From: an uncultured Flavobacteriales bacterium
GTDB lineage: Bacteria > Bacteroidota > Bacteroidia > Flavobacteriales_D > Crocinitomicaceae
Length of the DNA: 64,000 nt
Assembly: GCA_943789205.1 (NCBI GenBank)
Contig: CALSTG010000001.1
Span: 796,435 to 860,434 of the forward strand
Reading direction: 5' to 3'
Shown: piece after piece, positions 1 to 64,000 of the stretch
Numbering within the stretch: position 1 is the first letter of the stretch
How the letters are laid out: every line of letters starts with the position of its first letter
The notes under the pieces: model-generated
What the model saw: the letters and a program-made list of their open reading frames with translations, nothing else
Databases searched by the model: none
Told to the model about the DNA's origin: nothing
Made by a program: the position numbers and the translations under genes

Positions 1-239
1 ACTTTGAATTAAATCAAGAATCCATATCGATACTTTTAGAAGGATTTGACATCGCATTGCTCGTAATGCTTATTGGATATATCATTCACTGGTTACCCGG
101 TAAAACCAAATTGTTTGGAGAAAAATTATTCACTAAACTACCCATGTATATACAATCTATTGTTGTTGCAATCATTCTTGTTTTTGTTTATCAGGCCTTT
201 TCTGACACTTTCAAACCCTTTGTTTATTTTCAGTTTTAG
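1..239 (+). CDS. MBOAT family O-acyltransferase, C-terminal fragment (cut by window edge)
   Basis: The reading frame is open from the left edge (codons in phase with base 3) to a TAG at 237-239, so only about the last 78 residues are visible. It shows one or two hydrophobic segments and ends in KPFVYFQF. A terminal FIYFQF-like motif is typical of bacteroidetal membrane-bound O-acyltransferases of the AlgI/DltB kind, which acylate extracellular polysaccharides. The active-site histidine would lie upstream of the window. The family call rests on the C-terminal signature and hydrophobicity alone, so it is moderately secure. Confidence 0.6.
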   Translation, partial: FELNQESISILLEGFDIALLVMLIGYIIHWLPGKTKLFGEKLFTKLPMYIQSIVVAIILVFVYQAFSDTFKPFVYFQF

Positions 240-259
240 GAATAAAAAGCGTGATTTAC

Positions 260-291
260 TTGACAAACGGGGTATGCATGTTGTATCTTTG
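260..291 (+). promoter_or_regulatory. Bacteroidota-type promoter for queA
   Basis: TTG at 260-262 and TATCTTTG at 284-291 are separated by 21 bases. This fits the Bacteroidota sigma factor consensus (TTTG near -33, TAnnTTTG near -7). The predicted transcript would start about 30 bases upstream of the queA ATG. Confidence 0.6.
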
Positions 292-325
292 CATTCTTTG
301 AATAGATAATGCTAAAATCCCAACT

Positions 326-1384
326 ATGAGTAAGATGAAATTATCGGAGTTTAACTTCGATCTTCCTGAAGAGCTAATTGCAAAATACCCAAGTGAAAAC
401 AGAGATGAGTCTCGCTTGATGGTCGTCCATAAGGACACTGGAGAAATTGAGCATAAACAGTTTAAGGATATCATCGATTACTTCGATGAGGGAGATGTAA
501 TGGTAATGAACAATACCCGTGTTTTCCCTGCAAGAATGTATGGAAATAAAGAAAAAACCGGTGCTAAAATTGAAGTATTTTTACTTAGAGAATTAAATAG
601 AGACAGCCTTCTTTGGGATGTCTTGGTGGATCCAGCTAGGAAAATCAGAATTGGAAACAAATTGTATTTTGGGGAAGATGACTCTCTCGTTGCTGAAGTT
701 ATAGACAATACAACTTCTAGAGGCAGGACATTACGCTTTCTTTTTGATGGGCCTTATGAAGACTTTAAAGCCAAAATTACTGAGCTTGGCGAGACACCTC
801 TACCTAAATACATTAAAAGAGATGTTGAACCTTCTGATGAAGAACGATATCAAACTATTTTCGCAAAAGAAGAAGGCGCTGTTGCAGCACCAACTGCAGG
901 TTTACATTTTTCGCGACAGCTACTTAAAAGATTAGAACTTAAGGGCATCGAATTTTCTGAAATCACGCTTCATGTTGGACTGGGAACATTCAGACCTGTG
1001 GAAGTTGAAGATTTAACCAAGCATAAAATGGATTCTGAGCAAGCAATCATAACTGAAACTGCATCCGAAATAGTAAATACTGCAAAGCGTGCTAAACGAA
1101 AAGTTTGTGCTGTTGGTACAACATCAATGAGAACTATTGAAACTGCGGTAACAACAGACGGATTCTTAAAGCCGTATGAAGGATGGACCAATAAATTCAT
1201 TTTTCCTCCTTATGAATTTAGTATTGCGAATTGTTTGATTACAAATTTCCATACGCCCCTATCTACATTATTGATGATGATATCAGCATTCTGTGGTCAC
1301 GACTTGATGAAAAAAACATACGAAGAGGCAGTAAAAGAAAAGTATCGCTTTTATTCGTATGGTGATGCCATGTTGATTATCTAA
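326..1384 (+). CDS. queA: S-adenosylmethionine:tRNA ribosyltransferase-isomerase QueA
   Basis: This cytoplasmic enzyme transfers and isomerises the ribosyl part of S-adenosylmethionine onto preQ1 at tRNA position 34, giving epoxyqueuosine in queuosine synthesis. The 352 residues match the family's usual length of about 350. Visible family motifs include [10 protein letters not shown] near the start, NNTRVFPAR near residue 70, APTAGLHF near 190 and [10 protein letters not shown] near 215. A second ATG three codons in (335) gives MKLSEF and is an equally reasonable start. The gene has its own promoter and stops 13 bases from the convergent tyrS. No other queuosine genes are nearby. Confidence 0.97.
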
Positions 1385-1397
1385 TAGCTAGGATTTA

Positions 1398-2669
1398 TTA
1401 ATCTATTACAATAATGTAATTTGACTTTTTTCCTTTACCTAGCAGTAGGTATTTGTCATTAATCAGGTTACTTTCTTTAACGAGGAATGCTTCATTTACT
1501 TTCTGCTTATTCACAGAAATAGCGTTTGCCTTTAATGCACGTCGTGCCTCTCCATTTGACGAAAGAAATCCAGATTTACCGGCTAAAAGCTCTATAATTG
1601 AAGCCCCATTTTCTAGCTCAGAACGAGAAATATGTGCTTGAGGAACGCCATCAAAAATCTCTAAAAATTCAGAAGAGGACAATCGCAGTAAATCTTCTTG
1701 AGTAGACTTTCCAAATAAGATTTTTGATGCATTAACTGCCTGCTCATATGCTTCATTTCCGTGCACTCGTATCGTAATATCTTCAGCTAACTTCTTTTGA
1801 AGCGACCGCATATGAGGTGCTTCATCATGCTCTTTTTGCATAGCACGGACCTCATCCTGATTAAACAAAGTGAAAATCTTTATAAAATTAGTAGCGTCCT
1901 CATCAGAGGTGTTGAGCCAATATTGATAAAAGGCATACGGTGAGGTCTTCTCTTTATCTAACCATATGTTTCCACTTTCAGTTTTACCGAACTTCGTTCC
2001 GTCTGCTTTTTTAATTAAGGGCGTTGTAACAGCGTATGCGGCCTTACCTCCCTTGCGTCTTATTAACTCTGTTCCAGTAACAATATTACCCCATTGGTCG
2101 GACCCTCCAAGCTGGACAATACAATTCTTGTGCTGATTTAAATAATAGAAATCGTACCCCTGAACAAGTTGATAGGTGAATTCTGTAAAGGACATACCTG
2201 TTTCCAATCTTGATTTAACAGAGTCCTTTGCCATCATATAGTTTACGGGAATATGTTTTCCTATATCTCGAATAAACTCTAAAAAGTTCATGTTCTTAAA
2301 CCAATCATAATTATTCGCTATTTCTGCAGGGTTTTCTCCTTCAAAATCTAAGAATTTTTCAAGCTGATACTTCACGCCTACTATGTTTTTAGCAATCGTT
2401 TCTTCATCTAACAAATTCCTTTCTTGAGACTTTCCAGATGGGTCTCCAACCATTCCTGTGGCACCACCAATTAAGGCAATAGGCATATGTCCTGCTCTTT
2501 GAAAATGAACAAGTGTCATAATTTGAACCAAACTTCCAATATGTAAAGAGTCTGATGTCGGATCGAAACCGATATAACCAGCTGATGGACATTTTAATAA
2601 CTCCTCCTCAGTTCCTGGCATCATATCATGTATCATACCCCTCCACTTTAGCTCTTCTATAAAGTTCAT
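1398..2669 (-). CDS. tyrS: Tyrosyl-tRNA synthetase
   Basis: This class I aminoacyl-tRNA synthetase charges tRNA-Tyr in the cytoplasm. The 423 residues are the normal bacterial length. The HIGH-type motif appears as HIGS at residues 43-46 after GFDPTSDSL, and the KMSKS loop appears as KFGKT after KADGT. The C-terminal ~80 residues form an S4-like RNA-binding domain (GEARRALKANAISVN). The stop is 13 bases from the convergent queA. The start lies one base downstream of the gldA-like stop, so the two are likely co-transcribed. Confidence 0.97.
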   Translation of the reverse strand: MNFIEELKWRGMIHDMMPGTEEELLKCPSAGYIGFDPTSDSLHIGSLVQIMTLVHFQRAGHMPIALIGGATGMVGDPSGKSQERNLLDEETIAKNIVGVKYQLEKFLDFEGENPAEIANNYDWFKNMNFLEFIRDIGKHIPVNYMMAKDSVKSRLETGMSFTEFTYQLVQGYDFYYLNQHKNCIVQLGGSDQWGNIVTGTELIRRKGGKAAYAVTTPLIKKADGTKFGKTESGNIWLDKEKTSPYAFYQYWLNTSDEDATNFIKIFTLFNQDEVRAMQKEHDEAPHMRSLQKKLAEDITIRVHGNEAYEQAVNASKILFGKSTQEDLLRLSSSEFLEIFDGVPQAHISRSELENGASIIELLAGKSGFLSSNGEARRALKANAISVNKQKVNEAFLVKESNLINDKYLLLGKGKKSNYIIVID

Positions 2670-2670
2670 A

Positions 2671-3567
2671 TTAATTCGTTAAATCTTTAAATATTGATGA
2701 TAGTGACTTTTGCTCAAGCTGCAAGGTTAAAATTATTAGATTATGTTCCTGACTGAAACGAGAAATCTCCGCTCTTGGATCAACAGACTTTGAATATAAA
2801 AGCCAACCATTATCTTTTTGGTCAACCTTGTTAATGTCTTTAATCTTTGAAAGCTGAGATTTGGTAACCTTACCTTCAAATTCAACAAATACTGTTTTAA
2901 TTTCGCTTTGGTCATGGAGTCTCTGGGTAGGTGTGTCGGCTACAATCTCTCCTTTTGATAGAATTACAACACGGTCGCATATCGCCTCTGCCTCCTGCAT
3001 AATATGCGTAGAAAGCATTAATGTTTTTTCCTTACCAATAGATTTAATGAGCTCTCTGATTTCAACGAGCTGATTTGGATCTAGTCCCGATGTGGGTTCA
3101 TCGAGAATCAAGACCTCAGGATCGTGAATCATCGCTTGAGCAAGTCCAACCCTTTGTCTAAAACCCTTTGATAAAGCTCCTATTTTTTTATTCTGCTCGA
3201 TTTCTAGACCTAAAGAGTCTATCATTAAATCTACACGTTCTGAGCGGTTTGAAAGCTTATAAATACCAGCAACGAAATCTAGGTATTCTCTAACGTACAT
3301 GTCTAAATACAAAGGGTTGTTTTCTGGTAAGTAACCTATTTTCTGTTTCGGATTAAGTTGGTCTGTTCCGACGGGCATTCCTGAAACTAAAATTTCACCT
3401 GATGTTGCAGGAATAAATCCTGTAATCATTTTCATCGTTGTGCTTTTTCCGGCACCATTTGGTCCTAAAAAACCAACAATCTCACCAGATTTAACAGAAA
3501 AACTAATGCCTTTAACTGCAGCTTGTTCTCCATAATATTTAAATACGTTTCTAACTTCAATCGACAT
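2671..3567 (-). CDS. gldA: GldA-type ABC transporter ATP-binding protein
   Basis: This is the ATPase subunit of an ABC transporter. Walker A (GPNGAGKS, residues 35-42), the signature region (LSKGFRQRVGLAQA) and Walker B with D-loop (VLILDEPTSGLDPN) are all intact, followed by the switch histidine in LSTHIMQEAEAI. Length (298) and the MSIEVRNVFKYYG start resemble GldA, the ATP-binding subunit that pairs with GldF and GldG in Bacteroidota and is linked to gliding and the T9SS machinery. No gldF or gldG is adjacent, so the GldA identity is inferred from similarity; a generic ABC-2 exporter ATPase is the alternative. It is followed directly by tyrS. Confidence 0.8.
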   Translation of the reverse strand: MSIEVRNVFKYYGEQAAVKGISFSVKSGEIVGFLGPNGAGKSTTMKMITGFIPATSGEILVSGMPVGTDQLNPKQKIGYLPENNPLYLDMYVREYLDFVAGIYKLSNRSERVDLMIDSLGLEIEQNKKIGALSKGFRQRVGLAQAMIHDPEVLILDEPTSGLDPNQLVEIRELIKSIGKEKTLMLSTHIMQEAEAICDRVVILSKGEIVADTPTQRLHDQSEIKTVFVEFEGKVTKSQLSKIKDINKVDQKDNGWLLYSKSVDPRAEISRFSQEHNLIILTLQLEQKSLSSIFKDLTN

Positions 3568-3592
3568 GATAAGACGAAATTAATGATTTTTA

Positions 3593-5044
3593 TTACTCCA
3601 TTGAAGGACGAGGGATAGGAAGCGAAAATAAAGCTAAAAAGAACGCAAATAATGTCACTCCAGTTTGAGTTTCTAAAGTATCTTCAAAAAAGAAAGTAAC
3701 GAACATTATTGTCCAAAACACAAAACCACTTAAGTTTTCGTATCTCAATTGAATTTTAACGCTTATGAACAGTAGGTAAAAAAAGCAAATAACCCCGAGG
3801 ATACCAAAAGTAATAGCGCTTGTCAAAAACGTGTTATGCGCTCTAATTTGATTCTTAATAGTTAGCTTAGAATCGAGAGATTGATATTTATCTTTGAAAG
3901 CACTGTTTAAGTCTCCAGTCCCTACCCCTTTTATTGGATTATCGAGATAAATAGACCATCCAACCTTCCAGGCCTCAAATCTTTGAAGCAAAGAGTGTCC
4001 ATTTGGATCCGACATATGACTTAGCTGATACCTTAACCCCTCAATTCGTCCCTTAAAACCACCCTGCATTTCTGAGATATGCGCCATGCCTTGTTCTATA
4101 GCATGAACCTCAGCTGAAGATAGCTGGCCAACACCAATTCCAGAATTTGGATACGCTTTAGAGCTTAAAAAACGAGCAAGTGTATATTTTAAATCTTGAC
4201 TTCTTTTATCTTTTCCGTCATAAGGAATATTGGACTTTTTCTCCCATGCTAACATAACGCTTGGAATATTGACTTTTGGAGGCTTGTCATAACGGACATT
4301 GGATTTCAACCCAACATAAATGAATGAACAAGTGACCAAACCCGAGCATATTAAGAAAAGGAAAGGAATGTATTTTTTATTCTTCAGTAGCGGGTATACT
4401 ACTAAAGCGATACCAATTGCAACTATCGAAAGTATTCCTGTTAAAACTTGACTTGAAAATGTATAAAACAGAAACCAAATACCCATTAATATCAATATAA
4501 ATCTCAAACCTTTAGAATCCTTATAAAGATCGTAAAGCAAAGGCAAGGTAAAGGCTATCATTATTGCATATCGAATGTGAGAATTGAACAATGACATATC
4601 ACGCGCATCCTTAAAATCAAATGAGCTTTCAAAAAAATGATAGATGGTAAAATTAATTACGCTTGTAACGAGCAAGCCTAATAAAAAAACAATTATTAAA
4701 AATTTATAGCTTTTTCGTAAAACAATGGGACGAGCAATAACAATTAGAGGAAGAACTACAATTGTTGCTTTGCTTTTAAGGTCGTCAAGACCAGATATTA
4801 TATCATTGGTCCAAAGTAGCCCAAGAACATGAAGCACATAAAAAGCAAAAACGGCTATAAAAAAACGATTACTTTTTAAATTAGAGAAATACTGCTTAAA
4901 GTCACCCTCAATGATAAGGTTGAGCAATCCCAAAAGGATCCCCATTGACATCAGAAATTTACTGCAAACAACACCTACTACAAATAAACACAAGACAAAC
5001 AAATGGATATAATAATGAATCAGTGTTTTTGACAGCCTACTCAT
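3593..5044 (-). CDS. O-antigen ligase / polymerase-like membrane protein
   Basis: The 483-residue polytopic inner-membrane protein has roughly ten to twelve hydrophobic segments and one large periplasmic loop (about residues 240-380). Near the end of that loop lies GVGTGDLNSAF and then IRAHNTFLTSAITFG, the RxHNxFL pattern of the O-antigen ligase / Wzy family (PF04932). Such proteins polymerise or ligate surface polysaccharide at the periplasmic face. No glycosyltransferases surround it, so the substrate cannot be inferred. It sits 9 bases after the S41 protease gene and 25 bases before the gldA-like gene, in a minus-strand run. Confidence 0.8.
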   Translation of the reverse strand: MSRLSKTLIHYYIHLFVLCLFVVGVVCSKFLMSMGILLGLLNLIIEGDFKQYFSNLKSNRFFIAVFAFYVLHVLGLLWTNDIISGLDDLKSKATIVVLPLIVIARPIVLRKSYKFLIIVFLLGLLVTSVINFTIYHFFESSFDFKDARDMSLFNSHIRYAIMIAFTLPLLYDLYKDSKGLRFILILMGIWFLFYTFSSQVLTGILSIVAIGIALVVYPLLKNKKYIPFLFLICSGLVTCSFIYVGLKSNVRYDKPPKVNIPSVMLAWEKKSNIPYDGKDKRSQDLKYTLARFLSSKAYPNSGIGVGQLSSAEVHAIEQGMAHISEMQGGFKGRIEGLRYQLSHMSDPNGHSLLQRFEAWKVGWSIYLDNPIKGVGTGDLNSAFKDKYQSLDSKLTIKNQIRAHNTFLTSAITFGILGVICFFYLLFISVKIQLRYENLSGFVFWTIMFVTFFFEDTLETQTGVTLFAFFLALFSLPIPRPSME

Positions 5045-5053
5045 TCTTCAAAT

Positions 5054-6691
5054 CTATTTTTTAAGTATCTCGTTATAAACTTTTTCATCCGTTAAGACCT
5101 CTAAAGCTTTAATCACGTCTAAATCGGAACGAAAACCATGACGGCTAATTCCTGACTGGAAATAATAACGAGAAATAATTTCACTTTCTATCCATTCTTT
5201 TAATTCATCTCGAGCTGCATAAATTTCCTTTTCTAAATCAGCAACAAGCAATACTTCCATCTCCTTTATAGTTGGTTCTAGAAGCGATGAGTAGCCCTCT
5301 TCCTTTGAGATTTCTTTAAGTTCTTCTAGCTTAAGCTCCGACGCTGATTGAAAGTTAAATGCATCATCCAAGAGCACAAAATCAACAAATGCTTTAAAAT
5401 CCAAGTCACTTAAATTAAAGCTTTCAGGGTTAGCTATAGAATCCCTGGTTGATGCGTAATCAGTTGCAAAATTAAAAATCATATTTTCAACTAATAACCT
5501 TGAGCTCAACCTGCTAAGTAATGTTTTATTAATTTCTATGTCAGGCACAATACCTCTACCATCAATTACTTCCCTTCCATTTCGAGTTTGAAATTTACTT
5601 AATAAAGTATCTGAAATTTCAGCAGCTTTTGCCTTCGAATCTTTATCATAATATTCAAGTCTTTGAACGCATCTTCCAGAAGGTGTGTAATATTTCGAAA
5701 TTGTAAGCTTTAGTTTTGAGCCGTATTTTAAATCAAAAGTGCGCTGGACAAGTCCTTTTCCAAAACTTTGACCGCCAATTATAACAGCTCTATCAAGATC
5801 TTGGAGGCTTCCCGCAACAATCTCACTGGCAGAGGCACTCCTCTCATTGATTAAAACCACCAATTTTATATTTGGGAAGGACGACTTTTCCATTGTTTTA
5901 TACGCTCTATTTTCTTCAACTAAGCGTCCTTTGGTTGAGACTACCAGCTGACCTTTAGGAACAAATAAGTTAACGATTCTTATGGCTTCCATCAATAATC
6001 CACCTCCATTATCCCTTAAATCCAAAATCGCGGTTTTCATGCCTTGGTTGTTCAAAGTGTCAAATGCATCTTTAACACTCTTAAATGCCGTTTGAGAAAA
6101 AGAAGAAAGTTTGACATAGCCAACATCGCTCGATAACATTCCAGTATACGGTAGGTCCGGTAACTTTATCTCTTCTCTCGTCACTTTAATAACGTGCTGA
6201 GGATGATTGATTCTTTCTATACTGATTTCAATGGTAGTACCTCTGGGGCCCTTTAGAAAGGAAGACACGTCATCTGAAGATTTATCAAGCATAGAAACCC
6301 CATCAATCGCTAAAATCTTATCTCCGGCTTTTAATCCACTCAGATGAGCAGGGCTGTTTTCGTAAGGTTGTACAATACATGTGTAATTGTCTATTTTTCT
6401 AATTAGTGCTCCGATACCTCCATATTGACCTGTTGACATCATTCGGAAATTCTCCATATTTGACTCATGGTAGAATACTGTGTAAGGATCAAGTTTCTTG
6501 AGCATCTCATCAATAGCTACTTTCGAAATATATCCTGTTGCAGGTTCATCGACATAATACAAATCTAAATACTCATGTATTTGATCCATAAGCTCAAGAT
6601 TTTTTAAAATCTCAAAACCACGAGATTGGCTTTTACCCGTTAAAGGCAAAAGGCAAAAACATAGAAAGAAAAGTACTTTTTTTAGAGACAT
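5054..6691 (-). CDS. S41 family C-terminal processing peptidase (Ctp/Prc type)
   Basis: This exported serine protease of 545 residues begins with a signal peptide (MSLKKVLFFLCFCLLPL). A PDZ domain follows at about residues 85-165 (GIGALIRKI...AGDKILAIDGV), then the S41 catalytic domain. The catalytic serine is probably S287 in ERSASASEI, and the general-base lysine K312 in FGKG. The 25-residue spacing matches E. coli Prc (S430/K455). The PDZ and catalytic regions suggest a periplasmic protease that trims unstructured C-termini. The ~170-residue helical tail is a common bacteroidetal extension. The gene lies 4 bases after rnpA, a neighbour pair I recall from other Flavobacteria. Confidence 0.93.
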   Translation of the reverse strand: MSLKKVLFFLCFCLLPLTGKSQSRGFEILKNLELMDQIHEYLDLYYVDEPATGYISKVAIDEMLKKLDPYTVFYHESNMENFRMMSTGQYGGIGALIRKIDNYTCIVQPYENSPAHLSGLKAGDKILAIDGVSMLDKSSDDVSSFLKGPRGTTIEISIERINHPQHVIKVTREEIKLPDLPYTGMLSSDVGYVKLSSFSQTAFKSVKDAFDTLNNQGMKTAILDLRDNGGGLLMEAIRIVNLFVPKGQLVVSTKGRLVEENRAYKTMEKSSFPNIKLVVLINERSASASEIVAGSLQDLDRAVIIGGQSFGKGLVQRTFDLKYGSKLKLTISKYYTPSGRCVQRLEYYDKDSKAKAAEISDTLLSKFQTRNGREVIDGRGIVPDIEINKTLLSRLSSRLLVENMIFNFATDYASTRDSIANPESFNLSDLDFKAFVDFVLLDDAFNFQSASELKLEELKEISKEEGYSSLLEPTIKEMEVLLVADLEKEIYAARDELKEWIESEIISRYYFQSGISRHGFRSDLDVIKALEVLTDEKVYNEILKK

Positions 6692-6695
6692 ATTG

Positions 6696-7055
6696 TTATT
6701 GAATTTTCTTTAAAGCGGCGAGGAGAGAAGTTTCTATTTCATCGTACTCTAGCCTGGTATTAAAACTATACAAAATTGCAATATGAAACATACAATCAAC
6801 CTTACCTGATAGTAATTCCTTGTTTTTTCTAACTACTTCTCGAATTCTTCGTTTAAGAAAATTTCTGTCTACTGCTTTTTTAAAGTTCCTTTTAGGTACA
6901 GAAATTAAAAGTTTAAATGGCGTATCATTTTGCTTAGGAAGCGTATTGTAGATAATTATGAACGGGTGAGATTTCACGCGGCTACCTGATGAAAACAAAT
7001 GTTCAATCTCCCTCTTATGGGTTAACCTTAATGATTTTTGAAATGACTGGTCCAT
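6696..7055 (-). CDS. rnpA: Ribonuclease P protein component
   Basis: This is the small basic protein subunit of RNase P, which with the catalytic RNA removes 5' leaders from pre-tRNAs. The 119 residues carry the hallmark RNR motif, here RNFLKRRIREVVR at residues 64-76, and the conserved KLLISVPKR strand before it. Its neighbours are a membrane protein upstream and the S41 protease downstream. It is not beside rpmH and dnaA as in many other phyla. The start ATG fits the family length. Confidence 0.95.
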   Translation of the reverse strand: MDQSFQKSLRLTHKREIEHLFSSGSRVKSHPFIIIYNTLPKQNDTPFKLLISVPKRNFKKAVDRNFLKRRIREVVRKNKELLSGKVDCMFHIAILYSFNTRLEYDEIETSLLAALKKIQ

Positions 7056-7073
7056 TAATTAATTGAGTTGAAA

Positions 7074-7691
7074 CTACTCTACCTCCTCAAAATCATCAAA
7101 TTTATCTTGATTCTTTGAAGGGTCTCTTGAAACAATTCTAGCTATAATAAATTGAAAAGCATTGATCGTTTTAGTTAAAATATCTAATAAAAAGAAAAAG
7201 CCGATAATTTTAAAAATGAAACCTATGATTGCAGTTGTCTCAATATCTATAATCGTTGCTTTGAACCATTTTGCAATATTATTTTGCGCAACACTCGGTT
7301 CAACTATAAAAAAAATAAATACCAATAATGATAATGATATAAGCACCATTTCATAACGCGAATTAAATTGAATGCTATTAGATTGAATCCCCATCCTTGA
7401 GAGAAAGACGTTCTTATTCTGATTTTTTTGGAATTTCCCCACAAAGTACAAGAACAAGATAAGTATTACTGGAATTAAAGCACTTAACTCAATTTTTGTT
7501 TCTGTTACAGAAAATAAAAATATAACATTCACTAAGAATAGATACTTTACTCCCTTTATCATATAATTACTCAACTCACTTTTAACAGCACCTGAAGTAA
7601 TGATCTTAATACCTACATCAATAAAGAACCAAATAAAACCATATATGGCGAAAAAAACACCCAATTGAAACGTGAGGCCAAGTATTTCCAT
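7074..7691 (-). CDS. Hypothetical polytopic membrane protein
   Basis: I do not recognise this 205-residue protein. It has about five or six strongly hydrophobic segments (residues 7-30, 48-62, 68-86, 113-131, 150-178), a lysine-rich cytoplasmic-looking loop around 88-98, and an acidic tail ending DKFDDFEEVE. It has no cysteine pairs or obvious catalytic motifs. It starts the minus-strand run that leads into rnpA (18-base gap) and the S41 protease. The 256 bases upstream, to the end of the OmpA-type gene, hold no gene; a lone TATCTTTG-type -7 element lies at 7914-7921 with no clear -33 partner. Confidence 0.6.
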   Translation of the reverse strand: MEILGLTFQLGVFFAIYGFIWFFIDVGIKIITSGAVKSELSNYMIKGVKYLFLVNVIFLFSVTETKIELSALIPVILILFLYFVGKFQKNQNKNVFLSRMGIQSNSIQFNSRYEMVLISLSLLVFIFFIVEPSVAQNNIAKWFKATIIDIETTAIIGFIFKIIGFFFLLDILTKTINAFQFIIARIVSRDPSKNQDKFDDFEEVE

Positions 7692-7947
7692 CTTAATCTA
7701 CAAATGATTTAATTATAAATGTAAAGGTAGTATATTAATAGCTGTCTTCGAAATGAGACCAGAGCCGTTCAAAACGATATGTAAAGTGTTAAAACGACGG
7801 TATAATTTATAAAGTAAGGCCAATATAAAAATACTTACTGCAAAAGGTAACACTCATTAAGAATAGTAATAATCCTATTTAAGGGTTGAACCTACAGGTT
7901 TTATTTCTCCGTCCAAAGATAACATCCAAAAAAAGCCGAAATTAATA

Positions 7948-9426
7948 TTACTTTACGACTTTTATAACTGTCCTTCTATTTATGGTATGGTTTTCCTCAG
8001 TACAATCCTCACATTTAATTTCTAGCTCAGATTCTCCTTTGTAAGCACCAGAAATATTTTCTTTTTTGAAACCTTTGGAAACAAGATATTCCCTAGTGCG
8101 CTCCATTCTTTTCTTAGAGAGCCAAATATTATATTCCTCACTCGCTCTCTTATCACAATGCGATTCAATGATCATTTTTACAGCAGCTTTATTTTCTATG
8201 CTAGAACAGAATGCTTGTAAAGCATCTTTATTTGAGGCATTGTGATAACTTGAGTTGAAGTCAAAATAAATTATTGTTTCAGGTAAAACCTCTACAACTT
8301 CAGGGACAACAATCTCCGCAGGCTCATTAATATCTATACTAACCTTTGCGACTTGTCCAACAGCATCTGTTACCTCGACGACATAAGTGCCTTTTACCAA
8401 ATCAGTTGGATCTTCAATTATAGCTCCATTAGACCAATTAAAGGAATATGGTGCGACACCACCCTCAGGTGTCAAATCTATAGAACCATCATTCCCTTTA
8501 TATACTGAGACATCTATACCTGTAGCTGAAGCCAAAAGAGGTGGGGGTGGTAAGAAAGAAGAATAATAAATATCACTTCGTTCACTGTCTCGGTTACTCG
8601 ACCAATAAAAGAACCCGTCAGAAATTGTAAAGTACGCGTCAAATTTTGACGAATTAATTTGAGAACCTATATTTACTGGACTTGACCATTCACTCCATGA
8701 GTCTGAAGTCTTAATCGAATAAAAAATATCAGCATCTCCTTCGCCTCCCCTTCCATTCGTTGAAAAATAAAGAGTGTCGTTATTTTCAGATAAGAAGGGA
8801 GATATTTCAAAACCTGATGAATTCACCTGAGCACCTAGATGCATTGGTTTAGACCACTTTTCTCCTTCCTTAATGCTAATGTATAAATCTTCTTCTCCTA
8901 ATGTTTCTGGACCTGCATAAGAAATGATAATTACATCACCCTTTCTGTTAACATGAAAACCATAAAAATCACCCTCAATATCCAAGCCGGGTATTGTTAT
9001 TTCCTTTGGATTGCCCCAGCTGTCGCCTTTCTTTTTAGCATAAGATATCCCTTTTTTTAAGTCTTTTTTACCATCATAGGAATTGATCAAATACACTATA
9101 CTTTCATCACTATTAAAGCCGACTATTGAATTGTTATACTTGTTATTTAAGTCCTTGTAATCCTCACCTTTACTGTAATTCTTGGCTCCATTCCAAGTAC
9201 TAGACCATATATCTTGGTCATTAAGCCCTCCTATTGATTGAGGATCATTGACCCTTGTGTAGTAAAGCTTAGAATCTTCTTTTGAAAAAACAGGAAACAA
9301 TTCATCGGCCTCAGAATTTACCTCTCCTCCCAATCTATGAGGCTCCTCAATATCCATATACTGTCCATGTGCTATTATACCTTGCAAAAGAGCACCAATT
9401 AAAAAATAAAATCGCATAACTTTCAT
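7948..9426 (-). CDS. OmpA family protein with PD40-like propeller and SprB-type repeat
   Basis: This exported protein of 492 residues starts with a signal peptide ending near AHGQ. Residues ~25-290 hold WD40/PD40-like beta-propeller blades (repeated SxDxxxxYxxS patterns such as DADIFYSIK and RSDIYYSS). A SprB-type repeat follows near 300-360 (NDGSIDLTPEGGVAPYSFNWSNG). The C-terminal OmpA peptidoglycan-binding domain begins at IIYFDFNSS and contains ESHCDKRASEEYN and INRRTVIKV. The layout recalls the SprE/PorE-like envelope proteins of T9SS and gliding systems. It lies 4 bases after PorP/SprF, as the last gene of the adhesin operon, and probably anchors the complex to peptidoglycan. That role is inferred. 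Confidence 0.88.
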   Translation of the reverse strand: MKVMRFYFLIGALLQGIIAHGQYMDIEEPHRLGGEVNSEADELFPVFSKEDSKLYYTRVNDPQSIGGLNDQDIWSSTWNGAKNYSKGEDYKDLNNKYNNSIVGFNSDESIVYLINSYDGKKDLKKGISYAKKKGDSWGNPKEITIPGLDIEGDFYGFHVNRKGDVIIISYAGPETLGEEDLYISIKEGEKWSKPMHLGAQVNSSGFEISPFLSENNDTLYFSTNGRGGEGDADIFYSIKTSDSWSEWSSPVNIGSQINSSKFDAYFTISDGFFYWSSNRDSERSDIYYSSFLPPPPLLASATGIDVSVYKGNDGSIDLTPEGGVAPYSFNWSNGAIIEDPTDLVKGTYVVEVTDAVGQVAKVSIDINEPAEIVVPEVVEVLPETIIYFDFNSSYHNASNKDALQAFCSSIENKAAVKMIIESHCDKRASEEYNIWLSKKRMERTREYLVSKGFKKENISGAYKGESELEIKCEDCTEENHTINRRTVIKVVK

Positions 9427-9430
9427 GTGT

Positions 9431-10417
9431 TTATCTTCCTAGCATTAATCCAAGCGTTAGCTCGTGACCTCCAGAAGAGAAATTATTAAATCTAGATAAT
9501 GAGTAATCGTAAGAATACCCTATTTTAAAACGTTCACTGACATTCATACCGGCCATAATTAGCATCGCATCTGTATGTCTATAACCAACGGTCAACCACA
9601 ACCACTTTTTATATTCAAGTTGTATATTTCCGTCTATTGAGACCGGAGATGGATTCATATACTTCAAGAGGAACCCGGGAGTAACGGTAAGATTGTCACC
9701 TACAGGTATCTTATATCCTCCAATTAGATTGAAGTGAACTTGTGGATTGAAATTCGCTGTACCTTGTCCAAACTCGACTAAGTCACGGGTCAGCTGTTCT
9801 GCTGCTAAACCTAAAAAGAATTTATTAGAGTACATGTATAGCCCCGCACCGATATCCATTAAATATTTGTTGGATTGGTTTTGAATAAAATTATCATAAG
9901 TAGCATCAACATACGGGTTCTGCCCTGGAGCTATTACATTTAGAACTTGTGCTTGATTTGCAAAGAAAGTATTGTTTGAAAGCCCTGCTTTTACGCCAAA
10001 AGAAAGGTTGATTTTCTTGGTCATTGGGATGTGTATGGCATACGTTCCTGAAAAGGCCATTTTTCTGAACGCACCATATTGATCAGCAAGTAATTGGCCT
10101 CCAAATGTATGTTTTAATTTTCCTGTTTTGATTTCAGGATTCTCTACAATACCACTACTCGTTCTAATTCCTGGGTTATAAAATTTAGGTTTAAATTTTA
10201 CAGGCACTGAAAACGCCAAATAAGATGTACGAGGAGCATCAGCAACTCCAAGCCACTGCCACCTACCTGATAACGTAACATCTACAAAGTCATAAACACC
10301 GGCTGCTGCAGGGTTCACCATGAATTGGTTACGTTGATATTGAGAATATTGGGGGACCTGCTGAGAATGGGCTAAAAACCCCGCAAATAAAAGAAATATA
10401 AAAATTAATTTTTTCAT
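9431..10417 (-). CDS. PorP/SprF family T9SS outer-membrane protein
   Basis: The 328 residues begin with a signal peptide (cut near AHSQQ), followed by the family's entry motif QVPQYSQYQRNQFMVNPAAAG. The rest alternates hydrophobic and polar strands like an outer-membrane beta-barrel and ends SSGGHELTLGLMLGR. PorP/SprF proteins are T9SS partners that sit beside a cognate giant cell-surface protein and help it reach or attach to the surface, as SprF does for SprB. Here the gene follows the 3561-residue repeat protein by 7 bases, which strongly suggests it serves that protein. Confidence 0.95.
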   Translation of the reverse strand: MKKLIFIFLLFAGFLAHSQQVPQYSQYQRNQFMVNPAAAGVYDFVDVTLSGRWQWLGVADAPRTSYLAFSVPVKFKPKFYNPGIRTSSGIVENPEIKTGKLKHTFGGQLLADQYGAFRKMAFSGTYAIHIPMTKKINLSFGVKAGLSNNTFFANQAQVLNVIAPGQNPYVDATYDNFIQNQSNKYLMDIGAGLYMYSNKFFLGLAAEQLTRDLVEFGQGTANFNPQVHFNLIGGYKIPVGDNLTVTPGFLLKYMNPSPVSIDGNIQLEYKKWLWLTVGYRHTDAMLIMAGMNVSERFKIGYSYDYSLSRFNNFSSGGHELTLGLMLGR

Positions 10418-10424
10418 AATATAG

Positions 10425-13400
10425 TTATTTTACAATAGTAATAATTCCGTTTGACTTAGGTGTTGTATTGTCATTATATTCAATGATAAAGTAGTAAGAA
10501 GCTACTGGTAGAGGTTCTCCATTGAAGGTACCATCCCAAGGCATCTGATCATAAGCACCTTGAATAGATTCATAGACCTTATTACCAAGTCTGTTGTATA
10601 CACTAACGACATTGTTAGGGTAAATAACATCGATATCATTTAATGACCACGTATCGTTAGTTTGATCTCCATCAGGAGTGAAAGCCGTAGGAATAACAAT
10701 CCCACACTCCTCAAAGGCAATAAGAATCATTTGTGCTGGACCTTCGCATCCATTCTCTGTTGCTGTGACATAGTAGCTGGTGCTTCCCAATATTGTTTCT
10801 GGTGTATATGTAGTTTGACTTCCAAGAACATCTGTAAGTTCTTGGTCTGCATACCAGGTGTAGCTTCCTGAGCTCCCATCAGCCTCCATAGCATCGGGTT
10901 GTTCATTGGCACAGTAGCTCACATCTGCCGAAGTATTAGGTGCTGTAGGTAGGGTATTTATGGTAATGGTTTGTGTTAGATTCACTGCATTGTTACAGTT
11001 CTCATCTGTGATTTGAGTAAGTACATACACTCCAGGTGCGGTACCAAGGTCGATACTTGCTGTACTTGTATTCATACTATTACTCACACCATCAATGGTA
11101 TAATCCAAGGTCAGTACTCCTGAACCACTAAGTGCAGCAGTAAGACTCTCTACAGTTTCTCCTTCACAATAAGTGCCTTCTCCAGAAAAGGAGACCACTT
11201 CTGGTAAACTATTGATGCTTACCTCAAAGAAAACTTCATCACTACATGTACCATTGGCATCATACATATACACCTGCTGCGAGGTTGTGATTGGACCCGT
11301 AAGTAGTGCTCCGCCATTGGCTTGTGCAGCATCGTAATAATTCTGATTCCCTGAAAGGTTTGTTCCTTCAATAGTAGTAGGAAGCTCAAAGCTAACACAT
11401 GCCTCTTGTGCTGTAAGGTTGGTAAGCTCAGGTGTATTATTAACCGTTAAGGTAAAGGAGGCTTCATCACTACACGCACCAATAATATCATAAATATAAA
11501 CCGTTTGTGAGGCGGTAATCACATCACCTGCATTCAATGAAATACCCGCACCATTACTCTGTGAATAATATGCTTCATTACCAGAGAGGTTATCTCCAGT
11601 AATTTCACCAAGACTATATGTGTCACAAACAACAGTGTCCAACTGAAGGACGATTGAAGGGGCCGATGGGTTATTTAAGTCGATACTTTCTACCGCTGTA
11701 AATGCACAACCATTTAGAGTAATGGAGAACGCATCATAAAGACCTGCTTCAAATCCGTTGAGTATAAATGCACCTGTAGCATCCGATGTAATTGTAACGG
11801 TCTGAGAAGTCGTAGCCAAAGAATCATAACTAAGGGTGTAGTCTGTAGAAGGATCTAATCCATCGATGGTAATGAAACCATCCGAGGCATTACAAACACT
11901 CGGGTCTGTTCCTGATACTGTAAATGAAGGTGTTTCATTCACCAAAACATTCACCGCTTCAATATCTATACAACCATTGCTCTCACTTTGGATGTAATAT
12001 ATACCAGATACACCCACTGCTGATTGATCAGCCAATGGTGTCGTTGCTGAGGCATCAGTCCAATAGGTCAAAGTACCTCCTCCTGTACTTCCAGAAGTAA
12101 TTGCGGCAACACTAATATCTACCGTTCCTGGAGAACATACTGCGGAAGGATCTGTAATCTGAACCACTGGTGTTTCATTTACCACAACATTCACCGCTTC
12201 AATATCTGTACAACCATTGCTCTCACTCTGGATGTAATACATACCAGATACACCCACTGCTGATTGATCAGCCAATGGTGTCGTTGCTGAGGCATCAGTC
12301 CAATAGGTCAAAGTACCTCCTCCTGTGCTTCCAGAAGTAATTGCGGCAACACTAATATCTACCGTTCCTGGAGAACATACTGCGGAAGGATCTGTAATCT
12401 GTAGCTCAGGAGCTGGAGGGTCTGTCAAGGTAATTGAGCCTGGAGTACTTCCTGTACATCCCGAAAGGTCTAATACGAAAGAAGAATAATTCCCGGAATT
12501 TAATCCAGTTAATGCAATGATTCCTGAAGCATCACTATTAATGGTGATAGGTCCTACACTCACTCCATCATCAAGGTATGTTAAGTCATATGTCGCGTTA
12601 GAGACCAATCCTGTGAGTGAAATCTCTCCATCACTACCTCCACAAACAGATGGACTTGCAACACTATTACTTGTAAATACCGGAGCCGAAGGATCTGTTA
12701 AGCTCAATGAAGGAACCACTGTAAAGCTACAGTTGGCATCTGCAATGATAAAGCTTGAATAAGACCCCGCTGTAATTGATCCAAGAATGTAGGTTCCTGA
12801 AGCATCTGTTGTTATTGAAAGTGGACCTATGTTAGAAGTACCATCGTTATAAGTTAAATCATAAGCACTTGAGGCAATCAAGCCATTGATGACAATAGAA
12901 CCATCATTACCTCCACAGCTTGAAGGGTCACTCAATACTGAATTCGTGAATTGAGGTAGACTGTTTATAACAACATTCACCGCTTCAATATCTGTACAAC
13001 CATTGCTCTCACTCTGGATGTAATACATACCAGATACACCCACTGCTGATTGATCAGCCAATGGTGTCGTTGCTGAGGCATCAGTCCAATAGGTCAAAGT
13101 ACCTCCTCCTGTACTTCCAGAAGTAATTGCGGCAACACTAATATCTACCGTTCCTGGAGAACATACTGCGGAAGGATCTGTAATCTGAACCACTGGTGTT
13201 TCATTTACCACAACATTCACCGCTTCAATATCTGTACAACCATTGCTCTCACTCTGGATGTAATACATACCAGATACACCCACTGCTGATTGATCAGCCA
13301 ATGGTGTCGTTGCTGAGGCATCAGTCCAATAGGTCAAAGTACCTCCTCCTGTACTTCCAGAAGTAATTGCGGCAACACTAATATCTACCGTTCCTGGAGA

Positions 13401-16400
13401 ACATACTGCGGAAGGATCTGTAATCTGAACCACTGGTGTTTCATTTACCACAACATTCACCGCTTCAATATCTGTACAACCATTGCTCTCACTCTGGATG
13501 TAATACATACCAGATACACCCACTGCTGATTGATCAGCCAATGGTGTCGTTGCTGAGGCATCAGTCCAATAGGTCAAAGTACCTCCTCCTGTACTTCCAG
13601 AAGTAATTGCGGCAACACTAATATCTACCGTTCCTGGAGAACATACTGCGGAAGGATCTGTAATCTGAACCACTGGTGTTTCATTTACCACAACATTCAC
13701 CGCTTCAATATCTGTACAACCATTGCTCTCACTCTGGATGTAATACATACCAGATACACCCACTGCTGATTGATCAGCCAATGGTGTCGTTGCTGAGGCA
13801 TCAGTCCAATAGGTCAAAGTACCTCCTCCTGTACTTCCAGAAGTAATTGCGGCAACACTAATATCTACCGTTCCTGGAGAACATACTGCGGAAGGATCTG
13901 TAATCTGAACCACTGGTGTTTCATTTACCACAACATTCACCGCTTCAATATCTGTACAACCATTGCTCTCACTCTGGATGTAATACATACCAGATACACC
14001 CACTGCTGATTGATCAGCCAATGGTGTCGTTGCTGAGGCATCAGTCCAATAGGTCAAAGTACCTCCTCCTGTACTTCCAGAAGTAATTGCGGCAACACTA
14101 ATATCTACCGTTCCTGGAGAACATACTGCGGAAGGATCTGTAATCTGAACCACTGGTGTTTCATTTACCACAACATTCACCGCTTCAATATCTGTACAAC
14201 CATTGCTCTCACTCTGGATGTAATACATACCAGATACACCCACTGCTGATTGATCAGCCAATGGTGTCGTTGCTGAGGCATCAGTCCAATAGGTCAAAGT
14301 ACCTCCTCCTGTGCTTCCAGAAGTAATTGCGGCAACACTAATATCTACCGTTCCTGGAGAACATACTGCGGAAGGATCTGTAATCTGAACCACTGGTGTT
14401 TCATTTACCACAACATTCACCGCTTCAATATCTGTACAACCATTGCTCTCACTCTGGATGTAATACATACCAGATACACCCACTGCTGATTGATCAGCCA
14501 ATGGTGTCGTTGCTGAGGCATCAGTCCAATAGGTCAAAGTACCTCCTCCTGTACTTCCAGAAGTAATTGCGGCAACACTAATATCTACCGTTCCTGGAGA
14601 ACATACTGCGGAAGGATCTGTAATCTGAACCACTGGTGTTTCATTTACCACAACATTCACCGCTTCAATATCTGTACAACCATTGCTCTCACTCTGGATG
14701 TAATACATACCAGATACACCCACTGCTGATTGATCAGCCAATGGTGTCGTTGCTGAGGCATCAGTCCAATAGGTCAAAGTACCTCCTCCTGTACTTCCAG
14801 AAGTAATTGCGGCAACACTAATATCTACCGTTCCTGGAGAACATACTGCGGAAGGATCTGTAATCTGTAGCTCAGGAGCTGAAGGGTCTGTCAAGGTAAT
14901 TGAGCCTGAATCAGTTCCTGTACATCCCGAAAGGTCTAATACGAAAGAAGAATAATTCCCGGAATTTAATCCAGTTAATGCAATGATTCCTGAAGCATCA
15001 CTATTAATGGTGATAGGTCCTACACTCACTCCATCATCAAGGTATGTTAAGTCATATGTCGCGTTAGAGACCAATCCTGTGAGTGAAATCTCTCCATCAC
15101 TACCTCCACAAACAGATGGACTTGCAACACTATTACTTGTAAATACCGGAGCCGAAGGATCTGTTAAGCTCAATGAAGGAACCACTGTAAAGCTACAGTT
15201 GGCATCTGCAATGATAAAGCTTGAATAAGACCCCGCTGTAATCGATCCAAGAATGTAGGTTCCTGAAGCATCTGTTGTTATTGAAAGTGGACCTATGTTA
15301 GAAGTACCATCGTTATAAGTTAAATCATAAGCACTTGAAGCGCTCAAACCATTGATGACAATAGAACCATCATTACCTCCACAGCTTGAAGGGTCACTCA
15401 ATACTGAATTCGTGAATTGAGGTATTAAATTCACATTAACGGTCAATCCTTGTGTGGTAGCACACTGTCCTGCGTTAGGTGTAAAGGTATAGTTTGTTGT
15501 TGCCGTATTGTTCACCGCTGGTGTCCATGTTCCTGAGATACTATTCGTACTCGTACCAGGTAGGCTTAAAGCATCACCACTACAAATGTCTGCAATTGCA
15601 GAGAAGCTTGGTGTGGTCTGTGCATTCACATTAACGGTCAATCCTTGTGTGGTAGCACACTGTCCTGCGTTAGGTGTAAAGGTATAGTTTGTTGTTGCCG
15701 TATTGTTCACCGCTGGTGTCCATGTTCCTGAGATACTATTCGTACTCGTACCAGGTAGGCTTAAAGCATCACCACTACAAATGTCTGCAATTGCAGAGAA
15801 GCTTGGTGTGGTCTGTGCATTCACATTAACGGTCAATCCTTGTGTGGTAGCACACTGTCCTGCGTTAGGTGTAAAGGTATAGTTTGTTGTTGCCGTATTG
15901 TTCACCGCTGGTGTCCATGTTCCTGAGATACTATTCGTACTCGTACCAGGTAGGCTTAAAGCATCACCACTACAAATGTCTGCAATTGCAGAGAAGCTTG
16001 GTGTGGTCTGTGCATTCACATTAACGGTCAATCCTTGTGTGGTAGCACACTGTCCTGCGTTAGGTGTAAAGGTATAGTTTGTTGTTGCCGTATTGTTCAC
16101 CGCTGGTGTCCATGTTCCTGAGATACTATTCGTACTCGTACCAGGTAGGCTTAAAGCATCACCACTACAAATGTCTGCAATTGCAGAGAAGCTTGGTGTG
16201 GTCTGTGCATTCACATTAACGGTCAATCCTTGTGTGGTAGCACACTGTCCTGCGTTAGGTGTAAAGGTATAGTTTGTTGTTGCCGTATTGTTCACCGCTG
16301 GTGTCCATGTTCCTGAGATACTATTCGTACTCGTACCAGGTAGGCTTAAAGCATCACCACTACAAATGTCTGCAATTGCAGAGAAGCTTGGTGTGGTCTG

Positions 16401-19400
16401 TGCATTCACATTAACGGTCAATCCTTGTGTGGTAGCACACTGTCCTGCGTTAGGTGTAAAGGTATAGTTTGTTGTTGCCGTATTGTTCACCGCTGGTGTC
16501 CATGTTCCTGAGATACTATTCGTACTCGTACCAGGTAGGCTTAAAGCATCACCACTACAAATGTCTGCAATTGCAGAGAAGCTTGGTGTGGTCTGTGCAT
16601 TCACATTAACGGTCAATCCTTGTGTGGTAGCACACTGTCCTGCGTTAGGTGTAAAGGTATAGTTTGTTGTTGCCGTATTGTTCACCGCTGGTGTCCATGT
16701 TCCTGAGATACTATTCGTACTCGTACCAGGTAGGCTTAAAGCATCACCACTACAAATGTCTGCAATTGCAGAGAAGCTTGGTGTGGTCTGTGCATTCACA
16801 TTAACGGTCAATCCTTGTGTGGTAGCACACTGTCCTGCGTTAGGTGTAAAGGTATAGTTTGTTGTTGCCGTATTGTTCACCGCTGGTGTCCATGTTCCTG
16901 AGATACTATTCGTACTCGTACCAGGTAGGCTTAAAGCATCACCACTACAAATGTCTGCAATTGCAGAGAAGCTTGGTGTGGTCTGTGCATTCACATTAAC
17001 GGTCAATCCTTGTGTGGTAGCACACTGTCCTGCGTTAGGTGTAAAGGTATAGTTTGTTGTTGCCGTATTGTTCACCGCTGGTGTCCATGTTCCTGAGATA
17101 CTATTCGTACTCGTACCAGGTAGGCTTAAAGCATCACCACTACAAATGTCTGCAATTGCAGAGAAGTTTGGTATTGTTTCGGGTGTGACATCAACAGTCA
17201 TCGTTTCATCACTTGCACACTGTCCTGCATCAGGGGTAAAGGTGTACGTTGTTGTTGCAGTATTATTAATTGCTGGGGACCATGATCCAACTATACTATT
17301 GGTTGATGTTGATGGCAAAACAATAGCGTCACCTGTACAAGTTGCGAGTACTTGGGTGAATATAGGTCCGACTTCTTGGTTTACGGTTACAGTTAGTCCT
17401 TGTGTGGTAGCACACTGTCCTGCGTTCGGTGTAAAGGTGTAGTTTGTTGTTGCGGTATTATTAACTGCTGGTGCCCATGTTCCTGAGATACTATTCGTAC
17501 TCGTGCCAGGTAGGCTTAAAGCATCACCACTACAAATGTCTGCAATTGCAGAGAAGCTTGGTGTGGTTTCAGGAGTGACATCAACAGTCATCGTTTCATC
17601 ACTTGCACACTGTCCTGCATCAGGGGTAAAGGTGTACGTTGTTGTTGCAGTATTATTAATTGCTGGGGACCATGATCCAACTATACTATTGGTTGATGTT
17701 GATGGCAAAACAATAGCGTCACCTGTGCAAGTTGCGAGTACTTGGGTGAAAATTGGTGGAATTTGAGAATTCACATTCACAGACATTGAATGTGTGGTAG
17801 CACACTGTCCTGCGTTAGGTGTAAAGGTATAGTTTGTTGTTGCCGTATTGTTCACCGCTGGTGTCCATGTTCCTGAGATACTATTCGTACTCGTACCAGG
17901 TAGACTTAAAGCATCACCACTACAAATGTCTGCAATTGCAGAGAAGCTTGGTGTGGTCTGTGCATTCACATTAACGGTCAATCCTTGTGTGGTAGCACAC
18001 TGTCCTGCGTTAGGTGTAAAGGTATAGTTTGTTGTTGCCGTATTGTTCACCGCTGGTGTCCATGTTCCTGAGATACTATTCGTACTCGTACCAGGTAGGC
18101 TTAAAGCATCACCACTACAAATGTCTGCAATTGCAGAGAAGCTTGGTGTGGTCTGTGCATTCACATTAACGGTCAATCCTTGTGTGGTAGCACACTGTCC
18201 TGCGTTAGGTGTAAAGGTATAGTTTGTTGTTGCCGTATTGTTCACCGCTGGTGTCCATGTTCCTGAGATACTATTCGTACTCGTACCAGGTAGGCTTAAA
18301 GCATCACCACTACAAATGTCTGCAATTGCAGAGAAGCTTGGTGTGGTCTGTGCATTCACATTAACGGTCAATCCTTGTGTGGTAGCACACTGTCCTGCGT
18401 TAGGTGTAAAGGTATAGTTTGTTGTTGCCGTATTGTTCACCGCTGGTGTCCATGTTCCTGAGATACTATTCGTACTCGTACCAGGTAGGCTTAAAGCATC
18501 ACCACTACAAATGTCTGCAATTGCAGAGAAGCTTGGTGTGGTCTGTGCATTCACATTAACGGTCAATCCTTGTGTGGTAGCACACTGTCCTGCGTTAGGT
18601 GTAAAGGTATAGTTTGTTGTTGCCGTATTGTTCACCGCTGGTGTCCATGTTCCTGAGATACTATTCGTACTCGTACCAGGTAGGCTTAAAGCATCACCAC
18701 TACAAATGTCTGCAATTGCAGAGAAGCTTGGTGTGGTCTGTGCATTCACATTAACGGTCAATCCTTGTGTGGTAGCACACTGTCCTGCGTTAGGTGTAAA
18801 GGTATAGTTTGTTGTTGCCGTATTGTTCACCGCTGGTGTCCATGTTCCTGAGATACTATTCGTACTCGTACCAGGTAGGCTTAAAGCATCACCACTACAA
18901 ATGTCTGCAATTGCAGAGAAGCTTGGTGTGGTCTGTGCATTCACATTAACGGTCAATCCTTGTGTGGTAGCACACTGTCCTGCGTTAGGTGTAAAGGTAT
19001 AGTTTGTTGTTGCCGTATTGTTCACCGCTGGTGTCCATGTTCCTGAGATACTATTCGTACTCGTACCAGGTAGGCTTAAAGCATCACCACTACAAATGTC
19101 TGCAATTGGATTAAAATCCGGAACAATACCAGATACCACATTTACAGTCATTGATTCCGAGGTAGCACACTGACCTGCATCAGGAGTAAAAGTGTAGGTT
19201 GTTGTCGTTGTATTATCGATAGCCGGCGACCACGAACCCGTTATTCCATTGGTTGATGTTGATGGTAAAACAATAGCATCACCAGGACAGATATCTGCAA
19301 TAGGCAGAAAATCAGAGATCACTGCATCAGAAACTGTAACCTCTATTTCTTCTTGATTTGTTATTGTACATATTACACTAGATACTACAGCAGTTATTGT

Positions 19401-21110
19401 CGTCGTTCCTGATAAAATTGTTGGTGTAAATGTAGTTGATGTTGACGTTGCATTAGAAAAATTACCACCTGTTGAAGACCAAGAAATTGAAGTGCCAATT
19501 CCAGCTAAAACAGCATTCAGATTTATAATATCACCATTACATGCCGTAAAGTCAGCTATTGGATCAATGGTTGGAGCGGGTCTAACAACTACTGTTAATG
19601 TTGCAGGTAAGGCACATTGACCTGCATCAGGCGTAAAAGTGTATGTCGTGGTTGCAGTATTGTTTACTGCAGGTGACCAAGTGCCTGTAAATCCTTCTTG
19701 GCTGGCTGCAGGAAGCGCTAAAGGTTCTCCTGCACAAATGTAATTCAAAGGCGCAAAAGTGGCCTGAGTTTCTACAGGTGCGGCAACAGTAACAACATTA
19801 CCAGAAGAACATCCTGTGTTATCTGTAACAACTGCAGTGTAATCACCTGCAACTAAATTTGTGATGGAATTAGAATTCAATGAAGAAAAAGAAGTGGTAG
19901 AAATCAAGGTTCCTGAAGCATCATACCACTGATATGTCCATGGAAGTGCAGAACCCACGGCTTGAACAGTTGCACTTCCTTCTGGAGCACTTGAACCACA
20001 TGAAACATCAACGGCAGAAATAGTTGGAGGTTCGGCACAGCAAGAAAGCATACTTGAATACTCAGTAGTTAGGTCACTTTGACAATAGGTACCTATATAA
20101 CTACCCGATTCATTATCGGCTGATGTGTTTACAGTTAGCGTAAGTGGAACACTTGAAGAACAAGATATAGGAGGTAAGGTCGTAAGTGTCCAACAAAATT
20201 CTGGATCACAATTTTCAGCGCCAGAATCTCCATAATTATCTCCAGGGTCGTTAGGGTCACATGGTATTGGACTGCAACCTCCGTTTGATTCGTAATAAAA
20301 TCCTGAAGGAAATGTTCCAGCATTTGGACCGGTACCCGTAACACCTCCCGGAACCCAAGACCAGCTTCCAGATCCTGAACATGATGGAGGAACAGTAGTT
20401 GTAACATTATTAACAGTGGTTTCCCAACCAGCTCCCCACTCTACCTGAACTCCGTGAAGCCAAACAGCACCTGTTTGATTGTAATCCGTAATTGTATAAC
20501 AAAATTCTACAGTTTGACCTGCCGAGTATGCACCATTTATTGGGGGGGGATTGGCAGTTAATACACCAACCTCGAGACAACCAGAACAATCTAAATTGTT
20601 ATTTAATTCTAATGAGAACGTCCCTTGAATAAAAGGAGAGTTGCCACTGATTTGAATTAGATATGTTTCACCTATAATTAGTGGACCAAAAGTTTCATTC
20701 AAATTCCCTGAGGCATCACCCACGGCACAACCTCGTCCCGTTAGATTGATGCAGTTCCCAGACCATAATCCAAAGTTTGGATTTGCCATTGAACCTGTAA
20801 TGTTCACTCCTAATTCTGTCCCGCTAGCTACAAATGAATACCATACATCAACCGCACCATCGGCCATTTCAGTTGCTGTGCCTTGACATCCTGTCATGTA
20901 CACATAAGGGTTTGCAGCGGTTGAGCCTATTGTGCTCCCGTTTTCTGTAATAGCAGCTCCAACTCCATATTGAGCAGGATTACCACCTGTGCATGCATTC
21001 GGTGCAGGTAATGTACCTAAATCAACTGCATTTGAACAATCATCACCTTGAGCAAATACTATATTTACTAACGTTGTGAAAACTAAAAGTATCAAGCGTG
21101 TACGTTTCAT
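10425..21110 (-). CDS. Giant repeat-rich surface protein with T9SS type B sorting domain
   Basis: This 3561-residue secreted protein has a signal peptide at its N-terminus (cleavage after FAQ) and then GDDCSNAVDLG, typical of bacteroidetal surface proteins. In order it carries a unique ~430-residue head; divergent Ig/PKD-like units; twenty 65-residue units (residues ~597-1894); a two-part ~183-residue module; eight 80-residue units (~2078-2717); the module again; two more 80-residue units; further divergent modules; and a CHU_C gliding-associated C-terminal domain (IPTAFTPDGDQTNDTW to the end, ~90 residues). The last is the T9SS type B sorting signal. Each repeat has two cysteines, possibly a disulfide. 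SprB-like size and the following PorP/SprF and OmpA genes suggest a filamentous adhesin. The function is inferred, and no enzymatic domain is visible. Confidence 0.93.
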   Translation of the reverse strand: MKRTRLILLVFTTLVNIVFAQGDDCSNAVDLGTLPAPNACTGGNPAQYGVGAAITENGSTIGSTAANPYVYMTGCQGTATEMADGAVDVWYSFVASGTELGVNITGSMANPNFGLWSGNCINLTGRGCAVGDASGNLNETFGPLIIGETYLIQISGNSPFIQGTFSLELNNNLDCSGCLEVGVLTANPPPINGAYSAGQTVEFCYTITDYNQTGAVWLHGVQVEWGAGWETTVNNVTTTVPPSCSGSGSWSWVPGGVTGTGPNAGTFPSGFYYESNGGCSPIPCDPNDPGDNYGDSGAENCDPEFCWTLTTLPPISCSSSVPLTLTVNTSADNESGSYIGTYCQSDLTTEYSSMLSCCAEPPTISAVDVSCGSSAPEGSATVQAVGSALPWTYQWYDASGTLISTTSFSSLNSNSITNLVAGDYTAVVTDNTGCSSGNVVTVAAPVETQATFAPLNYICAGEPLALPAASQEGFTGTWSPAVNNTATTTYTFTPDAGQCALPATLTVVVRPAPTIDPIADFTACNGDIINLNAVLAGIGTSISWSSTGGNFSNATSTSTTFTPTILSGTTTITAVVSSVICTITNQEEIEVTVSDAVISDFLPIADICPGDAIVLPSTSTNGITGSWSPAIDNTTTTTYTFTPDAGQCATSESMTVNVVSGIVPDFNPIADICSGDALSLPGTSTNSISGTWTPAVNNTATTNYTFTPNAGQCATTQGLTVNVNAQTTPSFSAIADICSGDALSLPGTSTNSISGTWTPAVNNTATTNYTFTPNAGQCATTQGLTVNVNAQTTPSFSAIADICSGDALSLPGTSTNSISGTWTPAVNNTATTNYTFTPNAGQCATTQGLTVNVNAQTTPSFSAIADICSGDALSLPGTSTNSISGTWTPAVNNTATTNYTFTPNAGQCATTQGLTVNVNAQTTPSFSAIADICSGDALSLPGTSTNSISGTWTPAVNNTATTNYTFTPNAGQCATTQGLTVNVNAQTTPSFSAIADICSGDALSLPGTSTNSISGTWTPAVNNTATTNYTFTPNAGQCATTQGLTVNVNAQTTPSFSAIADICSGDALSLPGTSTNSISGTWTPAVNNTATTNYTFTPNAGQCATTHSMSVNVNSQIPPIFTQVLATCTGDAIVLPSTSTNSIVGSWSPAINNTATTTYTFTPDAGQCASDETMTVDVTPETTPSFSAIADICSGDALSLPGTSTNSISGTWAPAVNNTATTNYTFTPNAGQCATTQGLTVTVNQEVGPIFTQVLATCTGDAIVLPSTSTNSIVGSWSPAINNTATTTYTFTPDAGQCASDETMTVDVTPETIPNFSAIADICSGDALSLPGTSTNSISGTWTPAVNNTATTNYTFTPNAGQCATTQGLTVNVNAQTTPSFSAIADICSGDALSLPGTSTNSISGTWTPAVNNTATTNYTFTPNAGQCATTQGLTVNVNAQTTPSFSAIADICSGDALSLPGTSTNSISGTWTPAVNNTATTNYTFTPNAGQCATTQGLTVNVNAQTTPSFSAIADICSGDALSLPGTSTNSISGTWTPAVNNTATTNYTFTPNAGQCATTQGLTVNVNAQTTPSFSAIADICSGDALSLPGTSTNSISGTWTPAVNNTATTNYTFTPNAGQCATTQGLTVNVNAQTTPSFSAIADICSGDALSLPGTSTNSISGTWTPAVNNTATTNYTFTPNAGQCATTQGLTVNVNAQTTPSFSAIADICSGDALSLPGTSTNSISGTWTPAVNNTATTNYTFTPNAGQCATTQGLTVNVNAQTTPSFSAIADICSGDALSLPGTSTNSISGTWTPAVNNTATTNYTFTPNAGQCATTQGLTVNVNAQTTPSFSAIADICSGDALSLPGTSTNSISGTWTPAVNNTATTNYTFTPNAGQCATTQGLTVNVNLIPQFTNSVLSDPSSCGGNDGSIVINGLSASSAYDLTYNDGTSNIGPLSITTDASGTYILGSITAGSYSSFIIADANCSFTVVPSLSLTDPSAPVFTSNSVASPSVCGGSDGEISLTGLVSNATYDLTYLDDGVSVGPITINSDASGIIALTGLNSGNYSSFVLDLSGCTGTDSGSITLTDPSAPELQITDPSAVCSPGTVDISVAAITSGSTGGGTLTYWTDASATTPLADQSAVGVSGMYYIQSESNGCTDIEAVNVVVNETPVVQITDPSAVCSPGTVDISVAAITSGSTGGGTLTYWTDASATTPLADQSAVGVSGMYYIQSESNGCTDIEAVNVVVNETPVVQITDPSAVCSPGTVDISVAAITSGSTGGGTLTYWTDASATTPLADQSAVGVSGMYYIQSESNGCTDIEAVNVVVNETPVVQITDPSAVCSPGTVDISVAAITSGSTGGGTLTYWTDASATTPLADQSAVGVSGMYYIQSESNGCTDIEAVNVVVNETPVVQITDPSAVCSPGTVDISVAAITSGSTGGGTLTYWTDASATTPLADQSAVGVSGMYYIQSESNGCTDIEAVNVVVNETPVVQITDPSAVCSPGTVDISVAAITSGSTGGGTLTYWTDASATTPLADQSAVGVSGMYYIQSESNGCTDIEAVNVVVNETPVVQITDPSAVCSPGTVDISVAAITSGSTGGGTLTYWTDASATTPLADQSAVGVSGMYYIQSESNGCTDIEAVNVVVNETPVVQITDPSAVCSPGTVDISVAAITSGSTGGGTLTYWTDASATTPLADQSAVGVSGMYYIQSESNGCTDIEAVNVVINSLPQFTNSVLSDPSSCGGNDGSIVINGLIASSAYDLTYNDGTSNIGPLSITTDASGTYILGSITAGSYSSFIIADANCSFTVVPSLSLTDPSAPVFTSNSVASPSVCGGSDGEISLTGLVSNATYDLTYLDDGVSVGPITINSDASGIIALTGLNSGNYSSFVLDLSGCTGSTPGSITLTDPPAPELQITDPSAVCSPGTVDISVAAITSGSTGGGTLTYWTDASATTPLADQSAVGVSGMYYIQSESNGCTDIEAVNVVVNETPVVQITDPSAVCSPGTVDISVAAITSGSTGGGTLTYWTDASATTPLADQSAVGVSGIYYIQSESNGCIDIEAVNVLVNETPSFTVSGTDPSVCNASDGFITIDGLDPSTDYTLSYDSLATTSQTVTITSDATGAFILNGFEAGLYDAFSITLNGCAFTAVESIDLNNPSAPSIVLQLDTVVCDTYSLGEITGDNLSGNEAYYSQSNGAGISLNAGDVITASQTVYIYDIIGACSDEASFTLTVNNTPELTNLTAQEACVSFELPTTIEGTNLSGNQNYYDAAQANGGALLTGPITTSQQVYMYDANGTCSDEVFFEVSINSLPEVVSFSGEGTYCEGETVESLTAALSGSGVLTLDYTIDGVSNSMNTSTASIDLGTAPGVYVLTQITDENCNNAVNLTQTITINTLPTAPNTSADVSYCANEQPDAMEADGSSGSYTWYADQELTDVLGSQTTYTPETILGSTSYYVTATENGCEGPAQMILIAFEECGIVIPTAFTPDGDQTNDTWSLNDIDVIYPNNVVSVYNRLGNKVYESIQGAYDQMPWDGTFNGEPLPVASYYFIIEYNDNTTPKSNGIITIVK
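11931..12410 (-). repeat. Array B': two further 240-bp units
   Basis: Two more copies of the 80-residue unit follow the second copy of the 550-base module in the transcribed direction. The first (12171-12410) carries G at 12327, the same variant as at 14313 in array B. The second (11931-12170) is the most diverged, with GIYYIQ and GCIDIEAVNVLV in place of GMYYIQ and GCTDIEAVNVVV, as expected at the end of an array. Confidence 0.93.
12411..12960 (-). repeat. 550-bp module, second copy
   Basis: This is nearly identical to 14877-15426. I see only scattered differences, such as gaggcaatcaag against gaagcgctcaaa in the SSAYDL region, TGGAGTACT against TGAATCAGT near the GCTG stretch, and a GAT/ATC-context change near 12780. 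The copies bracket array B, so module plus array forms a 2466-base super-unit. Confidence 0.92.
12961..14880 (-). repeat. Array B: eight tandem 240-bp (80-residue) units
   Basis: The same 240-base unit restarts at about 12961, 13201, 13441, 13681, 13921, 14161, 14401 and 14641. Each encodes a unit with ITDPSAVCSPGTVDI, a tryptophan in LTYWTDAS, and NGCTDIEAVNV. I see one internal single-base variant, G for A at 14313 in the sixth unit by coordinate. The near-identity at silent positions again points to recent expansion or gene conversion. Confidence 0.95.
14877..15426 (-). repeat. 550-bp module, first copy in the transcribed direction
   Basis: This encodes two related ~90-residue subunits (QFTNSVLSDPSSCGGNDGS... 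and VFTSNSVASPSVCGGSDGE...), each ending LTDPSAP. The whole block recurs 2466 bases away at 12411-12960. A third, diverged subunit (SFTVSGTDPSVCNASDG) lies nearer the C-terminus. Confidence 0.92.
15429..19322 (-). repeat. Array A: twenty tandem 195-bp (65-residue) units
   Basis: Units recur every 195 bases. The anchor GCATCACC-like string occurs at 15571, 15766, 15961, 16156, 16351, 16546, 16741, 16936 and 17131 (nine units), at 17521, and from 17911 to 19081 (seven units). Two variant units reading FTQVLATC lie between, at about 17326 and 17716, and one diverged unit at 19276. Within the runs of nine and seven I see essentially no nucleotide differences except at the edges (for example tagactt at ~17901 against taggctt elsewhere). 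Silent sites are identical too, so the amplification is recent or homogenised. Confidence 0.95.
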
Positions 21111-21116
21111 CTTATT

Positions 21117-21470
21117 TTAGTTTTTAGGTTTGAAGTATCGGGTAGACTTAGGAACAAAAAGATTTCCATTCTCGGCGATTACGAAAACATCATTAGACTC
21201 CGAAAAATTGCTTTGGAAGCAGTTTTCGGATAATTCATGACCCGATTGTAAAAGTTGACTTTTACTTTTCAGATGAACAATAGCACCATCATCGAATTGT
21301 AATTTAAATGCTATTTCTTGATGGTAATACCCACACCAATTTGCTTTATTTACTGCTTCTATTAATTGAACTGAGGAATATTTATTGCCTATTTGAATGT
21401 CTGAATGCTTTTCCTGAGCATGTGTAAAAAACACCGTGAAGAAAAGACAAAATAAGAAGGTCTTTTTCAT
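21117..21470 (-). CDS. Small secreted protein of unknown function, first gene of the adhesin operon
   Basis: I do not recognise this protein. I place the start at the ATG at 21470 (MKKTFLFCLFFTVFF), which gives a clean signal peptide cut near THAQ and 117 residues. The frame is open further upstream, but only to a TTG with a non-signal-like leader. The mature part is soluble-looking, with one possible disulfide (NWCGYY and ENCFQ) and a C-terminal NLFVPKSTRYFKPKN. It ends 6 bases before the giant surface protein, so the two are almost certainly co-transcribed and it may assist or accompany that protein. Confidence 0.7.
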   Translation of the reverse strand: MKKTFLFCLFFTVFFTHAQEKHSDIQIGNKYSSVQLIEAVNKANWCGYYHQEIAFKLQFDDGAIVHLKSKSQLLQSGHELSENCFQSNFSESNDVFVIAENGNLFVPKSTRYFKPKN

Positions 21471-21648
21471 AATTGAGTCTATGAAAACTCCATGAAATTT
21501 CAAGGCTTGGACACGCCATGCAAGAAACAAGCGAGTATTTTACAAATGTCTGGCAATGAAAATATTGCGGTCAGAAGATGTTAGGATTCCTTACAGGAAA
21601 TGGCTTTGAGTTTCATTAAGAGTTTAGTTTTGTTTTAGTTTAGCGAAA

Positions 21649-21679
21649 CAAATGTAAGAGAATCGCAGAGAAAGTCAAA
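21649..21679 (-). promoter_or_regulatory. Bacteroidota-type promoter of the adhesin operon
   Basis: On the minus strand, TTTG (complement of 21676-21679) and TACATTTG (complement of 21649-21656) are separated by 19 bases, an excellent match to the phylum consensus. Transcription would start near 21645. That leaves a leader of about 175 bases before the ATG at 21470, in which I see no strong hairpin. Confidence 0.65.
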
Positions 21680-21694
21680 ATATTCCAGATGTTT

Positions 21695-22273
21695 TTAATC
21701 CGTACAATTACAAGGCGCGTCAAAAAGTATGTTTACACCACTTAATTTACTGCGGATTTCAGCTTGTCTCTTTGAATTATACATAAGACCTCTTAAGTCT
21801 AATTCAAGAAGAGATTTTAATCGAGGAAGCCCAGAACCCAAATCATTAATTGGATTGTTGTACATATCTAACTTTTCAAGCATTGCACAGGTGTAAATAG
21901 TATTCGGAATGTAGGACAGTTGGTTGCTTCCTAAACTAAGAACACGTAGACTTTCTAGATCAAATATTTCTTTAGGAAAAATTTCAAATCTATTTTTACT
22001 TAAATCCAGAATTTCAAGCTCACTTAAATTTATAATTACAGGCGGAATATTTTCCAAACGGTTCTTTGATAAATCTAAACCTTTGAGCTTCTTGAATTCC
22101 AAAACCTCCTTAGGAATTTGAATAAGCTTTTTTCTATTGATTTTTAAATAAAAAACAGAATCTGGAGGCATCGTTTTGGCCTCTTTTAATGTGTAATACT
22201 TTTGTGCGTTAATAGATGAAGAGAGACTACTCCCTATGAAGATCAAAAAAATTACGAACCTCTTTACTGTCAT
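21695..22273 (-). CDS. Secreted leucine-rich repeat protein
   Basis: This 192-residue protein has a signal peptide cut near INAQ, followed by five or six leucine-rich repeats of ~23 residues (for example LKGLDLSKNRLENIPPVI, LEILDLSKNRFEIFPKEI, LRVLSLGSNQLSYIPNTI). It ends in a cysteine-containing cap (FDAPCNCTD). LRR folds are binding surfaces; the ligand is unknown. Its start overlaps the end of ribF by 47 bases on the same strand, so they are probably translationally coupled. The 164 bases beyond its stop's opposite flank (21531-21694) hold the adhesin promoter. Confidence 0.85.
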   Translation of the reverse strand: MTVKRFVIFLIFIGSSLSSSINAQKYYTLKEAKTMPPDSVFYLKINRKKLIQIPKEVLEFKKLKGLDLSKNRLENIPPVIINLSELEILDLSKNRFEIFPKEIFDLESLRVLSLGSNQLSYIPNTIYTCAMLEKLDMYNNPINDLGSGLPRLKSLLELDLRGLMYNSKRQAEIRSKLSGVNILFDAPCNCTD

Positions 22274-23174
22274 GCTTTAATTGCGATTTCAATGCTTCTA
22301 AATTAGAGAAAGTTTTTTCGTTTCTTATATATCGATACAAGAATACTGCCACATGTTCACCGTAAATATCTGCGTCAAAGTCAAAAAGATGCACTTCTAC
22401 CTTTTTTTCAGTTGTATTTTTAGACACCACCGTCGGATTCACTCCAATATTCATCATGCCATTATAGTTAGTCCCATTAATTTCAACTCGGACGGCGTAA
22501 ACACCATCCTTTGGTAATATTTTGTGTTGGTTGTTCAAATTAATATTTGCCGTAGGGAAACCCATGGTCCTTCCTATTTTCTGACCTTCTACCACTACCC
22601 CACTGCATTGGAACGAGCGACCTAAGAATTCATTAGTACGCTCTATTTCGCCATTCATCAGTGACTGTCTAATCTTCGTTGAACTTACATTAACCTCCTG
22701 TACCTCTTCGGCTGAAATTTCTTCAACATTAAAATCAAAAATCTTTGCCGATTCCTTCAAGAATTCTAAATCCCCCTCACGATTTCTTCCAAACTGATGA
22801 TCATATCCAATCACTAAAGTTTTTACTTTCAATTTCTCCACAAGAATATCTCGAACAAATTCAAATGCGGTCAAACGAGAAAATTCTTTTGTAAAGGGAT
22901 AGATAATTAGATTATCTAAACCAAAATCTCTCAAAGCGTCAATTTTTTCATCAATGGTTTGGATCAATTTCAAATTATGATTGTCTGGGAATACGACCAT
23001 TCTTGGATGCGGGTAAAAAGTAAAAAGGATACTCTCTCCCGACATTTCATTGGCCAAATTATCAAGACGAGATAATATTTTTTGATGGCCCTTGTGAACA
23101 CCATCAAAAGTTCCAATCGTCACTACGGAGTTTTTAAAAGCTCCTAAATCATCTATTCCTTTAAATATTCTCAC
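22227..23174 (-). CDS. ribF: Bifunctional riboflavin kinase / FAD synthetase
   Basis: This cytoplasmic enzyme makes FMN from riboflavin and FAD from FMN. The N-terminal adenylyltransferase domain has TIGTFDGVHKGHQ (residues ~20-32) with the GxxHxGH-type nucleotide motif and GYDHQFGRNREGD. The C-terminal kinase domain has GRTMGFPTANI and MNIGVNPT. The length of 315 is typical. The start is GTG at 23174, giving MRIFKGIDD, which aligns with the family N-terminus; no better ATG exists. The divergent S46 peptidase gene starts 92 bases away. A TAAATTTG -7 element (complement of 23192-23199) lies just upstream, without a clear -33 partner. Confidence 0.95.
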   Translation of the reverse strand: MRIFKGIDDLGAFKNSVVTIGTFDGVHKGHQKILSRLDNLANEMSGESILFTFYPHPRMVVFPDNHNLKLIQTIDEKIDALRDFGLDNLIIYPFTKEFSRLTAFEFVRDILVEKLKVKTLVIGYDHQFGRNREGDLEFLKESAKIFDFNVEEISAEEVQEVNVSSTKIRQSLMNGEIERTNEFLGRSFQCSGVVVEGQKIGRTMGFPTANINLNNQHKILPKDGVYAVRVEINGTNYNGMMNIGVNPTVVSKNTTEKKVEVHLFDFDADIYGEHVAVFLYRYIRNEKTFSNLEALKSQLKHDSKEVRNFFDLHRE

Positions 23175-23266
23175 CTTTCACTTGTAGGCTACAAATTTAC
23201 GCAATTGTACTTAACGGACTTTCGGATTCAAATGATTAACTCTATTTTTATCGGAAATAAATAAAA

Positions 23267-25366
23267 ATGAAAAAAAATCTTAGCTTACTATTTAGTGTTT
23301 TTCTTATAGGAAATGTTTTTGCCGACGAAGGAATGTTGATCCCCTCCTTAATAAAAGCTTTTGAATCGGACATGAAAGCAAAAGGAATGCAACTCAGTGC
23401 AGAGGATATTTACAGCGTAAATTCTTCAAGTCTTAAAGATGCAATATTTCAATTTGGTGGTGGGTGTACTGCGGAGGTGGTCTCTAAAAAAGGCTTATTA
23501 CTCACAAATCATCATTGTGGTTATTCGCAAATACAATCACATTCATCACTAGAAAATAATTACATAGAAAACGGTTTTTGGGCACAAGATCTAAACCAAG
23601 AACTTACAAACCCAGGACTAACTGCTATGCGTATTGTGCGTATTGACGACGTAACCGAGGCAGTTCTTCTAGGTATTTCTGCAGACACCCAAAAAGAAGA
23701 ACTTAAAGCAAACATTGAGCAAATCATCAAAGACGCCACTGCTGGTTCCCATTACACAGCCCAAGTAAAAGCTTTTAACTATGGTAATTCATATTATTTA
23801 ATGCTAAAAGAAACATTTTTGGATGTTCGATTTGTTGGAACCCCTCCTAATTCAATTGGTAAATTTGGAGGAGATACGGATAATTGGGTATGGCCAAGAC
23901 ATACTGGTGATTTTTCCGTATTCCGAATTTATGCAGGAAAGGATAATAAACCCGCAACCTACTCAAGTGAAAACATACCATATACACCTTTACATTATTT
24001 GCCGATTTCTATGAAGGATCGAAAAAATGGTGATTTCACAATGGTTTATGGATTTCCAGGAAGTACAGAGCAACATGTAAGCTCTAATTATCTTAGTCAA
24101 ATTATTCAAACTGAGCGACCTGCTCGAATAAGAATGAGGGATCTTTCTTTGTCCGTAATTGATAAGGCAATGAAAAACTCAGAACTTATTCGAATTCAAT
24201 ATGCTTCAAAGCAAGCAAGAATATCCAACGCTTGGAAAAAGTGGATTGGTCAAATTGACGGATTAAAAAGACTCGATGCTGTTGCCCTAAAACAGGAAGC
24301 CGAAAATTTGTATCTAAAAAAAGCATTATCAAACGATTCTTGGTCTAAAAAATATGGTCAAGTGGTAAGTAAAATGAATGCCCTTTCTGCTGCTGCATTT
24401 GACTACGAATTCAAATATGCAATGGGCATAGAATATTTTTATGTTGGTGCTGAGTATTTTAAATTAATTCGATCAACGCAAGATCTTATTATGAATTATG
24501 CTAAATATTTAGAAGAAGGTAAAGTTGAAGAGATAAAAGACAAACTACTGAAAAGTTCAAAAACTTTCTTTAAAAATTATAACGCTCAGATTGATCAGGA
24601 GATCTTTGAGCTTTTGAGCAAGGAATATTTCAAACAAATCAATGTCTCTGTTGAAAGAAAGAATTCAGCTTCTATTATCTACAATAAATCTGCCTTTACT
24701 AATGCTTCTCGTTATGAAAAACTAATAAGTCAATTAAATAAAAGGAGCTTTAAAAAAATAAAAAAAGATCCTGGTTATGCCCATTACTCGGAACATTATA
24801 ATTTATGGGTGAGTAATGTCATCCCCAATTATTACGCCTTCAAAGACAATATGGATGTGTTACTCAAAACATTTGTAGCTGGCAAATTAGAAATGTTTCC
24901 CAATAAAAAACATTGGCCTGATGCAAACAGCACATTAAGAATTACTTTTGGTCAATTAGAAGGCTCATCTCCAGCAGATGGAAAAGTATATACTGAGCAT
25001 ACAACACTTGATGGAATTATTGCTAAATACAATTCTGGCAATCCAGACTTTAATCTAAAGCCAAGAATGTTAGAACTTCACAAAGCCAAGGACTATGGTT
25101 CCTATGCCCAAGACGGAGAGTTGTGGGTATGCTTTTCTGGTTCCAACCACACTACAGGAGGTAATTCTGGATCACCCGTTTTGGATGCTAATGGCTACTT
25201 AATGGGCCTCAATTTTGACCGAAGCTGGGAAAGTACAATGAGTGATTATATGTTTGACCCAAATCGCTGCAGAAATATTGTAGTTGATATTAAATATGTA
25301 TTATGGGTTATTGATAAATATGCGAATGCGAGCCATCTCATAGATGAAATGGAGCTGAAAAAATAG
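23267..25366 (+). CDS. S46 family dipeptidyl peptidase, DPP11-like
   Basis: This exported serine exopeptidase of 699 residues belongs to the bacteroidetal S46 family, which removes N-terminal dipeptides from peptides in the periplasm. A signal peptide ends near VFAD. The chymotrypsin-like triad is visible: histidine in LLLTNHHCGY (H83), aspartate in HTGDFSVFR (D215) and serine in GGNSGSPV (S634). R652 in NFDRSWE lies 18 residues after the serine, the same spacing as S655/R673 of P. gingivalis DPP11, whose arginine selects Asp/Glu at P1. DPP7 enzymes have glycine there, so acidic specificity is inferred. A strong terminator follows. Confidence 0.93.
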   Translation: MKKNLSLLFSVFLIGNVFADEGMLIPSLIKAFESDMKAKGMQLSAEDIYSVNSSSLKDAIFQFGGGCTAEVVSKKGLLLTNHHCGYSQIQSHSSLENNYIENGFWAQDLNQELTNPGLTAMRIVRIDDVTEAVLLGISADTQKEELKANIEQIIKDATAGSHYTAQVKAFNYGNSYYLMLKETFLDVRFVGTPPNSIGKFGGDTDNWVWPRHTGDFSVFRIYAGKDNKPATYSSENIPYTPLHYLPISMKDRKNGDFTMVYGFPGSTEQHVSSNYLSQIIQTERPARIRMRDLSLSVIDKAMKNSELIRIQYASKQARISNAWKKWIGQIDGLKRLDAVALKQEAENLYLKKALSNDSWSKKYGQVVSKMNALSAAAFDYEFKYAMGIEYFYVGAEYFKLIRSTQDLIMNYAKYLEEGKVEEIKDKLLKSSKTFFKNYNAQIDQEIFELLSKEYFKQINVSVERKNSASIIYNKSAFTNASRYEKLISQLNKRSFKKIKKDPGYAHYSEHYNLWVSNVIPNYYAFKDNMDVLLKTFVAGKLEMFPNKKHWPDANSTLRITFGQLEGSSPADGKVYTEHTTLDGIIAKYNSGNPDFNLKPRMLELHKAKDYGSYAQDGELWVCFSGSNHTTGGNSGSPVLDANGYLMGLNFDRSWESTMSDYMFDPNRCRNIVVDIKYVLWVIDKYANASHLIDEMELKK

Positions 25367-25374
25367 ACATAAAA

Positions 25375-25398
25375 AAAGGCAGCCAAAAGGCTGCCTTT
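25375..25398. terminator. Bidirectional intrinsic terminator
   Basis: Perfect 10-bp arms (AAAGGCAGCC / GGCTGCCTTT) flank a four-base loop, with a T-rich tail on both strands. It lies between the convergent S46 peptidase gene and the small lipoprotein gene and can serve both. Confidence 0.9.
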
Positions 25399-25414
25399 CT
25401 TTTTGATTTCGTGC

Positions 25415-25534
25415 TTAGTGAGCAGCTTCTTCAGTCGCGTCCTCAGATGCGTTACCAGAAGCGTCTCCGCAAGATGACAATGCTACTAATGCTACTGCAG
25501 CAGCAACCATCATTGTAGAAAATACTTTTTTCAT
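25415..25534 (-). CDS. Small lipoprotein of 39 residues
   Basis: This short frame encodes a lipoprotein signal (MKKVFSTMMVAAAVALVAL), the lipobox LSSC with the lipidated cysteine at about residue 23, then only ~16 residues rich in Asp, Glu, Ala and Ser (GDASGNASEDATEEAAH). Similar tiny acidic lipoproteins are common and often abundant in Flavobacteria, with no known function. The reading is supported by the textbook signal sequence, the AT-rich upstream region and the terminator just past its stop. It points toward the S46 peptidase gene. Confidence 0.8.
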   Translation of the reverse strand: MKKVFSTMMVAAAVALVALSSCGDASGNASEDATEEAAH

Positions 25535-25605
25535 TTTTTTTGGTTTTAATTATGTGAATATTCGCGACAAACCTACGAACTTCTTATTAAATGGACAAGA
25601 AATTT

Positions 25606-25983
25606 CTAATCTCCAAGCTTAATACTTTGAATTTTATTTGGTGCTTCACTAGAAAAATAAATTCCAATATTTATTTTTTGGGGACCTTCAGCATATATTG
25701 CAGCTGAATAAATATCTTCATCAGCTTCTTTACCTTGAAATTGATAATTAAACGCCCCATTAGGATGTTTATTAAAAAAATCCATCAGAACCATGGTTGC
25801 TTGAGCTTGATTGTATATACCTTCAACATTATCTACGATAAGCAAAACAGGATTTTCACAAAAGGAAATAACTTGAGAGGCATCATTTTTTTCAAAAGCA
25901 TTAGAAATTTCTGCGTAAGGTAAGTCTGCACCCACTGGAGCTCCAAGAAACATAAGGTGAAAATAAAACAAAACAACAGCCAT
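25606..25983 (-). CDS. DUF4783 domain protein
   Basis: I place the start at the ATG at 25983 (MAVVLFYFHLMFLG), which makes a signal peptide cut near VGAD and a 125-residue product. The longer open frame starts at a TTG. The mature protein (EISNAFEKNDASQVISFCENPVL, then a QAQATMVLMDFFNKHPNGAF helix and C-terminal strands) has the NTF2-like layout of DUF4783, a small periplasmic bacteroidetal family of unknown role. It is not clearly in an operon; the next gene on the same strand is the small lipoprotein 71 bases downstream. Confidence 0.8.
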   Translation of the reverse strand: MAVVLFYFHLMFLGAPVGADLPYAEISNAFEKNDASQVISFCENPVLLIVDNVEGIYNQAQATMVLMDFFNKHPNGAFNYQFQGKEADEDIYSAAIYAEGPQKINIGIYFSSEAPNKIQSIKLGD

Positions 25984-26100
25984 GAACTTTTTTACGAAAA
26001 ATAGCAAAAATTAGACCAATTACCATAGAACAAAAAAATAAAGCTCCTACTTACACGGTCAAATGCTTGAGAATGAGGCTTCTTTAGAATGATTTTAAAT

Positions 26101-26120
26101 AATACCTTTTTTATGGTATT
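26101..26120. promoter_or_regulatory. Inverted repeat overlapping the iron-operon promoter (candidate operator)
   Basis: AATACC and GGTATT form a perfect 6-bp inverted repeat with an 8-base spacer. Its right arm overlaps the -33 region of the promoter at 26119-26149. This is the position expected of a repressor site. It does not resemble a classical Fur box. Regulation by iron is therefore only a guess. Confidence 0.4.
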
Positions 26121-26149
26121 GTGACATGAATATCTCGTGTTTACTTTTG
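26119..26149 (+). promoter_or_regulatory. Bacteroidota-type promoter of the DUF4856-imelysin-receptor operon
   Basis: TTG at 26119-26121 and a perfect TACTTTTG at 26142-26149 are 20 bases apart. The leader to the ATG at 26199 would be about 45 bases. Confidence 0.7.
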
Positions 26150-26198
26150 TACTCGTGTACACTTTAAATGATTTACAAATTGAATTTATAAAAGTGAA

Positions 26199-27341
26199 AT
26201 GAAAAGAAAAGTTTTGGTACTCGTTATCTTGTGTAGTGCAGTAATTACGGGATGTAAAAAGAAAGGGTGTATGGATCCATCTGCTACGAATTATAACGCA
26301 GAAGCAGAAAAAGATAATGGGACATGTGAATACTACACAGTCCCGACTGATTATGTATTTATTGATGGAATAGGAAACAATACGGTTTCTTTTAGTGGTC
26401 AAACAGCAAGAATGGACATGCTTTCTGAAATGACTTCCTACCTTAAAACTGCAAACACAAGTGGTGGTAGTAACCAACTGGATGCAGCAACTTTACTATC
26501 TATGTATGACAATTCTTACACAGGATGGTCTGATCAAGAATTAGTTGGAAACGGTAAGCAATTGAAGAGCAAAACTGCTCTTGAAGATGCTGGAGTTCAA
26601 GCACAATTCGAAGCATGGATGACTGAAGCAGCAGCAGCGACACCTCCAACAGAGGATGGTTATTATCTTCAAGCCGCAACTGGTCAAGAATGGACTCAGT
26701 TGATTGAAAAAGGTCTTATGAGCGCTTGCTTTGCAAGTCAACTGACAGCAAATTACCTCAATGGTATAATGGAAGATGATAATGTCCAAATTGTTGATTA
26801 TCAAAATGATAAATACTATACGGAAATGGAACATCATTGGGATGAAGCTTATGGCTATTTTACTGATGCCACAGATTACCCAACAAATGGCACAAATCGT
26901 TTCTGGGGTAAGTATGCGAACAACACTTTAGAAACACTTTTGGGTTCTGCAACTAAAATAAGTCACGCGTTCAGAACAGGAAGAGCAGCTATTTCATCAG
27001 GTGTTCTCATTGATGTACCTGAACAAGTTTCTATTATTCAAGCTGAAGTTAAAAGAATGGTGGCTGGAATGGCGATTCACTACCTGAATGCTACTAAACA
27101 AAAAGTGGTAGATGGAGAATCTCAAAATAAAGTGAATCACTACCTATCAGAAGCATGGGCATTTATTTTCGGAATTCAATTTTGTCAAAATCCAGATATG
27201 GACAGCAATACTGTAGAGGGTCTTCTTGAACAGATTGACGCAGACTTTGAAGGATTTTCTCAAAGTACGTTATTGATTAATGCGATGATTGATGACATTG
27301 CAACGGCCTCTGGATTGGAAGCTTATAAAAATGATTTATAG
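26199..27341 (+). CDS. DUF4856 lipoprotein
   Basis: This 380-residue lipoprotein has a lipobox at VITGC (cysteine ~19), followed by GCMDPSATNYNAEAEKDNGTC, a cysteine-bracketed acidic motif common at the N-termini of bacteroidetal surface proteins. The body (IDGIGNNTVSFSGQTARMDML, LLSMYDNS, HHWDEAYGYF) matches DUF4856. That family is regularly encoded beside imelysin, HTTM and TonB-receptor genes and is thought to belong to iron acquisition. This order is kept here. The biochemical role is unknown; attachment to the outer membrane is inferred from the lipobox. It has its own promoter. Confidence 0.85.
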   Translation: MKRKVLVLVILCSAVITGCKKKGCMDPSATNYNAEAEKDNGTCEYYTVPTDYVFIDGIGNNTVSFSGQTARMDMLSEMTSYLKTANTSGGSNQLDAATLLSMYDNSYTGWSDQELVGNGKQLKSKTALEDAGVQAQFEAWMTEAAAATPPTEDGYYLQAATGQEWTQLIEKGLMSACFASQLTANYLNGIMEDDNVQIVDYQNDKYYTEMEHHWDEAYGYFTDATDYPTNGTNRFWGKYANNTLETLLGSATKISHAFRTGRAAISSGVLIDVPEQVSIIQAEVKRMVAGMAIHYLNATKQKVVDGESQNKVNHYLSEAWAFIFGIQFCQNPDMDSNTVEGLLEQIDADFEGFSQSTLLINAMIDDIATASGLEAYKNDL

Positions 27342-27358
27342 AAATATTAGGTAACTTT

Positions 27359-27384
27359 GCACCCCGAAATAATATTTGGGGTGC
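27359..27384 (+). terminator. Hairpin between the DUF4856 and imelysin genes (attenuator-like)
   Basis: GCACCCC (27359-27365) pairs with GGGGTGC (27378-27384), and AAAT/ATTT pair inside the loop. CTTTTAATT follows. It lies in the 62-base gap between two genes of one operon, so it may be a partial terminator or an RNA stability element that sets the gene ratio. A TAACTTTG string at 27352-27359 just before it resembles a -7 element but lacks a -33 partner. Confidence 0.6.
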
Positions 27385-27403
27385 TTTTAATTAGAAAGAA
27401 ATA

Positions 27404-28591
27404 ATGAGAGAGAAAGTAATTGGTTTTCAATTAAAACAAATCGCAGTTCTTACAGCTATTTTGTTTTTTTCCTTTTCCTGTAGAAAGAGAGGTTGTATGG
27501 ATCCTAATGCATTAAATACGGACCCGAATGCTGAAATTGCAGACAACAGCAGCTGCTCATATGGTGAATTTGACAAACCCGAAATGCTTTCTAACGTTTG
27601 TGATAATTATATTTTACCAGCATATCAAGAGTTTAACAATAAAAATATAGCATTACATCAAGAAGCACTATCCTTTTCTACAAATCCTTCATTGGAAGGA
27701 TTAACAGCAGTTAAAAGTTCATGGGTCGCCGCTCTAATTTCTTGGCAGAAAGTTTCATTTTTAGACTTTGGACCAGCCGATTACTACACTTTAAAGAATC
27801 AAGTCAATATTTATCCTATTGATACCAATACCATTCAAAACAACATTTCATTTGGGACTTATGACTTAAACCTTGCATCAAATAATGATGCAAAAGGTTA
27901 TCAAGCCCTCGATTTTTTATTACATCTTCCAGGAACAAACGAAGAAAATCTTGTTGACTACTTTAATAATAATACCAACGCCACCAGCTATCTACTCGAC
28001 TTAACAGAAAATTTGATGTTGCTTTCTCAGAATGTCTATGATGAGTGGGTAAATGTGTACTGTTCAAATTTTAAAAGCAATAACAATTCCAATGCTCAAG
28101 GTAGCCCTATAAGTAATGTCGTTAATGGGCTCTGTTCGTATTACGAAACCTATATTAGAAAAGGTAAATTTGGACTTCCTCTAGGCGTTTTCAATAGCTT
28201 CACACAAGAAGAAATGCCTCACTTAGTTGAATGTTATTATTATGGTCAATCGTTGCCTTTCGCAAAAGCAGCAATAGAAGGAATGTCAGATTTTATAAAT
28301 GGCGTACATTTTGATACACCTGAGAACAGGCTCGGGTTAGATGACTACATGGATTTTGTTGGAGCAACGCATGGGTCAAATACCTTATCAACAGCTATAA
28401 ACAATCAGCTTGAAACGATCATTACCAAAATAGATGCGCTTAATGATCCACTCAGTAATGAAATTCTTACAAATAAACCATCCGTAGAAGATGCCTACAC
28501 TGAGCTTCAAAAGCTAGTGCCTTATTTGAAAGTAGATATGACCTCTGCACTTGGCGTGCTTATTACCTATCAAGATAATGATGGCGATTAG
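27404..28591 (+). CDS. Imelysin family lipoprotein
   Basis: This 395-residue lipoprotein has a hydrophobic leader and lipobox ending FSFSC (cysteine ~26). It repeats the motif seen in its upstream neighbour (GCMDPNALNTDPNAEIADNSSC). The helical imelysin-like body follows, with SWQKVSFLDFGPADYY and KGYQALDFLLHLPG, the latter at the place of the family's GxHxxE motif but without the histidine-glutamate pair. Imelysins (M75, PF09375) are iron-regulated envelope proteins with no proven peptidase activity. The gene overlaps the HTTM gene start, so the cluster is one transcription unit. Confidence 0.88.
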   Translation: MREKVIGFQLKQIAVLTAILFFSFSCRKRGCMDPNALNTDPNAEIADNSSCSYGEFDKPEMLSNVCDNYILPAYQEFNNKNIALHQEALSFSTNPSLEGLTAVKSSWVAALISWQKVSFLDFGPADYYTLKNQVNIYPIDTNTIQNNISFGTYDLNLASNNDAKGYQALDFLLHLPGTNEENLVDYFNNNTNATSYLLDLTENLMLLSQNVYDEWVNVYCSNFKSNNNSNAQGSPISNVVNGLCSYYETYIRKGKFGLPLGVFNSFTQEEMPHLVECYYYGQSLPFAKAAIEGMSDFINGVHFDTPENRLGLDDYMDFVGATHGSNTLSTAINNQLETIITKIDALNDPLSNEILTNKPSVEDAYTELQKLVPYLKVDMTSALGVLITYQDNDGD

Positions 28592-29966
28592 AAAATGGCT
28601 AGTTAACCTTACTTTTTCAGAAAAATCTATTGCACCTCTTGTTGTATTCCGGGTATTGTTCGGAATCATGATGATGCTCAGCACCCTTCGCTTTATATCT
28701 AAAGGATGGGTTGAGGAGCTCTATATTCAACCTACCTACTTTTTTACGTATCTCGGATTTGACTGGGTAAAGCCATTCGACGTTATGGGAATGTACATCC
28801 TCTTCAGTGTCCTTATAGCAAGTTGTGTGTTTATCTCTCTCGGTTTTTTATATAGAATCAGTACGGTTGTTTTTTTTATTTGTTTTACCTACATCGAGCT
28901 TATCGATAAAACCAATTATCTAAACCATTATTATTTCATAAGCTTGGTTGGCTTTTTACTTATTTTCCTTCCAGCTAACAAATCATTTTCACTAGATACT
29001 TATTTCAAGTTCACATCAAAGAAAAAGTACGTGCCTGCATGGACGCTTCATATTATAATGTTTCAGCTTGCTGTTGTCTACGTATTTGCCGGGATTGCGA
29101 AACTAAACTACCATTGGCTATTTGAAGCACAACCTCTTATAAATTGGCTTAAGCACCAAACAGATTTACCCGTAATTGGCCCCCTCATGAAGTTTGAATT
29201 CACCGCATATCTATTTAGCTGGGGTGGCGCACTGTTCGATCTAACTATCCCTTTTCTCCTTTTGAACTCAAGATTCAGGATCCCCGGGTATCTTTTAGTA
29301 GTACTCTTTCATGGACTCACTGCCGTAATGTTTCCAATTGGCGTTTTCCCTTATGTAATGATCATAAGCACTCTGATTTTCTTTCCTGAAAGTTTTCATG
29401 AGAAAATCATTCGTTCACTCCGAATTCTTTTTAAGACGAAAAATAAAAAAGAGGTGTCATCAACGCCAATTAAAGAAGGAAACAAAAAGAACATTCAAGC
29501 ATCATTGATCGCTCTTTACATCGTTGTTCAAATGTTTGTACCCATGAGGTATCTACTTTATGATGGGGATTTATTTTGGACTGAGCAAGGCTATCGTTTC
29601 AGCTGGCGTGTTATGCTTATTGAGAAAGTAGGATACGCACAATTCTTTGTACATGACCCCACTACTGACAATAAAAAACTAATCAATAACCGAACTTATT
29701 TAACACCTCAACAAGAAAAGATGATGGCAACTCAGCCGGATATGATTCTACAATTTGCACATCATTTAAGGGATACCTTCAAAGACACCATCATCATTGA
29801 AAATAACGGTCAGAAGATTAAAATTAGCGAACCAAAAATTACAGCTGAAGTTTATGTCAGTCTATTTAATAAAGGGAGTAGGTTGTTTATAGATTCCGAT
29901 GTAAATTTGTCAAAAATTCATCGTGGATTCCACGACAAAGATTGGATACTAAAAAATGAAAATTAA
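28578..29966 (+). CDS. HTTM domain membrane protein (vitamin K-dependent carboxylase-like)
   Basis: I start this at the ATG at 28578 (MMAIRKWLVN, 462 residues), overlapping the imelysin stop by 14 bases; the longer frame begins at a TTG. The N-terminal ~300 residues carry several membrane segments with VVFRVLFGIMMMLSTLRF, a family entry motif, and IELIDKTNYLNHYYFISLVGFLLIFLPAN, the conserved HTTM core related to gamma-glutamyl carboxylase. A soluble C-terminal half follows. Bacterial HTTM proteins often accompany imelysin and TonB receptors; their reaction is unknown. The stop overlaps the receptor start by 11 bases. Confidence 0.87.
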   Translation: MMAIRKWLVNLTFSEKSIAPLVVFRVLFGIMMMLSTLRFISKGWVEELYIQPTYFFTYLGFDWVKPFDVMGMYILFSVLIASCVFISLGFLYRISTVVFFICFTYIELIDKTNYLNHYYFISLVGFLLIFLPANKSFSLDTYFKFTSKKKYVPAWTLHIIMFQLAVVYVFAGIAKLNYHWLFEAQPLINWLKHQTDLPVIGPLMKFEFTAYLFSWGGALFDLTIPFLLLNSRFRIPGYLLVVLFHGLTAVMFPIGVFPYVMIISTLIFFPESFHEKIIRSLRILFKTKNKKEVSSTPIKEGNKKNIQASLIALYIVVQMFVPMRYLLYDGDLFWTEQGYRFSWRVMLIEKVGYAQFFVHDPTTDNKKLINNRTYLTPQQEKMMATQPDMILQFAHHLRDTFKDTIIIENNGQKIKISEPKITAEVYVSLFNKGSRLFIDSDVNLSKIHRGFHDKDWILKNEN

Positions 29967-32394
29967 AAAGTATTTCTTTTTACTTGTTTTACTAATAAGT
30001 CATTCAATAGTTGGGCAGAAAGGACAATTCACAGGAACCTTAATGTCAGAAAATCAGGAAGCAATTGCTTTCGCAAGAATCGAAATTATTGAGGCTGAAA
30101 AAAGTTTTTACAGTGATCCTAAAGGCTTCTTCTTAAGTCCTAAAATACCTTATGGCAGCTACACCATAAAAATAGTGTCTGAAGGTTTTTTTCCTCTTGA
30201 GCAAGCGATTGATTTGACGGCTCCTGAAATAGAAATCGCGTTTGATTTTCAAAGGAATAACACCTACAATTTCGAAGAAATAGCCGTGACGAGAAAAAAA
30301 ACAAATTCCTTTTTTATTCGCCGTATGAAGGCTATCGAAGGTGATATTTTAACCCAAGGTAAAAAAACAGAGGTCATCTCTTTAGAAACAATTGACGCGA
30401 ACAAAGCAACGAATTCAAGCAGACAAATCTTTGCAAGAGTTCCAGGATTAAATATTTGGGAAAGTGATGGCAGTGGGCTGCAAATAGGATTGGGTGGACG
30501 TGGACTGAATCCTAGCAGAAATGTCAATTTCAATACGCGGCAAAATGGTTACGATATTAGTGCAGACGCACTGGGCTATCCCGAAAGTTATTATACGCCT
30601 CCTAGTGAAGCAGTTGAGGAAATTCAAATGATTCGTGGTGCTGCATCACTTCAATTTGGACCTCAATTCGGCGGATTGATTAATTACAAGCTTAAAAAAG
30701 GAGTAAGCACTAAAAAAGCTGAATTAATAGCAAGACATACAGTAGGATCTTTTGGTTTAAACAATTCATTTGTTTCACTTTCGGGCACAGTAGGTTCATG
30801 GAATTATATGGCCTACGGTAATTATAAATTTGGAAATGACTGGAGACCAAACTCCTCATTTGATGCAGCACAGGGTCATGTTTCTATAAGCAAGAAGCTT
30901 TCCCAAAAGACCTCCTTGAGCATTGAGTTCACAAAAATGTATTACCTCGCTCAGCAAGCAGGAGGTTTAACAGATAATCTTTTTAATAGCAATCCTGACA
31001 CCTCAGTCAGATCCAGGAATTGGTTTCGAGTTCATTGGAATTTAGGTGCCATAAACCTTAGGCACACCTTTTCATCTAATGCAAGTTTAAGCTCTAAAAC
31101 ATTCGGGTTAATAGCAAAAAGAGAATCACTAGGATATCTAGATCAAATCAATAGAGTAGATCCTTTGACCGAAAGAAACCTCATCTATGGTGAATTTCAA
31201 AACATTGGTAACGAAACACGTTTTATTCAAAAATATAGAGCGTTTGATAACCCATGGGCCTTCGTAAGTGGTATCCGTTTGTATCGAGGTTATAGTGAAA
31301 GCAGGCAGGGTAATGCAGATAGTGGTTTCGGGCCTACCTTTAACTTTGTTGATCTAGATGGAAATGCGACAACCAATTACTTTAATACAAATTACAAATT
31401 CCCTAGCTTTAATTTGGCCTTATTTGCTGAGCACATTTTCAATGTGACCCCTAAATTAAGCATAACTCCAGGTGTCAGGTATGAATATATTAGCACCAAC
31501 GCGGATGGAAATTATAGATTAACCAATACTGACCTTGCAGGTAATATTTTATTTGACACACTACTTAGGGCAGAAAGAAATAGTAATCGGGGGTTTGTAA
31601 TTGGAGGGTTGGGATTAACCTATAAAATTGATAACAGCACGGATTTGTATGCAAATATCTCTCAGAATTATCGGAGTATCCATTTCACTGAAATGCAAAT
31701 TCAAAATCCAAACTTTAAAATTGACCCTGACCTAGCGGATGAGACTGGCTTTAATTCTGACATAGGGGCACGTGGACAATACAAGAACAAATTGTTTTTT
31801 GACCTCTCTTTATATGGTATGTTTTACAATAATCGAATTGGAACTACTATAGAAACGGATACCATTTTATTTTCCACTTATCAGTATAGGACAAATGTTT
31901 CCGCTGCGAGAACATTTGGAATAGAGTGTATGACTGAAGTGGATTGGTGGAAAGTTTTAATTAGTGATTCGGCAGACATTAGACTCAGTACATTTGTTAA
32001 CTTCTCCTATAACAATGCCAAATATATCCGCTCTGAAGAGCCTGCTTTTGAAGGTAAGCAAGTTGAATTAGTTCCTCCTATCGTCTTGAAAACAGGCCTT
32101 ACCTTCGGTACAGATTTGTTTTCAATATCTTACCAATATAGCTATACCCGCGCACATTTTTCAGATGCTACAAATTCAACTTCTCAAGCAAATGCTGTTA
32201 ATGGAATCATACCTTCATACGCTATTATGGATTTATCGGGTAAAGTCATACTTGGAAGGTTTCAAATTGAAACAGGCGTAAACAACTTAGCCAATACTTC
32301 CTACTTCACGAGGCGTGCTGTTGCCTATCCCGGTCCGGGAATTATCCCTGGAACAAAACGTAATTTCTACTTAACTCTTCAAGTTAAAATATAA
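29956..32394 (+). CDS. TonB-dependent receptor, FecA-like
   Basis: This 812-residue outer-membrane receptor has a signal peptide ending near IVGQ. A carboxypeptidase-regulatory-like fold follows (residues ~24-110, GTLMSENQEAIAFARIEII). The plug domain comes next (~125-240, RQIFARVPGLNIWESDGSGLQIGLGGRGLNP, EIQMIRGAASLQFGPQFGGLINY), then a 22-strand-type barrel ending in an aromatic-rich strand (RNFYLTLQVKI). Plug sequence and the imelysin/DUF4856 context suggest uptake of a ferric chelate such as citrate. This is an inference; the substrate is not visible in the sequence. It is the last gene of the operon and converges on the next with a 5-base gap. Confidence 0.92.
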   Translation: MKIKKYFFLLVLLISHSIVGQKGQFTGTLMSENQEAIAFARIEIIEAEKSFYSDPKGFFLSPKIPYGSYTIKIVSEGFFPLEQAIDLTAPEIEIAFDFQRNNTYNFEEIAVTRKKTNSFFIRRMKAIEGDILTQGKKTEVISLETIDANKATNSSRQIFARVPGLNIWESDGSGLQIGLGGRGLNPSRNVNFNTRQNGYDISADALGYPESYYTPPSEAVEEIQMIRGAASLQFGPQFGGLINYKLKKGVSTKKAELIARHTVGSFGLNNSFVSLSGTVGSWNYMAYGNYKFGNDWRPNSSFDAAQGHVSISKKLSQKTSLSIEFTKMYYLAQQAGGLTDNLFNSNPDTSVRSRNWFRVHWNLGAINLRHTFSSNASLSSKTFGLIAKRESLGYLDQINRVDPLTERNLIYGEFQNIGNETRFIQKYRAFDNPWAFVSGIRLYRGYSESRQGNADSGFGPTFNFVDLDGNATTNYFNTNYKFPSFNLALFAEHIFNVTPKLSITPGVRYEYISTNADGNYRLTNTDLAGNILFDTLLRAERNSNRGFVIGGLGLTYKIDNSTDLYANISQNYRSIHFTEMQIQNPNFKIDPDLADETGFNSDIGARGQYKNKLFFDLSLYGMFYNNRIGTTIETDTILFSTYQYRTNVSAARTFGIECMTEVDWWKVLISDSADIRLSTFVNFSYNNAKYIRSEEPAFEGKQVELVPPIVLKTGLTFGTDLFSISYQYSYTRAHFSDATNSTSQANAVNGIIPSYAIMDLSGKVILGRFQIETGVNNLANTSYFTRRAVAYPGPGIIPGTKRNFYLTLQVKI

Positions 32395-32399
32395 CCTGT

Positions 32400-34586
32400 T
32401 TATTTGCGGACAATCTCAATAACTTCAAGCTGTCCATTATAGGCAATTTCTAAGTAATAACGTCCGGGAGAAAATGCATTCAGATTCAAAGTTTTTGAAT
32501 CTAAACCAATCCGTTTTATAATATTACCATGGATATCAAGAATGGAAATTTTTGCACTTGACTTTAAAGTTTCAAGTCCTTCAATGTGCAGAATACCGGA
32601 ACTCGGATTCGGATAAACTAAAATCTGATTTGAAAGTTCATTCAAACTACCAACAGTGAGTATTGTAATACAATCTGAGGTATCAATACAATTGTTCTCT
32701 GAAACTTGAACGGCATATGTCCCATTTTCAGTACAAATAAAACTCTGATTCACCTCACCTACAACCTGCGCATAATTTTCGTCACAGTCTAACCACTGGT
32801 AGGCAGCTCCTTCTGCCAGACTCATCATTTCTAAATCTTCCACTGTTGTTAAAGTATTTACGGTATCAATGACCAAATTCAGATGAATGATACTGTCACA
32901 ACCATAAATATTTTCTAAAGTTACCGAAGGCAGATTCGTACTTGATTGATAAGTAACTCCATCAATCCATGTAAACGAATTACAGGCTGTATGTACAGCA
33001 TTGATTTCATTGTTTGGATTGACTACTACATTTTGAACAATTAAACTGTCCCAATTCAATTGGCTGGAAAGCGCAGTGCTAATATGTGAAGTATCATCTT
33101 GGAGATTATTAAAGATGGTACCATCAAAAAATGAAAAAGAGGCGCCTTCACAAACCGTATGTTCCGTAACGATTAATTCAGATTGCGTATCCAAAAAACC
33201 TAATAGCGACATGTTTTCCATAGTACCATCGTATGGATATTCTGAAAAATGATAGGGGTTGGAAGTAATCACTGAAGTCCCATTAGCTGATGTAATATAA
33301 AAAAGAGGATAGCTTTGACTATAAGGACTCGTTCTGAGCAATAAACCATTTGGGGCAGTTGTAACCGTTTCCTGAATTCCTTGCCCACTAGTGCTAAAAG
33401 CATACCTTATGGAAGGCACATCATTCATATCCGCAACATACGAACTGTCTAAACCATAACCAACAAGATCATACTCAAGTATCGTATTCTTAACAGCATC
33501 AACACTTTCTCCTAGAACATAAAAATATCTAAAGCTCATCGCCTTACCAAAACCAAGTTGATCTCCAATTGGCTGACGAATCATTTCAAAAACATGGTAA
33601 TCCCTAAGATTATTGACATTAGATAAATTACCCGCGTCTCCATATCTAAATTTATTTCCATAGGTATTTGTAGTGGTTGGATGAGCCATGCCAAGTGTAG
33701 GGGAATTTCCATCAATATTATTGGACCAGGCGACCCAACCTCCTGTATTTGCCGTTTGAATAACCGGAGTTTGACCGTACAGCCCTGTCGTTAAATTATA
33801 GTCGTGAGTGGGCGTCGAAATAAAAAAGTGGTCTAGTGATGAGTTCCTAACACCACCCCAGGGCACATTTAAAAAATTCATATTATCCTGACCAAAATTA
33901 TAAATCATATTATCTATCTGAATAATCCCCTTTCCTTTATTGGTGTATTTTGTATAGTACAACAATCCTGCATCATGATTGATGTTCTGTAAATCTTCGG
34001 TATGTGCCTGCTGTCCCCAATTAACCACACTATATGATTGTTCGTCCGAATTAAAGTATTCTGCAAGAATAGGCGAATAAAAGGGATCCGTTTGTTCTGG
34101 TGTCTTCAAATAAACACCCGCCTGATGTATAAAATAAGAGGAGTCCGGAGGATTATGAATACTCCCATCTACGCTAACTAGCTGCCAAACTTCATCTACC
34201 CATGGGGCGTATGAATGTCCACCTCCATAGGAAGGTTGAACCCAATTCGGATTGACCCATTGCGGTGGAACAGATTCACCAAAAACTCCTCTGAAAGAAT
34301 ACAATTGTCCTCCTTTACCAATTCTAATGTCGTATGAGGTGTTTGGGTTTATACTATTTTGATAGCTCATCTGGTTGTGAAAGACAACACTTTCAGGAAA
34401 ACTATCTATGGCCCAAGACGTACCTGAATTGGTATAAGTTTCTGAAAAATCAAAACCAGTGGAATCTATAATCGGAAAATTGCTATCAAAATAGAATTTC
34501 GTCAGTAGCTCCTGAGGGGTTTGAGCCTCTGTATTGCGAGCAAATAGAAACAGAAAGGTGAGCAAACAGAGTTGAGTTGTTTTCAT
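32400..34586 (-). CDS. Secreted protein with T9SS type A sorting domain
   Basis: This 728-residue exported protein has a signal peptide cut near TEAQ. I do not recognise the large N-terminal region (~25-470), which is rich in Asn, Tyr and Trp and looks like beta structure. Residues ~475-640 hold short cysteine-containing segments of the C.G.SFSFF...DGT and CNSFTWIDGVTYQ type common in bacteroidetal surface proteins. The C-terminal ~75 residues (VYPNPSSGILHIEG to EIVRK) are a T9SS type A sorting signal, directing it through the outer membrane to the cell surface or medium. No enzyme function can be assigned. Confidence 0.85.
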   Translation of the reverse strand: MKTTQLCLLTFLFLFARNTEAQTPQELLTKFYFDSNFPIIDSTGFDFSETYTNSGTSWAIDSFPESVVFHNQMSYQNSINPNTSYDIRIGKGGQLYSFRGVFGESVPPQWVNPNWVQPSYGGGHSYAPWVDEVWQLVSVDGSIHNPPDSSYFIHQAGVYLKTPEQTDPFYSPILAEYFNSDEQSYSVVNWGQQAHTEDLQNINHDAGLLYYTKYTNKGKGIIQIDNMIYNFGQDNMNFLNVPWGGVRNSSLDHFFISTPTHDYNLTTGLYGQTPVIQTANTGGWVAWSNNIDGNSPTLGMAHPTTTNTYGNKFRYGDAGNLSNVNNLRDYHVFEMIRQPIGDQLGFGKAMSFRYFYVLGESVDAVKNTILEYDLVGYGLDSSYVADMNDVPSIRYAFSTSGQGIQETVTTAPNGLLLRTSPYSQSYPLFYITSANGTSVITSNPYHFSEYPYDGTMENMSLLGFLDTQSELIVTEHTVCEGASFSFFDGTIFNNLQDDTSHISTALSSQLNWDSLIVQNVVVNPNNEINAVHTACNSFTWIDGVTYQSSTNLPSVTLENIYGCDSIIHLNLVIDTVNTLTTVEDLEMMSLAEGAAYQWLDCDENYAQVVGEVNQSFICTENGTYAVQVSENNCIDTSDCITILTVGSLNELSNQILVYPNPSSGILHIEGLETLKSSAKISILDIHGNIIKRIGLDSKTLNLNAFSPGRYYLEIAYNGQLEVIEIVRK

Positions 34587-34735
34587 AATTGAGTATGGAG
34601 TAAAATAATTGAGCGCAATAAAGATAGGATATTATAATCATACAAATTATGTCAAGTTTGACTGACCTACGGTATAACGGAAATAGGCTTTACAAAAAAA
34701 AATGCCTAATAAGCATTAAAGAGGGTCAAAAAAAA

Positions 34736-34764
34736 GACTCACCGATAAAAAATACCGATGAGTC
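34736..34764 (-). terminator. Intrinsic terminator downstream of the tRNA remnant
   Basis: In the minus-strand RNA, GACUCAUCGGUA pairs with UAUCGGUGAGUC through 12 pairs including two G-U wobbles, and is followed by CUUUUUUUUGACCC. Because of the wobbles it works only in the minus direction. Confidence 0.7.
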
Positions 34765-34771
34765 GTCTTTA

Positions 34772-34786
34772 GTAGCGGGGACAGGA
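34772..34786 (-). pseudogene. tRNA 3'-end fragment (15 bases)
   Basis: The plus-strand string GTAGCGGGGACAGGA is identical to 34949-34963, the 3' acceptor end of the intact tRNA-fMet, but the CCA position reads CTA and no D, anticodon or T-loop sequence follows. It may be the relic of a duplicated tRNA gene or of an integration attachment site. Confidence 0.5.
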
Positions 34787-34915
34787 TTATCCTTCATTTC
34801 ATTTCGGATGGACATTAATGGAGGCTTACAAAGAAAAGCTCAGACCACTTCGTGATCTTCCTTTTTGCATTTCCGTTCACTTATTAAAGCAAGCTTTTAA
34901 CGTTCCGGGAAATGA

Positions 34916-34943
34916 AAAAGCCAGTCTTTTCAGACTGGCTTTT
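34916..34943 (-). terminator. Intrinsic terminator of tRNA-fMet
   Basis: 12-bp perfect arms (AAAAGCCAGTCT / AGACTGGCTTTT) flank a four-base loop three bases past the tRNA CCA end, with a T-rich run on the minus strand. Confidence 0.88.
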
Positions 34944-34946
34944 CAA

Positions 34947-35022
34947 TGGTAGCGGGGACAGGACTCGAACCTGTGACCTTCGGGTTATGAGCCCGACGAG
35001 CTCCCAACTGCTCCACCCCGCA
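34947..35022 (-). tRNA. Initiator tRNA-fMet (CAT)
   Basis: The minus strand folds as a 76-base tRNA with genomically encoded CCA (34947-34949). The anticodon loop is CTCATAA, giving CAT. Two initiator hallmarks are visible: three consecutive G-C pairs at the base of the anticodon stem (GGG/CCC), and an unpaired first acceptor position (T1 against T72). The D-arm and anticodon region (GGGGTGGAGCAG, AGCTCGTCGGGCTCATAACC) match E. coli tRNA-fMet closely. It has its own promoter and terminator and lies just downstream of metG, which encodes the enzyme that charges it. Confidence 0.97.
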
Positions 35023-35060
35023 ATATATCTTTAGAAATAATTTCTTTTTTATTGGGACAC

Positions 35061-35092
35061 CAAAGATAACTCAAAGCTTTATTTCTACCAAA
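35061..35092 (-). promoter_or_regulatory. Bacteroidota-type promoter of tRNA-fMet
   Basis: On the minus strand, TTTG (complement of 35089-35092) and TATCTTTG (complement of 35061-35068) are 20 bases apart. This is a near-ideal match, placed about 38 bases upstream of the tRNA 5' end and after the metG stop. Confidence 0.75.
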
Positions 35093-35103
35093 CAAAAATT
35101 GAA

Positions 35104-37164
35104 TTAACTTACAGATTGACCTTGTAAAAATTCTTTTTCAGTTTCTAAAAAGCTCAATTCACCTTCCTCGTTCTCCGCCATAAGGATCATTCCTTGCGAT
35201 TCAACACCACGTATCTTTCTAGGCGCTAAATTGAGCAGAACTAGAACTGTTTTGCCAACTACCTCATCAGGAGTGTAATGCTGAGCGATACCAGAAACAA
35301 CAGTTCTTGTATCAATACCCGTATCAACAGTTAACTGAAGCAACTTATCTGCTTTTTTAACTTTTTCAGCACTAAGAATTTTACCCATTCTAAGGTCCAT
35401 TTTTTGAAATGTATCAAAATCGATTGTCTCTTTCATAGGAGGAAATTTAGAAGTTTGTTTTGATTTTTCTTTGAGTTTTTGAACCTCAATATCAACGAAG
35501 TCATCATCTATTTTTGTAAATAAAATTTCTGCCTGATTGATTTTTGTCCCTGCAACCAGTTTTGAGGCAAGCAAATCATTCCACTTATTAGCTTCTATAT
35601 TGAGAAAGCCCTGAAGCTTTTGTGCCGTATTTGGCAAAAAAGGCATGGCCGCTATTGATAGACACCTTGTGATTTCTAGCGCAACACTCATAATGGTTTC
35701 TACGCGTTTCGAATCAACCTTAATGAGCTTCCAAGGTTCGTTATCAGCCAAGTATTTATTCCCTGTTCGTGCAATACGCATCATTTCACCTTGTGCCTCC
35801 CGTAACTTATATCTAAGAATCAAATCACTGATGCACGAACAAGCATTATTCACTTCATCTAGGACCTGTAGATCTTGTTCGGTTAATGATCCTTGTTCAG
35901 GCACCAACCCATCATAATATTTGTTGGTCAATACTACAGTTCTATTCACAAAGTTTCCAAAAACATCCGCTAACTCAGAGTTTATTCGCGATTGATAATC
36001 CTTCCATGTGAATTCTGCATCTTTACTCTCAGGGGCTATTGACGTTAGGACATACCTGAGTTCATCCATCTTATCAGGGTAGTCAGCAATGTATTCGTGC
36101 AACCATACCGCCCAGTTGCGTGAAGTTGAAAACTTATCTCCTTCCAGATTTAAGAATTCGGATGCAGGCACATTATCTGGTAATATAAAATCACCATGGT
36201 CTTTTAATAAAATCGGAAATATAATGGCATGGAAAACAATATTGTCCTTTCCTATAAAATGAACCAGCTTGCGGTCTTGTGCTTTTTCTTTTAACCAATA
36301 ATCTTCCCAGTTTTTATTGTTCTCTGAGGCCCATTTTTTTGTAGCTGAAATGTAACCAATAGGAGCATCTAACCAAACATAAAGTACCTTGCCCTCACCT
36401 TCTGGAAGCGGAACCTTTACGCCCCAATCTAAATCCCTTGTCATCGCTCTAGGCTTCAATCCTCCATCAATCCATGACATGCATTGACCGGTAACTTGAT
36501 TGCGCCAAGCTTTTGGGTCATGCTGCTGAGCACCATCAAGCAGACCATTAGTAATCCATTCTTTTAACCATTGCTCGTGTTCATCCATAGGTAAAAACCA
36601 ATGTGATGTCTTTTTTATTACCGGAAGTTTACCACTTAGCGTCGAAACAGGGTCTATCAAATCAGTAGGGCTTAAATCACTACCACATTTCTCGCATTGG
36701 TCTCCGTAGGCGTCTTTACTTCCACACTTTGGACAAGTACCAGTAATATATCTATCCGCTAAAAACTGATTGAACTCCTCATCATAATATTGTTCAGAGG
36801 ATTTTTGAATAAATTTATTTTTAGCGTTTAATGTTTTAAAAAAATCTGAAGATGTATCATGATGAATCTCGCTAGAGGTTCTATCGTATATGTCAAATTC
36901 TATTCCGAAATCTTTAAAGGCATTACCGATGAGATTGTGATACTTATCTACAATTTCTCGTGGACTTACCCCTTCTTTTTTCGCTCTTAATGTAATCGCA
37001 GCGCCATGCTCGTCACTTCCACATACAAACAAGACATCTGCATCGTTCATTCTTAAGAATCGAACAAAAGTATCTGCGGGAAGATAAACACCAGCTACAT
37101 GGCCTAAATGAAGAGGTCCATTTGCATATGGCAAAGCAGCTGTTATGGTATATTTATTTGTCAT
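35104..37164 (-). CDS. metG: Methionyl-tRNA synthetase with C-terminal tRNA-binding domain
   Basis: This class I synthetase charges both elongator and initiator tRNA-Met. I choose the ATG at 37164 (MTNKYTITAALPYANG, 686 residues). The longer frame starts at TTG 37176, which overlaps the -7 promoter element. Visible are HLGH (residues 19-22), the zinc knuckle cysteines C144, C147, C157 and C160, and the KMSKS loop as KFSTS (344-348). The C-terminal ~110 residues (FDTFQKMDLRMGKILSAEKV...) are an OB-fold tRNA-binding domain that supports dimerisation in related enzymes. tRNA-fMet lies directly downstream. Confidence 0.97.
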   Translation of the reverse strand: MTNKYTITAALPYANGPLHLGHVAGVYLPADTFVRFLRMNDADVLFVCGSDEHGAAITLRAKKEGVSPREIVDKYHNLIGNAFKDFGIEFDIYDRTSSEIHHDTSSDFFKTLNAKNKFIQKSSEQYYDEEFNQFLADRYITGTCPKCGSKDAYGDQCEKCGSDLSPTDLIDPVSTLSGKLPVIKKTSHWFLPMDEHEQWLKEWITNGLLDGAQQHDPKAWRNQVTGQCMSWIDGGLKPRAMTRDLDWGVKVPLPEGEGKVLYVWLDAPIGYISATKKWASENNKNWEDYWLKEKAQDRKLVHFIGKDNIVFHAIIFPILLKDHGDFILPDNVPASEFLNLEGDKFSTSRNWAVWLHEYIADYPDKMDELRYVLTSIAPESKDAEFTWKDYQSRINSELADVFGNFVNRTVVLTNKYYDGLVPEQGSLTEQDLQVLDEVNNACSCISDLILRYKLREAQGEMMRIARTGNKYLADNEPWKLIKVDSKRVETIMSVALEITRCLSIAAMPFLPNTAQKLQGFLNIEANKWNDLLASKLVAGTKINQAEILFTKIDDDFVDIEVQKLKEKSKQTSKFPPMKETIDFDTFQKMDLRMGKILSAEKVKKADKLLQLTVDTGIDTRTVVSGIAQHYTPDEVVGKTVLVLLNLAPRKIRGVESQGMILMAENEEGELSFLETEKEFLQGQSVS

Positions 37165-37173
37165 ATTGGAGGT

Positions 37174-37181
37174 CAAAGATA
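37174..37181 (-). promoter_or_regulatory. -7 element of metG, close to the start codon
   Basis: TATCTTTG on the minus strand ends nine bases before the metG ATG, so the mRNA leader would be only a few bases long. A -33 TTG is not at the usual distance (the nearest is 24 bases upstream). Confidence 0.5.
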
Positions 37182-37206
37182 AGGAAGAATTCCTTGAATT
37201 TACACC

Positions 37207-37232
37207 AAAAAAAAAGGCCGATATAATCGGCC
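37207..37232 (-). terminator. Intrinsic terminator of the PA-domain protein gene
   Basis: GGCCGAT / ATCGGCC arms (37216-37222 and 37226-37232) with a three-base loop are followed on the minus strand by nine consecutive T residues. It lies 22 bases past the stop at 37254. Confidence 0.9.
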
Positions 37233-37253
37233 CTTCTCAATCAAATTATTGAT

Positions 37254-38981
37254 TTATTTTTTTACAACTGAAAAAGTTGATGTGCTTCCATTTTCAAGTG
37301 TTACATTAAACATGTAAACACCTGTATCTAAAGAAGAAATGTCAATAGACGACTTACCATCAACAAGTTTAACTGCACTTGTCAAAGCAATACGTCCTGA
37401 GATATCTGAAACTAAAAGTGTCGCAGTTCCTTCAGCATCAATATCAATAGTTACTTGATCATTTGCTGGGTTTGGATAAGCAGAACCTGCAATCTCAGTA
37501 GCTTCTTCAATTCCTGCATTTTCCTCGATTTTCAAACCTAAAGAAAGCGCACTAACGCCACTCCAGCCAGAATACCAAGTTGTTCCATCAATATTTAATG
37601 GAGAAATAGGCTGTGCATAAATTGAATAATTTGCATCATAGTAAAGTGAATTGTCATAACCAAATGAAATATTTGGATTATATGTAGTCAAACAAGCCAA
37701 ATATCTTTGGTTGTCTGCCAATGCAACACCTGCATCAAGAGGTGCATAAACCACCTGTCCATTCTCATCGTTAGACGCTGGGTAATATAACCCACCACCA
37801 ACTTGACTTAAATCATCAAAAGTAATCGAAGCCCATCCAGCAGTTACATCAACCCATGCATCATTCCATTCGAAGATATCTATGATGATTTCTTCATCCT
37901 GAAGTAATGAATCACTTGCTTGAGCAGCAAAATAAACGCCTGTTACTCCTGATGTCACACTTGGGTATACATCTTGAAGCATCATACAAGTTTGGTAACT
38001 AGAAGTCGCATTGCTTGGGAACGAATTAACTTTTAAAGAACCGTTCTCTTGACCCGCTAAAGAAAGCATCGATGTTACACTGAAGTTTCTTACAAAAACA
38101 TTGTCAAAGTCAGACTCGTCAGTTTGTCCTTCAATTGAAACCGTATAAGTCAGCGTATAATCACCTTCATCCCAAGTACCTGGAGCAACTAATGGGAATT
38201 CTGTTGGATTTCCATTAAAAATAGGTAAAGTATCACCAGAAACAACAAGTGAACTAACTGTTTCATTGTAAATATTTCCACCAGGACCATCAATAGTTGC
38301 ATTCACATTGATTGTGTTGTCGGCAGACCCGAAGTTATACACCTCTATACCTACTTGGAACGAATAGTTGTTGTTTGCCATATCTACAGGAATAGATCCA
38401 TATCGAGGTGACATAGCAGCAGCTTGAACCGAACCAGCGTCATTTGCGAATAAGTTTTGTTTGTTACCCATGAATACAACAACTTCTCCGTTCGCCATTT
38501 CGTCTGTAAGTGTTGCACCATCAACACTTGACAACATAACTGTAGGAATGGTAACATTAAGGCCTTCAGCACCTCCACCCATACCAACAACCTCGTTGAC
38601 ACGATTTAAGATGATTACACCAACTGCACCTGCGTTTTGAGCTTGAAGCGCTTTGTATCCAAATTCACAAGTATTTCTGTAAATGATGGCGATTTTACCA
38701 GTCATATCATTGATTAATGGACCATTACAAGCCTCGGCAGACAATGGATTACCCTGTGGGTTTTCACCTACAGTACCATCATCAGCCAACATAATTGGTG
38801 CCTCAACAAAAGTATTCGGTATTAAAAAATCTGGTGTAGACCAGTCTCCACCCGCCGGATCTGCCCATTCAAAAGCAAAATTATTAGCAATTGCCTCAGG
38901 AGACACTCCTCTAACAACTACTTGCGATGTTGCCGCAAACGCGAATACAACACCAATTAAAGATAGTATAAGTTTTTTCAT
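37254..38981 (-). CDS. Secreted PA-domain protein with T9SS type A sorting domain
   Basis: This 575-residue exported protein has a signal peptide ending near AATS. A protease-associated (PA) domain lies at about residues 75-180 (GKIAIIYRNTCEFGYKALQAQNAGAVGVIILN). Beta-sandwich regions follow, one resembling a CARDB-like strand set (FQVGIEVYNFGSADNTINVNATI). The C-terminal ~80 residues (YPNPANDQVTIDI to FSVVKK) are a T9SS type A sorting signal. No catalytic motif is visible, although PA domains often accompany subtilases or M28/M36 peptidases. Its own terminator follows. The upstream 99 bases carry the sodA terminator and a TAAATTTG -7-like element at 39004-39011. Confidence 0.88.
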   Translation of the reverse strand: MKKLILSLIGVVFAFAATSQVVVRGVSPEAIANNFAFEWADPAGGDWSTPDFLIPNTFVEAPIMLADDGTVGENPQGNPLSAEACNGPLINDMTGKIAIIYRNTCEFGYKALQAQNAGAVGVIILNRVNEVVGMGGGAEGLNVTIPTVMLSSVDGATLTDEMANGEVVVFMGNKQNLFANDAGSVQAAAMSPRYGSIPVDMANNNYSFQVGIEVYNFGSADNTINVNATIDGPGGNIYNETVSSLVVSGDTLPIFNGNPTEFPLVAPGTWDEGDYTLTYTVSIEGQTDESDFDNVFVRNFSVTSMLSLAGQENGSLKVNSFPSNATSSYQTCMMLQDVYPSVTSGVTGVYFAAQASDSLLQDEEIIIDIFEWNDAWVDVTAGWASITFDDLSQVGGGLYYPASNDENGQVVYAPLDAGVALADNQRYLACLTTYNPNISFGYDNSLYYDANYSIYAQPISPLNIDGTTWYSGWSGVSALSLGLKIEENAGIEEATEIAGSAYPNPANDQVTIDIDAEGTATLLVSDISGRIALTSAVKLVDGKSSIDISSLDTGVYMFNVTLENGSTSTFSVVKK

Positions 38982-39017
38982 AAAAAATTGATTTTAGTTT
39001 ACACAAATTTAACACAA

Positions 39018-39045
39018 AATTCAGAGAATTAAAACTCTCTGAATT
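39018..39045 (-). terminator. Intrinsic terminator of the superoxide dismutase gene
   Basis: AATTCAGAGA / TCTCTGAATT arms of 10 bp with an eight-base loop lie about 35 bases past the sodA stop. A modest T-run (TTTTGTGTT) follows on the minus strand. Confidence 0.6.
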
Positions 39046-39080
39046 TGCATCAATCTCATACGTTATTCGAAGTAAGTAAA

Positions 39081-39680
39081 TTATTGCGCCGCTGCGAATT
39101 TATCAGAGACTACAGACCAATCAACAACCTCAAAGAAAGCTTGGATATAATCAGGTCTTCTATTTTGATAATTTAAATAATAGGCATGCTCCCAAACATC
39201 AAGGCCTAAAATTGGCGTACCTGAACAGCCCACACCCATTAATGGGTTGTCTTGATTCGCTGTAGAGCATACCTCCAAAGCACCATCATTTACACACAAC
39301 CATGCCCAACCAGAACCAAATCTAGTTGCAGCTGCTTTGGCAAAAGTATCTTTAAAAGCATCAAAGGAACCAAAGGCTGCATCTATTGCAGTAGCTAGAG
39401 AACCTGTTGGGTTACCTCCTCCGTTTGGAGACATCACTTCCCAAAACAAGGTGTGATTGTAAAACCCTCCTCCATTATTTCGAACTGCAGGTTTATCAGC
39501 ACAAGCATTCAAAATTTCACTTATTGATTTTCCTTCTAAGTCTGTTCCTGCAATAGCAGCATTCAAGTTATTCGTATATCCTTGATGATGCTTAGAGTGA
39601 TGGATTTCCATGGTTCGTGCATCAATATGTGGCTCAAGCGCATTGTATGCGTAGCTTAATTTTGGTAATTCAAATGACAT
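39081..39680 (-). CDS. Superoxide dismutase, Fe/Mn family
   Basis: This cytoplasmic enzyme of 199 residues dismutates superoxide. The metal ligands are visible: histidine near residue 27 ([12 protein letters not shown]), histidine in FYNHTLFW (~75), and aspartate plus histidine in [12 protein letters not shown] (~160-165). No signal peptide is present. Fe and Mn forms cannot be separated by eye here (the sequence has [17 protein letters not shown]), so I leave the symbol open between sodA and sodB. A TATTTTTG -7-like element lies at 39709-39716 on the minus strand, without a clear -33 partner. Confidence 0.95.
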
Positions 39681-39810
39681 CTTTATAATTTTAAGTTTTT
39701 AATCGATTCAAAAATATACAATTCAAAACAAAGTAGATTTTATTCTTGCTTTTTTTTCATTAAATGCTACTTCATACTTCGAACATCGAATCTTTAGTTT
39801 TGTTTATACG

Positions 39811-39818
39811 TATATTTG
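39811..39818 (+). promoter_or_regulatory. -7 element four bases before the ygiQ-like ATG
   Basis: TATATTTG is followed by ACCT and then the ATG at 39823. Transcription would start at or next to the start codon, giving a leaderless mRNA. No -33 TTG lies at the usual distance, which weakens the call. Confidence 0.45.
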
Positions 39819-39822
39819 ACCT

Positions 39823-41721
39823 ATGATACCCAATTCTTCTCAAAAACCAATCTCTGACTGGCTTCCTTTATCAAAAAAAGAGGCTCTTAAAAGGGGGTGG
39901 TCTGATTTTGATGTGATTTTAATTTCAGGTGATGCCTATGTAGACCACCCTGCCTTTGGAACTGCGGTGATCGGAAGAATCATCGAAGATGAAGGTTTGA
40001 AAGTAGGTATCGTTGCACAACCCAATTGGCAAGACGATCTTCGAGATTTTAAAAAGTTGGGTAAACCAAGATTGTTCTTTGGAATAACCGCAGGATGTAT
40101 GGATTCCATGGTGAATCATTACACTGCCAACAAACGCCTAAGATCTACAGATGCCTACACAGCTGGAGGTAAGGCTGGTTTTCGTCCAGATTATGCTACA
40201 ACGGTGTACTCAAATATTCTAAAAGACTTATTTCCAGATGTTCCAATTCTTATAGGTGGTATCGAGGCATCTTTAAGACGCGTTACGCATTATGATTATT
40301 GGAAAGATGAGCTGATGCCAAGTATCCTTTTCGATTCTCGTGCTGATGCACTCGTTTATGGCATGGGAGACCAACCCTTGCGAGATGCATTAAGGCTTCT
40401 TAAGAAAGGTGTGCCTTTCGAGCACTTAAAAACCATTAAACAGTTTGCCTTCCTTCAAGAAAAGTCAAACGATCTGCCAAAAGTCAAAAACTGGAATACC
40501 ATTTCCTTAGCAAGCCATGAGGAATGTTTAAATGATAAGCTTAAATATGCAGCAAACTTCAAGGTTGTCGAAGTTGAATCTAACAAGTGGCAGGCCAACA
40601 GGATTACACAAGATATAGGAGACCAAGTTCTTGTCATCAACCCTCCCTATAAAACAATGGTAGAAAAAGAAATAGATGCTTCTTTTGATTTACCCTACAC
40701 TAGAGAACCTCATCCCAAATACAAGAAAAGAGGAAACATTCCTGCCTATGATATGATTAAATTCTCTGTAAACATGCACAGGGGATGCTTTGGAGGCTGT
40801 AGTTTCTGTACGATTTCCGCACACCAAGGAAAGTTCATTGCTTCCAGAAGCGAAAAGTCTATTCTTTCTGAAGTAGATAAGGTCACGGCCCATCCGGATT
40901 TCAAAGGATATATATCGGATTTAGGAGGGCCTTCAGCAAACATGTATAAAATGAAAGGCAAAGATGAAGCAATTTGTGAACGGTGTGTTTCTCCTAGTTG
41001 TATTCATCCTGTAATTTGTAACAATCTCGATACTTCTCACAAACCTATGACAGAGCTTTATCGAAAAGTAGATGCGCTTCCAGAAGTTAAAAAAGCTTTT
41101 GTTGGTTCGGGTATTCGATACGACCTTCTAGTAGATGACTTTAATAAAAATAATGAGGACGGCAATCATGACGAATATATCGAACAAGTAATCACAAGAC
41201 ATGTGAGTGGTCGATTAAAAGTAGCTCCTGAGCATACCTCTGACAAAACGCTAAAAGTCATGCGTAAACCATCCTTTAAATATTTTCACAAATTTAAGGA
41301 GAAGTACGATAAAATTTCGGCAGAAAAAGGGATCAACCAACAGCTTGTTCCTTACTTTATTTCATCTCACCCAGGCTGCGATGAGGTTGACATGGCAAAT
41401 TTAGCTGCAGAAACGAAGGATATGGGCTTTCAACTTGAGCAAGTTCAAGACTTCACACCTACACCCATGACTGTTGCTACAGTAATTTATTACGCAGGGG
41501 TGCATCCATACACTCTTAAACCAGTTGAAACGGTAAAAACAAAAGAAGAGAAGCAAGATCAGAATAAATTCTTCTTCTGGTACAAGAAAGAAAACAGATC
41601 TTGGATAAAGAAAAAGCTTACCAAAGCCAATCGCCCTGATTTATTAGAAAAGCTAGTCGAACCAGAAGTAAAAAAAGAAATGCCAACGTGGCTTGAGAAC
41701 CGAAGAAAGAAAAAACGCTAA
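39823..41721 (+). CDS. YgiQ family radical SAM protein
   Basis: This 632-residue cytoplasmic protein has an N-terminal UPF0313-type domain (WLPLSKKEALKRGWSDFDVILISGDAYVDHPAFG) and a radical SAM core with the cluster motif CxxxCxxC in MHRGCFGGCSFC (bases ~40780-40809). C-terminal conserved elements include KVAPEHTSDKTLKVMRKPS and FTPTPMTVATVIYYAG. The domain layout and length are those of YgiQ, a widespread radical SAM family whose reaction is not established. Further cysteines (CERCVSPSC) may hold another metal. It ends 6 bases from a convergent gene. Confidence 0.93.
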   Translation: MIPNSSQKPISDWLPLSKKEALKRGWSDFDVILISGDAYVDHPAFGTAVIGRIIEDEGLKVGIVAQPNWQDDLRDFKKLGKPRLFFGITAGCMDSMVNHYTANKRLRSTDAYTAGGKAGFRPDYATTVYSNILKDLFPDVPILIGGIEASLRRVTHYDYWKDELMPSILFDSRADALVYGMGDQPLRDALRLLKKGVPFEHLKTIKQFAFLQEKSNDLPKVKNWNTISLASHEECLNDKLKYAANFKVVEVESNKWQANRITQDIGDQVLVINPPYKTMVEKEIDASFDLPYTREPHPKYKKRGNIPAYDMIKFSVNMHRGCFGGCSFCTISAHQGKFIASRSEKSILSEVDKVTAHPDFKGYISDLGGPSANMYKMKGKDEAICERCVSPSCIHPVICNNLDTSHKPMTELYRKVDALPEVKKAFVGSGIRYDLLVDDFNKNNEDGNHDEYIEQVITRHVSGRLKVAPEHTSDKTLKVMRKPSFKYFHKFKEKYDKISAEKGINQQLVPYFISSHPGCDEVDMANLAAETKDMGFQLEQVQDFTPTPMTVATVIYYAGVHPYTLKPVETVKTKEEKQDQNKFFFWYKKENRSWIKKKLTKANRPDLLEKLVEPEVKKEMPTWLENRRKKKR

Positions 41722-41727
41722 ACTTTT

Positions 41728-42321
41728 TTAATTCGATTCGATATAATCCAAAGCGCAGCTCCCAAAGGAATTGTTATTCCAAGTCAAAATTGATTTTTTC
41801 CCTTTTTCATAAAACGCAAAAGAAGGAAAAGAACCTCCTGTTATTTTTTTTATTTCGTTTGTATTGCCCACAAATGAATAATTGATTTGAAATTTCTTTA
41901 AAAGAGAAGCCACATGACCTCCGTTTTTTTGTGAAGATAAAATCTTGTACTGGATTTGTAAATTTGGATTTCTTTTCTTTAGCCTCGCTATAGCTGGAAT
42001 AGATTCAACACAATAGGGACAATTCGGCAATGTCATCACCTCTAAACTTGATTGAGTCCGTACTGAACGTTGCTTCAAATTTAGCTTTCGATAATCATTT
42101 TTAATGTCAGAACGGTAAATTGGAAAACAGGCAAAATAAATGGATACTGGCAATATGCCTACAATTCCAATTAAAGCAAACCTTGGCAGCTTGGCGCTGA
42201 TCTTTCTAAATAGAAAAAATGCCACAAAAAGACTTACAAAAAGGAAAATAACAAATGGGAGATAAACAGATAGCTTCCATGAAGCACCTGTCAACCATAT
42301 GAGCTCTTCAAATGAATTCAT
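41728..42321 (-). CDS. Membrane-anchored thioredoxin-like protein (CPYC motif)
   Basis: This 197-residue protein has two predicted membrane segments (about residues 18-38 and 48-66), followed by an extracytoplasmic domain with a thioredoxin-type motif, C101-P-Y-C104 (VMTLPNCPYCVESI). A cis-proline-like GGSFPSFAFYEKG follows further on. CPYC is the glutaredoxin-style active site, suggesting a thiol-disulfide role at the membrane. No partner such as a DsbD-like or vitamin K epoxide reductase protein is adjacent. The SDR gene lies 24 bases upstream on the same strand. The specific function is unknown. Confidence 0.7.
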   Translation of the reverse strand: MNSFEELIWLTGASWKLSVYLPFVIFLFVSLFVAFFLFRKISAKLPRFALIGIVGILPVSIYFACFPIYRSDIKNDYRKLNLKQRSVRTQSSLEVMTLPNCPYCVESIPAIARLKKRNPNLQIQYKILSSQKNGGHVASLLKKFQINYSFVGNTNEIKKITGGSFPSFAFYEKGKKSILTWNNNSFGSCALDYIESN

Positions 42322-42345
42322 TTAAAATTTTAGAGGCAAATATAA

Positions 42346-43008
42346 TCAAACTCTCACTGTGGACATTCCACCGTCTACGCCAATTGACTGGCCTGTTAAC
42401 CAATCGTTTTCTAAACAAAATATGGCCGCTTTGGCAATATCTGAAGGGCTTCCGATTTTCTTTAATGGATGACGTTGCGCAGCATTTTCTCTTTTTTGCT
42501 CTGTGCTCAACAAGGCCTCTGCTAATGGTGTATCGGTTAAAGAAGGATTTACAATATTCACGCGAATACTAGGCGCCCACTCTGCTGCTAAACTTCGTGC
42601 TAAAGACTCAAGTCCACCCTTAGCTGCAGCAATGGATGCATGAAAAGGCATTCCTTGTTGACTTGCTACGGTTCCAAAAAGGACAACAGCACCTTTATTT
42701 TTTTTGAGTGTGCGAAAATAAAACTGAAGTACGCGAACTGCTCCTAGTACATTTTTTTCATAATCAGCTAAAAAATCTTCTCTGGATAGTCTATGAAAAG
42801 GTTTGAGATTTATCGATCCTGGACAATAAACCAATCCAGTTAATCCCTCAATTTCAGGGAGGTCATCACTTAAAACGTCTAAAGCGAAGTGATTAGGTCG
42901 ATTGGAAGCACCGCGAGAAATTGTATAGCAATCATGACCATTTAGTTGATCAACCAAGGCTTGTCCAATCCCTTTTGTACCACCGATAATTAATGTTTTC
43001 TTTTCCAT
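42346..43008 (-). CDS. Atypical SDR family protein lacking the catalytic tyrosine
   Basis: This 220-residue Rossmann-fold protein has the SDR nucleotide motif GGTKGIG (residues 9-15) and a C-terminal WLTGQSIGVDGGMST. The usual active-site YxxxK reads I126-A-A-A-K130 (MPFHASIAAAKGG), and the catalytic serine position is T113 (FGTVAS). The fold is kept and the key tyrosine is absent, so dehydrogenase activity in the normal way is doubtful. I recall relatives with the same MPFHAS-type motif, so this may be a subfamily trait and not decay. It precedes the thioredoxin-like gene and diverges from the suf operon. Confidence 0.85.
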   Translation of the reverse strand: MEKKTLIIGGTKGIGQALVDQLNGHDCYTISRGASNRPNHFALDVLSDDLPEIEGLTGLVYCPGSINLKPFHRLSREDFLADYEKNVLGAVRVLQFYFRTLKKNKGAVVLFGTVASQQGMPFHASIAAAKGGLESLARSLAAEWAPSIRVNIVNPSLTDTPLAEALLSTEQKRENAAQRHPLKKIGSPSDIAKAAIFCLENDWLTGQSIGVDGGMSTVRV

Positions 43009-43062
43009 GAAAGCAAAACAAGTTCGGAATTGAAATGTTTAAGATATAGGTTTATTGAGAAT

Positions 43063-43094
43063 TTTGTTGCACTGAGTAAAATGTAGTATTTTTG
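43063..43094 (+). promoter_or_regulatory. Bacteroidota-type promoter of the suf operon
   Basis: TTTG at 43063-43066 and TATTTTTG at 43087-43094 are 20 bases apart, giving a leader of roughly 45 bases before the sufA-like ATG. I see no IscR-type palindrome. Confidence 0.65.
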
Positions 43095-43141
43095 CACTTA
43101 CAATTAAGGTTATTTAAAATAAATCTAAATAGACGATAAGT

Positions 43142-43465
43142 ATGATAACTGTTACAGAGTCTGCAAAAAAACAAGCGATTCGCCTCATGGAAGATGATGG
43201 CAAGAGTGGCTTTTTTATTCGTGTGGGGGTCGAAGGTGGTGGATGTTCGGGTTTAATGTATCAACTTACATTTGACAACGAACGCAAAGAAGGAGATTCT
43301 AGCTTTGAAGACAATGGCATTGAAGTCGTTGTCGACAATAAAAGTTACTTGTATTTATTGGGGACTACACTTGATTTTTCGGGAGGTCTAAATGGTAAAG
43401 GATTTGTTTTTAAAAATCCCAATGCCGATAGAACTTGCGGATGTGGTGAGTCATTTTCAGTTTAA
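43142..43465 (+). CDS. Iron-sulfur cluster assembly A-type protein (SufA/IscA/ErpA)
   Basis: This small cytoplasmic carrier or scaffold of 107 residues passes Fe-S clusters to apoproteins. The three ligand cysteines of A-type carriers are present: one in GGCSGLMY and two in the C-terminal CGCGESF. The family motif VEGGGCSG is intact. It is the first gene of the suf operon, 17 bases before sufB, so SufA is the best name. By sequence it could equally be called ErpA-like. Confidence 0.93.
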   Translation: MITVTESAKKQAIRLMEDDGKSGFFIRVGVEGGGCSGLMYQLTFDNERKEGDSSFEDNGIEVVVDNKSYLYLLGTTLDFSGGLNGKGFVFKNPNADRTCGCGESFSV

Positions 43466-43482
43466 TTAAGTTTTAAACAACT

Positions 43483-44931
43483 ATGGGACAGTATACAGAA
43501 AATGAATTGGCTAAAGACCTTGAAAACCAAGACTACAAATTTGGTTTTGTCACTGATGTAGAAACGGAAACAATACCGGTTGGTTTAAATGAGGATATTA
43601 TTCGATTGATTTCATCGAAAAAAGAAGAACCAGCGTGGCTTCTTGACTATAGACTTAATGCCTACAAAACCTGGCTGACAATGTCTGAGCCAGATTGGGC
43701 TCACGTTCGCTACAAAAAGCCAGAATTTCAAAAAATAACATACTACGCAGCTCCAAAGCAAACAAAAAAATATGAGTCATGGGATGATGTAGACCCTGAA
43801 ATGAAGGAGACCATGGCTAAGCTTGGGATTTCTTTGGAAGAACAAAAACGACTTACAGGAGTAGCAGTAGACTTTGTTATGGACTCTGTGTCAGTGGCTA
43901 CCTCTTTTAAATCAAAGTTAAAAGAACTGGGTATTATTTTTTGTTCATTCTCAGAAGCTGTTCAAGAGTATCCAGAGCTTGTGCGAGAACATATGGGCAC
44001 CATTATTCCGCACACTGATAACTTTTATGCCGCTTTGAACGCTGCTGTTTTTACAGATGGTTCCTTTTGTTATATCCCGAAAGGGGTGCGTTGTCCTATG
44101 GAGTTATCTACCTACTTCAGAATTAATGCAGGTGGTACAGGTCAATTCGAAAGAACATTGGTGGTTGCTGATGAAGGTGCATATGTCTCATATCTTGAGG
44201 GATGTACTGCACCTCAAAGAGATGAAAATCAGCTGCATGCCGCCGTTGTTGAGCTAAAGGCGCTTAAAGATGCCGAGATTAAATATTCTACTGTTCAAAA
44301 TTGGTATCCAGGAGACAAAAATGGTGTAGGTGGTGTATTCAATTTTGTAACAAAAAGAGGGCTTTGTGAAACAAATGCAAAAATATCTTGGACACAAGTT
44401 GAGACTGGCTCAGCTGTTACTTGGAAGTACCCATCTTGCATTTTAAAAGGTGACCATTCTGTTGGTGAATTTTATTCTGTGGCAGTTACAAACAATCACC
44501 AGCAAGCGGATACAGGTACAAAAATGATTCATCTTGGCAAGCATACCAAAAGCACTATTATTTCTAAAGGTATTTCAGCGGGAGACTCTCAAAATTCCTA
44601 CCGAGGCTTGGTACAAATCCACAAAAACGCGCACAAATCAAGAAACTTCTCACAATGTGACTCTTTATTAATGACAGACCATTGTGGCGCACATACTTTT
44701 CCATACATCGAATGTAAGAACCCTAGTGCACAAATAGAGCATGAGGCGACTACTTCAAAAATTGGTGAAGACCAGCTTTTTTATTGTAAACAGCGCGGGA
44801 TATCAGAAGAAAAAGCCATTAGCCTGATTGTCAATGGTTACTGTAAAGAGGTATTAAATCAGCTTCCAATGGAATTTGCTGTTGAAGCTCAAAAATTACT
44901 CGCTATCAGCCTTGAAGGCTCTGTAGGCTAA
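43483..44931 (+). CDS. sufB: Fe-S cluster assembly protein SufB
   Basis: SufB is the scaffold subunit of the SufBC2D complex on which Fe-S clusters are built. The 482 residues are the normal length and show family landmarks [60 protein letters not shown] and the C-terminal [12 protein letters not shown] with the conserved cysteine, followed by [20 protein letters not shown]. It is followed by sufC after 11 bases. All elements look intact. Confidence 0.97.
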
Positions 44932-44942
44932 ATCAAAATAAT

Positions 44943-45698
44943 ATGATTGAAATCAAAAATTTACATGCCAATATAGAAGGCAAAGAAATTCTTAAAGGAT
45001 TAACCTTAACTGTTAATGCAGGAGAAGTTCATGCCATAATGGGTCCTAATGGGGCTGGGAAAAGCACACTCGCAAGTATTTTAGCGGGACGGGAAGAATA
45101 TGAAATCACCGAAGGTGAGGTTACCTTTGAAGGAGCGGATCTTTTGGACCTTTCGACAGAAGAAAGAGCACATTTGGGGTTGTTCTTAGCGTTTCAATAT
45201 CCTGTTGAAATTCCAGGTGTCTCAAACGTTAATTTTTTAAGAACAGCCATTAATGAAACAAGAGAAGCAAAGGGTGAAGATCCTATATCGGCAAAAGAAT
45301 TCATGGCAATGGTTCGTGAAAAATCTAAAATTGTTGAACTTGACAGTAAGCTTGCATCAAGATCTGTAAATGAAGGGTTTTCCGGAGGAGAGAAAAAGAG
45401 AAATGAAATCTTTCAAATGGCAATGCTGAATCCTAAGCTGGCAGTTTTAGATGAAACAGACTCCGGTTTAGATATTGATGCATTAAGAATTGTTGCCAAC
45501 GGTGTAAACACGCTGAAATCTGCAGATAATGCATCCATAGTCATAACACATTACCAAAGGCTACTCGACTATATTGTACCAGATTTCGTACATGTACTTC
45601 ATGACGGAAAAATTGTTAAAACAGGAAATAAAGACCTTGCTCTTGAGTTAGAGGAAAAAGGTTATGATTGGATCAAAGAAGAAACCCAAGTAGGATAA
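44943..45698 (+). CDS. sufC: Fe-S cluster assembly ATPase SufC
   Basis: SufC is the ABC-type ATPase of the SufBC2D scaffold complex, a soluble protein not linked to membrane transport. Walker A (GPNGAGKST), Q-loop (LAFQYPVEIPGVS), signature FSGGEKKRNE and Walker B (LAVLDETDSGLDID) are visible in 251 residues, and ITHYQRLLDYI supplies the switch histidine. It sits between sufB (11 bases) and sufD (3 bases). Confidence 0.97.
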   Translation: MIEIKNLHANIEGKEILKGLTLTVNAGEVHAIMGPNGAGKSTLASILAGREEYEITEGEVTFEGADLLDLSTEERAHLGLFLAFQYPVEIPGVSNVNFLRTAINETREAKGEDPISAKEFMAMVREKSKIVELDSKLASRSVNEGFSGGEKKRNEIFQMAMLNPKLAVLDETDSGLDIDALRIVANGVNTLKSADNASIVITHYQRLLDYIVPDFVHVLHDGKIVKTGNKDLALELEEKGYDWIKEETQVG

Positions 45699-45701
45699 AT
45701 A

Positions 45702-46910
45702 ATGGAAGAAGTGCTTACACAAACCAAATTCGACATTTTAAGGACTGGGCTTCGACCAACGGCGCTAAACATCTCCGATGCTTTAAAAGAAAAAGCGAAC
45801 AACGTTTTAAACTATTCAGACTTCCCTACGAGGAAAAATGAAGCTTGGAAATATACCAATGTTAATGGCCTGAATAAGCTGGTATTTGATGGTAAAAACA
45901 TACCGATTTCTGAGCCTTTCACTATAGCTAATCGTTCCAAAAAGATCCATATCACAAATGGCCAAGTTTCGGAAGGTCAATCCGCTATTCCAGGAGTCAA
46001 AACTTCTTGGGATGTCTTACCAGAGTTTTTTACTGACGATCCCTTTGACGCACTCAACGCGTTGTATTGTACTTCCGCTATTCAAGTTGAATTTGACGAT
46101 TCGGAAAATGAAACCATAGAGTTGATATTTGAAAACACAGCCAATTCAGCCATCTTTCCGAGATTGTTTATTCAATGTAATAAAGGGGCAAAAGGAACTG
46201 TTATTTTAAATTTTCAAGGCGCCGAACAAAATGCAAGCTTTATTAATGTTTCTACCTATGTAAATGTGGGAGAAAATGCAAATCTGAGCATTCACAAAAT
46301 TCAAAAAAACGGAGCTGATACGTTTGATTTACAACGAGAATATGTTGATCAGGCGGCGAATAGCACATTTACTATGAACACCTTTCCTTTATCAGGAAGA
46401 TTAACTCGAAATGATTTAAAGATCAATGTAAATGGTAACAATTGTGAGACATTCATGAATGGGGCTTATACGCTAAAAGGAAAGTCTCATTGTGATAACC
46501 ATACCACAGTTGACCATAAAGTTGCACATTGCTATTCTAAGGAGCTTTACAAAGGAGTTATTGATGATCGAGCGACCAATGTTTTCAACGGCAAAGTATT
46601 TGTGCGTAAAGACGCACAAAAAATCAATGCATTTCAGTCAAATGCAAATATTTTATTAAGTGATACAGGGACTGTAAACTCTAAGCCAGAGCTAGAAATA
46701 TACGCAGACGATGTGAAGTGTTCTCATGGATCTACCACAGGTCAGCTAGATGATGAAGCTGTTTTCTATCTACGTTCTAGGGGCCTTTCTGAAAAAGCTG
46801 CCAAAGAACTGCTGGTTAAAGCATTCTTAGGAGAGGTTCTTGAAGAAGTTGAAAATGAAGAAGTCAAGTCTTATGTTGAAGCTCAAATCGAAAAACATTT
46901 TTCAGCTTAA
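45702..46910 (+). CDS. sufD: Fe-S cluster assembly protein SufD
   Basis: SufD pairs with SufB in the scaffold complex. The 402-residue protein has the N-terminal helical domain with FPTRKNEAWKYTNVNGL, a typical SufD entry motif. The beta-helix core follows and ends in KCSHGSTTGQLDDEAVFYLRSRGLS, characteristic of SufD. It is the last suf gene in the window. No sufS or sufE follows, as would be common in Bacteroidota, because a convergent photolyase-family gene abuts it with no intervening base. The cysteine desulfurase must be encoded elsewhere. Confidence 0.96.
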   Translation: MEEVLTQTKFDILRTGLRPTALNISDALKEKANNVLNYSDFPTRKNEAWKYTNVNGLNKLVFDGKNIPISEPFTIANRSKKIHITNGQVSEGQSAIPGVKTSWDVLPEFFTDDPFDALNALYCTSAIQVEFDDSENETIELIFENTANSAIFPRLFIQCNKGAKGTVILNFQGAEQNASFINVSTYVNVGENANLSIHKIQKNGADTFDLQREYVDQAANSTFTMNTFPLSGRLTRNDLKINVNGNNCETFMNGAYTLKGKSHCDNHTTVDHKVAHCYSKELYKGVIDDRATNVFNGKVFVRKDAQKINAFQSNANILLSDTGTVNSKPELEIYADDVKCSHGSTTGQLDDEAVFYLRSRGLSEKAAKELLVKAFLGEVLEEVENEEVKSYVEAQIEKHFSA

Positions 46911-48401
46911 TTATTTCCCTTCTAAGTGAGCTAAAAAATCTGCTGCATTTTTTAAATGACTTGCTTTTTTCTCTTGTGACATTCGATTAAAAGAATGAAC
47001 CATCATTGACATCCTGGGGTTTTTGAGGAAAAAATCTTGATTCACAGAAATAAAGCGCCAAAACAAACCATCCCATATTTCAGTCCACGGCCCTTTACCG
47101 TAATTACTCATTTTCTTGATATAGTTAGAACCACCTATGTAGGGCTTGGTCGCAAAAGTTCCCCCGTCGGCAAATTGACTCATCCCATAAACATTAGGCA
47201 CCATGACCCAGTCATATGCATCGATAAACAATTCCATGAACCAACGGTAGACCTCATCTGGATGAAATTCACAAAGCAACATAAAGTTTCCAAGTACCAT
47301 AAGCCGCTCAATATGGTGACAATAACCAGTAGCTAATACTTTTTTTATCGTGTCGTCTACTGGCTCAATACCTGTTGTACCATCGTAAAAACTTTTTGGT
47401 ATTTTTCGTTCAAAACCCCAAAAATTTTGGGTTCGGGAAAAGCTTCCTTTACACATGTACATCCCACGGATAAACTCTCTCCATCCCATAATTTGACGGA
47501 CAAAACCCTCCAGGGAATTTAATGGTATCTCATTCTTTTTTGCAAACAGAACACTTTGATTGATCACCTCTCGCGGGGAAATCAAACCACAATTCATAAG
47601 TGGTGAAAGCAAACTATGATTTAAAAATATCTCTTCTTTTACAATGGCGTCCTCATAAATCCCAAACTCCTCAAAACGCTCCTTTAAAAACCGGACTAAC
47701 CATTCGTTTGTTTCCTCAAAAGTAATTGGATAAATACGTTTGGCTTCAAGTTCACCGGGATAGTCTTTAAAGTGAGTTCCAACATATTGTATGGCCTCCT
47801 CCCAGTAGGGACTTGATTTAGGAAATTGAATTACCGGAGGCACCTGTCCTTTAGGGTATTTTTTTCTATTGTCAACATCATAGGTCCACTTCCCTCCTCT
47901 TGGACTTCCGTCTTTTTCCATTAAAACATTATGTTTTACGCGTTGCTGCTTGTAAAATGTGGTTTGAAAAAAAGACTTTTTATCCGCTCTAAAGAAGGGA
48001 CTCAAATCCTCATTTGAATTTATAAAGTAAGGTGTGTCAAGCATATTTACATGCATACGATCTGAAAAAGAATTGATTCTCTTGGACAACCAATTGTCAA
48101 CCGGATCATAAAAGTTTATCTGAGTAACTCCTGACGCTATAATCTCCTCTAAAAAAACCCTGATATCACTTTTCTCATTTGTTGCAGCAATGTAGACTAC
48201 AGATGTGTTTTGTAGCATCAAAAAATCAGTGTAAGCTTTCATTGAAGCCCTATGGAATGCAATCTTTTGTTTGTGAAACTTGTAGTGCTTAAAAAACAAA
48301 TGCTCTTCAATAATATACGTTTCACAATCATTATCAAGTAAAGCGTTTTTCTCAAAAAGCTGGTGCGGGAAGATAAGGTTAACGGCTTTTCTTTTTTCCA
48401 T
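46911..48401 (-). CDS. FeS-BCP/PhrB-type cryptochrome-photolyase without Fe-S cysteines
   Basis: This 496-residue protein belongs to the deoxyribodipyrimidine photolyase-related group (PF04244, PhrB-like (6-4) photolyases). I start it at the ATG at 48401, giving [16 protein letters not shown], the family N-terminus. The antenna domain ([27 protein letters not shown]) and FAD domain ([48 protein letters not shown]) are well kept. At the positions of PhrB cysteines C350, C438 and C441, however, it has P347, G435 and P438, and the CPFN segment reads EIWD. So it should hold no [4Fe-4S] cluster. It overlaps the upstream cryptochrome gene by 23 bases and abuts the sufD stop. Confidence 0.88.
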
Positions 48402-49836
48402 TATTTCTAGTATGTAATTCGACAATTCGTTTACTGTCGGCTCTGACAGCTTTGTGCTTTCGGTGTCCCCAGATTTTTGCTCTTGCAATTTTCGCAACTG
48501 CAGTTAGATCTACAATCGGTTCGGGATAGTCATTGCCTATATTATGTAGCTCTTTTTCCATGGCTGTCATTTTCCAAGGTTCATGAATAAATTCAATGGG
48601 AATATTTTTTAATTCGGGAACCCATTCACGTATGAATACACCATTTGGATCGTGCTCTTGAGATTGCTTGATGGGGTTGTACATCCGAATGGTATTTATT
48701 CCAGTCGTTCCTGCCTGCATCTGAAATTGTGGAAAATGAATCCCTGGTTCGTAGTCCAAGAATTGCTGTGCAATAAAGTACACCCCTTTTTTCCAATTGC
48801 AATCCAAGTGAAAACACAATACAGAGACGAGCATGGCACGCATTCTAAAATTGATCCAACCCGTTGCAATCAAACAACGCATACAAGCGTCAACCAAAGG
48901 AAAACCAGTTTGCCCTTTTTTCCAGGCCTCAAGAAATATAGGATTGCTTTCATATTCCAAGGTTTCATATCCCCGGTTTACGCAATGCGTTTCATAGGTG
49001 CACTCTACTTCAAATTTTTGGATAAAATGGCAGCGCCATTTTAATCGCGTAAGTTGATTGTTAAAACTGCGCTTATTCGCATCATAGTTTGGGTGGTTTC
49101 GAACAAATTGAACGGCTTGACGCACCGATAAATTACCCCAAGCCAAGTAAGGCGATATTCTTCCACATGATTTTCGACTCTCTTTAGGTTTTGAAATATG
49201 ACGGCTGTAGTTCGAACCACGTCCTTCACAAAAGGAACTTATATAACGCATGGCATAACTTTCTCCAGCCCTCTGAAACGATTCAGGGTAATTTTGCAGT
49301 GACTTTAGAAGTTTTTCTGGTAAGTCAAAGGGAAAGCTTTTTTCAATAGCTTCATTCTGCGAGTATACATTCAATATCAGCGGAGAATTCACCGCGGCAT
49401 ACCAATTTTTGTCCCAATTGACTCTATTTTTAATACCTCGAATAATTCCATCACGTTGAAATTCTGTCCATTTAATGCCTTTTCTTTTAAATAAGGAAGA
49501 AACATTTTTGTCGCGTTCCCAAGTCACTTTTACACCACTCTCCTGATAGGAATATACATTTTGGATGTCAAATTTTTCTATTAAGAAATTAAAAACCTCT
49601 ATCGCCTCTCCATGTAGAAGATGAACCTTTCTGTTAAAGGCCTTCAAGACCCTATTCATCTCCAAAATAGAATGATATACAAACTGTAAATGTCGTAACG
49701 AGCAATCCTGATATGCCATGGCTGATGGCTCCATAATATAAATAGGCAGATAATTGCATTTTAAATCATGTTCTGCCTCAAAAAAAGGAAGGTGATCCTG
49801 CAAGCGCAGGTCTCTCTTTAGCCAAACAATGTTCAT
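48379..49836 (-). CDS. Cryptochrome/photolyase family protein, DYEPGIH subtype
   Basis: This 485-residue flavoprotein has a classical N-terminal antenna domain ([15 protein letters not shown]) and an FAD-binding domain ([65 protein letters not shown]). The canonical DGDLASNNGGWQW around the flavin is replaced by [20 protein letters not shown], a version I know from a distinct group of bacterial cryptochrome-like proteins. Whether it repairs DNA or senses light cannot be told. The ATG at 49836 matches the family start; GTG at 49848 would give a 4-base overlap with the upstream gene. It is the middle gene of a three-gene cluster. Confidence 0.9.
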
Positions 49837-49844
49837 TACTTCTT

Positions 49845-50963
49845 TCACTTAACAAGCTCCTTTTTTGCTTTGTTCCAAAACTTAAAGAACCCGGGAAAAT
49901 AACCTTTAACGGAAGTCATCCAGTCTCGATCCTCTTGAACACCATGGTAATGGGTGTTTAGCGGGTGTTCTTTGAATACAATTTCTGAATCTTTTAATTG
50001 TGCTTGAAGTGAGGTAAAGGACCCAACAAAAATCTTAATATCCTTGATATTAGCAGAAAGTCCAACTGCAAAGTCCATACACTTTTGACTGATTGGATAA
50101 CGCTCAAAAACAGCAGGCTCAATTAATAAAACACGTTGTACATCTTCTCCTTCATACCATAATGGGTCAAGATTATAATAATTGTAAACCAAAGTTTTCT
50201 TCTCTTCTAGGTCTAAACGTGAAATGGACTCAGGGTAATTGATTTCGGTTATACTATTTTTACTTTGCAGTAACTCAGCAGGGACTTCTAGATTGTTAAA
50301 TGCCTCATAAGGAACATCCAAAAAAGTATTGCGCTGAGCACTGTTGAAGTACTTATTGATGTTCTCTTGATTCGCCACATATTTTCGATTGGAAAACGTA
50401 CCGGCAACCCATTGCCAGCTCAGATGATTGCTTGCCAAATCACCATCAAGAAGGTGTGCATACATCCACATGGCTGGTGCACTCCAGTGGTACTTCCCGA
50501 TATTACAACATATTGCTGAAATATACATACGCATATGGTTGTGCAAATAACCCGTTTTATAAAACCTTTTTATGGCTTCGTCAATGGCTTCAATCCCAGT
50601 ATTTGCCTCAACAATTGCAGCGGGTAGACCTGAATGTAAAACCGCTTTTTGCTCAAAATTAAGGTCTGACTCAATACGACTTTGCTTTTCCACCCATACC
50701 TGCTGCCAATAATCCCTCCACGCCAATTCTTGAACAAGTTTTTCAGTTGGCCTCCACTCTAAATCCAAGGACTTGATATGCTCGAAAATAGACTTTGTAG
50801 AAATAACACCACGAGAGATATATGGCCCTAATAAAGTCAATGCACCATTCATATAATTACGTGTCGCTGCATATTCAATTGGATCAATGGCCTCAATTCG
50901 ATCTTGAATAGCATTCCAATCAGTAGGAAAATTATAGATATAATCAGTTGTTGGCGTTTGCAT
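49845..50963 (-). CDS. Short photolyase-like protein without N-terminal antenna domain
   Basis: This 372-residue protein starts at the ATG at 50963, because the longer frame begins with TTG. It begins directly in the FAD-binding helical domain: [17 protein letters not shown] (40-56), [15 protein letters not shown] (77-90), [15 protein letters not shown] (137-151), [16 protein letters not shown] (173-188) and NQENINKYF. The ~130-residue alpha/beta antenna domain of ordinary photolyases is missing. A C-terminal extension (275-345, [17 protein letters not shown]) resembles part of the PhrB-type N-terminal domain, as if moved to the other end. It is the first gene of the cluster. Short photolyases are reported to repair or bind DNA; the role here is open. 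Confidence 0.85.
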
Positions 50964-51008
50964 ATATCGATACAACAAACAAATATGAATTTTGATTTAT
51001 TTGAAGGA

Positions 51009-51731
51009 TTATTTTTTTGAAGTACCCAATATATAATGAATCCCCATATTCAAACCAATACTATATAATCTTTCATGAACTGGCGCATCCTTTATTGGCA
51101 TTAAAGAATATTGAAAGCTTGGCTCGAATTTCATATAAAAAGCATCCCTAAGCTTGTATTGAATACCAATACTTAATTTAAAGAGAGGATGAAATCGATA
51201 AAAATCATGAGGGTTGTCAAAATTCACAGCTGTATCAGACATTACAGTGCCATCCGACCACTGAATGATATATGAGCCTCGATCATCTAATAAAACACTT
51301 AGGATAGCTCCAACCGCAGCCGTAAGCTCCCATTTGTCTTTAAAATCATAAGTATAACCCATTGTAAGGGGAACTCCAATGTATCCATAGCTGTTTTGAA
51401 AAGATCCTATTCCATCGATCTCTGGACCTTGAAATAAAATATTGCTTCTTCTATTGCCAAACCTAGTATACTGAATCCCCGTGAAAATCGTTAATCCTTT
51501 GTCAAACTGATAAGTATAAGTCCCTCCAACATTAAAGCCAAATTTGGCCTGCTCGTACTCATTTCTAGTATCAATGAGCCATTGAAAGTCTGTATCATGC
51601 GTTTTTAGCGTTCTAAAAGTGAAATTAGAAGAGTAATTCAATCCTATATCAGATTTGTCTTGTGCCTTCAATGATAAGACCGAAGTAATCAGAAAAAGAA
51701 GAAGTAAATAATTTTGTGTTTTAACCGTCAT
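51009..51731 (-). CDS. Outer-membrane beta-barrel protein, PorT-like
   Basis: This 240-residue exported protein has a signal peptide cut near LKAQ. The start is the ATG at 51731; one codon upstream is a TTG. The mature part alternates strands typical of an eight-stranded barrel (GFNVGGTYTYQFDKGLTIFTGIQYTRFG, GYIGVPLTMGYTYDF, WELTAAVGAIL, FKLSIGIQYKL), ending with GLNMGIHYILG. It fits the generic outer-membrane beta-barrel/PorT-like family. The ligand and role are unknown. It lies 12 bases after the propeller lipoprotein gene on the same strand, so they probably form a pair. Confidence 0.78.
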   Translation of the reverse strand: MTVKTQNYLLLLFLITSVLSLKAQDKSDIGLNYSSNFTFRTLKTHDTDFQWLIDTRNEYEQAKFGFNVGGTYTYQFDKGLTIFTGIQYTRFGNRRSNILFQGPEIDGIGSFQNSYGYIGVPLTMGYTYDFKDKWELTAAVGAILSVLLDDRGSYIIQWSDGTVMSDTAVNFDNPHDFYRFHPLFKLSIGIQYKLRDAFYMKFEPSFQYSLMPIKDAPVHERLYSIGLNMGIHYILGTSKK

Positions 51732-51743
51732 CAATGCATAAAT

Positions 51744-52958
51744 TTAAAAAGGCGAAATTTTAAGAAAACCAAAAGAACCATTGTCTACAGCAACAATAGC
51801 TCCGCCGTCTGTAGTTAAATCAATATCTTCTCCGGCCCAATCGTTGCCATCAGCGTCGCCATAGGTTTTTTGCCATTGGACATTACCATTGCCATCATAT
51901 TTCACCAAATAAACATGCCAGGTATTGGAATCATCTCCATCATTGCCACAACGTCTTTTATAGGCGCTATATTCATCACCTGTACCAGCAGCAATAATAC
52001 AACCACCGTCTGAAGTTGCTTTTGTTCCCCAAACTTCATCGTGGATGTATTTGGGGTCAAAGCCACGAGGGTTTCCGGTTTTAGATTCCCAAAGCTGATT
52101 GCCGTCCGAATCAATTTTCATGGTATATGCATCCCAGTTTTCAGTCCCAGTTAAGGTATGCCCAGAGAGGAATATATCACCTTCAGTCGACAAGTCCATT
52201 GCAAAGCAATGGTCTAAATTAGAGCCACCAAAGGTTTTATTCCAAATAATATTTCCTGAGGCATCAATCTTTAAAAGTGCATAATCATTCGCTCCCTCTG
52301 TAAGACCGGAAACCATAAAATCAGCCCCTAATTTTTTAATCCGATAGGCATGAGCCATTGTATTTTCAAGATTAATCCCACTTAATTTATTTCCGTTTAC
52401 ATCAAGAATAGTAAGATATCCTTGGCCTTCGGTAAAAAAGGTATTTAAATTGTCTTCGGCTTGAACATATCCAACCGCAATAATACCTTCTGGAGTAACG
52501 CTTATATGCTCAAAAGCATCACTTCCGCCATTGTCATGTGTTTTTTCAAAAACAACACTGCCATCTAATTTATTTAGCTTGATAATGGCACTATTTTCAT
52601 TTAGAGAGCCGCAAATAAAATAGCCATCGTCTCCTTCAAATGCGGAATTACCGAGATTGTGACCTGTTCCGCTTGAAAACTCCCTAGACCATTGGAGCGC
52701 ACCCCCATGATCCATTTTAACGACTAAGACTTTGGCTGAATTGGGAATAAATCCCGTTTCACCCACCTGAAGATACCCACCATCAGAACAGGTCAGTATA
52801 AAATGACCGTGGGCTTCTTCTCCTGAACCTCCATAGAAGTTATACCAATTGGAACTTGGAGCATCAGGATAGTCAGCAACAGTACAGGTATTATTGACTT
52901 TTCTGCATCCGAAAATAATAAATAAAACACTTAGAAAAAATAGATGAGACGTCTTCAT
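51744..52958 (-). CDS. Beta-propeller lipoprotein of unknown function
   Basis: This 404-residue lipoprotein has the lipobox IIFGC (cysteine ~18). Repeating ~45-55-residue blades follow with the pattern DGGYLQVGET, AIIKLNKLDGSVVF, YALLKIDASGNIIWNKTFGG, AYTMKIDSDGNQLWES and VYLVKYDGNGNVQWQKTYGD. These GG.D.G..V.K.D..G...W repeats are common in bacteroidetal secreted proteins and fold as a propeller. No enzymatic motif or sorting domain is visible. It probably sits on the outer membrane and is co-transcribed with the following barrel protein. Confidence 0.78.
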   Translation of the reverse strand: MKTSHLFFLSVLFIIFGCRKVNNTCTVADYPDAPSSNWYNFYGGSGEEAHGHFILTCSDGGYLQVGETGFIPNSAKVLVVKMDHGGALQWSREFSSGTGHNLGNSAFEGDDGYFICGSLNENSAIIKLNKLDGSVVFEKTHDNGGSDAFEHISVTPEGIIAVGYVQAEDNLNTFFTEGQGYLTILDVNGNKLSGINLENTMAHAYRIKKLGADFMVSGLTEGANDYALLKIDASGNIIWNKTFGGSNLDHCFAMDLSTEGDIFLSGHTLTGTENWDAYTMKIDSDGNQLWESKTGNPRGFDPKYIHDEVWGTKATSDGGCIIAAGTGDEYSAYKRRCGNDGDDSNTWHVYLVKYDGNGNVQWQKTYGDADGNDWAGEDIDLTTDGGAIVAVDNGSFGFLKISPF

Positions 52959-53067
52959 AAAGCTTTTTTGTAATACAAACGAAATCTTAGACTTTCGTTT
53001 CTTTAGCTAAATTGAAAACGATAAATATTTATAAATATTTCAAAGAAGTAAGACCTGAATTGCTTCC

Positions 53068-53703
53068 TTAGACATATCCCTTGTCCTTAGCCCAACTGCT
53101 AAGCTGCGCTGAATTAGGCATATCCAATTTTTTCAGAATATTGTGTCGATGTGTTTCAACTGTTCTATGAGAGATGAAAAGCTTTTCGGCAATTTCTTTA
53201 GAAGTAAGCCCTTTAGCGATGTGCTTTACAATTTCAATTTCTTTCATAGTCAATTCTTTTTTGGCTTCGGAATCAACATTTAAAAGCGATGTGAAGTATC
53301 TATCCTTAATGTCAGATGCTATGAAGGTTTCTCCTTTATATACACTATGAATGGCCTCAACCAATTCACTTTTAGAGGTATTCTTTGTTAAATATCCTTT
53401 TGCACCTATGGAGAGGAATTTTTTTACATAAGTGATGTCGTCATGCAAAGAAAGTCCTATAACACGAGTTTTGGGTAAGCTGTCGTTGATTTTTTCAGTA
53501 GCATCAAAACCGCTGCCTTCTCCCAGATTTATATCCATTAATACGATATCTGGTTTGTGTTGCATTGACATCGTGTAAGCATCATCGACATTATCCGCCG
53601 TTCCTACTACTAAAATGTTTGGAGCATCCTTTAGAAGTGAGGACCATGCTTCACTTATAAGCTTATGATCATCAACTATAAGGACTTTTAAATTGGAATC
53701 CAT
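53068..53703 (-). CDS. LuxR/NarL-type response regulator
   Basis: This 211-residue two-component regulator has an N-terminal receiver domain (VDDHKLISE, phospho-acceptor D57 in VLMDINL, switch lysine in KGYLTK) and a C-terminal LuxR helix-turn-helix (LTMKEIEIVKHIAKGLTSKEIAEKLFISHRTVETHRHNIL, residues ~145-190). No sensor kinase is adjacent, so its signal and targets are unknown. It starts 20 bases after the atpG stop on the same strand and may be read from the ATP synthase operon. Confidence 0.92.
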   Translation of the reverse strand: MDSNLKVLIVDDHKLISEAWSSLLKDAPNILVVGTADNVDDAYTMSMQHKPDIVLMDINLGEGSGFDATEKINDSLPKTRVIGLSLHDDITYVKKFLSIGAKGYLTKNTSKSELVEAIHSVYKGETFIASDIKDRYFTSLLNVDSEAKKELTMKEIEIVKHIAKGLTSKEIAEKLFISHRTVETHRHNILKKLDMPNSAQLSSWAKDKGYV

Positions 53704-53723
53704 AAAGAGTGTTTTGCACTAAT

Positions 53724-54605
53724 TTAAGCATTCAAAGCTTCCGCTCCACCAACAATCTCTAAAATTTCATTAGTAATTGCCGCCTGACGTGCTTTGTTGT
53801 AGCTCAATTTAAGCTCTTTTTGAAGTTCACTAGCATTATCTGTAGCCTTGTGCATTGCTGTCATTCTCGCGCCATGCTCTGCAGCATTAGAATCCAAAAT
53901 AGCCTTAAAAAGTTGAACTTTCAAAGACTTAGGGATTAAGTCCTCGATGATTTCTTCTTTCGATGGCTCAAAAATATAATCACCCGTAGCTGAGTTCTCT
54001 GTTTCAGATTCTGGAGCTTGAATAGGCAAGAATTGTTCTGTCTCTACCTTTTGAGTAGCGGCATTAACAAATCGATTGTACACAACATATATTCTGTTGA
54101 AAGCACCCGACTTGTATAGTTCCATTAGCTCAGTAGCTACCTCTGAGATGTTATCGAAGGTAAGATCGGCATACACATCTTCACGCGCGGTCAAATATTC
54201 ATTTGTATAGAATCTTTCAGATCGCTTGTAGGCATCTCTGATTTTCTTTCCAAGGCAAAGTACATGAACATCGTCTGAATTGTTGAATTCAGTTGAAATA
54301 GTTTCTTTGATGCTTTTGACAATATTATTGTTAAATCCACCGCACAAACCTCTGTTAGAAGTTATTCCAACAATTAGTGTTTTCCCTGCTTCTCTATCTT
54401 CTGAAAAAGCATTTTCAGATAAATCTAAAGTGGCACTTAAATTTGTAAGTATCTCTTTCAACTTTACAGCATACGGTCTCATTTGAACTATTGCATCCTG
54501 AGCTCTTTTTAATTTTGCCGCAGAAACCATTTTCATTGCAGAGGTAATCTGCATTGTAGATCCAACGGATGAAATTCTATTTCGTATCTCTTTTAAGTTT
54601 GCCAT
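53724..54605 (-). CDS. atpG: ATP synthase F1 subunit gamma
   Basis: This is the central rotating shaft of F1. The 293-residue protein has the conserved N-terminal helix (MANLKEIRNRISSVGSTMQITSAMKMVSAAKL) and the C-terminal helix (SAEHGARMTAMHKATDNASE, YNKARQAAITNEILEIVGGAEAL). A medium-length insertion rich in acidic residues (QAPESETENSATGDYIFEPSKEE) lies in the middle, as is common in this phylum. It is the last gene of the atp operon, 31 bases after atpA. Confidence 0.97.
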   Translation of the reverse strand: MANLKEIRNRISSVGSTMQITSAMKMVSAAKLKRAQDAIVQMRPYAVKLKEILTNLSATLDLSENAFSEDREAGKTLIVGITSNRGLCGGFNNNIVKSIKETISTEFNNSDDVHVLCLGKKIRDAYKRSERFYTNEYLTAREDVYADLTFDNISEVATELMELYKSGAFNRIYVVYNRFVNAATQKVETEQFLPIQAPESETENSATGDYIFEPSKEEIIEDLIPKSLKVQLFKAILDSNAAEHGARMTAMHKATDNASELQKELKLSYNKARQAAITNEILEIVGGAEALNA

Positions 54606-54636
54606 CGATAACTTTTTTGTGAGCTAAGCTAGATTC

Positions 54637-56211
54637 TTAATATTTACTTGCAAGTTCTTTAGCCACTTTTCCAAGCACTGCTGTATTCTCGTCTGTATAT
54701 TTACCTGACTTTAAAGATGCCATTACATCAGCATGCTTTGCCTCAAGGAAATCTAGATATTCATTCTCGAATTCTTTCACCTTATTGATTGGAACATTTT
54801 GGATTAACCCTTTTGTACCAACATAAATGATAGCAATTTGTCTTTCAACAGTAAACGGATCACCTTCTTTTTGCTTCAAAATCTCAACGTTACGAGCCCC
54901 TTTATCTAAAACAGATTTAGTAGCGGCATCAAGGTCTGAACCAAACTTTGCAAAGGCTTCAAGCTCTCTGTATTGCGCTTGGTCAAGTTTTAAAGTACCA
55001 GCAACCTTTTTCATCGATTTAATCTGTGCAGAACCTCCAACACGTGATACAGAAATACCAACGTTAATAGCTGGTCGAATACCCGAGTTAAACAAATCTG
55101 ACTCCAAGAAAATTTGACCATCCGTAATAGAAATCACATTGGTTGGAATGTATGCCGAGACATCACCTGCTTGCGTTTCAATAATCGGCAGTGCCGTTAG
55201 CGAACCACCTCCTTTAACTTTAGATTTTAAAGATTCAGGAAGGTCATTCATTTCTTTTGCTATCGTATCATCAGAAATAACTTTTGCAGCTCTCTCTAAT
55301 AATCTCGAGTGAAGGTAAAATACATCACCTGGATATGCTTCACGACCCGGAGGTCTTCTTAAAAGAAGCGATACTTCACGGTATGCAACCGCTTGTTTAG
55401 ATAAATCATCATAAATAATCAAACCTGGTCTACCAGTATCTCTAAAATATTCTCCAATTGCTGCTCCCGTCATTGGTGCATAAAATTGCATTGGAGCCGC
55501 ATCTGACGCATTTGCCGCAACAATCGTTGTATATGCCATTGCTCCTGCATCCTCTAATTTCTTAACAATCCCCGCTACTGTTGACCCTTTCTGACCAATA
55601 GCCACATATATACAATATACAGGCTCGCCTCTATCGTAAAATTCTTTTTGATTGATAATCGTGTCAATAGCAACGGTAGTCTTACCTGTTTGACGGTCAC
55701 CAATAATAAGTTCTCTTTGTCCTCTTCCAATTGGAATCATTGAATCAACAGCTTTAATTCCTGTTTGAAGTGGTTCGTTTACCGGCTGACGAAAGATTAC
55801 ACCAGGAGCCTTTCTTTCAATCGGCATATTGTGTAATTCACCTTCAATAGGACCTTTTCCGTCAATAGGAAGACCTAAGGTATTAACGACACGTCCAACG
55901 ATGCCTTCTCCTACCTCAACAGAAGCAATTTTACCAAGACGACGAACGGTATCACCTTCCTTAACACTTGATGACTTACCTAAAAGTACAGCACCTACAT
56001 TGTCTTCCTCAAGGTTTAATGCAATACCTTGCATTCCGCCATCAAATTCAATCAATTCTCCGTACTGAACACCTGTTAGTCCGTAAATTCTCGCAATACC
56101 ATCTCCAACTTGCAGTACAGTTCCTACTTCTTGCAATTCTGCCTCAGAGCGAAAGCCCGAAAGCTGCTCTCTCAAAATTGCTGAAACCTCTGCTGGTTTA
56201 ATATCTGCCAT
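54637..56211 (-). CDS. atpA: ATP synthase F1 subunit alpha
   Basis: This is the non-catalytic nucleotide-binding subunit of F1. The 524 residues contain Walker A (GDRQTGKT), [29 protein letters not shown] and [11 protein letters not shown], all standard landmarks. A 19-base gap separates it from atpH upstream. The beta subunit gene atpD is not in this window, in line with the split ATP synthase operons of Bacteroidota. Confidence 0.98.
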
Positions 56212-56230
56212 GTTATTTGTTTTTTAAAAA

Positions 56231-56764
56231 TTAATTAGCCAATTCTATTTTCATTCTATTCAGTTGTGAGGCTATTGACGCGTCTATTTGCTTGTCTTCC
56301 ATTCTCACAACAAACCCTCCTATTAATGCAGGATCTACCTCTTCTGTCACTTCGAATGCTCCATCTACATGAGACTTAAGTTTTTCTAAGATCTGGTTAA
56401 GGGTTTGTTTTTCGAGCTTTACCGCACTCGTAACAGAAATCGGTACGATTCCATTTTGCTTTTTTAGTAAGCTCACAAAAGCACTTGCAATCTCTGTAAG
56501 AAGATATTCTCTTTTGTTTTTAGTAATCAATTCAATGAAAGACATTGTAAGCTCCGTAAATTCTGGGAACAACACCTTTAAAATCGAAATCTTTTTATCC
56601 GTCTTAATCACAGGAGAATTTAAGAAGACTTGGAAATCACCCGTATCTTTACCTGCTTCAACAATGCGTTCCATGTCAGAAGCAACTTGATCCACAGCAT
56701 TTGTTTCTGAGGACAATTCTAGGATTGCTTTAGCATATCGAATCGCTGATTTAGTTGATCTCAT
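56231..56764 (-). CDS. atpH: ATP synthase F1 subunit delta
   Basis: This 177-residue stator subunit links F1 to the b subunits. The helical N-terminal domain (IRYAKAILELSSETNAVDQV, FLNSPVIKTDKKISILKVLF) and the C-terminal DPALIGGFVVRMEDKQIDASIASQLNRMK signature are visible. It lies between atpF (2-base gap) and atpA in the usual order. Confidence 0.96.
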   Translation of the reverse strand: MRSTKSAIRYAKAILELSSETNAVDQVASDMERIVEAGKDTGDFQVFLNSPVIKTDKKISILKVLFPEFTELTMSFIELITKNKREYLLTEIASAFVSLLKKQNGIVPISVTSAVKLEKQTLNQILEKLKSHVDGAFEVTEEVDPALIGGFVVRMEDKQIDASIASQLNRMKIELAN

Positions 56765-56766
56765 GT

Positions 56767-57261
56767 TTAGTTCATGTTTATATCTGATGCCAAATTGTTG
56801 GCAAGCGCTTTCTGCTTTTCATCAGATGATAATTCTGTTCTTATGACTTTCTCTGCTATCTCCAAAGACAAAGCTGCAACGTGCGTTTTAAGTTCTGCCA
56901 TTGCCACTGCTTTTTCAGATCTTATTGAATCTCGTGCAGCATCAACTATTTTCTGAGCTTCTTCTTTCGACTTTTCTTTTGCAGCCTCAATCATTCCATT
57001 TGAAGTCTGTTTTGCGTCTTTAAGAATTTCATCTCGCTCCGCTTTTGCTGCTTTCAGGATTTGGTCGTTTTCTGCTTTTAAGGTCTTCATTTCCTCACGC
57101 GTCTTTTCTGCGAGCTCAAGCGCCTCTGCAATACTGTTCCCTCTTTCGTTCACAGCATTTAAAATTGGCTTCCATGCAAACTTCGCCAAAAGGAAAAGAA
57201 GTGAACAGAAAACTATTCCTGTCCAAAATAACAATCCAAAATCTGGTAATACTAAATCCAT
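56767..57261 (-). CDS. atpF: ATP synthase Fo subunit b
   Basis: This is the peripheral stalk subunit. I use the ATG at 57261 (MDLVLPDFGLLFWTGIVF), giving 164 residues, since the longer frame starts with a TTG. One N-terminal membrane segment (residues ~9-26) is followed by a long charged amphipathic helix (ALELAEKTREEMKTLKAEN and on) that dimerises and reaches F1. It is followed by atpH after 2 bases. Confidence 0.95.
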   Translation of the reverse strand: MDLVLPDFGLLFWTGIVFCSLLFLLAKFAWKPILNAVNERGNSIAEALELAEKTREEMKTLKAENDQILKAAKAERDEILKDAKQTSNGMIEAAKEKSKEEAQKIVDAARDSIRSEKAVAMAELKTHVAALSLEIAEKVIRTELSSDEKQKALANNLASDINMN

Positions 57262-57327
57262 TTCTTTTAATTTAAATTTTAAAAATTCTGCCGCTACCAA
57301 CCGTAGCAGCAGAATTCATTCTAATTA

Positions 57328-57555
<228 letters not shown>

Positions 57556-57569
57556 TTAAAAATTACTAA

Positions 57570-58670
57570 TTAATGGTGCGCATCTTCAACGGCGGCACCG
57601 ATAAACAAAGCTGACAACATTGCGAATAAATACGCCTGAAGTGCAGCTACTAACAATTCCAACACTGAAATAAATAAAGCCATAGGAACGGAAAGTGCAC
57701 CCCATGCTACGTTTTTATTTATGAAAATGATGGATATTAATGCAAGAATGATAATATGACCTGCCGTTATATTGGCAAACAAACGAATCATCAATGCAAA
57801 GGGTTTTGTAAAGATTCCTACGATCTCAATTGGAATCATAATCGGCAATAAGGCTTTAGGTACTCCCGGAGGTGCAAAGATATGACCCCAATAATTCTTG
57901 TTTCCGTTAACTAAAATAATAATCAACGTTAAACAAGCTAAAAAGAAGGTCACAGATATGTTTCCTGTCAAGTTTGCACTTCCAGGGAAAATAGGAATCA
58001 AACCTAACAAGTTATTGATCCAAATAAAAAAGAAGATCGTGAGTAAGAATGGGACAAATTTCTTGTACTTCTTCTCATTTATATTTGCCTTGGCTATGTC
58101 GTCTTGAACAAATAAAATCAAAGGCTCCATAAACTTGGCAATACCTCGTGGAGCGACTGCTCCATTATTTTTGTAAAAACGGGCACAAGAAAACATTATT
58201 ATGAACACAAGAAAAGAACCAATAAATAAGGACGTCACATTCTTTGTAATCGAAAAATCCAATGGTTTAACATTACCATGGACATGGCCCTCCTCAAAAT
58301 GAAGCGCTCCATGGGCATCTAATTGATAGATTTTTTCGTGAAACATACCAAAACCTTCTGCTGGGCCAACACCTTTGTAGTAATGATTTTCGCCTTCATG
58401 CACTAGCTCTCCGTGGTACAGGTGTGAAGAAGAGAACGTTTTAATACCATCTTCTGTCTTGAGAATTACTGGTAAATAAATGGATGTTCCACCGTGCTCT
58501 GGGCCCCACAAGTGCCACTCATGGGCATCTTTTACGTGATGCATTATCATCTCGCTTACATCGAACTCTTTTTCTTCATGACCTCCAGCCTCATGCTCAT
58601 TTGCAATTGATACAAATGAAGACATTGAAAAAACCAATGAGATTATAAAATATGTTAGTGCTTTTTTCAC
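57570..58670 (-). CDS. atpB: ATP synthase Fo subunit a with periplasmic N-terminal extension
   Basis: This is the membrane stator subunit that forms the proton channel. At 366 residues it is much longer than the E. coli protein (271). A signal-peptide-like start and a His/Glu-rich extension of about 130 residues (NEHEAGGHEEKEFDV, HHVKDAHEWHLWGPEHGG) precede the usual membrane part. The essential arginine is in FALMIRLFANITAGH. The start is GTG at 58670 (MKKALTYFIISLVF); no upstream ATG fits. Such extensions are usual in Bacteroidota. It is the first gene of the operon and has a good promoter. Confidence 0.96.
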   Translation of the reverse strand: MKKALTYFIISLVFSMSSFVSIANEHEAGGHEEKEFDVSEMIMHHVKDAHEWHLWGPEHGGTSIYLPVILKTEDGIKTFSSSHLYHGELVHEGENHYYKGVGPAEGFGMFHEKIYQLDAHGALHFEEGHVHGNVKPLDFSITKNVTSLFIGSFLVFIIMFSCARFYKNNGAVAPRGIAKFMEPLILFVQDDIAKANINEKKYKKFVPFLLTIFFFIWINNLLGLIPIFPGSANLTGNISVTFFLACLTLIIILVNGNKNYWGHIFAPPGVPKALLPIMIPIEIVGIFTKPFALMIRLFANITAGHIIILALISIIFINKNVAWGALSVPMALFISVLELLVAALQAYLFAMLSALFIGAAVEDAHH

Positions 58671-58699
58671 GTTAAAAATGTCTTTTCAAAAATTTTGTG

Positions 58700-58729
58700 C
58701 AAAGGTAACTAAACTTTTAAAAGAAACAA
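58700..58729 (-). promoter_or_regulatory. Bacteroidota-type promoter of the atp operon
   Basis: On the minus strand, TTG (complement of 58727-58729) and TACCTTTG (complement of 58700-58707) are 19 bases apart. The leader to the GTG start at 58670 would be about 25 bases. Confidence 0.7.
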
Positions 58730-58758
58730 TACAATTAAGTGAAGATTTAAAGGGACAA

Positions 58759-59292
58759 TCAGGACCGAAATCTCTTATAAATTCGTACCGCAATCATGAG
58801 GCCAATTCCAACTGTAAAGAAACCCACTGTTCCATACACCCAATTCAAGGTGCTTTTAAGTACTACCAAGAACACTATGACCACTAAAAACAAGGTTGCA
58901 AGTTCATTCCAAAGCCTGAGATGTGTACTTGTCCAGGACAATATTCCTCCTTGAATTCCATGCATGATTTTTTGCGTAAAAAAATGATAAACTATTAATA
59001 AAGCAACAAATAAAAGCTTTAAATGCATCCACGGCTGGGACAAATAATACTCATGATTCAAAACGAGCATCCAGATACCGAAAAGAACCGTCAAATACAT
59101 TGATGGTGTAGTTATAATCCACCAAAGTTTATTTTCCATTATTGTGAATTGTTTAGAGAGAATCAACTTCTCTTCTTCAGATGCCATTTGTGCCTCCTTG
59201 TGATAGATAAACAAACGAACCATGTAAAACAACCCTGCAAACCAACAGACCACGAAAATGATGTGTAACGATTTAACGATGTCAAAACTCAT
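58759..59292 (-). CDS. hemJ: Protoporphyrinogen IX oxidase HemJ
   Basis: HemJ oxidises protoporphyrinogen IX to protoporphyrin IX in heme synthesis at the inner membrane. The 177-residue protein (ATG at 59292, MSFDIVKSLHIIFVVCWFAG) has four or five membrane helices, the conserved histidine in SLHIIFV and the C-terminal LRLWNELATL motif of the UPF0093/HemJ family. A longer frame adds nine residues upstream (59319), but the -7 element at 59297-59304 lies inside it, favouring the shorter form. Its stop lies ~52 bases from the atp promoter region on the same strand. Confidence 0.9.
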   Translation of the reverse strand: MSFDIVKSLHIIFVVCWFAGLFYMVRLFIYHKEAQMASEEEKLILSKQFTIMENKLWWIITTPSMYLTVLFGIWMLVLNHEYYLSQPWMHLKLLFVALLIVYHFFTQKIMHGIQGGILSWTSTHLRLWNELATLFLVVIVFLVVLKSTLNWVYGTVGFFTVGIGLMIAVRIYKRFRS

Positions 59293-59296
59293 TTTA

Positions 59297-59304
59297 CAAA
59301 AATA
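59297..59304 (-). promoter_or_regulatory. -7 element four bases before the hemJ ATG
   Basis: On the minus strand TATTTTTG is followed by TAAA and then ATG AGT. Transcription would start at the start codon. I see no -33 TTG at the usual distance. Confidence 0.4.
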
Positions 59305-59379
59305 CATTTTAATGTCCATTTGTCCTTGTCTTGCTTTTTAAGTTTATTGGCATTAATATTGTTTCATTGATTGACCAGC

Positions 59380-60186
59380 ATGAAGTATTTGAGTTTTCTT
59401 CTTTTTATTATTCCGTTTAGTCTTTTAAGTCAATATAAACTACTTTCAACTGAAGGGCAATACCAAGGAGACAAATTATTTATAAAAAACCCAAAACAAA
59501 TTGACGGTTTTGGTTATTGTATCATAAAGGTTACTGTCAATGGAGATGTGCTTCCTGCATCCATTCAATCCCCTAATTTCGAAGTTGACTTCAGTCTTTT
59601 TAATCTCGAAGTTGGTGATGATGTTTTTGTCGTCATAGAGCATTTTGAAGGCTGTAAGCCTCGTTTTTTAAACCCGCAAATACTCCTTCCTGAAAGCACT
59701 TTTGAAATAAATGAAATAAGTATGACAAATGGTGCAATATTAGAGTGGACGACAACTAAGGAAACAGGGATACTTGATTATGATGTTGAGCAATACAAAT
59801 GGAACAATTGGGTCAGTGTAGGTCAAGTTAGAGGAAGAGGAGGGAGCGCTTTAAATAAGTATTCATTCAAAGTCCCACTTCATTCTGGATTAAATAAATT
59901 TAGAGTAAGTCAAAAAGACAACTCAGGGGAAAAAAGAATTTCAAATGAAGTTACACAAGAATCGAAAATCTTGGAATTCAGCATGTCTCCGACAAGCGTT
60001 AGAGATGATATCTTTTTCTACTCAAATGGAAAAAGACAAAAAACAAGATATGAGGTTTTTGATGCATTCGGTAATATTTTGAAAGTAGGGTTTTCTGATA
60101 AAGTAGATTGCCGAAACATCGTTAATGGTATTTATTACATGAATTTCGATAATAAAACTGAGAAATTTTTAAAAGCGGGAGAATGA
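59380..60186 (+). CDS. Secreted protein with a degenerate T9SS-like C-terminus
   Basis: I do not recognise this 268-residue protein. I use the ATG at 59380 (MKYLSFLLFIIPFSLLSQ), which makes a clean signal peptide; a TTG three codons earlier is unlikely. The middle contains a fibronectin-like stretch (GAILEWTTTKETGILDYDVEQYKWNNWVSVGQVRG). The last ~65 residues (FSMSPTSVRDDIFFYS, YEVFDAFGNILKVGF, NGIYYMNFDNKTEKFLKAGE) follow the pattern of a T9SS type A sorting domain, but with poor conservation. Its stop overlaps the epimerase ATG (ATGA), so the two are translationally coupled. Confidence 0.72.
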   Translation: MKYLSFLLFIIPFSLLSQYKLLSTEGQYQGDKLFIKNPKQIDGFGYCIIKVTVNGDVLPASIQSPNFEVDFSLFNLEVGDDVFVVIEHFEGCKPRFLNPQILLPESTFEINEISMTNGAILEWTTTKETGILDYDVEQYKWNNWVSVGQVRGRGGSALNKYSFKVPLHSGLNKFRVSQKDNSGEKRISNEVTQESKILEFSMSPTSVRDDIFFYSNGKRQKTRYEVFDAFGNILKVGFSDKVDCRNIVNGIYYMNFDNKTEKFLKAGE

Positions 60187-60587
60187 TAAAAAAAATAGAG
60201 CATCTGGGCATTGCAGTAGAATCCATTGAAAAGTCATTAGCTGTATTTGAAAAGCTTTTAAATCAAAAAATGTATAAAACAGAGGTGGTGACCTCTGAGG
60301 CTGTTAAAACTGCATTTATTACGCTTGGTGAATCAAAAATAGAGCTCCTAGAAGCAACAGACCCATCTTCTTCTATCGCAAAATTCCTGCATAAAAATAG
60401 AGAAGGCTTCCATCATTTAGCTCTTGATGTAGATGATATTGAATTTGAAATTGCACGTCTCAAAAAGGAAGGGTTCGTATTGATACATGAACAACCCAAA
60501 AATGGTGCGGACAATAAAAAAATAGCCTTCTTGCATCCAAAATCTACAAATGGGATGCTTATTGAGTTGTGTGAGGAACTAGTTTAA
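60183..60587 (+). CDS. mce: Methylmalonyl-CoA epimerase
   Basis: This cytoplasmic enzyme interconverts the R and S forms of methylmalonyl-CoA in propionate metabolism. The 134-residue protein has the VOC (glyoxalase) fold, with metal ligands visible as histidine in KIEHLGIAV (residue ~7), histidine in GFHHLALDV (~80) and glutamate in GMLIELCEE (~130). It overlaps the preceding secreted-protein gene by four bases, an odd pairing, and its stop codon overlaps the convergent cyclase gene stop by four bases. No mutase genes are in the window. Confidence 0.93.
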   Translation: MIKKIEHLGIAVESIEKSLAVFEKLLNQKMYKTEVVTSEAVKTAFITLGESKIELLEATDPSSSIAKFLHKNREGFHHLALDVDDIEFEIARLKKEGFVLIHEQPKNGADNKKIAFLHPKSTNGMLIELCEELV

Positions 60588-63500
60588 TCAGCATATTCAT
60601 TTTTCTCAAGGCGTTTTTGAACCACCTTCAGGTTTTCTTTTTTCTTTTTTCGTCTTGACTTGATAGAGGTTTTTGTGAAATACTTATGTTTCTTTAAAAA
60701 TGACACTTGGATTTTATCCCATTCACGATCACTTTCAATTTTTTTCATTCCCCGCAGCTCTAATCTTAAACGATTGGAAATTTCCTCAAAGTCATCTCTT
60801 CCCAAATAATCCAAATCAGCATCGCAGATAATCTCCTGCAATTTATTTATTGGTCGATGGGGAATTTCAGTCACATGAATCAGCTCAACAATTGTCTTAA
60901 TATGCTGTTCTGTATATCCGTAATTTGGCAGCCATTCTGCAGCCATCTCAGCGCCAATACTTTCATTATTTTCATATTGCTTAACGAAACCTGCATCGTG
61001 TAAAATCGCTGCTGTTTTCAATAAAAACAAACCCTCGTCTGTAACACCCTCAGACAAGGCAATACTTTCAACTGCCTGCACAACATCAATAGAATGATGA
61101 ACAGAGTGATAAAGTAATTTTTCAGACAATCCTTTCTTCAAATAATCCAAAACAAAATGCTCTGTTTTGTAATATTTAATTGAACTAAAATGATGGAGCT
61201 GTACAATTTCACTAAACTTTTCATTTGGAAATAACCCTTCTCCTTTTTCAGACAATTCAGGTTTAATCTTCAAAACTGAATACATGTCGACTTCTAAACC
61301 ACCCTTAATGGTTACTTTTCCTTTATGAACACACTCGAAATAAGGCTCGATGAAGGTAAACGTAGTTCCCGAAATAGTAACTTCGCCCGAAGCGCCATAT
61401 TTCTCCATTTGTTGAGCTTGATTCACCGTTGGGCCCCAAATATCATATGCCAACTTCAAGTCTCCAATAATTCCGGCGACTAAAGGTCCTGTATGAATTC
61501 CTAAACGAAGCTCCCAATAGTCACTATGATTTGCTATTGCATCAAACTTGAGTTTGGACATATAATCCTGAATCTGTAATGCAGCGATACAAGCATTCAT
61601 TGGATTGATTGAGTTTTCAATTGGAATTCCACCCGCACACATATATGCATCCCCAATCGTTTTAATTTTTTCTAAATCATTATTTTGAATGATTTCATCA
61701 AATCTTCTAAATAAAACGTCTAAGCGCTTGACAAGCCTGCTTGGTCGCATTCGTTTAGAAATGTTTGTAAAGCCAACAACATCGGTAAACATTACTGATA
61801 CTCGATCAAAAGCATTTGCGTCTACCTTTCCTTTTACCTTCAATTCACGAACCACCTCCTCCGGAAGCGCATTTGCAAGCCAACGCTCAGCATTGTCTTT
61901 TTCCTTCTGTAATAATTCTTGCTGACGAACGACATTGTTCTTTTCTAGTTCTAGCTGCTTACTCTGTTCTTCGATTCGAGTTTTCTGATTGCTTATTTCT
62001 CTTGTTCTTTCGGTTACTTTAATCTCAAGTTTTACCTGCTCTCTCCGTTCAGATTCTATTCTACGCTTAAAAAAAAGAAAAACAAAAATTGAAATAATCA
62101 ATGCCATAATAGTCCAAAACCACCAGGTTCCCCAATATGGCGGAAGAATAGACACTTCTAAAGTTTTAGGACGAGAGCTCCATTGACCTTCTCCAAGTTT
62201 TGCGTAAATCTTTAAGGTATATTGTCCAGGAGATAATGAATTAAATGTTATTTCATGGTTATTTTCAATATAACGCTCATTTGAACCAGATCCTATAAGT
62301 TCGTATTTGAATTGTGTCAATTCCGGATTAGACAAATCGCTTGTTTGAAAACGAATGGTAAAGCTTCGATTGGTATAGGGGAGTTCTATAGCATTTGTCT
62401 TGGCAATTGGCATTGTTAAAGGAGAACCTTTATCACCAGGTTTCAACCAAGCTCCATTTAATTTGAACTTTGTAATGATTACCTCTTGATCTGTATCTGC
62501 AATATTTAAGGCATCAGGCCGAAATACATTATAACCATAAATAGAACCAAAATACAGCTCTCCATTCGAGGAGCTAAAAAAGGCATTAGAATTAAATTCA
62601 TTACTAACCAACCCATGTACTTCTAAATAGGAACTTATCTCTTTAGATTTAGGATTATAGGAAGCAATCCCTTTATTTGTACTTACCCATATTCTATTGC
62701 CATCATTCAAAATCCCATAAATAATATTGTTTGGGAGTCCTGATTTTTTATTCACCTTCTGAATCTCACTTGTTTGAAGGTTCACATATAACATCCCCGA
62801 ACCATAAGTCCCTAGATATAGATTCCCTGCTGAATCATCGCACAATACAGTTGCATAATCTTTACAAGATTTTTGAATCTCAGCATTGATTGGGTGCGGC
62901 TGGATTTTATAATTCCCCGATGCTGTTTTAACGAGTAGGTTAATACCCCCGGAACTTGTAGCGAACCATATACGATCTTTTCGGTCTTTGTAGATTACAC
63001 GACAGACTCCTGGAGATAAGGACTCATTTGGCCGATTAATGTTGTGTTCAAATCGTTTCGAATCACCTGTTCTCAAATTATATAAAAAAACAGCTCCTTT
63101 TGTTGCTAAAAGATATTCATCCTGATTCAAACTTTCAATGCCGTATAACCTATTGTATTTTGTTAAAAGAATAGGATTGACATAATTCAACCTCGTATAG
63201 CTAAAATGCGTCTTATCTTTAATATCTAATCTAAAAAGACCATCTTCAAATCCAACAAGAAGCGTCATTGAATCCATGCAATATGAAGAAAGGACATTAA
63301 AGCGCCCTTCTTTTTCTCCGGCTTTTGCCTCTTTGTTCCAACGGTTAAAATGATTGAAAAAACCAGTAGTTCTATCTAGTCTAGAAATCCCAAGGTCTGT
63401 TCCTACAAATAAATATTTCGCACTTGCATCTTCTGAAAAAGCCCAAACATTCGGAGATGGAAGACTTTTGTTAGGATTTGCCCCCGGCCCCACTCCAATA

Positions 63501-64000
63501 AAACCTGAATATTTGGGGTCAAAACTTGAAATGCCTCTTTCACTACCAATCCATAATTTTTGATTCCTATCTTCAAAAAGAAAGTTCAAATCATTATACA
63601 TTAGCGCGCTCTTCTGAAACATGTCCTGCGTGCTATTTATAAGCTCCCCTTTTTCATCAATAGTATAAAGCCCATTTCCTGAGGAAGCAAAGAACCATTG
63701 GCCTTGTGACAAACAAATGTCTCTTATTTTCGCAGTTCCTAGAACCGGATAATTTTGAAATTTTCTGAGCAAACATTTTGATTTTATATCTAATTGAAAA
63801 ACGCCATAATTCGAACCGATATATACGTTTTGATCAGAAGCAATACAAACATTCAAAATGGAGAAATCATCAAACCCTAACACATCCGTTCTTATGCGCT
63901 TTAAGTTGTTGGCCTCGAGGTTATGAACGTAAAGTTCCTGACTTCCCGTGTGGATAATTAAAGATTTCTGAAAATAGTTTAATGTAATGATATCTTTTGC
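60584..64000 (-). CDS. Propeller sensor with adenylate cyclase and HD domains (N-terminus beyond window)
   Basis: The frame stays open to the right edge with no stop, so this is a partial gene of 1138 visible residues; an internal GTG at 63883 is not the start. In order it has two-component-regulator propeller blades (visible residues ~1-500, e.g. NDGNRIWVSTNKGIASYNPKS), a Y_Y_Y domain (~535-625), one membrane helix (WWFWTIMALIISIFVFLFF), a coiled coil (ERTREISNQKTRIEEQSKQL), a class III cyclase domain (~725-910) and an HD domain (~945-1138). Metal aspartates D740 and D784, and K780/D853 for adenine, are kept; the transition-state arginine is Q864. The HD part has HHSIDVV and ILHDAGF. It probably makes, and may also break down, a cyclic nucleotide in response to an external signal. 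Confidence 0.9.
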   Translation of the reverse strand, partial: AKDIITLNYFQKSLIIHTGSQELYVHNLEANNLKRIRTDVLGFDDFSILNVCIASDQNVYIGSNYGVFQLDIKSKCLLRKFQNYPVLGTAKIRDICLSQGQWFFASSGNGLYTIDEKGELINSTQDMFQKSALMYNDLNFLFEDRNQKLWIGSERGISSFDPKYSGFIGVGPGANPNKSLPSPNVWAFSEDASAKYLFVGTDLGISRLDRTTGFFNHFNRWNKEAKAGEKEGRFNVLSSYCMDSMTLLVGFEDGLFRLDIKDKTHFSYTRLNYVNPILLTKYNRLYGIESLNQDEYLLATKGAVFLYNLRTGDSKRFEHNINRPNESLSPGVCRVIYKDRKDRIWFATSSGGINLLVKTASGNYKIQPHPINAEIQKSCKDYATVLCDDSAGNLYLGTYGSGMLYVNLQTSEIQKVNKKSGLPNNIIYGILNDGNRIWVSTNKGIASYNPKSKEISSYLEVHGLVSNEFNSNAFFSSSNGELYFGSIYGYNVFRPDALNIADTDQEVIITKFKLNGAWLKPGDKGSPLTMPIAKTNAIELPYTNRSFTIRFQTSDLSNPELTQFKYELIGSGSNERYIENNHEITFNSLSPGQYTLKIYAKLGEGQWSSRPKTLEVSILPPYWGTWWFWTIMALIISIFVFLFFKRRIESERREQVKLEIKVTERTREISNQKTRIEEQSKQLELEKNNVVRQQELLQKEKDNAERWLANALPEEVVRELKVKGKVDANAFDRVSVMFTDVVGFTNISKRMRPSRLVKRLDVLFRRFDEIIQNNDLEKIKTIGDAYMCAGGIPIENSINPMNACIAALQIQDYMSKLKFDAIANHSDYWELRLGIHTGPLVAGIIGDLKLAYDIWGPTVNQAQQMEKYGASGEVTISGTTFTFIEPYFECVHKGKVTIKGGLEVDMYSVLKIKPELSEKGEGLFPNEKFSEIVQLHHFSSIKYYKTEHFVLDYLKKGLSEKLLYHSVHHSIDVVQAVESIALSEGVTDEGLFLLKTAAILHDAGFVKQYENNESIGAEMAAEWLPNYGYTEQHIKTIVELIHVTEIPHRPINKLQEIICDADLDYLGRDDFEEISNRLRLELRGMKKIESDREWDKIQVSFLKKHKYFTKTSIKSRRKKKKENLKVVQKRLEKNEYAD

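Follow-up and report, generated by a model that had tools for sequence, protein, structure and literature searches.

A likely operon of three distinct photolyase-family genes in an uncultured Flavobacteriales bacterium

Photolyases are textbook DNA-repair enzymes with few known substrates, and the presence of three photolyase-family genes end to end on one strand of the window (the whole 64,000-nt stretch of DNA analysed here) raises the question of what one bacterium might do with all three together. The genes are called A, B, and C here, in their order on the minus strand. The answer we favour, with about even confidence and from sequences and structure models, is that they are a likely operon encoding three photolyase-family flavoproteins: A predicted to repair cyclobutane dimers (CPDs) in single-stranded DNA, C likely active on (6-4) photoproducts, and B with a third photoproduct or DNA context as its predicted target. 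Alternatives are considered below with the evidence that bears on them.

Arrangement of the three genes

An earlier sequence-only reading had reported three overlapping photolyase-family genes on the minus strand at this locus; all three ORFs are intact at those positions (Table 1). The start of C was revised: the listed ORF began at a TTG at 48497, which was replaced by the ATG at 48401 since the resulting protein matches the length of its homologues (491-503 aa for most). Marks of an operon are present, namely a single strand, overlapping genes, and an order conserved in relatives. Promoter-like sites (18 in the region) were near the level found in shuffled sequence (mean 13.9, sd 3.4). The stop of C (46911) abuts an oppositely oriented operon (43142-46910, +) which we take, by eye, to be suf. 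The short-chain dehydrogenase-like (SDR) gene on its far side is a recurrent neighbour of A elsewhere, and may be a cassette member that has become detached.

Table 1. Positions in the window of the three genes, their junctions, diagnostic regions, and neighbours.
Feature	Position	Strand	Basis or remark
241-aa ORF, ends 45 nt upstream of A	51009-51734	- (same strand as A)	
Gene A, NewPHL/SPL-type photolyase, 372 aa	49845..50963	-	ATG 50963, stop 49845
C-terminal alpha/beta (Z-like) domain of A, residues 257-372 (predicted)	49848..50195	-	AlphaFold2 model
A/B junction, GTGA: TGA stop of A shares 4 nt with GTG start of B	49845..49848	-	sequence
Gene B, 489 aa, complete photolyase fold, uncharacterised branch	48379..49848	-	GTG 49848, stop 48379
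B residues 365-378: His at the FAD-N5 position (E. coli N378), Phe for W382, Met for W384	48715..48756	-	HMMER, MAFFT
B/C overlap, 23 nt, ATG of C inside B	48379..48401	-	sequence
Gene C, 496 aa, member of the prokaryotic (6-4) photolyase family (PF04244) lacking the Fe-S site	46911..48401	-	ATG 48401, end 46911
C residues 418-447, site of PhrB Fe-S C438, C441, C454: no cysteine, loop deleted (10 residues)	47061..47150	-	alignment
SDR gene, possible former or accessory cassette member	42346..43008	-	suf operon (+) between SDR and C

A, B, and C are real genes under purifying selection. Compared with four close relatives (L035-L038), A has a dN/dS of 0.13-0.15 and B one of 0.045-0.08; C has 0.045-0.09 against three of these, the fourth being saturated at synonymous sites. 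The lowest of these values are rough, as dS exceeds 1.5.

That the genes belong to separate branches of the superfamily was also borne out. Pfam profiles find PF03441 in all three proteins, PF00875 in B only, and PF04244 in C only. Pairwise BLASTP identities are 22% over 212 aa (A/C), 19% over 159 aa (A/B), and 32% over 47 aa (B/C); with such values over such short stretches they are not recent tandem copies, and tandem duplication was discarded as their origin.

Recurrence of the cluster and its companions

An A-family gene was found in 31 of 59 relatives of the window's genome (E < 1e-25). Among 34 stretches from these 31 genomes, A, B, and C lie on one strand in the same order in 13, and SDR, A, and B are consecutive in 11; several others stop at contig edges. 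A sample of the phylum (a draw of 296 genomes, the window's own included) has A in 17 (E <= 1e-40), B in 37 (1e-80), and C in 100 (1e-60), the last count including Fe-S-type relatives. With the window's own genome excluded, a C-family gene is present in each of the 16 A genomes, vs. 99 of 295 overall (Fisher p 1e-8, kinship ignored), and in 10 of the 16 the A and C genes are on one strand within 5 kb, where 0.05 would be expected by random placement. From this adjacency, the recurrence of the cluster is not accidental. Random scattering in close relatives, which the sequence-only reading had itself named as counting against a joint role, was looked for and did not refute it; the cluster recurs in other genomes.

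Association with B is looser in this sample. B and C are within 5 kb in 8 of the 35 genomes having both, and A and B are found together no more often than chance predicts: of 295 genomes, 16 have A, 36 have B, and 4 have both (Fisher p = 0.12), with the two genes far apart in two of the 4. The full triple within 5 kb was found only in the window and in one other genome (G203), where C comes first, then B, with A 1.4 kb further on.

A further set of 80 named loci was picked by similarity to A; the two collections overlap. Counting genes within 5 kb on A's strand, with contig ends uncorrected, C is present in 54, B in 31, both in 22, and neither in 17. A and B overlap in 30 of the 31 loci with B, when B is read from its first possible start codon. 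A is present in cultured Algoriphagus, Arenibacter, Gillisia mitskevichiae, Cellulophaga baltica, and Tenacibaculum sp. SG-28, among others; SG-28 alone of these has the full triple, which was found mostly in metagenome-assembled genomes. Such assemblies with the bin labels Opitutales, Opitutaceae, Rhodobacteraceae, and Gammaproteobacteria also have A-B pairs, as does a Persicobacter plasmid.

One alternative is that three independent repair genes, not coupled in function, have stayed side by side through inheritance or co-transfer. Distances for A, B, and C over 20 loci correlate at 0.91-0.96, a result that vertical inheritance by itself would also produce; lacking a control gene, this correlation is not used here as evidence of coupling. 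Dispersed arrangements also fit this explanation (in G261 the genes are on three contigs, and in G207 A and B are 66 kb apart on one contig with C on another), as does the fact that a single genus accounts for five of the ten genomes in which A and C are neighbours. Against it, the A-C excess over random placement is large, and the pairs A-C, B-C, and A-B each recur without the third gene beside them, in differing orders and with the same companions, so that we consider this explanation distinctly unlikely.

These recurrent companions are a flavin reductase, a TIGR03643/DUF2805 protein, a DUF2256-like gene, and the SDR. Near A in the 80 named loci, TIGR03643/DUF2805 was found in 39 and flavin reductase in 27; within 4.5 kb there are also a 55-aa family (19), a 134-aa family (14), and the DUF2256-like gene (11). 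Scores against the TIGR03643/DUF2805 and Flavin_Reduct profiles were obtained for a single cassette protein each (L039) and for the Vibrio fortis reductase, and companions at other loci were labelled by BLAST to the cassette proteins. Short neighbouring ORFs resemble DUF2256, PF10013 being scored on a Tritonibacter protein only. The V. fortis homologue of B has a flavin reductase next door, with TIGR03643 on the opposite strand at a distance of 3 kb; the Tritonibacter homologue has a DUF2256 companion nearby.

Within the window's genome the companions are dispersed, with DUF2805 beside a DUF2256-like ORF at C1:176 kb. No cassette-type flavin reductase lies beside the operon there; the only flavin reductase found in the genome (L157) is distantly related, 24-28% identical to the cassette's own, and was not counted as such. 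The genome also has a rhodopsin gene, and a stand-alone photolyase (G000:C1:465 kb) with all compared class I CPD-contact residues present.

The translational overlaps, and the absence from A of a canonical N-terminal antenna domain, might suggest that the three proteins assemble into one complex, or that an antenna or electron donor is common to them. This seems very improbable: a flavin reductase gene often lies between them, and A, B, or C often occurs without one of the others.

The three proteins and their predicted roles

The sequence-only reading called A a short photolyase, and short it is (372 aa), but it is not truncated. Its PF03441 match covers residues 77-196, with neither PF00875 nor PF04244 as an N-terminal antenna domain; structure comparison extends the FAD fold over residues 1-233, and an alpha/beta domain follows at the C-terminus, as is reported for NewPHL/SPL. 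The candidate explanation that A is a truncated gene or pseudogene was rejected, as 61 homologues align over the same layout and dN/dS is low.

In the AlphaFold2 model, residues 257-372 have pLDDT values (in blocks of ten) of 92-98, except for 87 (351-360) and 74 (371-372), with predicted strands at 257-261, 276-281, 310-313, 328-331, and 342-344, and helices between them. This region matches no Pfam family above its cut-off. No solved-structure match to it was seen in the Foldseek and VIA-align lists, which were filled by the FAD domain, only residues 1-233 being well covered. A weak profile match (13% probability, E 0.002) links it to a Deinococcus plasmid protein, which has a PF00875 match under the cut-off for that family; this is only a hint that the domain could be a displaced antenna domain.

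The CPD-binding pocket of A is complete, with His at the R342 position. Residues R35, E79, W82, N142, M146, N179, W183, and W185 are identical in 62 of 62 aligned sequences (picked by hand, window included; near relatives, with at least 55% identity). There is no set of four conserved cysteines: none is in an invariant column, although C153 is nearly invariant. SPL is credited with an Fe-S cluster in PMC9649867, so A is probably nearer to NewPHL/Phr7. In a tree, A groups with FAD-first proteins of Ruegeria and Peteryoungia (split 100/97), both of them stand-ins for the characterised NewPHL/SPL, and forms a Bacteroidota branch on a long stem; identity to two alphaproteobacterial FAD-first proteins is 24-26%.

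C had been described as PhrB-like. This holds for the family, since the solved structures that match it best are PhrB-family (6-4) photolyases (7ykn, E 3e-74), but not for the Fe-S cysteines, which are C350, C438, C441, and C454 in PhrB. The last three are absent from 68 of 68 C homologues (those over 400 aa and 200 bits, window included, with the same contig in two collections counted separately); C350, outside that count, aligns with Pro347 of C. The four-cysteine 4Fe-4S site of the FeS-BCP is thus lacking. Other residues are kept: the catalytic His363, with Tyr421, Tyr427, and Trp387, corresponding to PhrB H366, Y424, Y430, and W390 (PMC4619345), are present in 68 of 68. Trp342 is replaced by Tyr339, a point against the favoured reading. 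Met400 is at the FAD-N5 site (Glu403 in PhrB); in subgroups Chl, HC, Ac, and M, Met is likewise there in 37 of 50 members (PMC9178010). By residues C has the marks of subgroup M, which includes PromaPL and is distinguished by absent Fe-S cysteines (PMC9178010): PF04244 with the FAD domain, no Fe-S cysteines, and Met near N5. Its lesion is contested, as Fe-S-less Phr2 proteins are argued in PMC9426592 to be likely CPD rather than (6-4) photolyases, while the Fe-S-less PromaPL is counted among the 6-4 enzymes in PMC9178010.

The sequence-only reading called B a cryptochrome, but it fits none of the classes compared here. B has a full photolyase fold, but its pocket is unlike those of both CPD and (6-4) enzymes. 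At the positions of E. coli R226, E274, N341, M345, N378, W382, and W384 it has Ile, Arg, Phe, Ala, His, Phe, and Met, and so lacks the class I CPD photolyase set; the E. coli residues are lesion contacts or electron carriers. Residues were mapped by pairwise HMMER against 1dnp and 2e0i plus a MAFFT alignment; the two disagree on the W306 position, where HMMER (W309) was followed and nothing was built on it. Among 55 B sequences (hand-picked from 120 listed, window included; near relatives, at least 55% identical), H371 is found in 55, and F375 and M377 each in 54; nine changed or flanking pocket positions are identical in all 55. All seven B residues recur in the Vibrio homologue, and five of them in the Tritonibacter homologue (Met for Ile218, Val for Phe375). 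Loss of the CPD lesion-holding residues is also compatible with a cryptochrome.

Profile scores say little by themselves. B reaches 177.6 of the 506 bits required by the class I profile NF007955, and the genome's own photolyase with a full pocket, at 318.2 bits, misses that cut-off too; both are likewise below the NCBIfam cut-offs for the 8-HDF, DASH, and plant types. The class of B was therefore judged by residues. For Cry-DASH in particular, the TIGR02765 score is 149.2 of 317 bits (545 for a Haladaptatus DASH protein). At two substrate positions, Table 1 of PMC7560933 gives Gln/Tyr for Cry-DASH, His/Trp for eukaryotic (6-4) photolyases and animal cryptochromes, and Val/Tyr for plant cryptochromes; B has Ala/Met, differing from each and matching no class there. 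D382, A385, and N386 (PCC 6301 numbering) are said to be conserved in all FAD-bearing members of picocyanobacterial Phr1-Phr8, whereas B by spacing has Glu367, Ile370, and His371. B may belong to the group described as "DASH-like" in PMC9178010; by its sequence it appears to be none of the characterised photolyase types compared.

It is possible, though doubtful, that B is instead a blue-light sensor (a bacterial cryptochrome) that regulates or reports, with repair left to A and C. The replacements at E274, N341, M345, and W384, the Phe at the proximal Trp, and the unmatched Ala/Met pair would all suit such a role. The DUF2805/TIGR03643 companion, which has a helix-turn-helix match under the cut-off (HTH_7, E 0.004, 17.7 of 23.8 bits), may be a regulator beside the cluster, and an actinobacterial relative of the A-like family has been suggested as a light sensor (PMC9239080). 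Several observations argue against this role. The new pocket is conserved like a catalytic site, in all 55 sequences and with the low dN/dS given above, though among near relatives; the model, ordered to about residue 480 of 489, has no C-terminal extension beyond the fold; and the linkage to flavin reductase suggests a need for FADH-.

A more specific proposal, which we regard as rather unlikely, is that B represents a new photolyase class. Its class I pocket would have been remodelled, with an invariant His facing FAD N5 at the centre and Arg/Phe/Ala/Met taking the places of Glu274/Asn341/Met345/Trp384; the enzyme would use chemically reduced FAD, and would act on a photoproduct other than CPD or (6-4), such as Dewar isomers or RNA lesions; the operon would then be a three-enzyme kit for the whole range of pyrimidine photodamage.

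In the favoured reading, three different repair activities in one likely operon, the genes would be co-transcribed and translationally coupled, and each protein would bind FAD and act from FADH- under blue or UV-A light: A presumably on cyclobutane dimers in single-stranded DNA, C on (6-4) photoproducts (contested as above), and B on its third photoproduct or DNA context through its own conserved pocket. The flavin reductase found near A at some loci could supply reduced flavin, which would suit B best, since Phe375 replaces the proximal Trp of the photoreduction chain. CPDs in double-stranded DNA would be covered by the stand-alone photolyase. Given this class I-type CPD enzyme elsewhere in the genome, redundancy in double-stranded CPD repair is unlikely to be the operon's purpose; the operon would rather extend the range of repairable damage. 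A joint role in repairing different photoproducts, one of the possibilities raised by the sequence-only reading, is supported as likely. By linking an enzyme of the single-strand CPD type, a (6-4)-family enzyme free of Fe-S, and the strongly conserved B to a flavin reductase and several small uncharacterised genes, the recurrent cassette offers a test bed for light-driven repair in sunlit bacteria. B, the chemistry of whose family cannot be guessed from known members, is the part of the operon worth pursuing.

Comparison with known systems

A literature search, with most subscription papers outside it, recognised no three-photolyase operon of this composition and no description of B; searching by companion names likewise found no description of the cassette. 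The composition is not wholly unreported, since partial counterparts, a proximity cluster in Flavobacteriia (PMC5932025) and a gene pair in Nitrospira (PMC9239080), are in print.

Taken singly, A resembles the NewPHL/SPL photolyases (Emmerich 2020; Xu 2021) in having the FAD domain first, a short alpha/beta domain last, and the CPD pocket kept; it differs in forming a Bacteroidota branch and lying in an operon with two other photolyases. Phr7 of Prochlorococcus also lacks Fe-S cysteines (PMC9426592). C shares its overall family with the FeS-BCP (PhrB of Agrobacterium, CryB of Rhodobacter, and the V. cholerae protein), differing in the absent Fe-S site. Its likeness to subgroup M/PromaPL (PMC9178010), by residues and not by tree, extends to the catalytic His; C differs in being a Bacteroidota sequence.

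As to gene clusters, rhodopsin-bearing Flavobacteriia have photolyase and photolyase-related genes within 20 kb of one another in at least 10 genomes (PMC5932025). This resembles the window's clustered photolyase genes and the rhodopsin gene of its genome, although the accessible account gives neither gene classes nor an operon. In Great Lakes Nitrospira, an FeS-BCP gene adjoins one for an FAD-domain protein with an unrecognised C-terminus (PMC9239080); by description this is a C-like plus A-like pair, but its C-like member is described as Fe-S-bearing and no B is reported there. Synechococcus sp. PCC 7335 has two overlapping photolyase genes that are co-transcribed and induced by UV-B (PMC9649867). 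That operon is like A-B-C in its overlapping photolyase genes, but it has two genes, encoding a PHR and a PhrSph98-like protein.

Cassette genes and a rhodopsin in the window's genome

Genes that accompany the photolyases elsewhere are scattered in this genome: the DUF2805/TIGR03643 gene and a DUF2256-like ORF lie far from the photolyase operon. This ORF adjoins the former on the opposite strand. In the window, the suf operon intervenes between the SDR gene and the photolyase genes. In loci of other genomes, an SDR gene is directly upstream of A, the NewPHL/SPL-type gene (L055-L066), between A and C, the (6-4)-family gene (L043), or within the stretch around A (L106, L114, L122, L123, L141, and L146).

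With its PF01036 gene, this genome belongs to the rhodopsin-bearing kind for which an enrichment of photolyase clusters is reported (PMC5932025).

Genes discussed (G000:C1, contig of the window's genome)
Feature	Location	Strand	Remark
SDR	window 42346-43008	-	neighbour of A in other genomes
DUF2805/TIGR03643 (L156)	G000:C1:176358-176570		away from photolyase operon
Microbial rhodopsin (L155)	G000:C1:1366002-1366661		PF01036, 132.8 bits
DASH cryptochrome + PhrB-like	L158 733-3687, Haladaptatus plasmid		end to end
FAD-domain + separate PF00875-match	L150 2369-3660, Deinococcus sp. QL22 plasmid		4-nt overlap
Photolyase-family proteins	L162, Nostoc sp. HK-01 plasmid; L163, Halalkalicoccus jeotgali plasmid

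Photolyase-family genes on plasmids

The Arg/Phe/Ala/Met pocket set of B, from the uncharacterised branch, recurs in the L162 and L163 proteins, but these differ from B at the N5 position, which is Asp or Asn in them. The Haladaptatus plasmid provides a further example of paired photolyase-family genes, convergent and overlapping by 4 nt; its PhrB-like gene retains the Fe-S cysteines.

The Deinococcus pair looks like a split, reversed photolyase, with the PF00875 match of the second gene under its cut-off; in this it would resemble the phr4/phr5 pair of marine Synechococcus.
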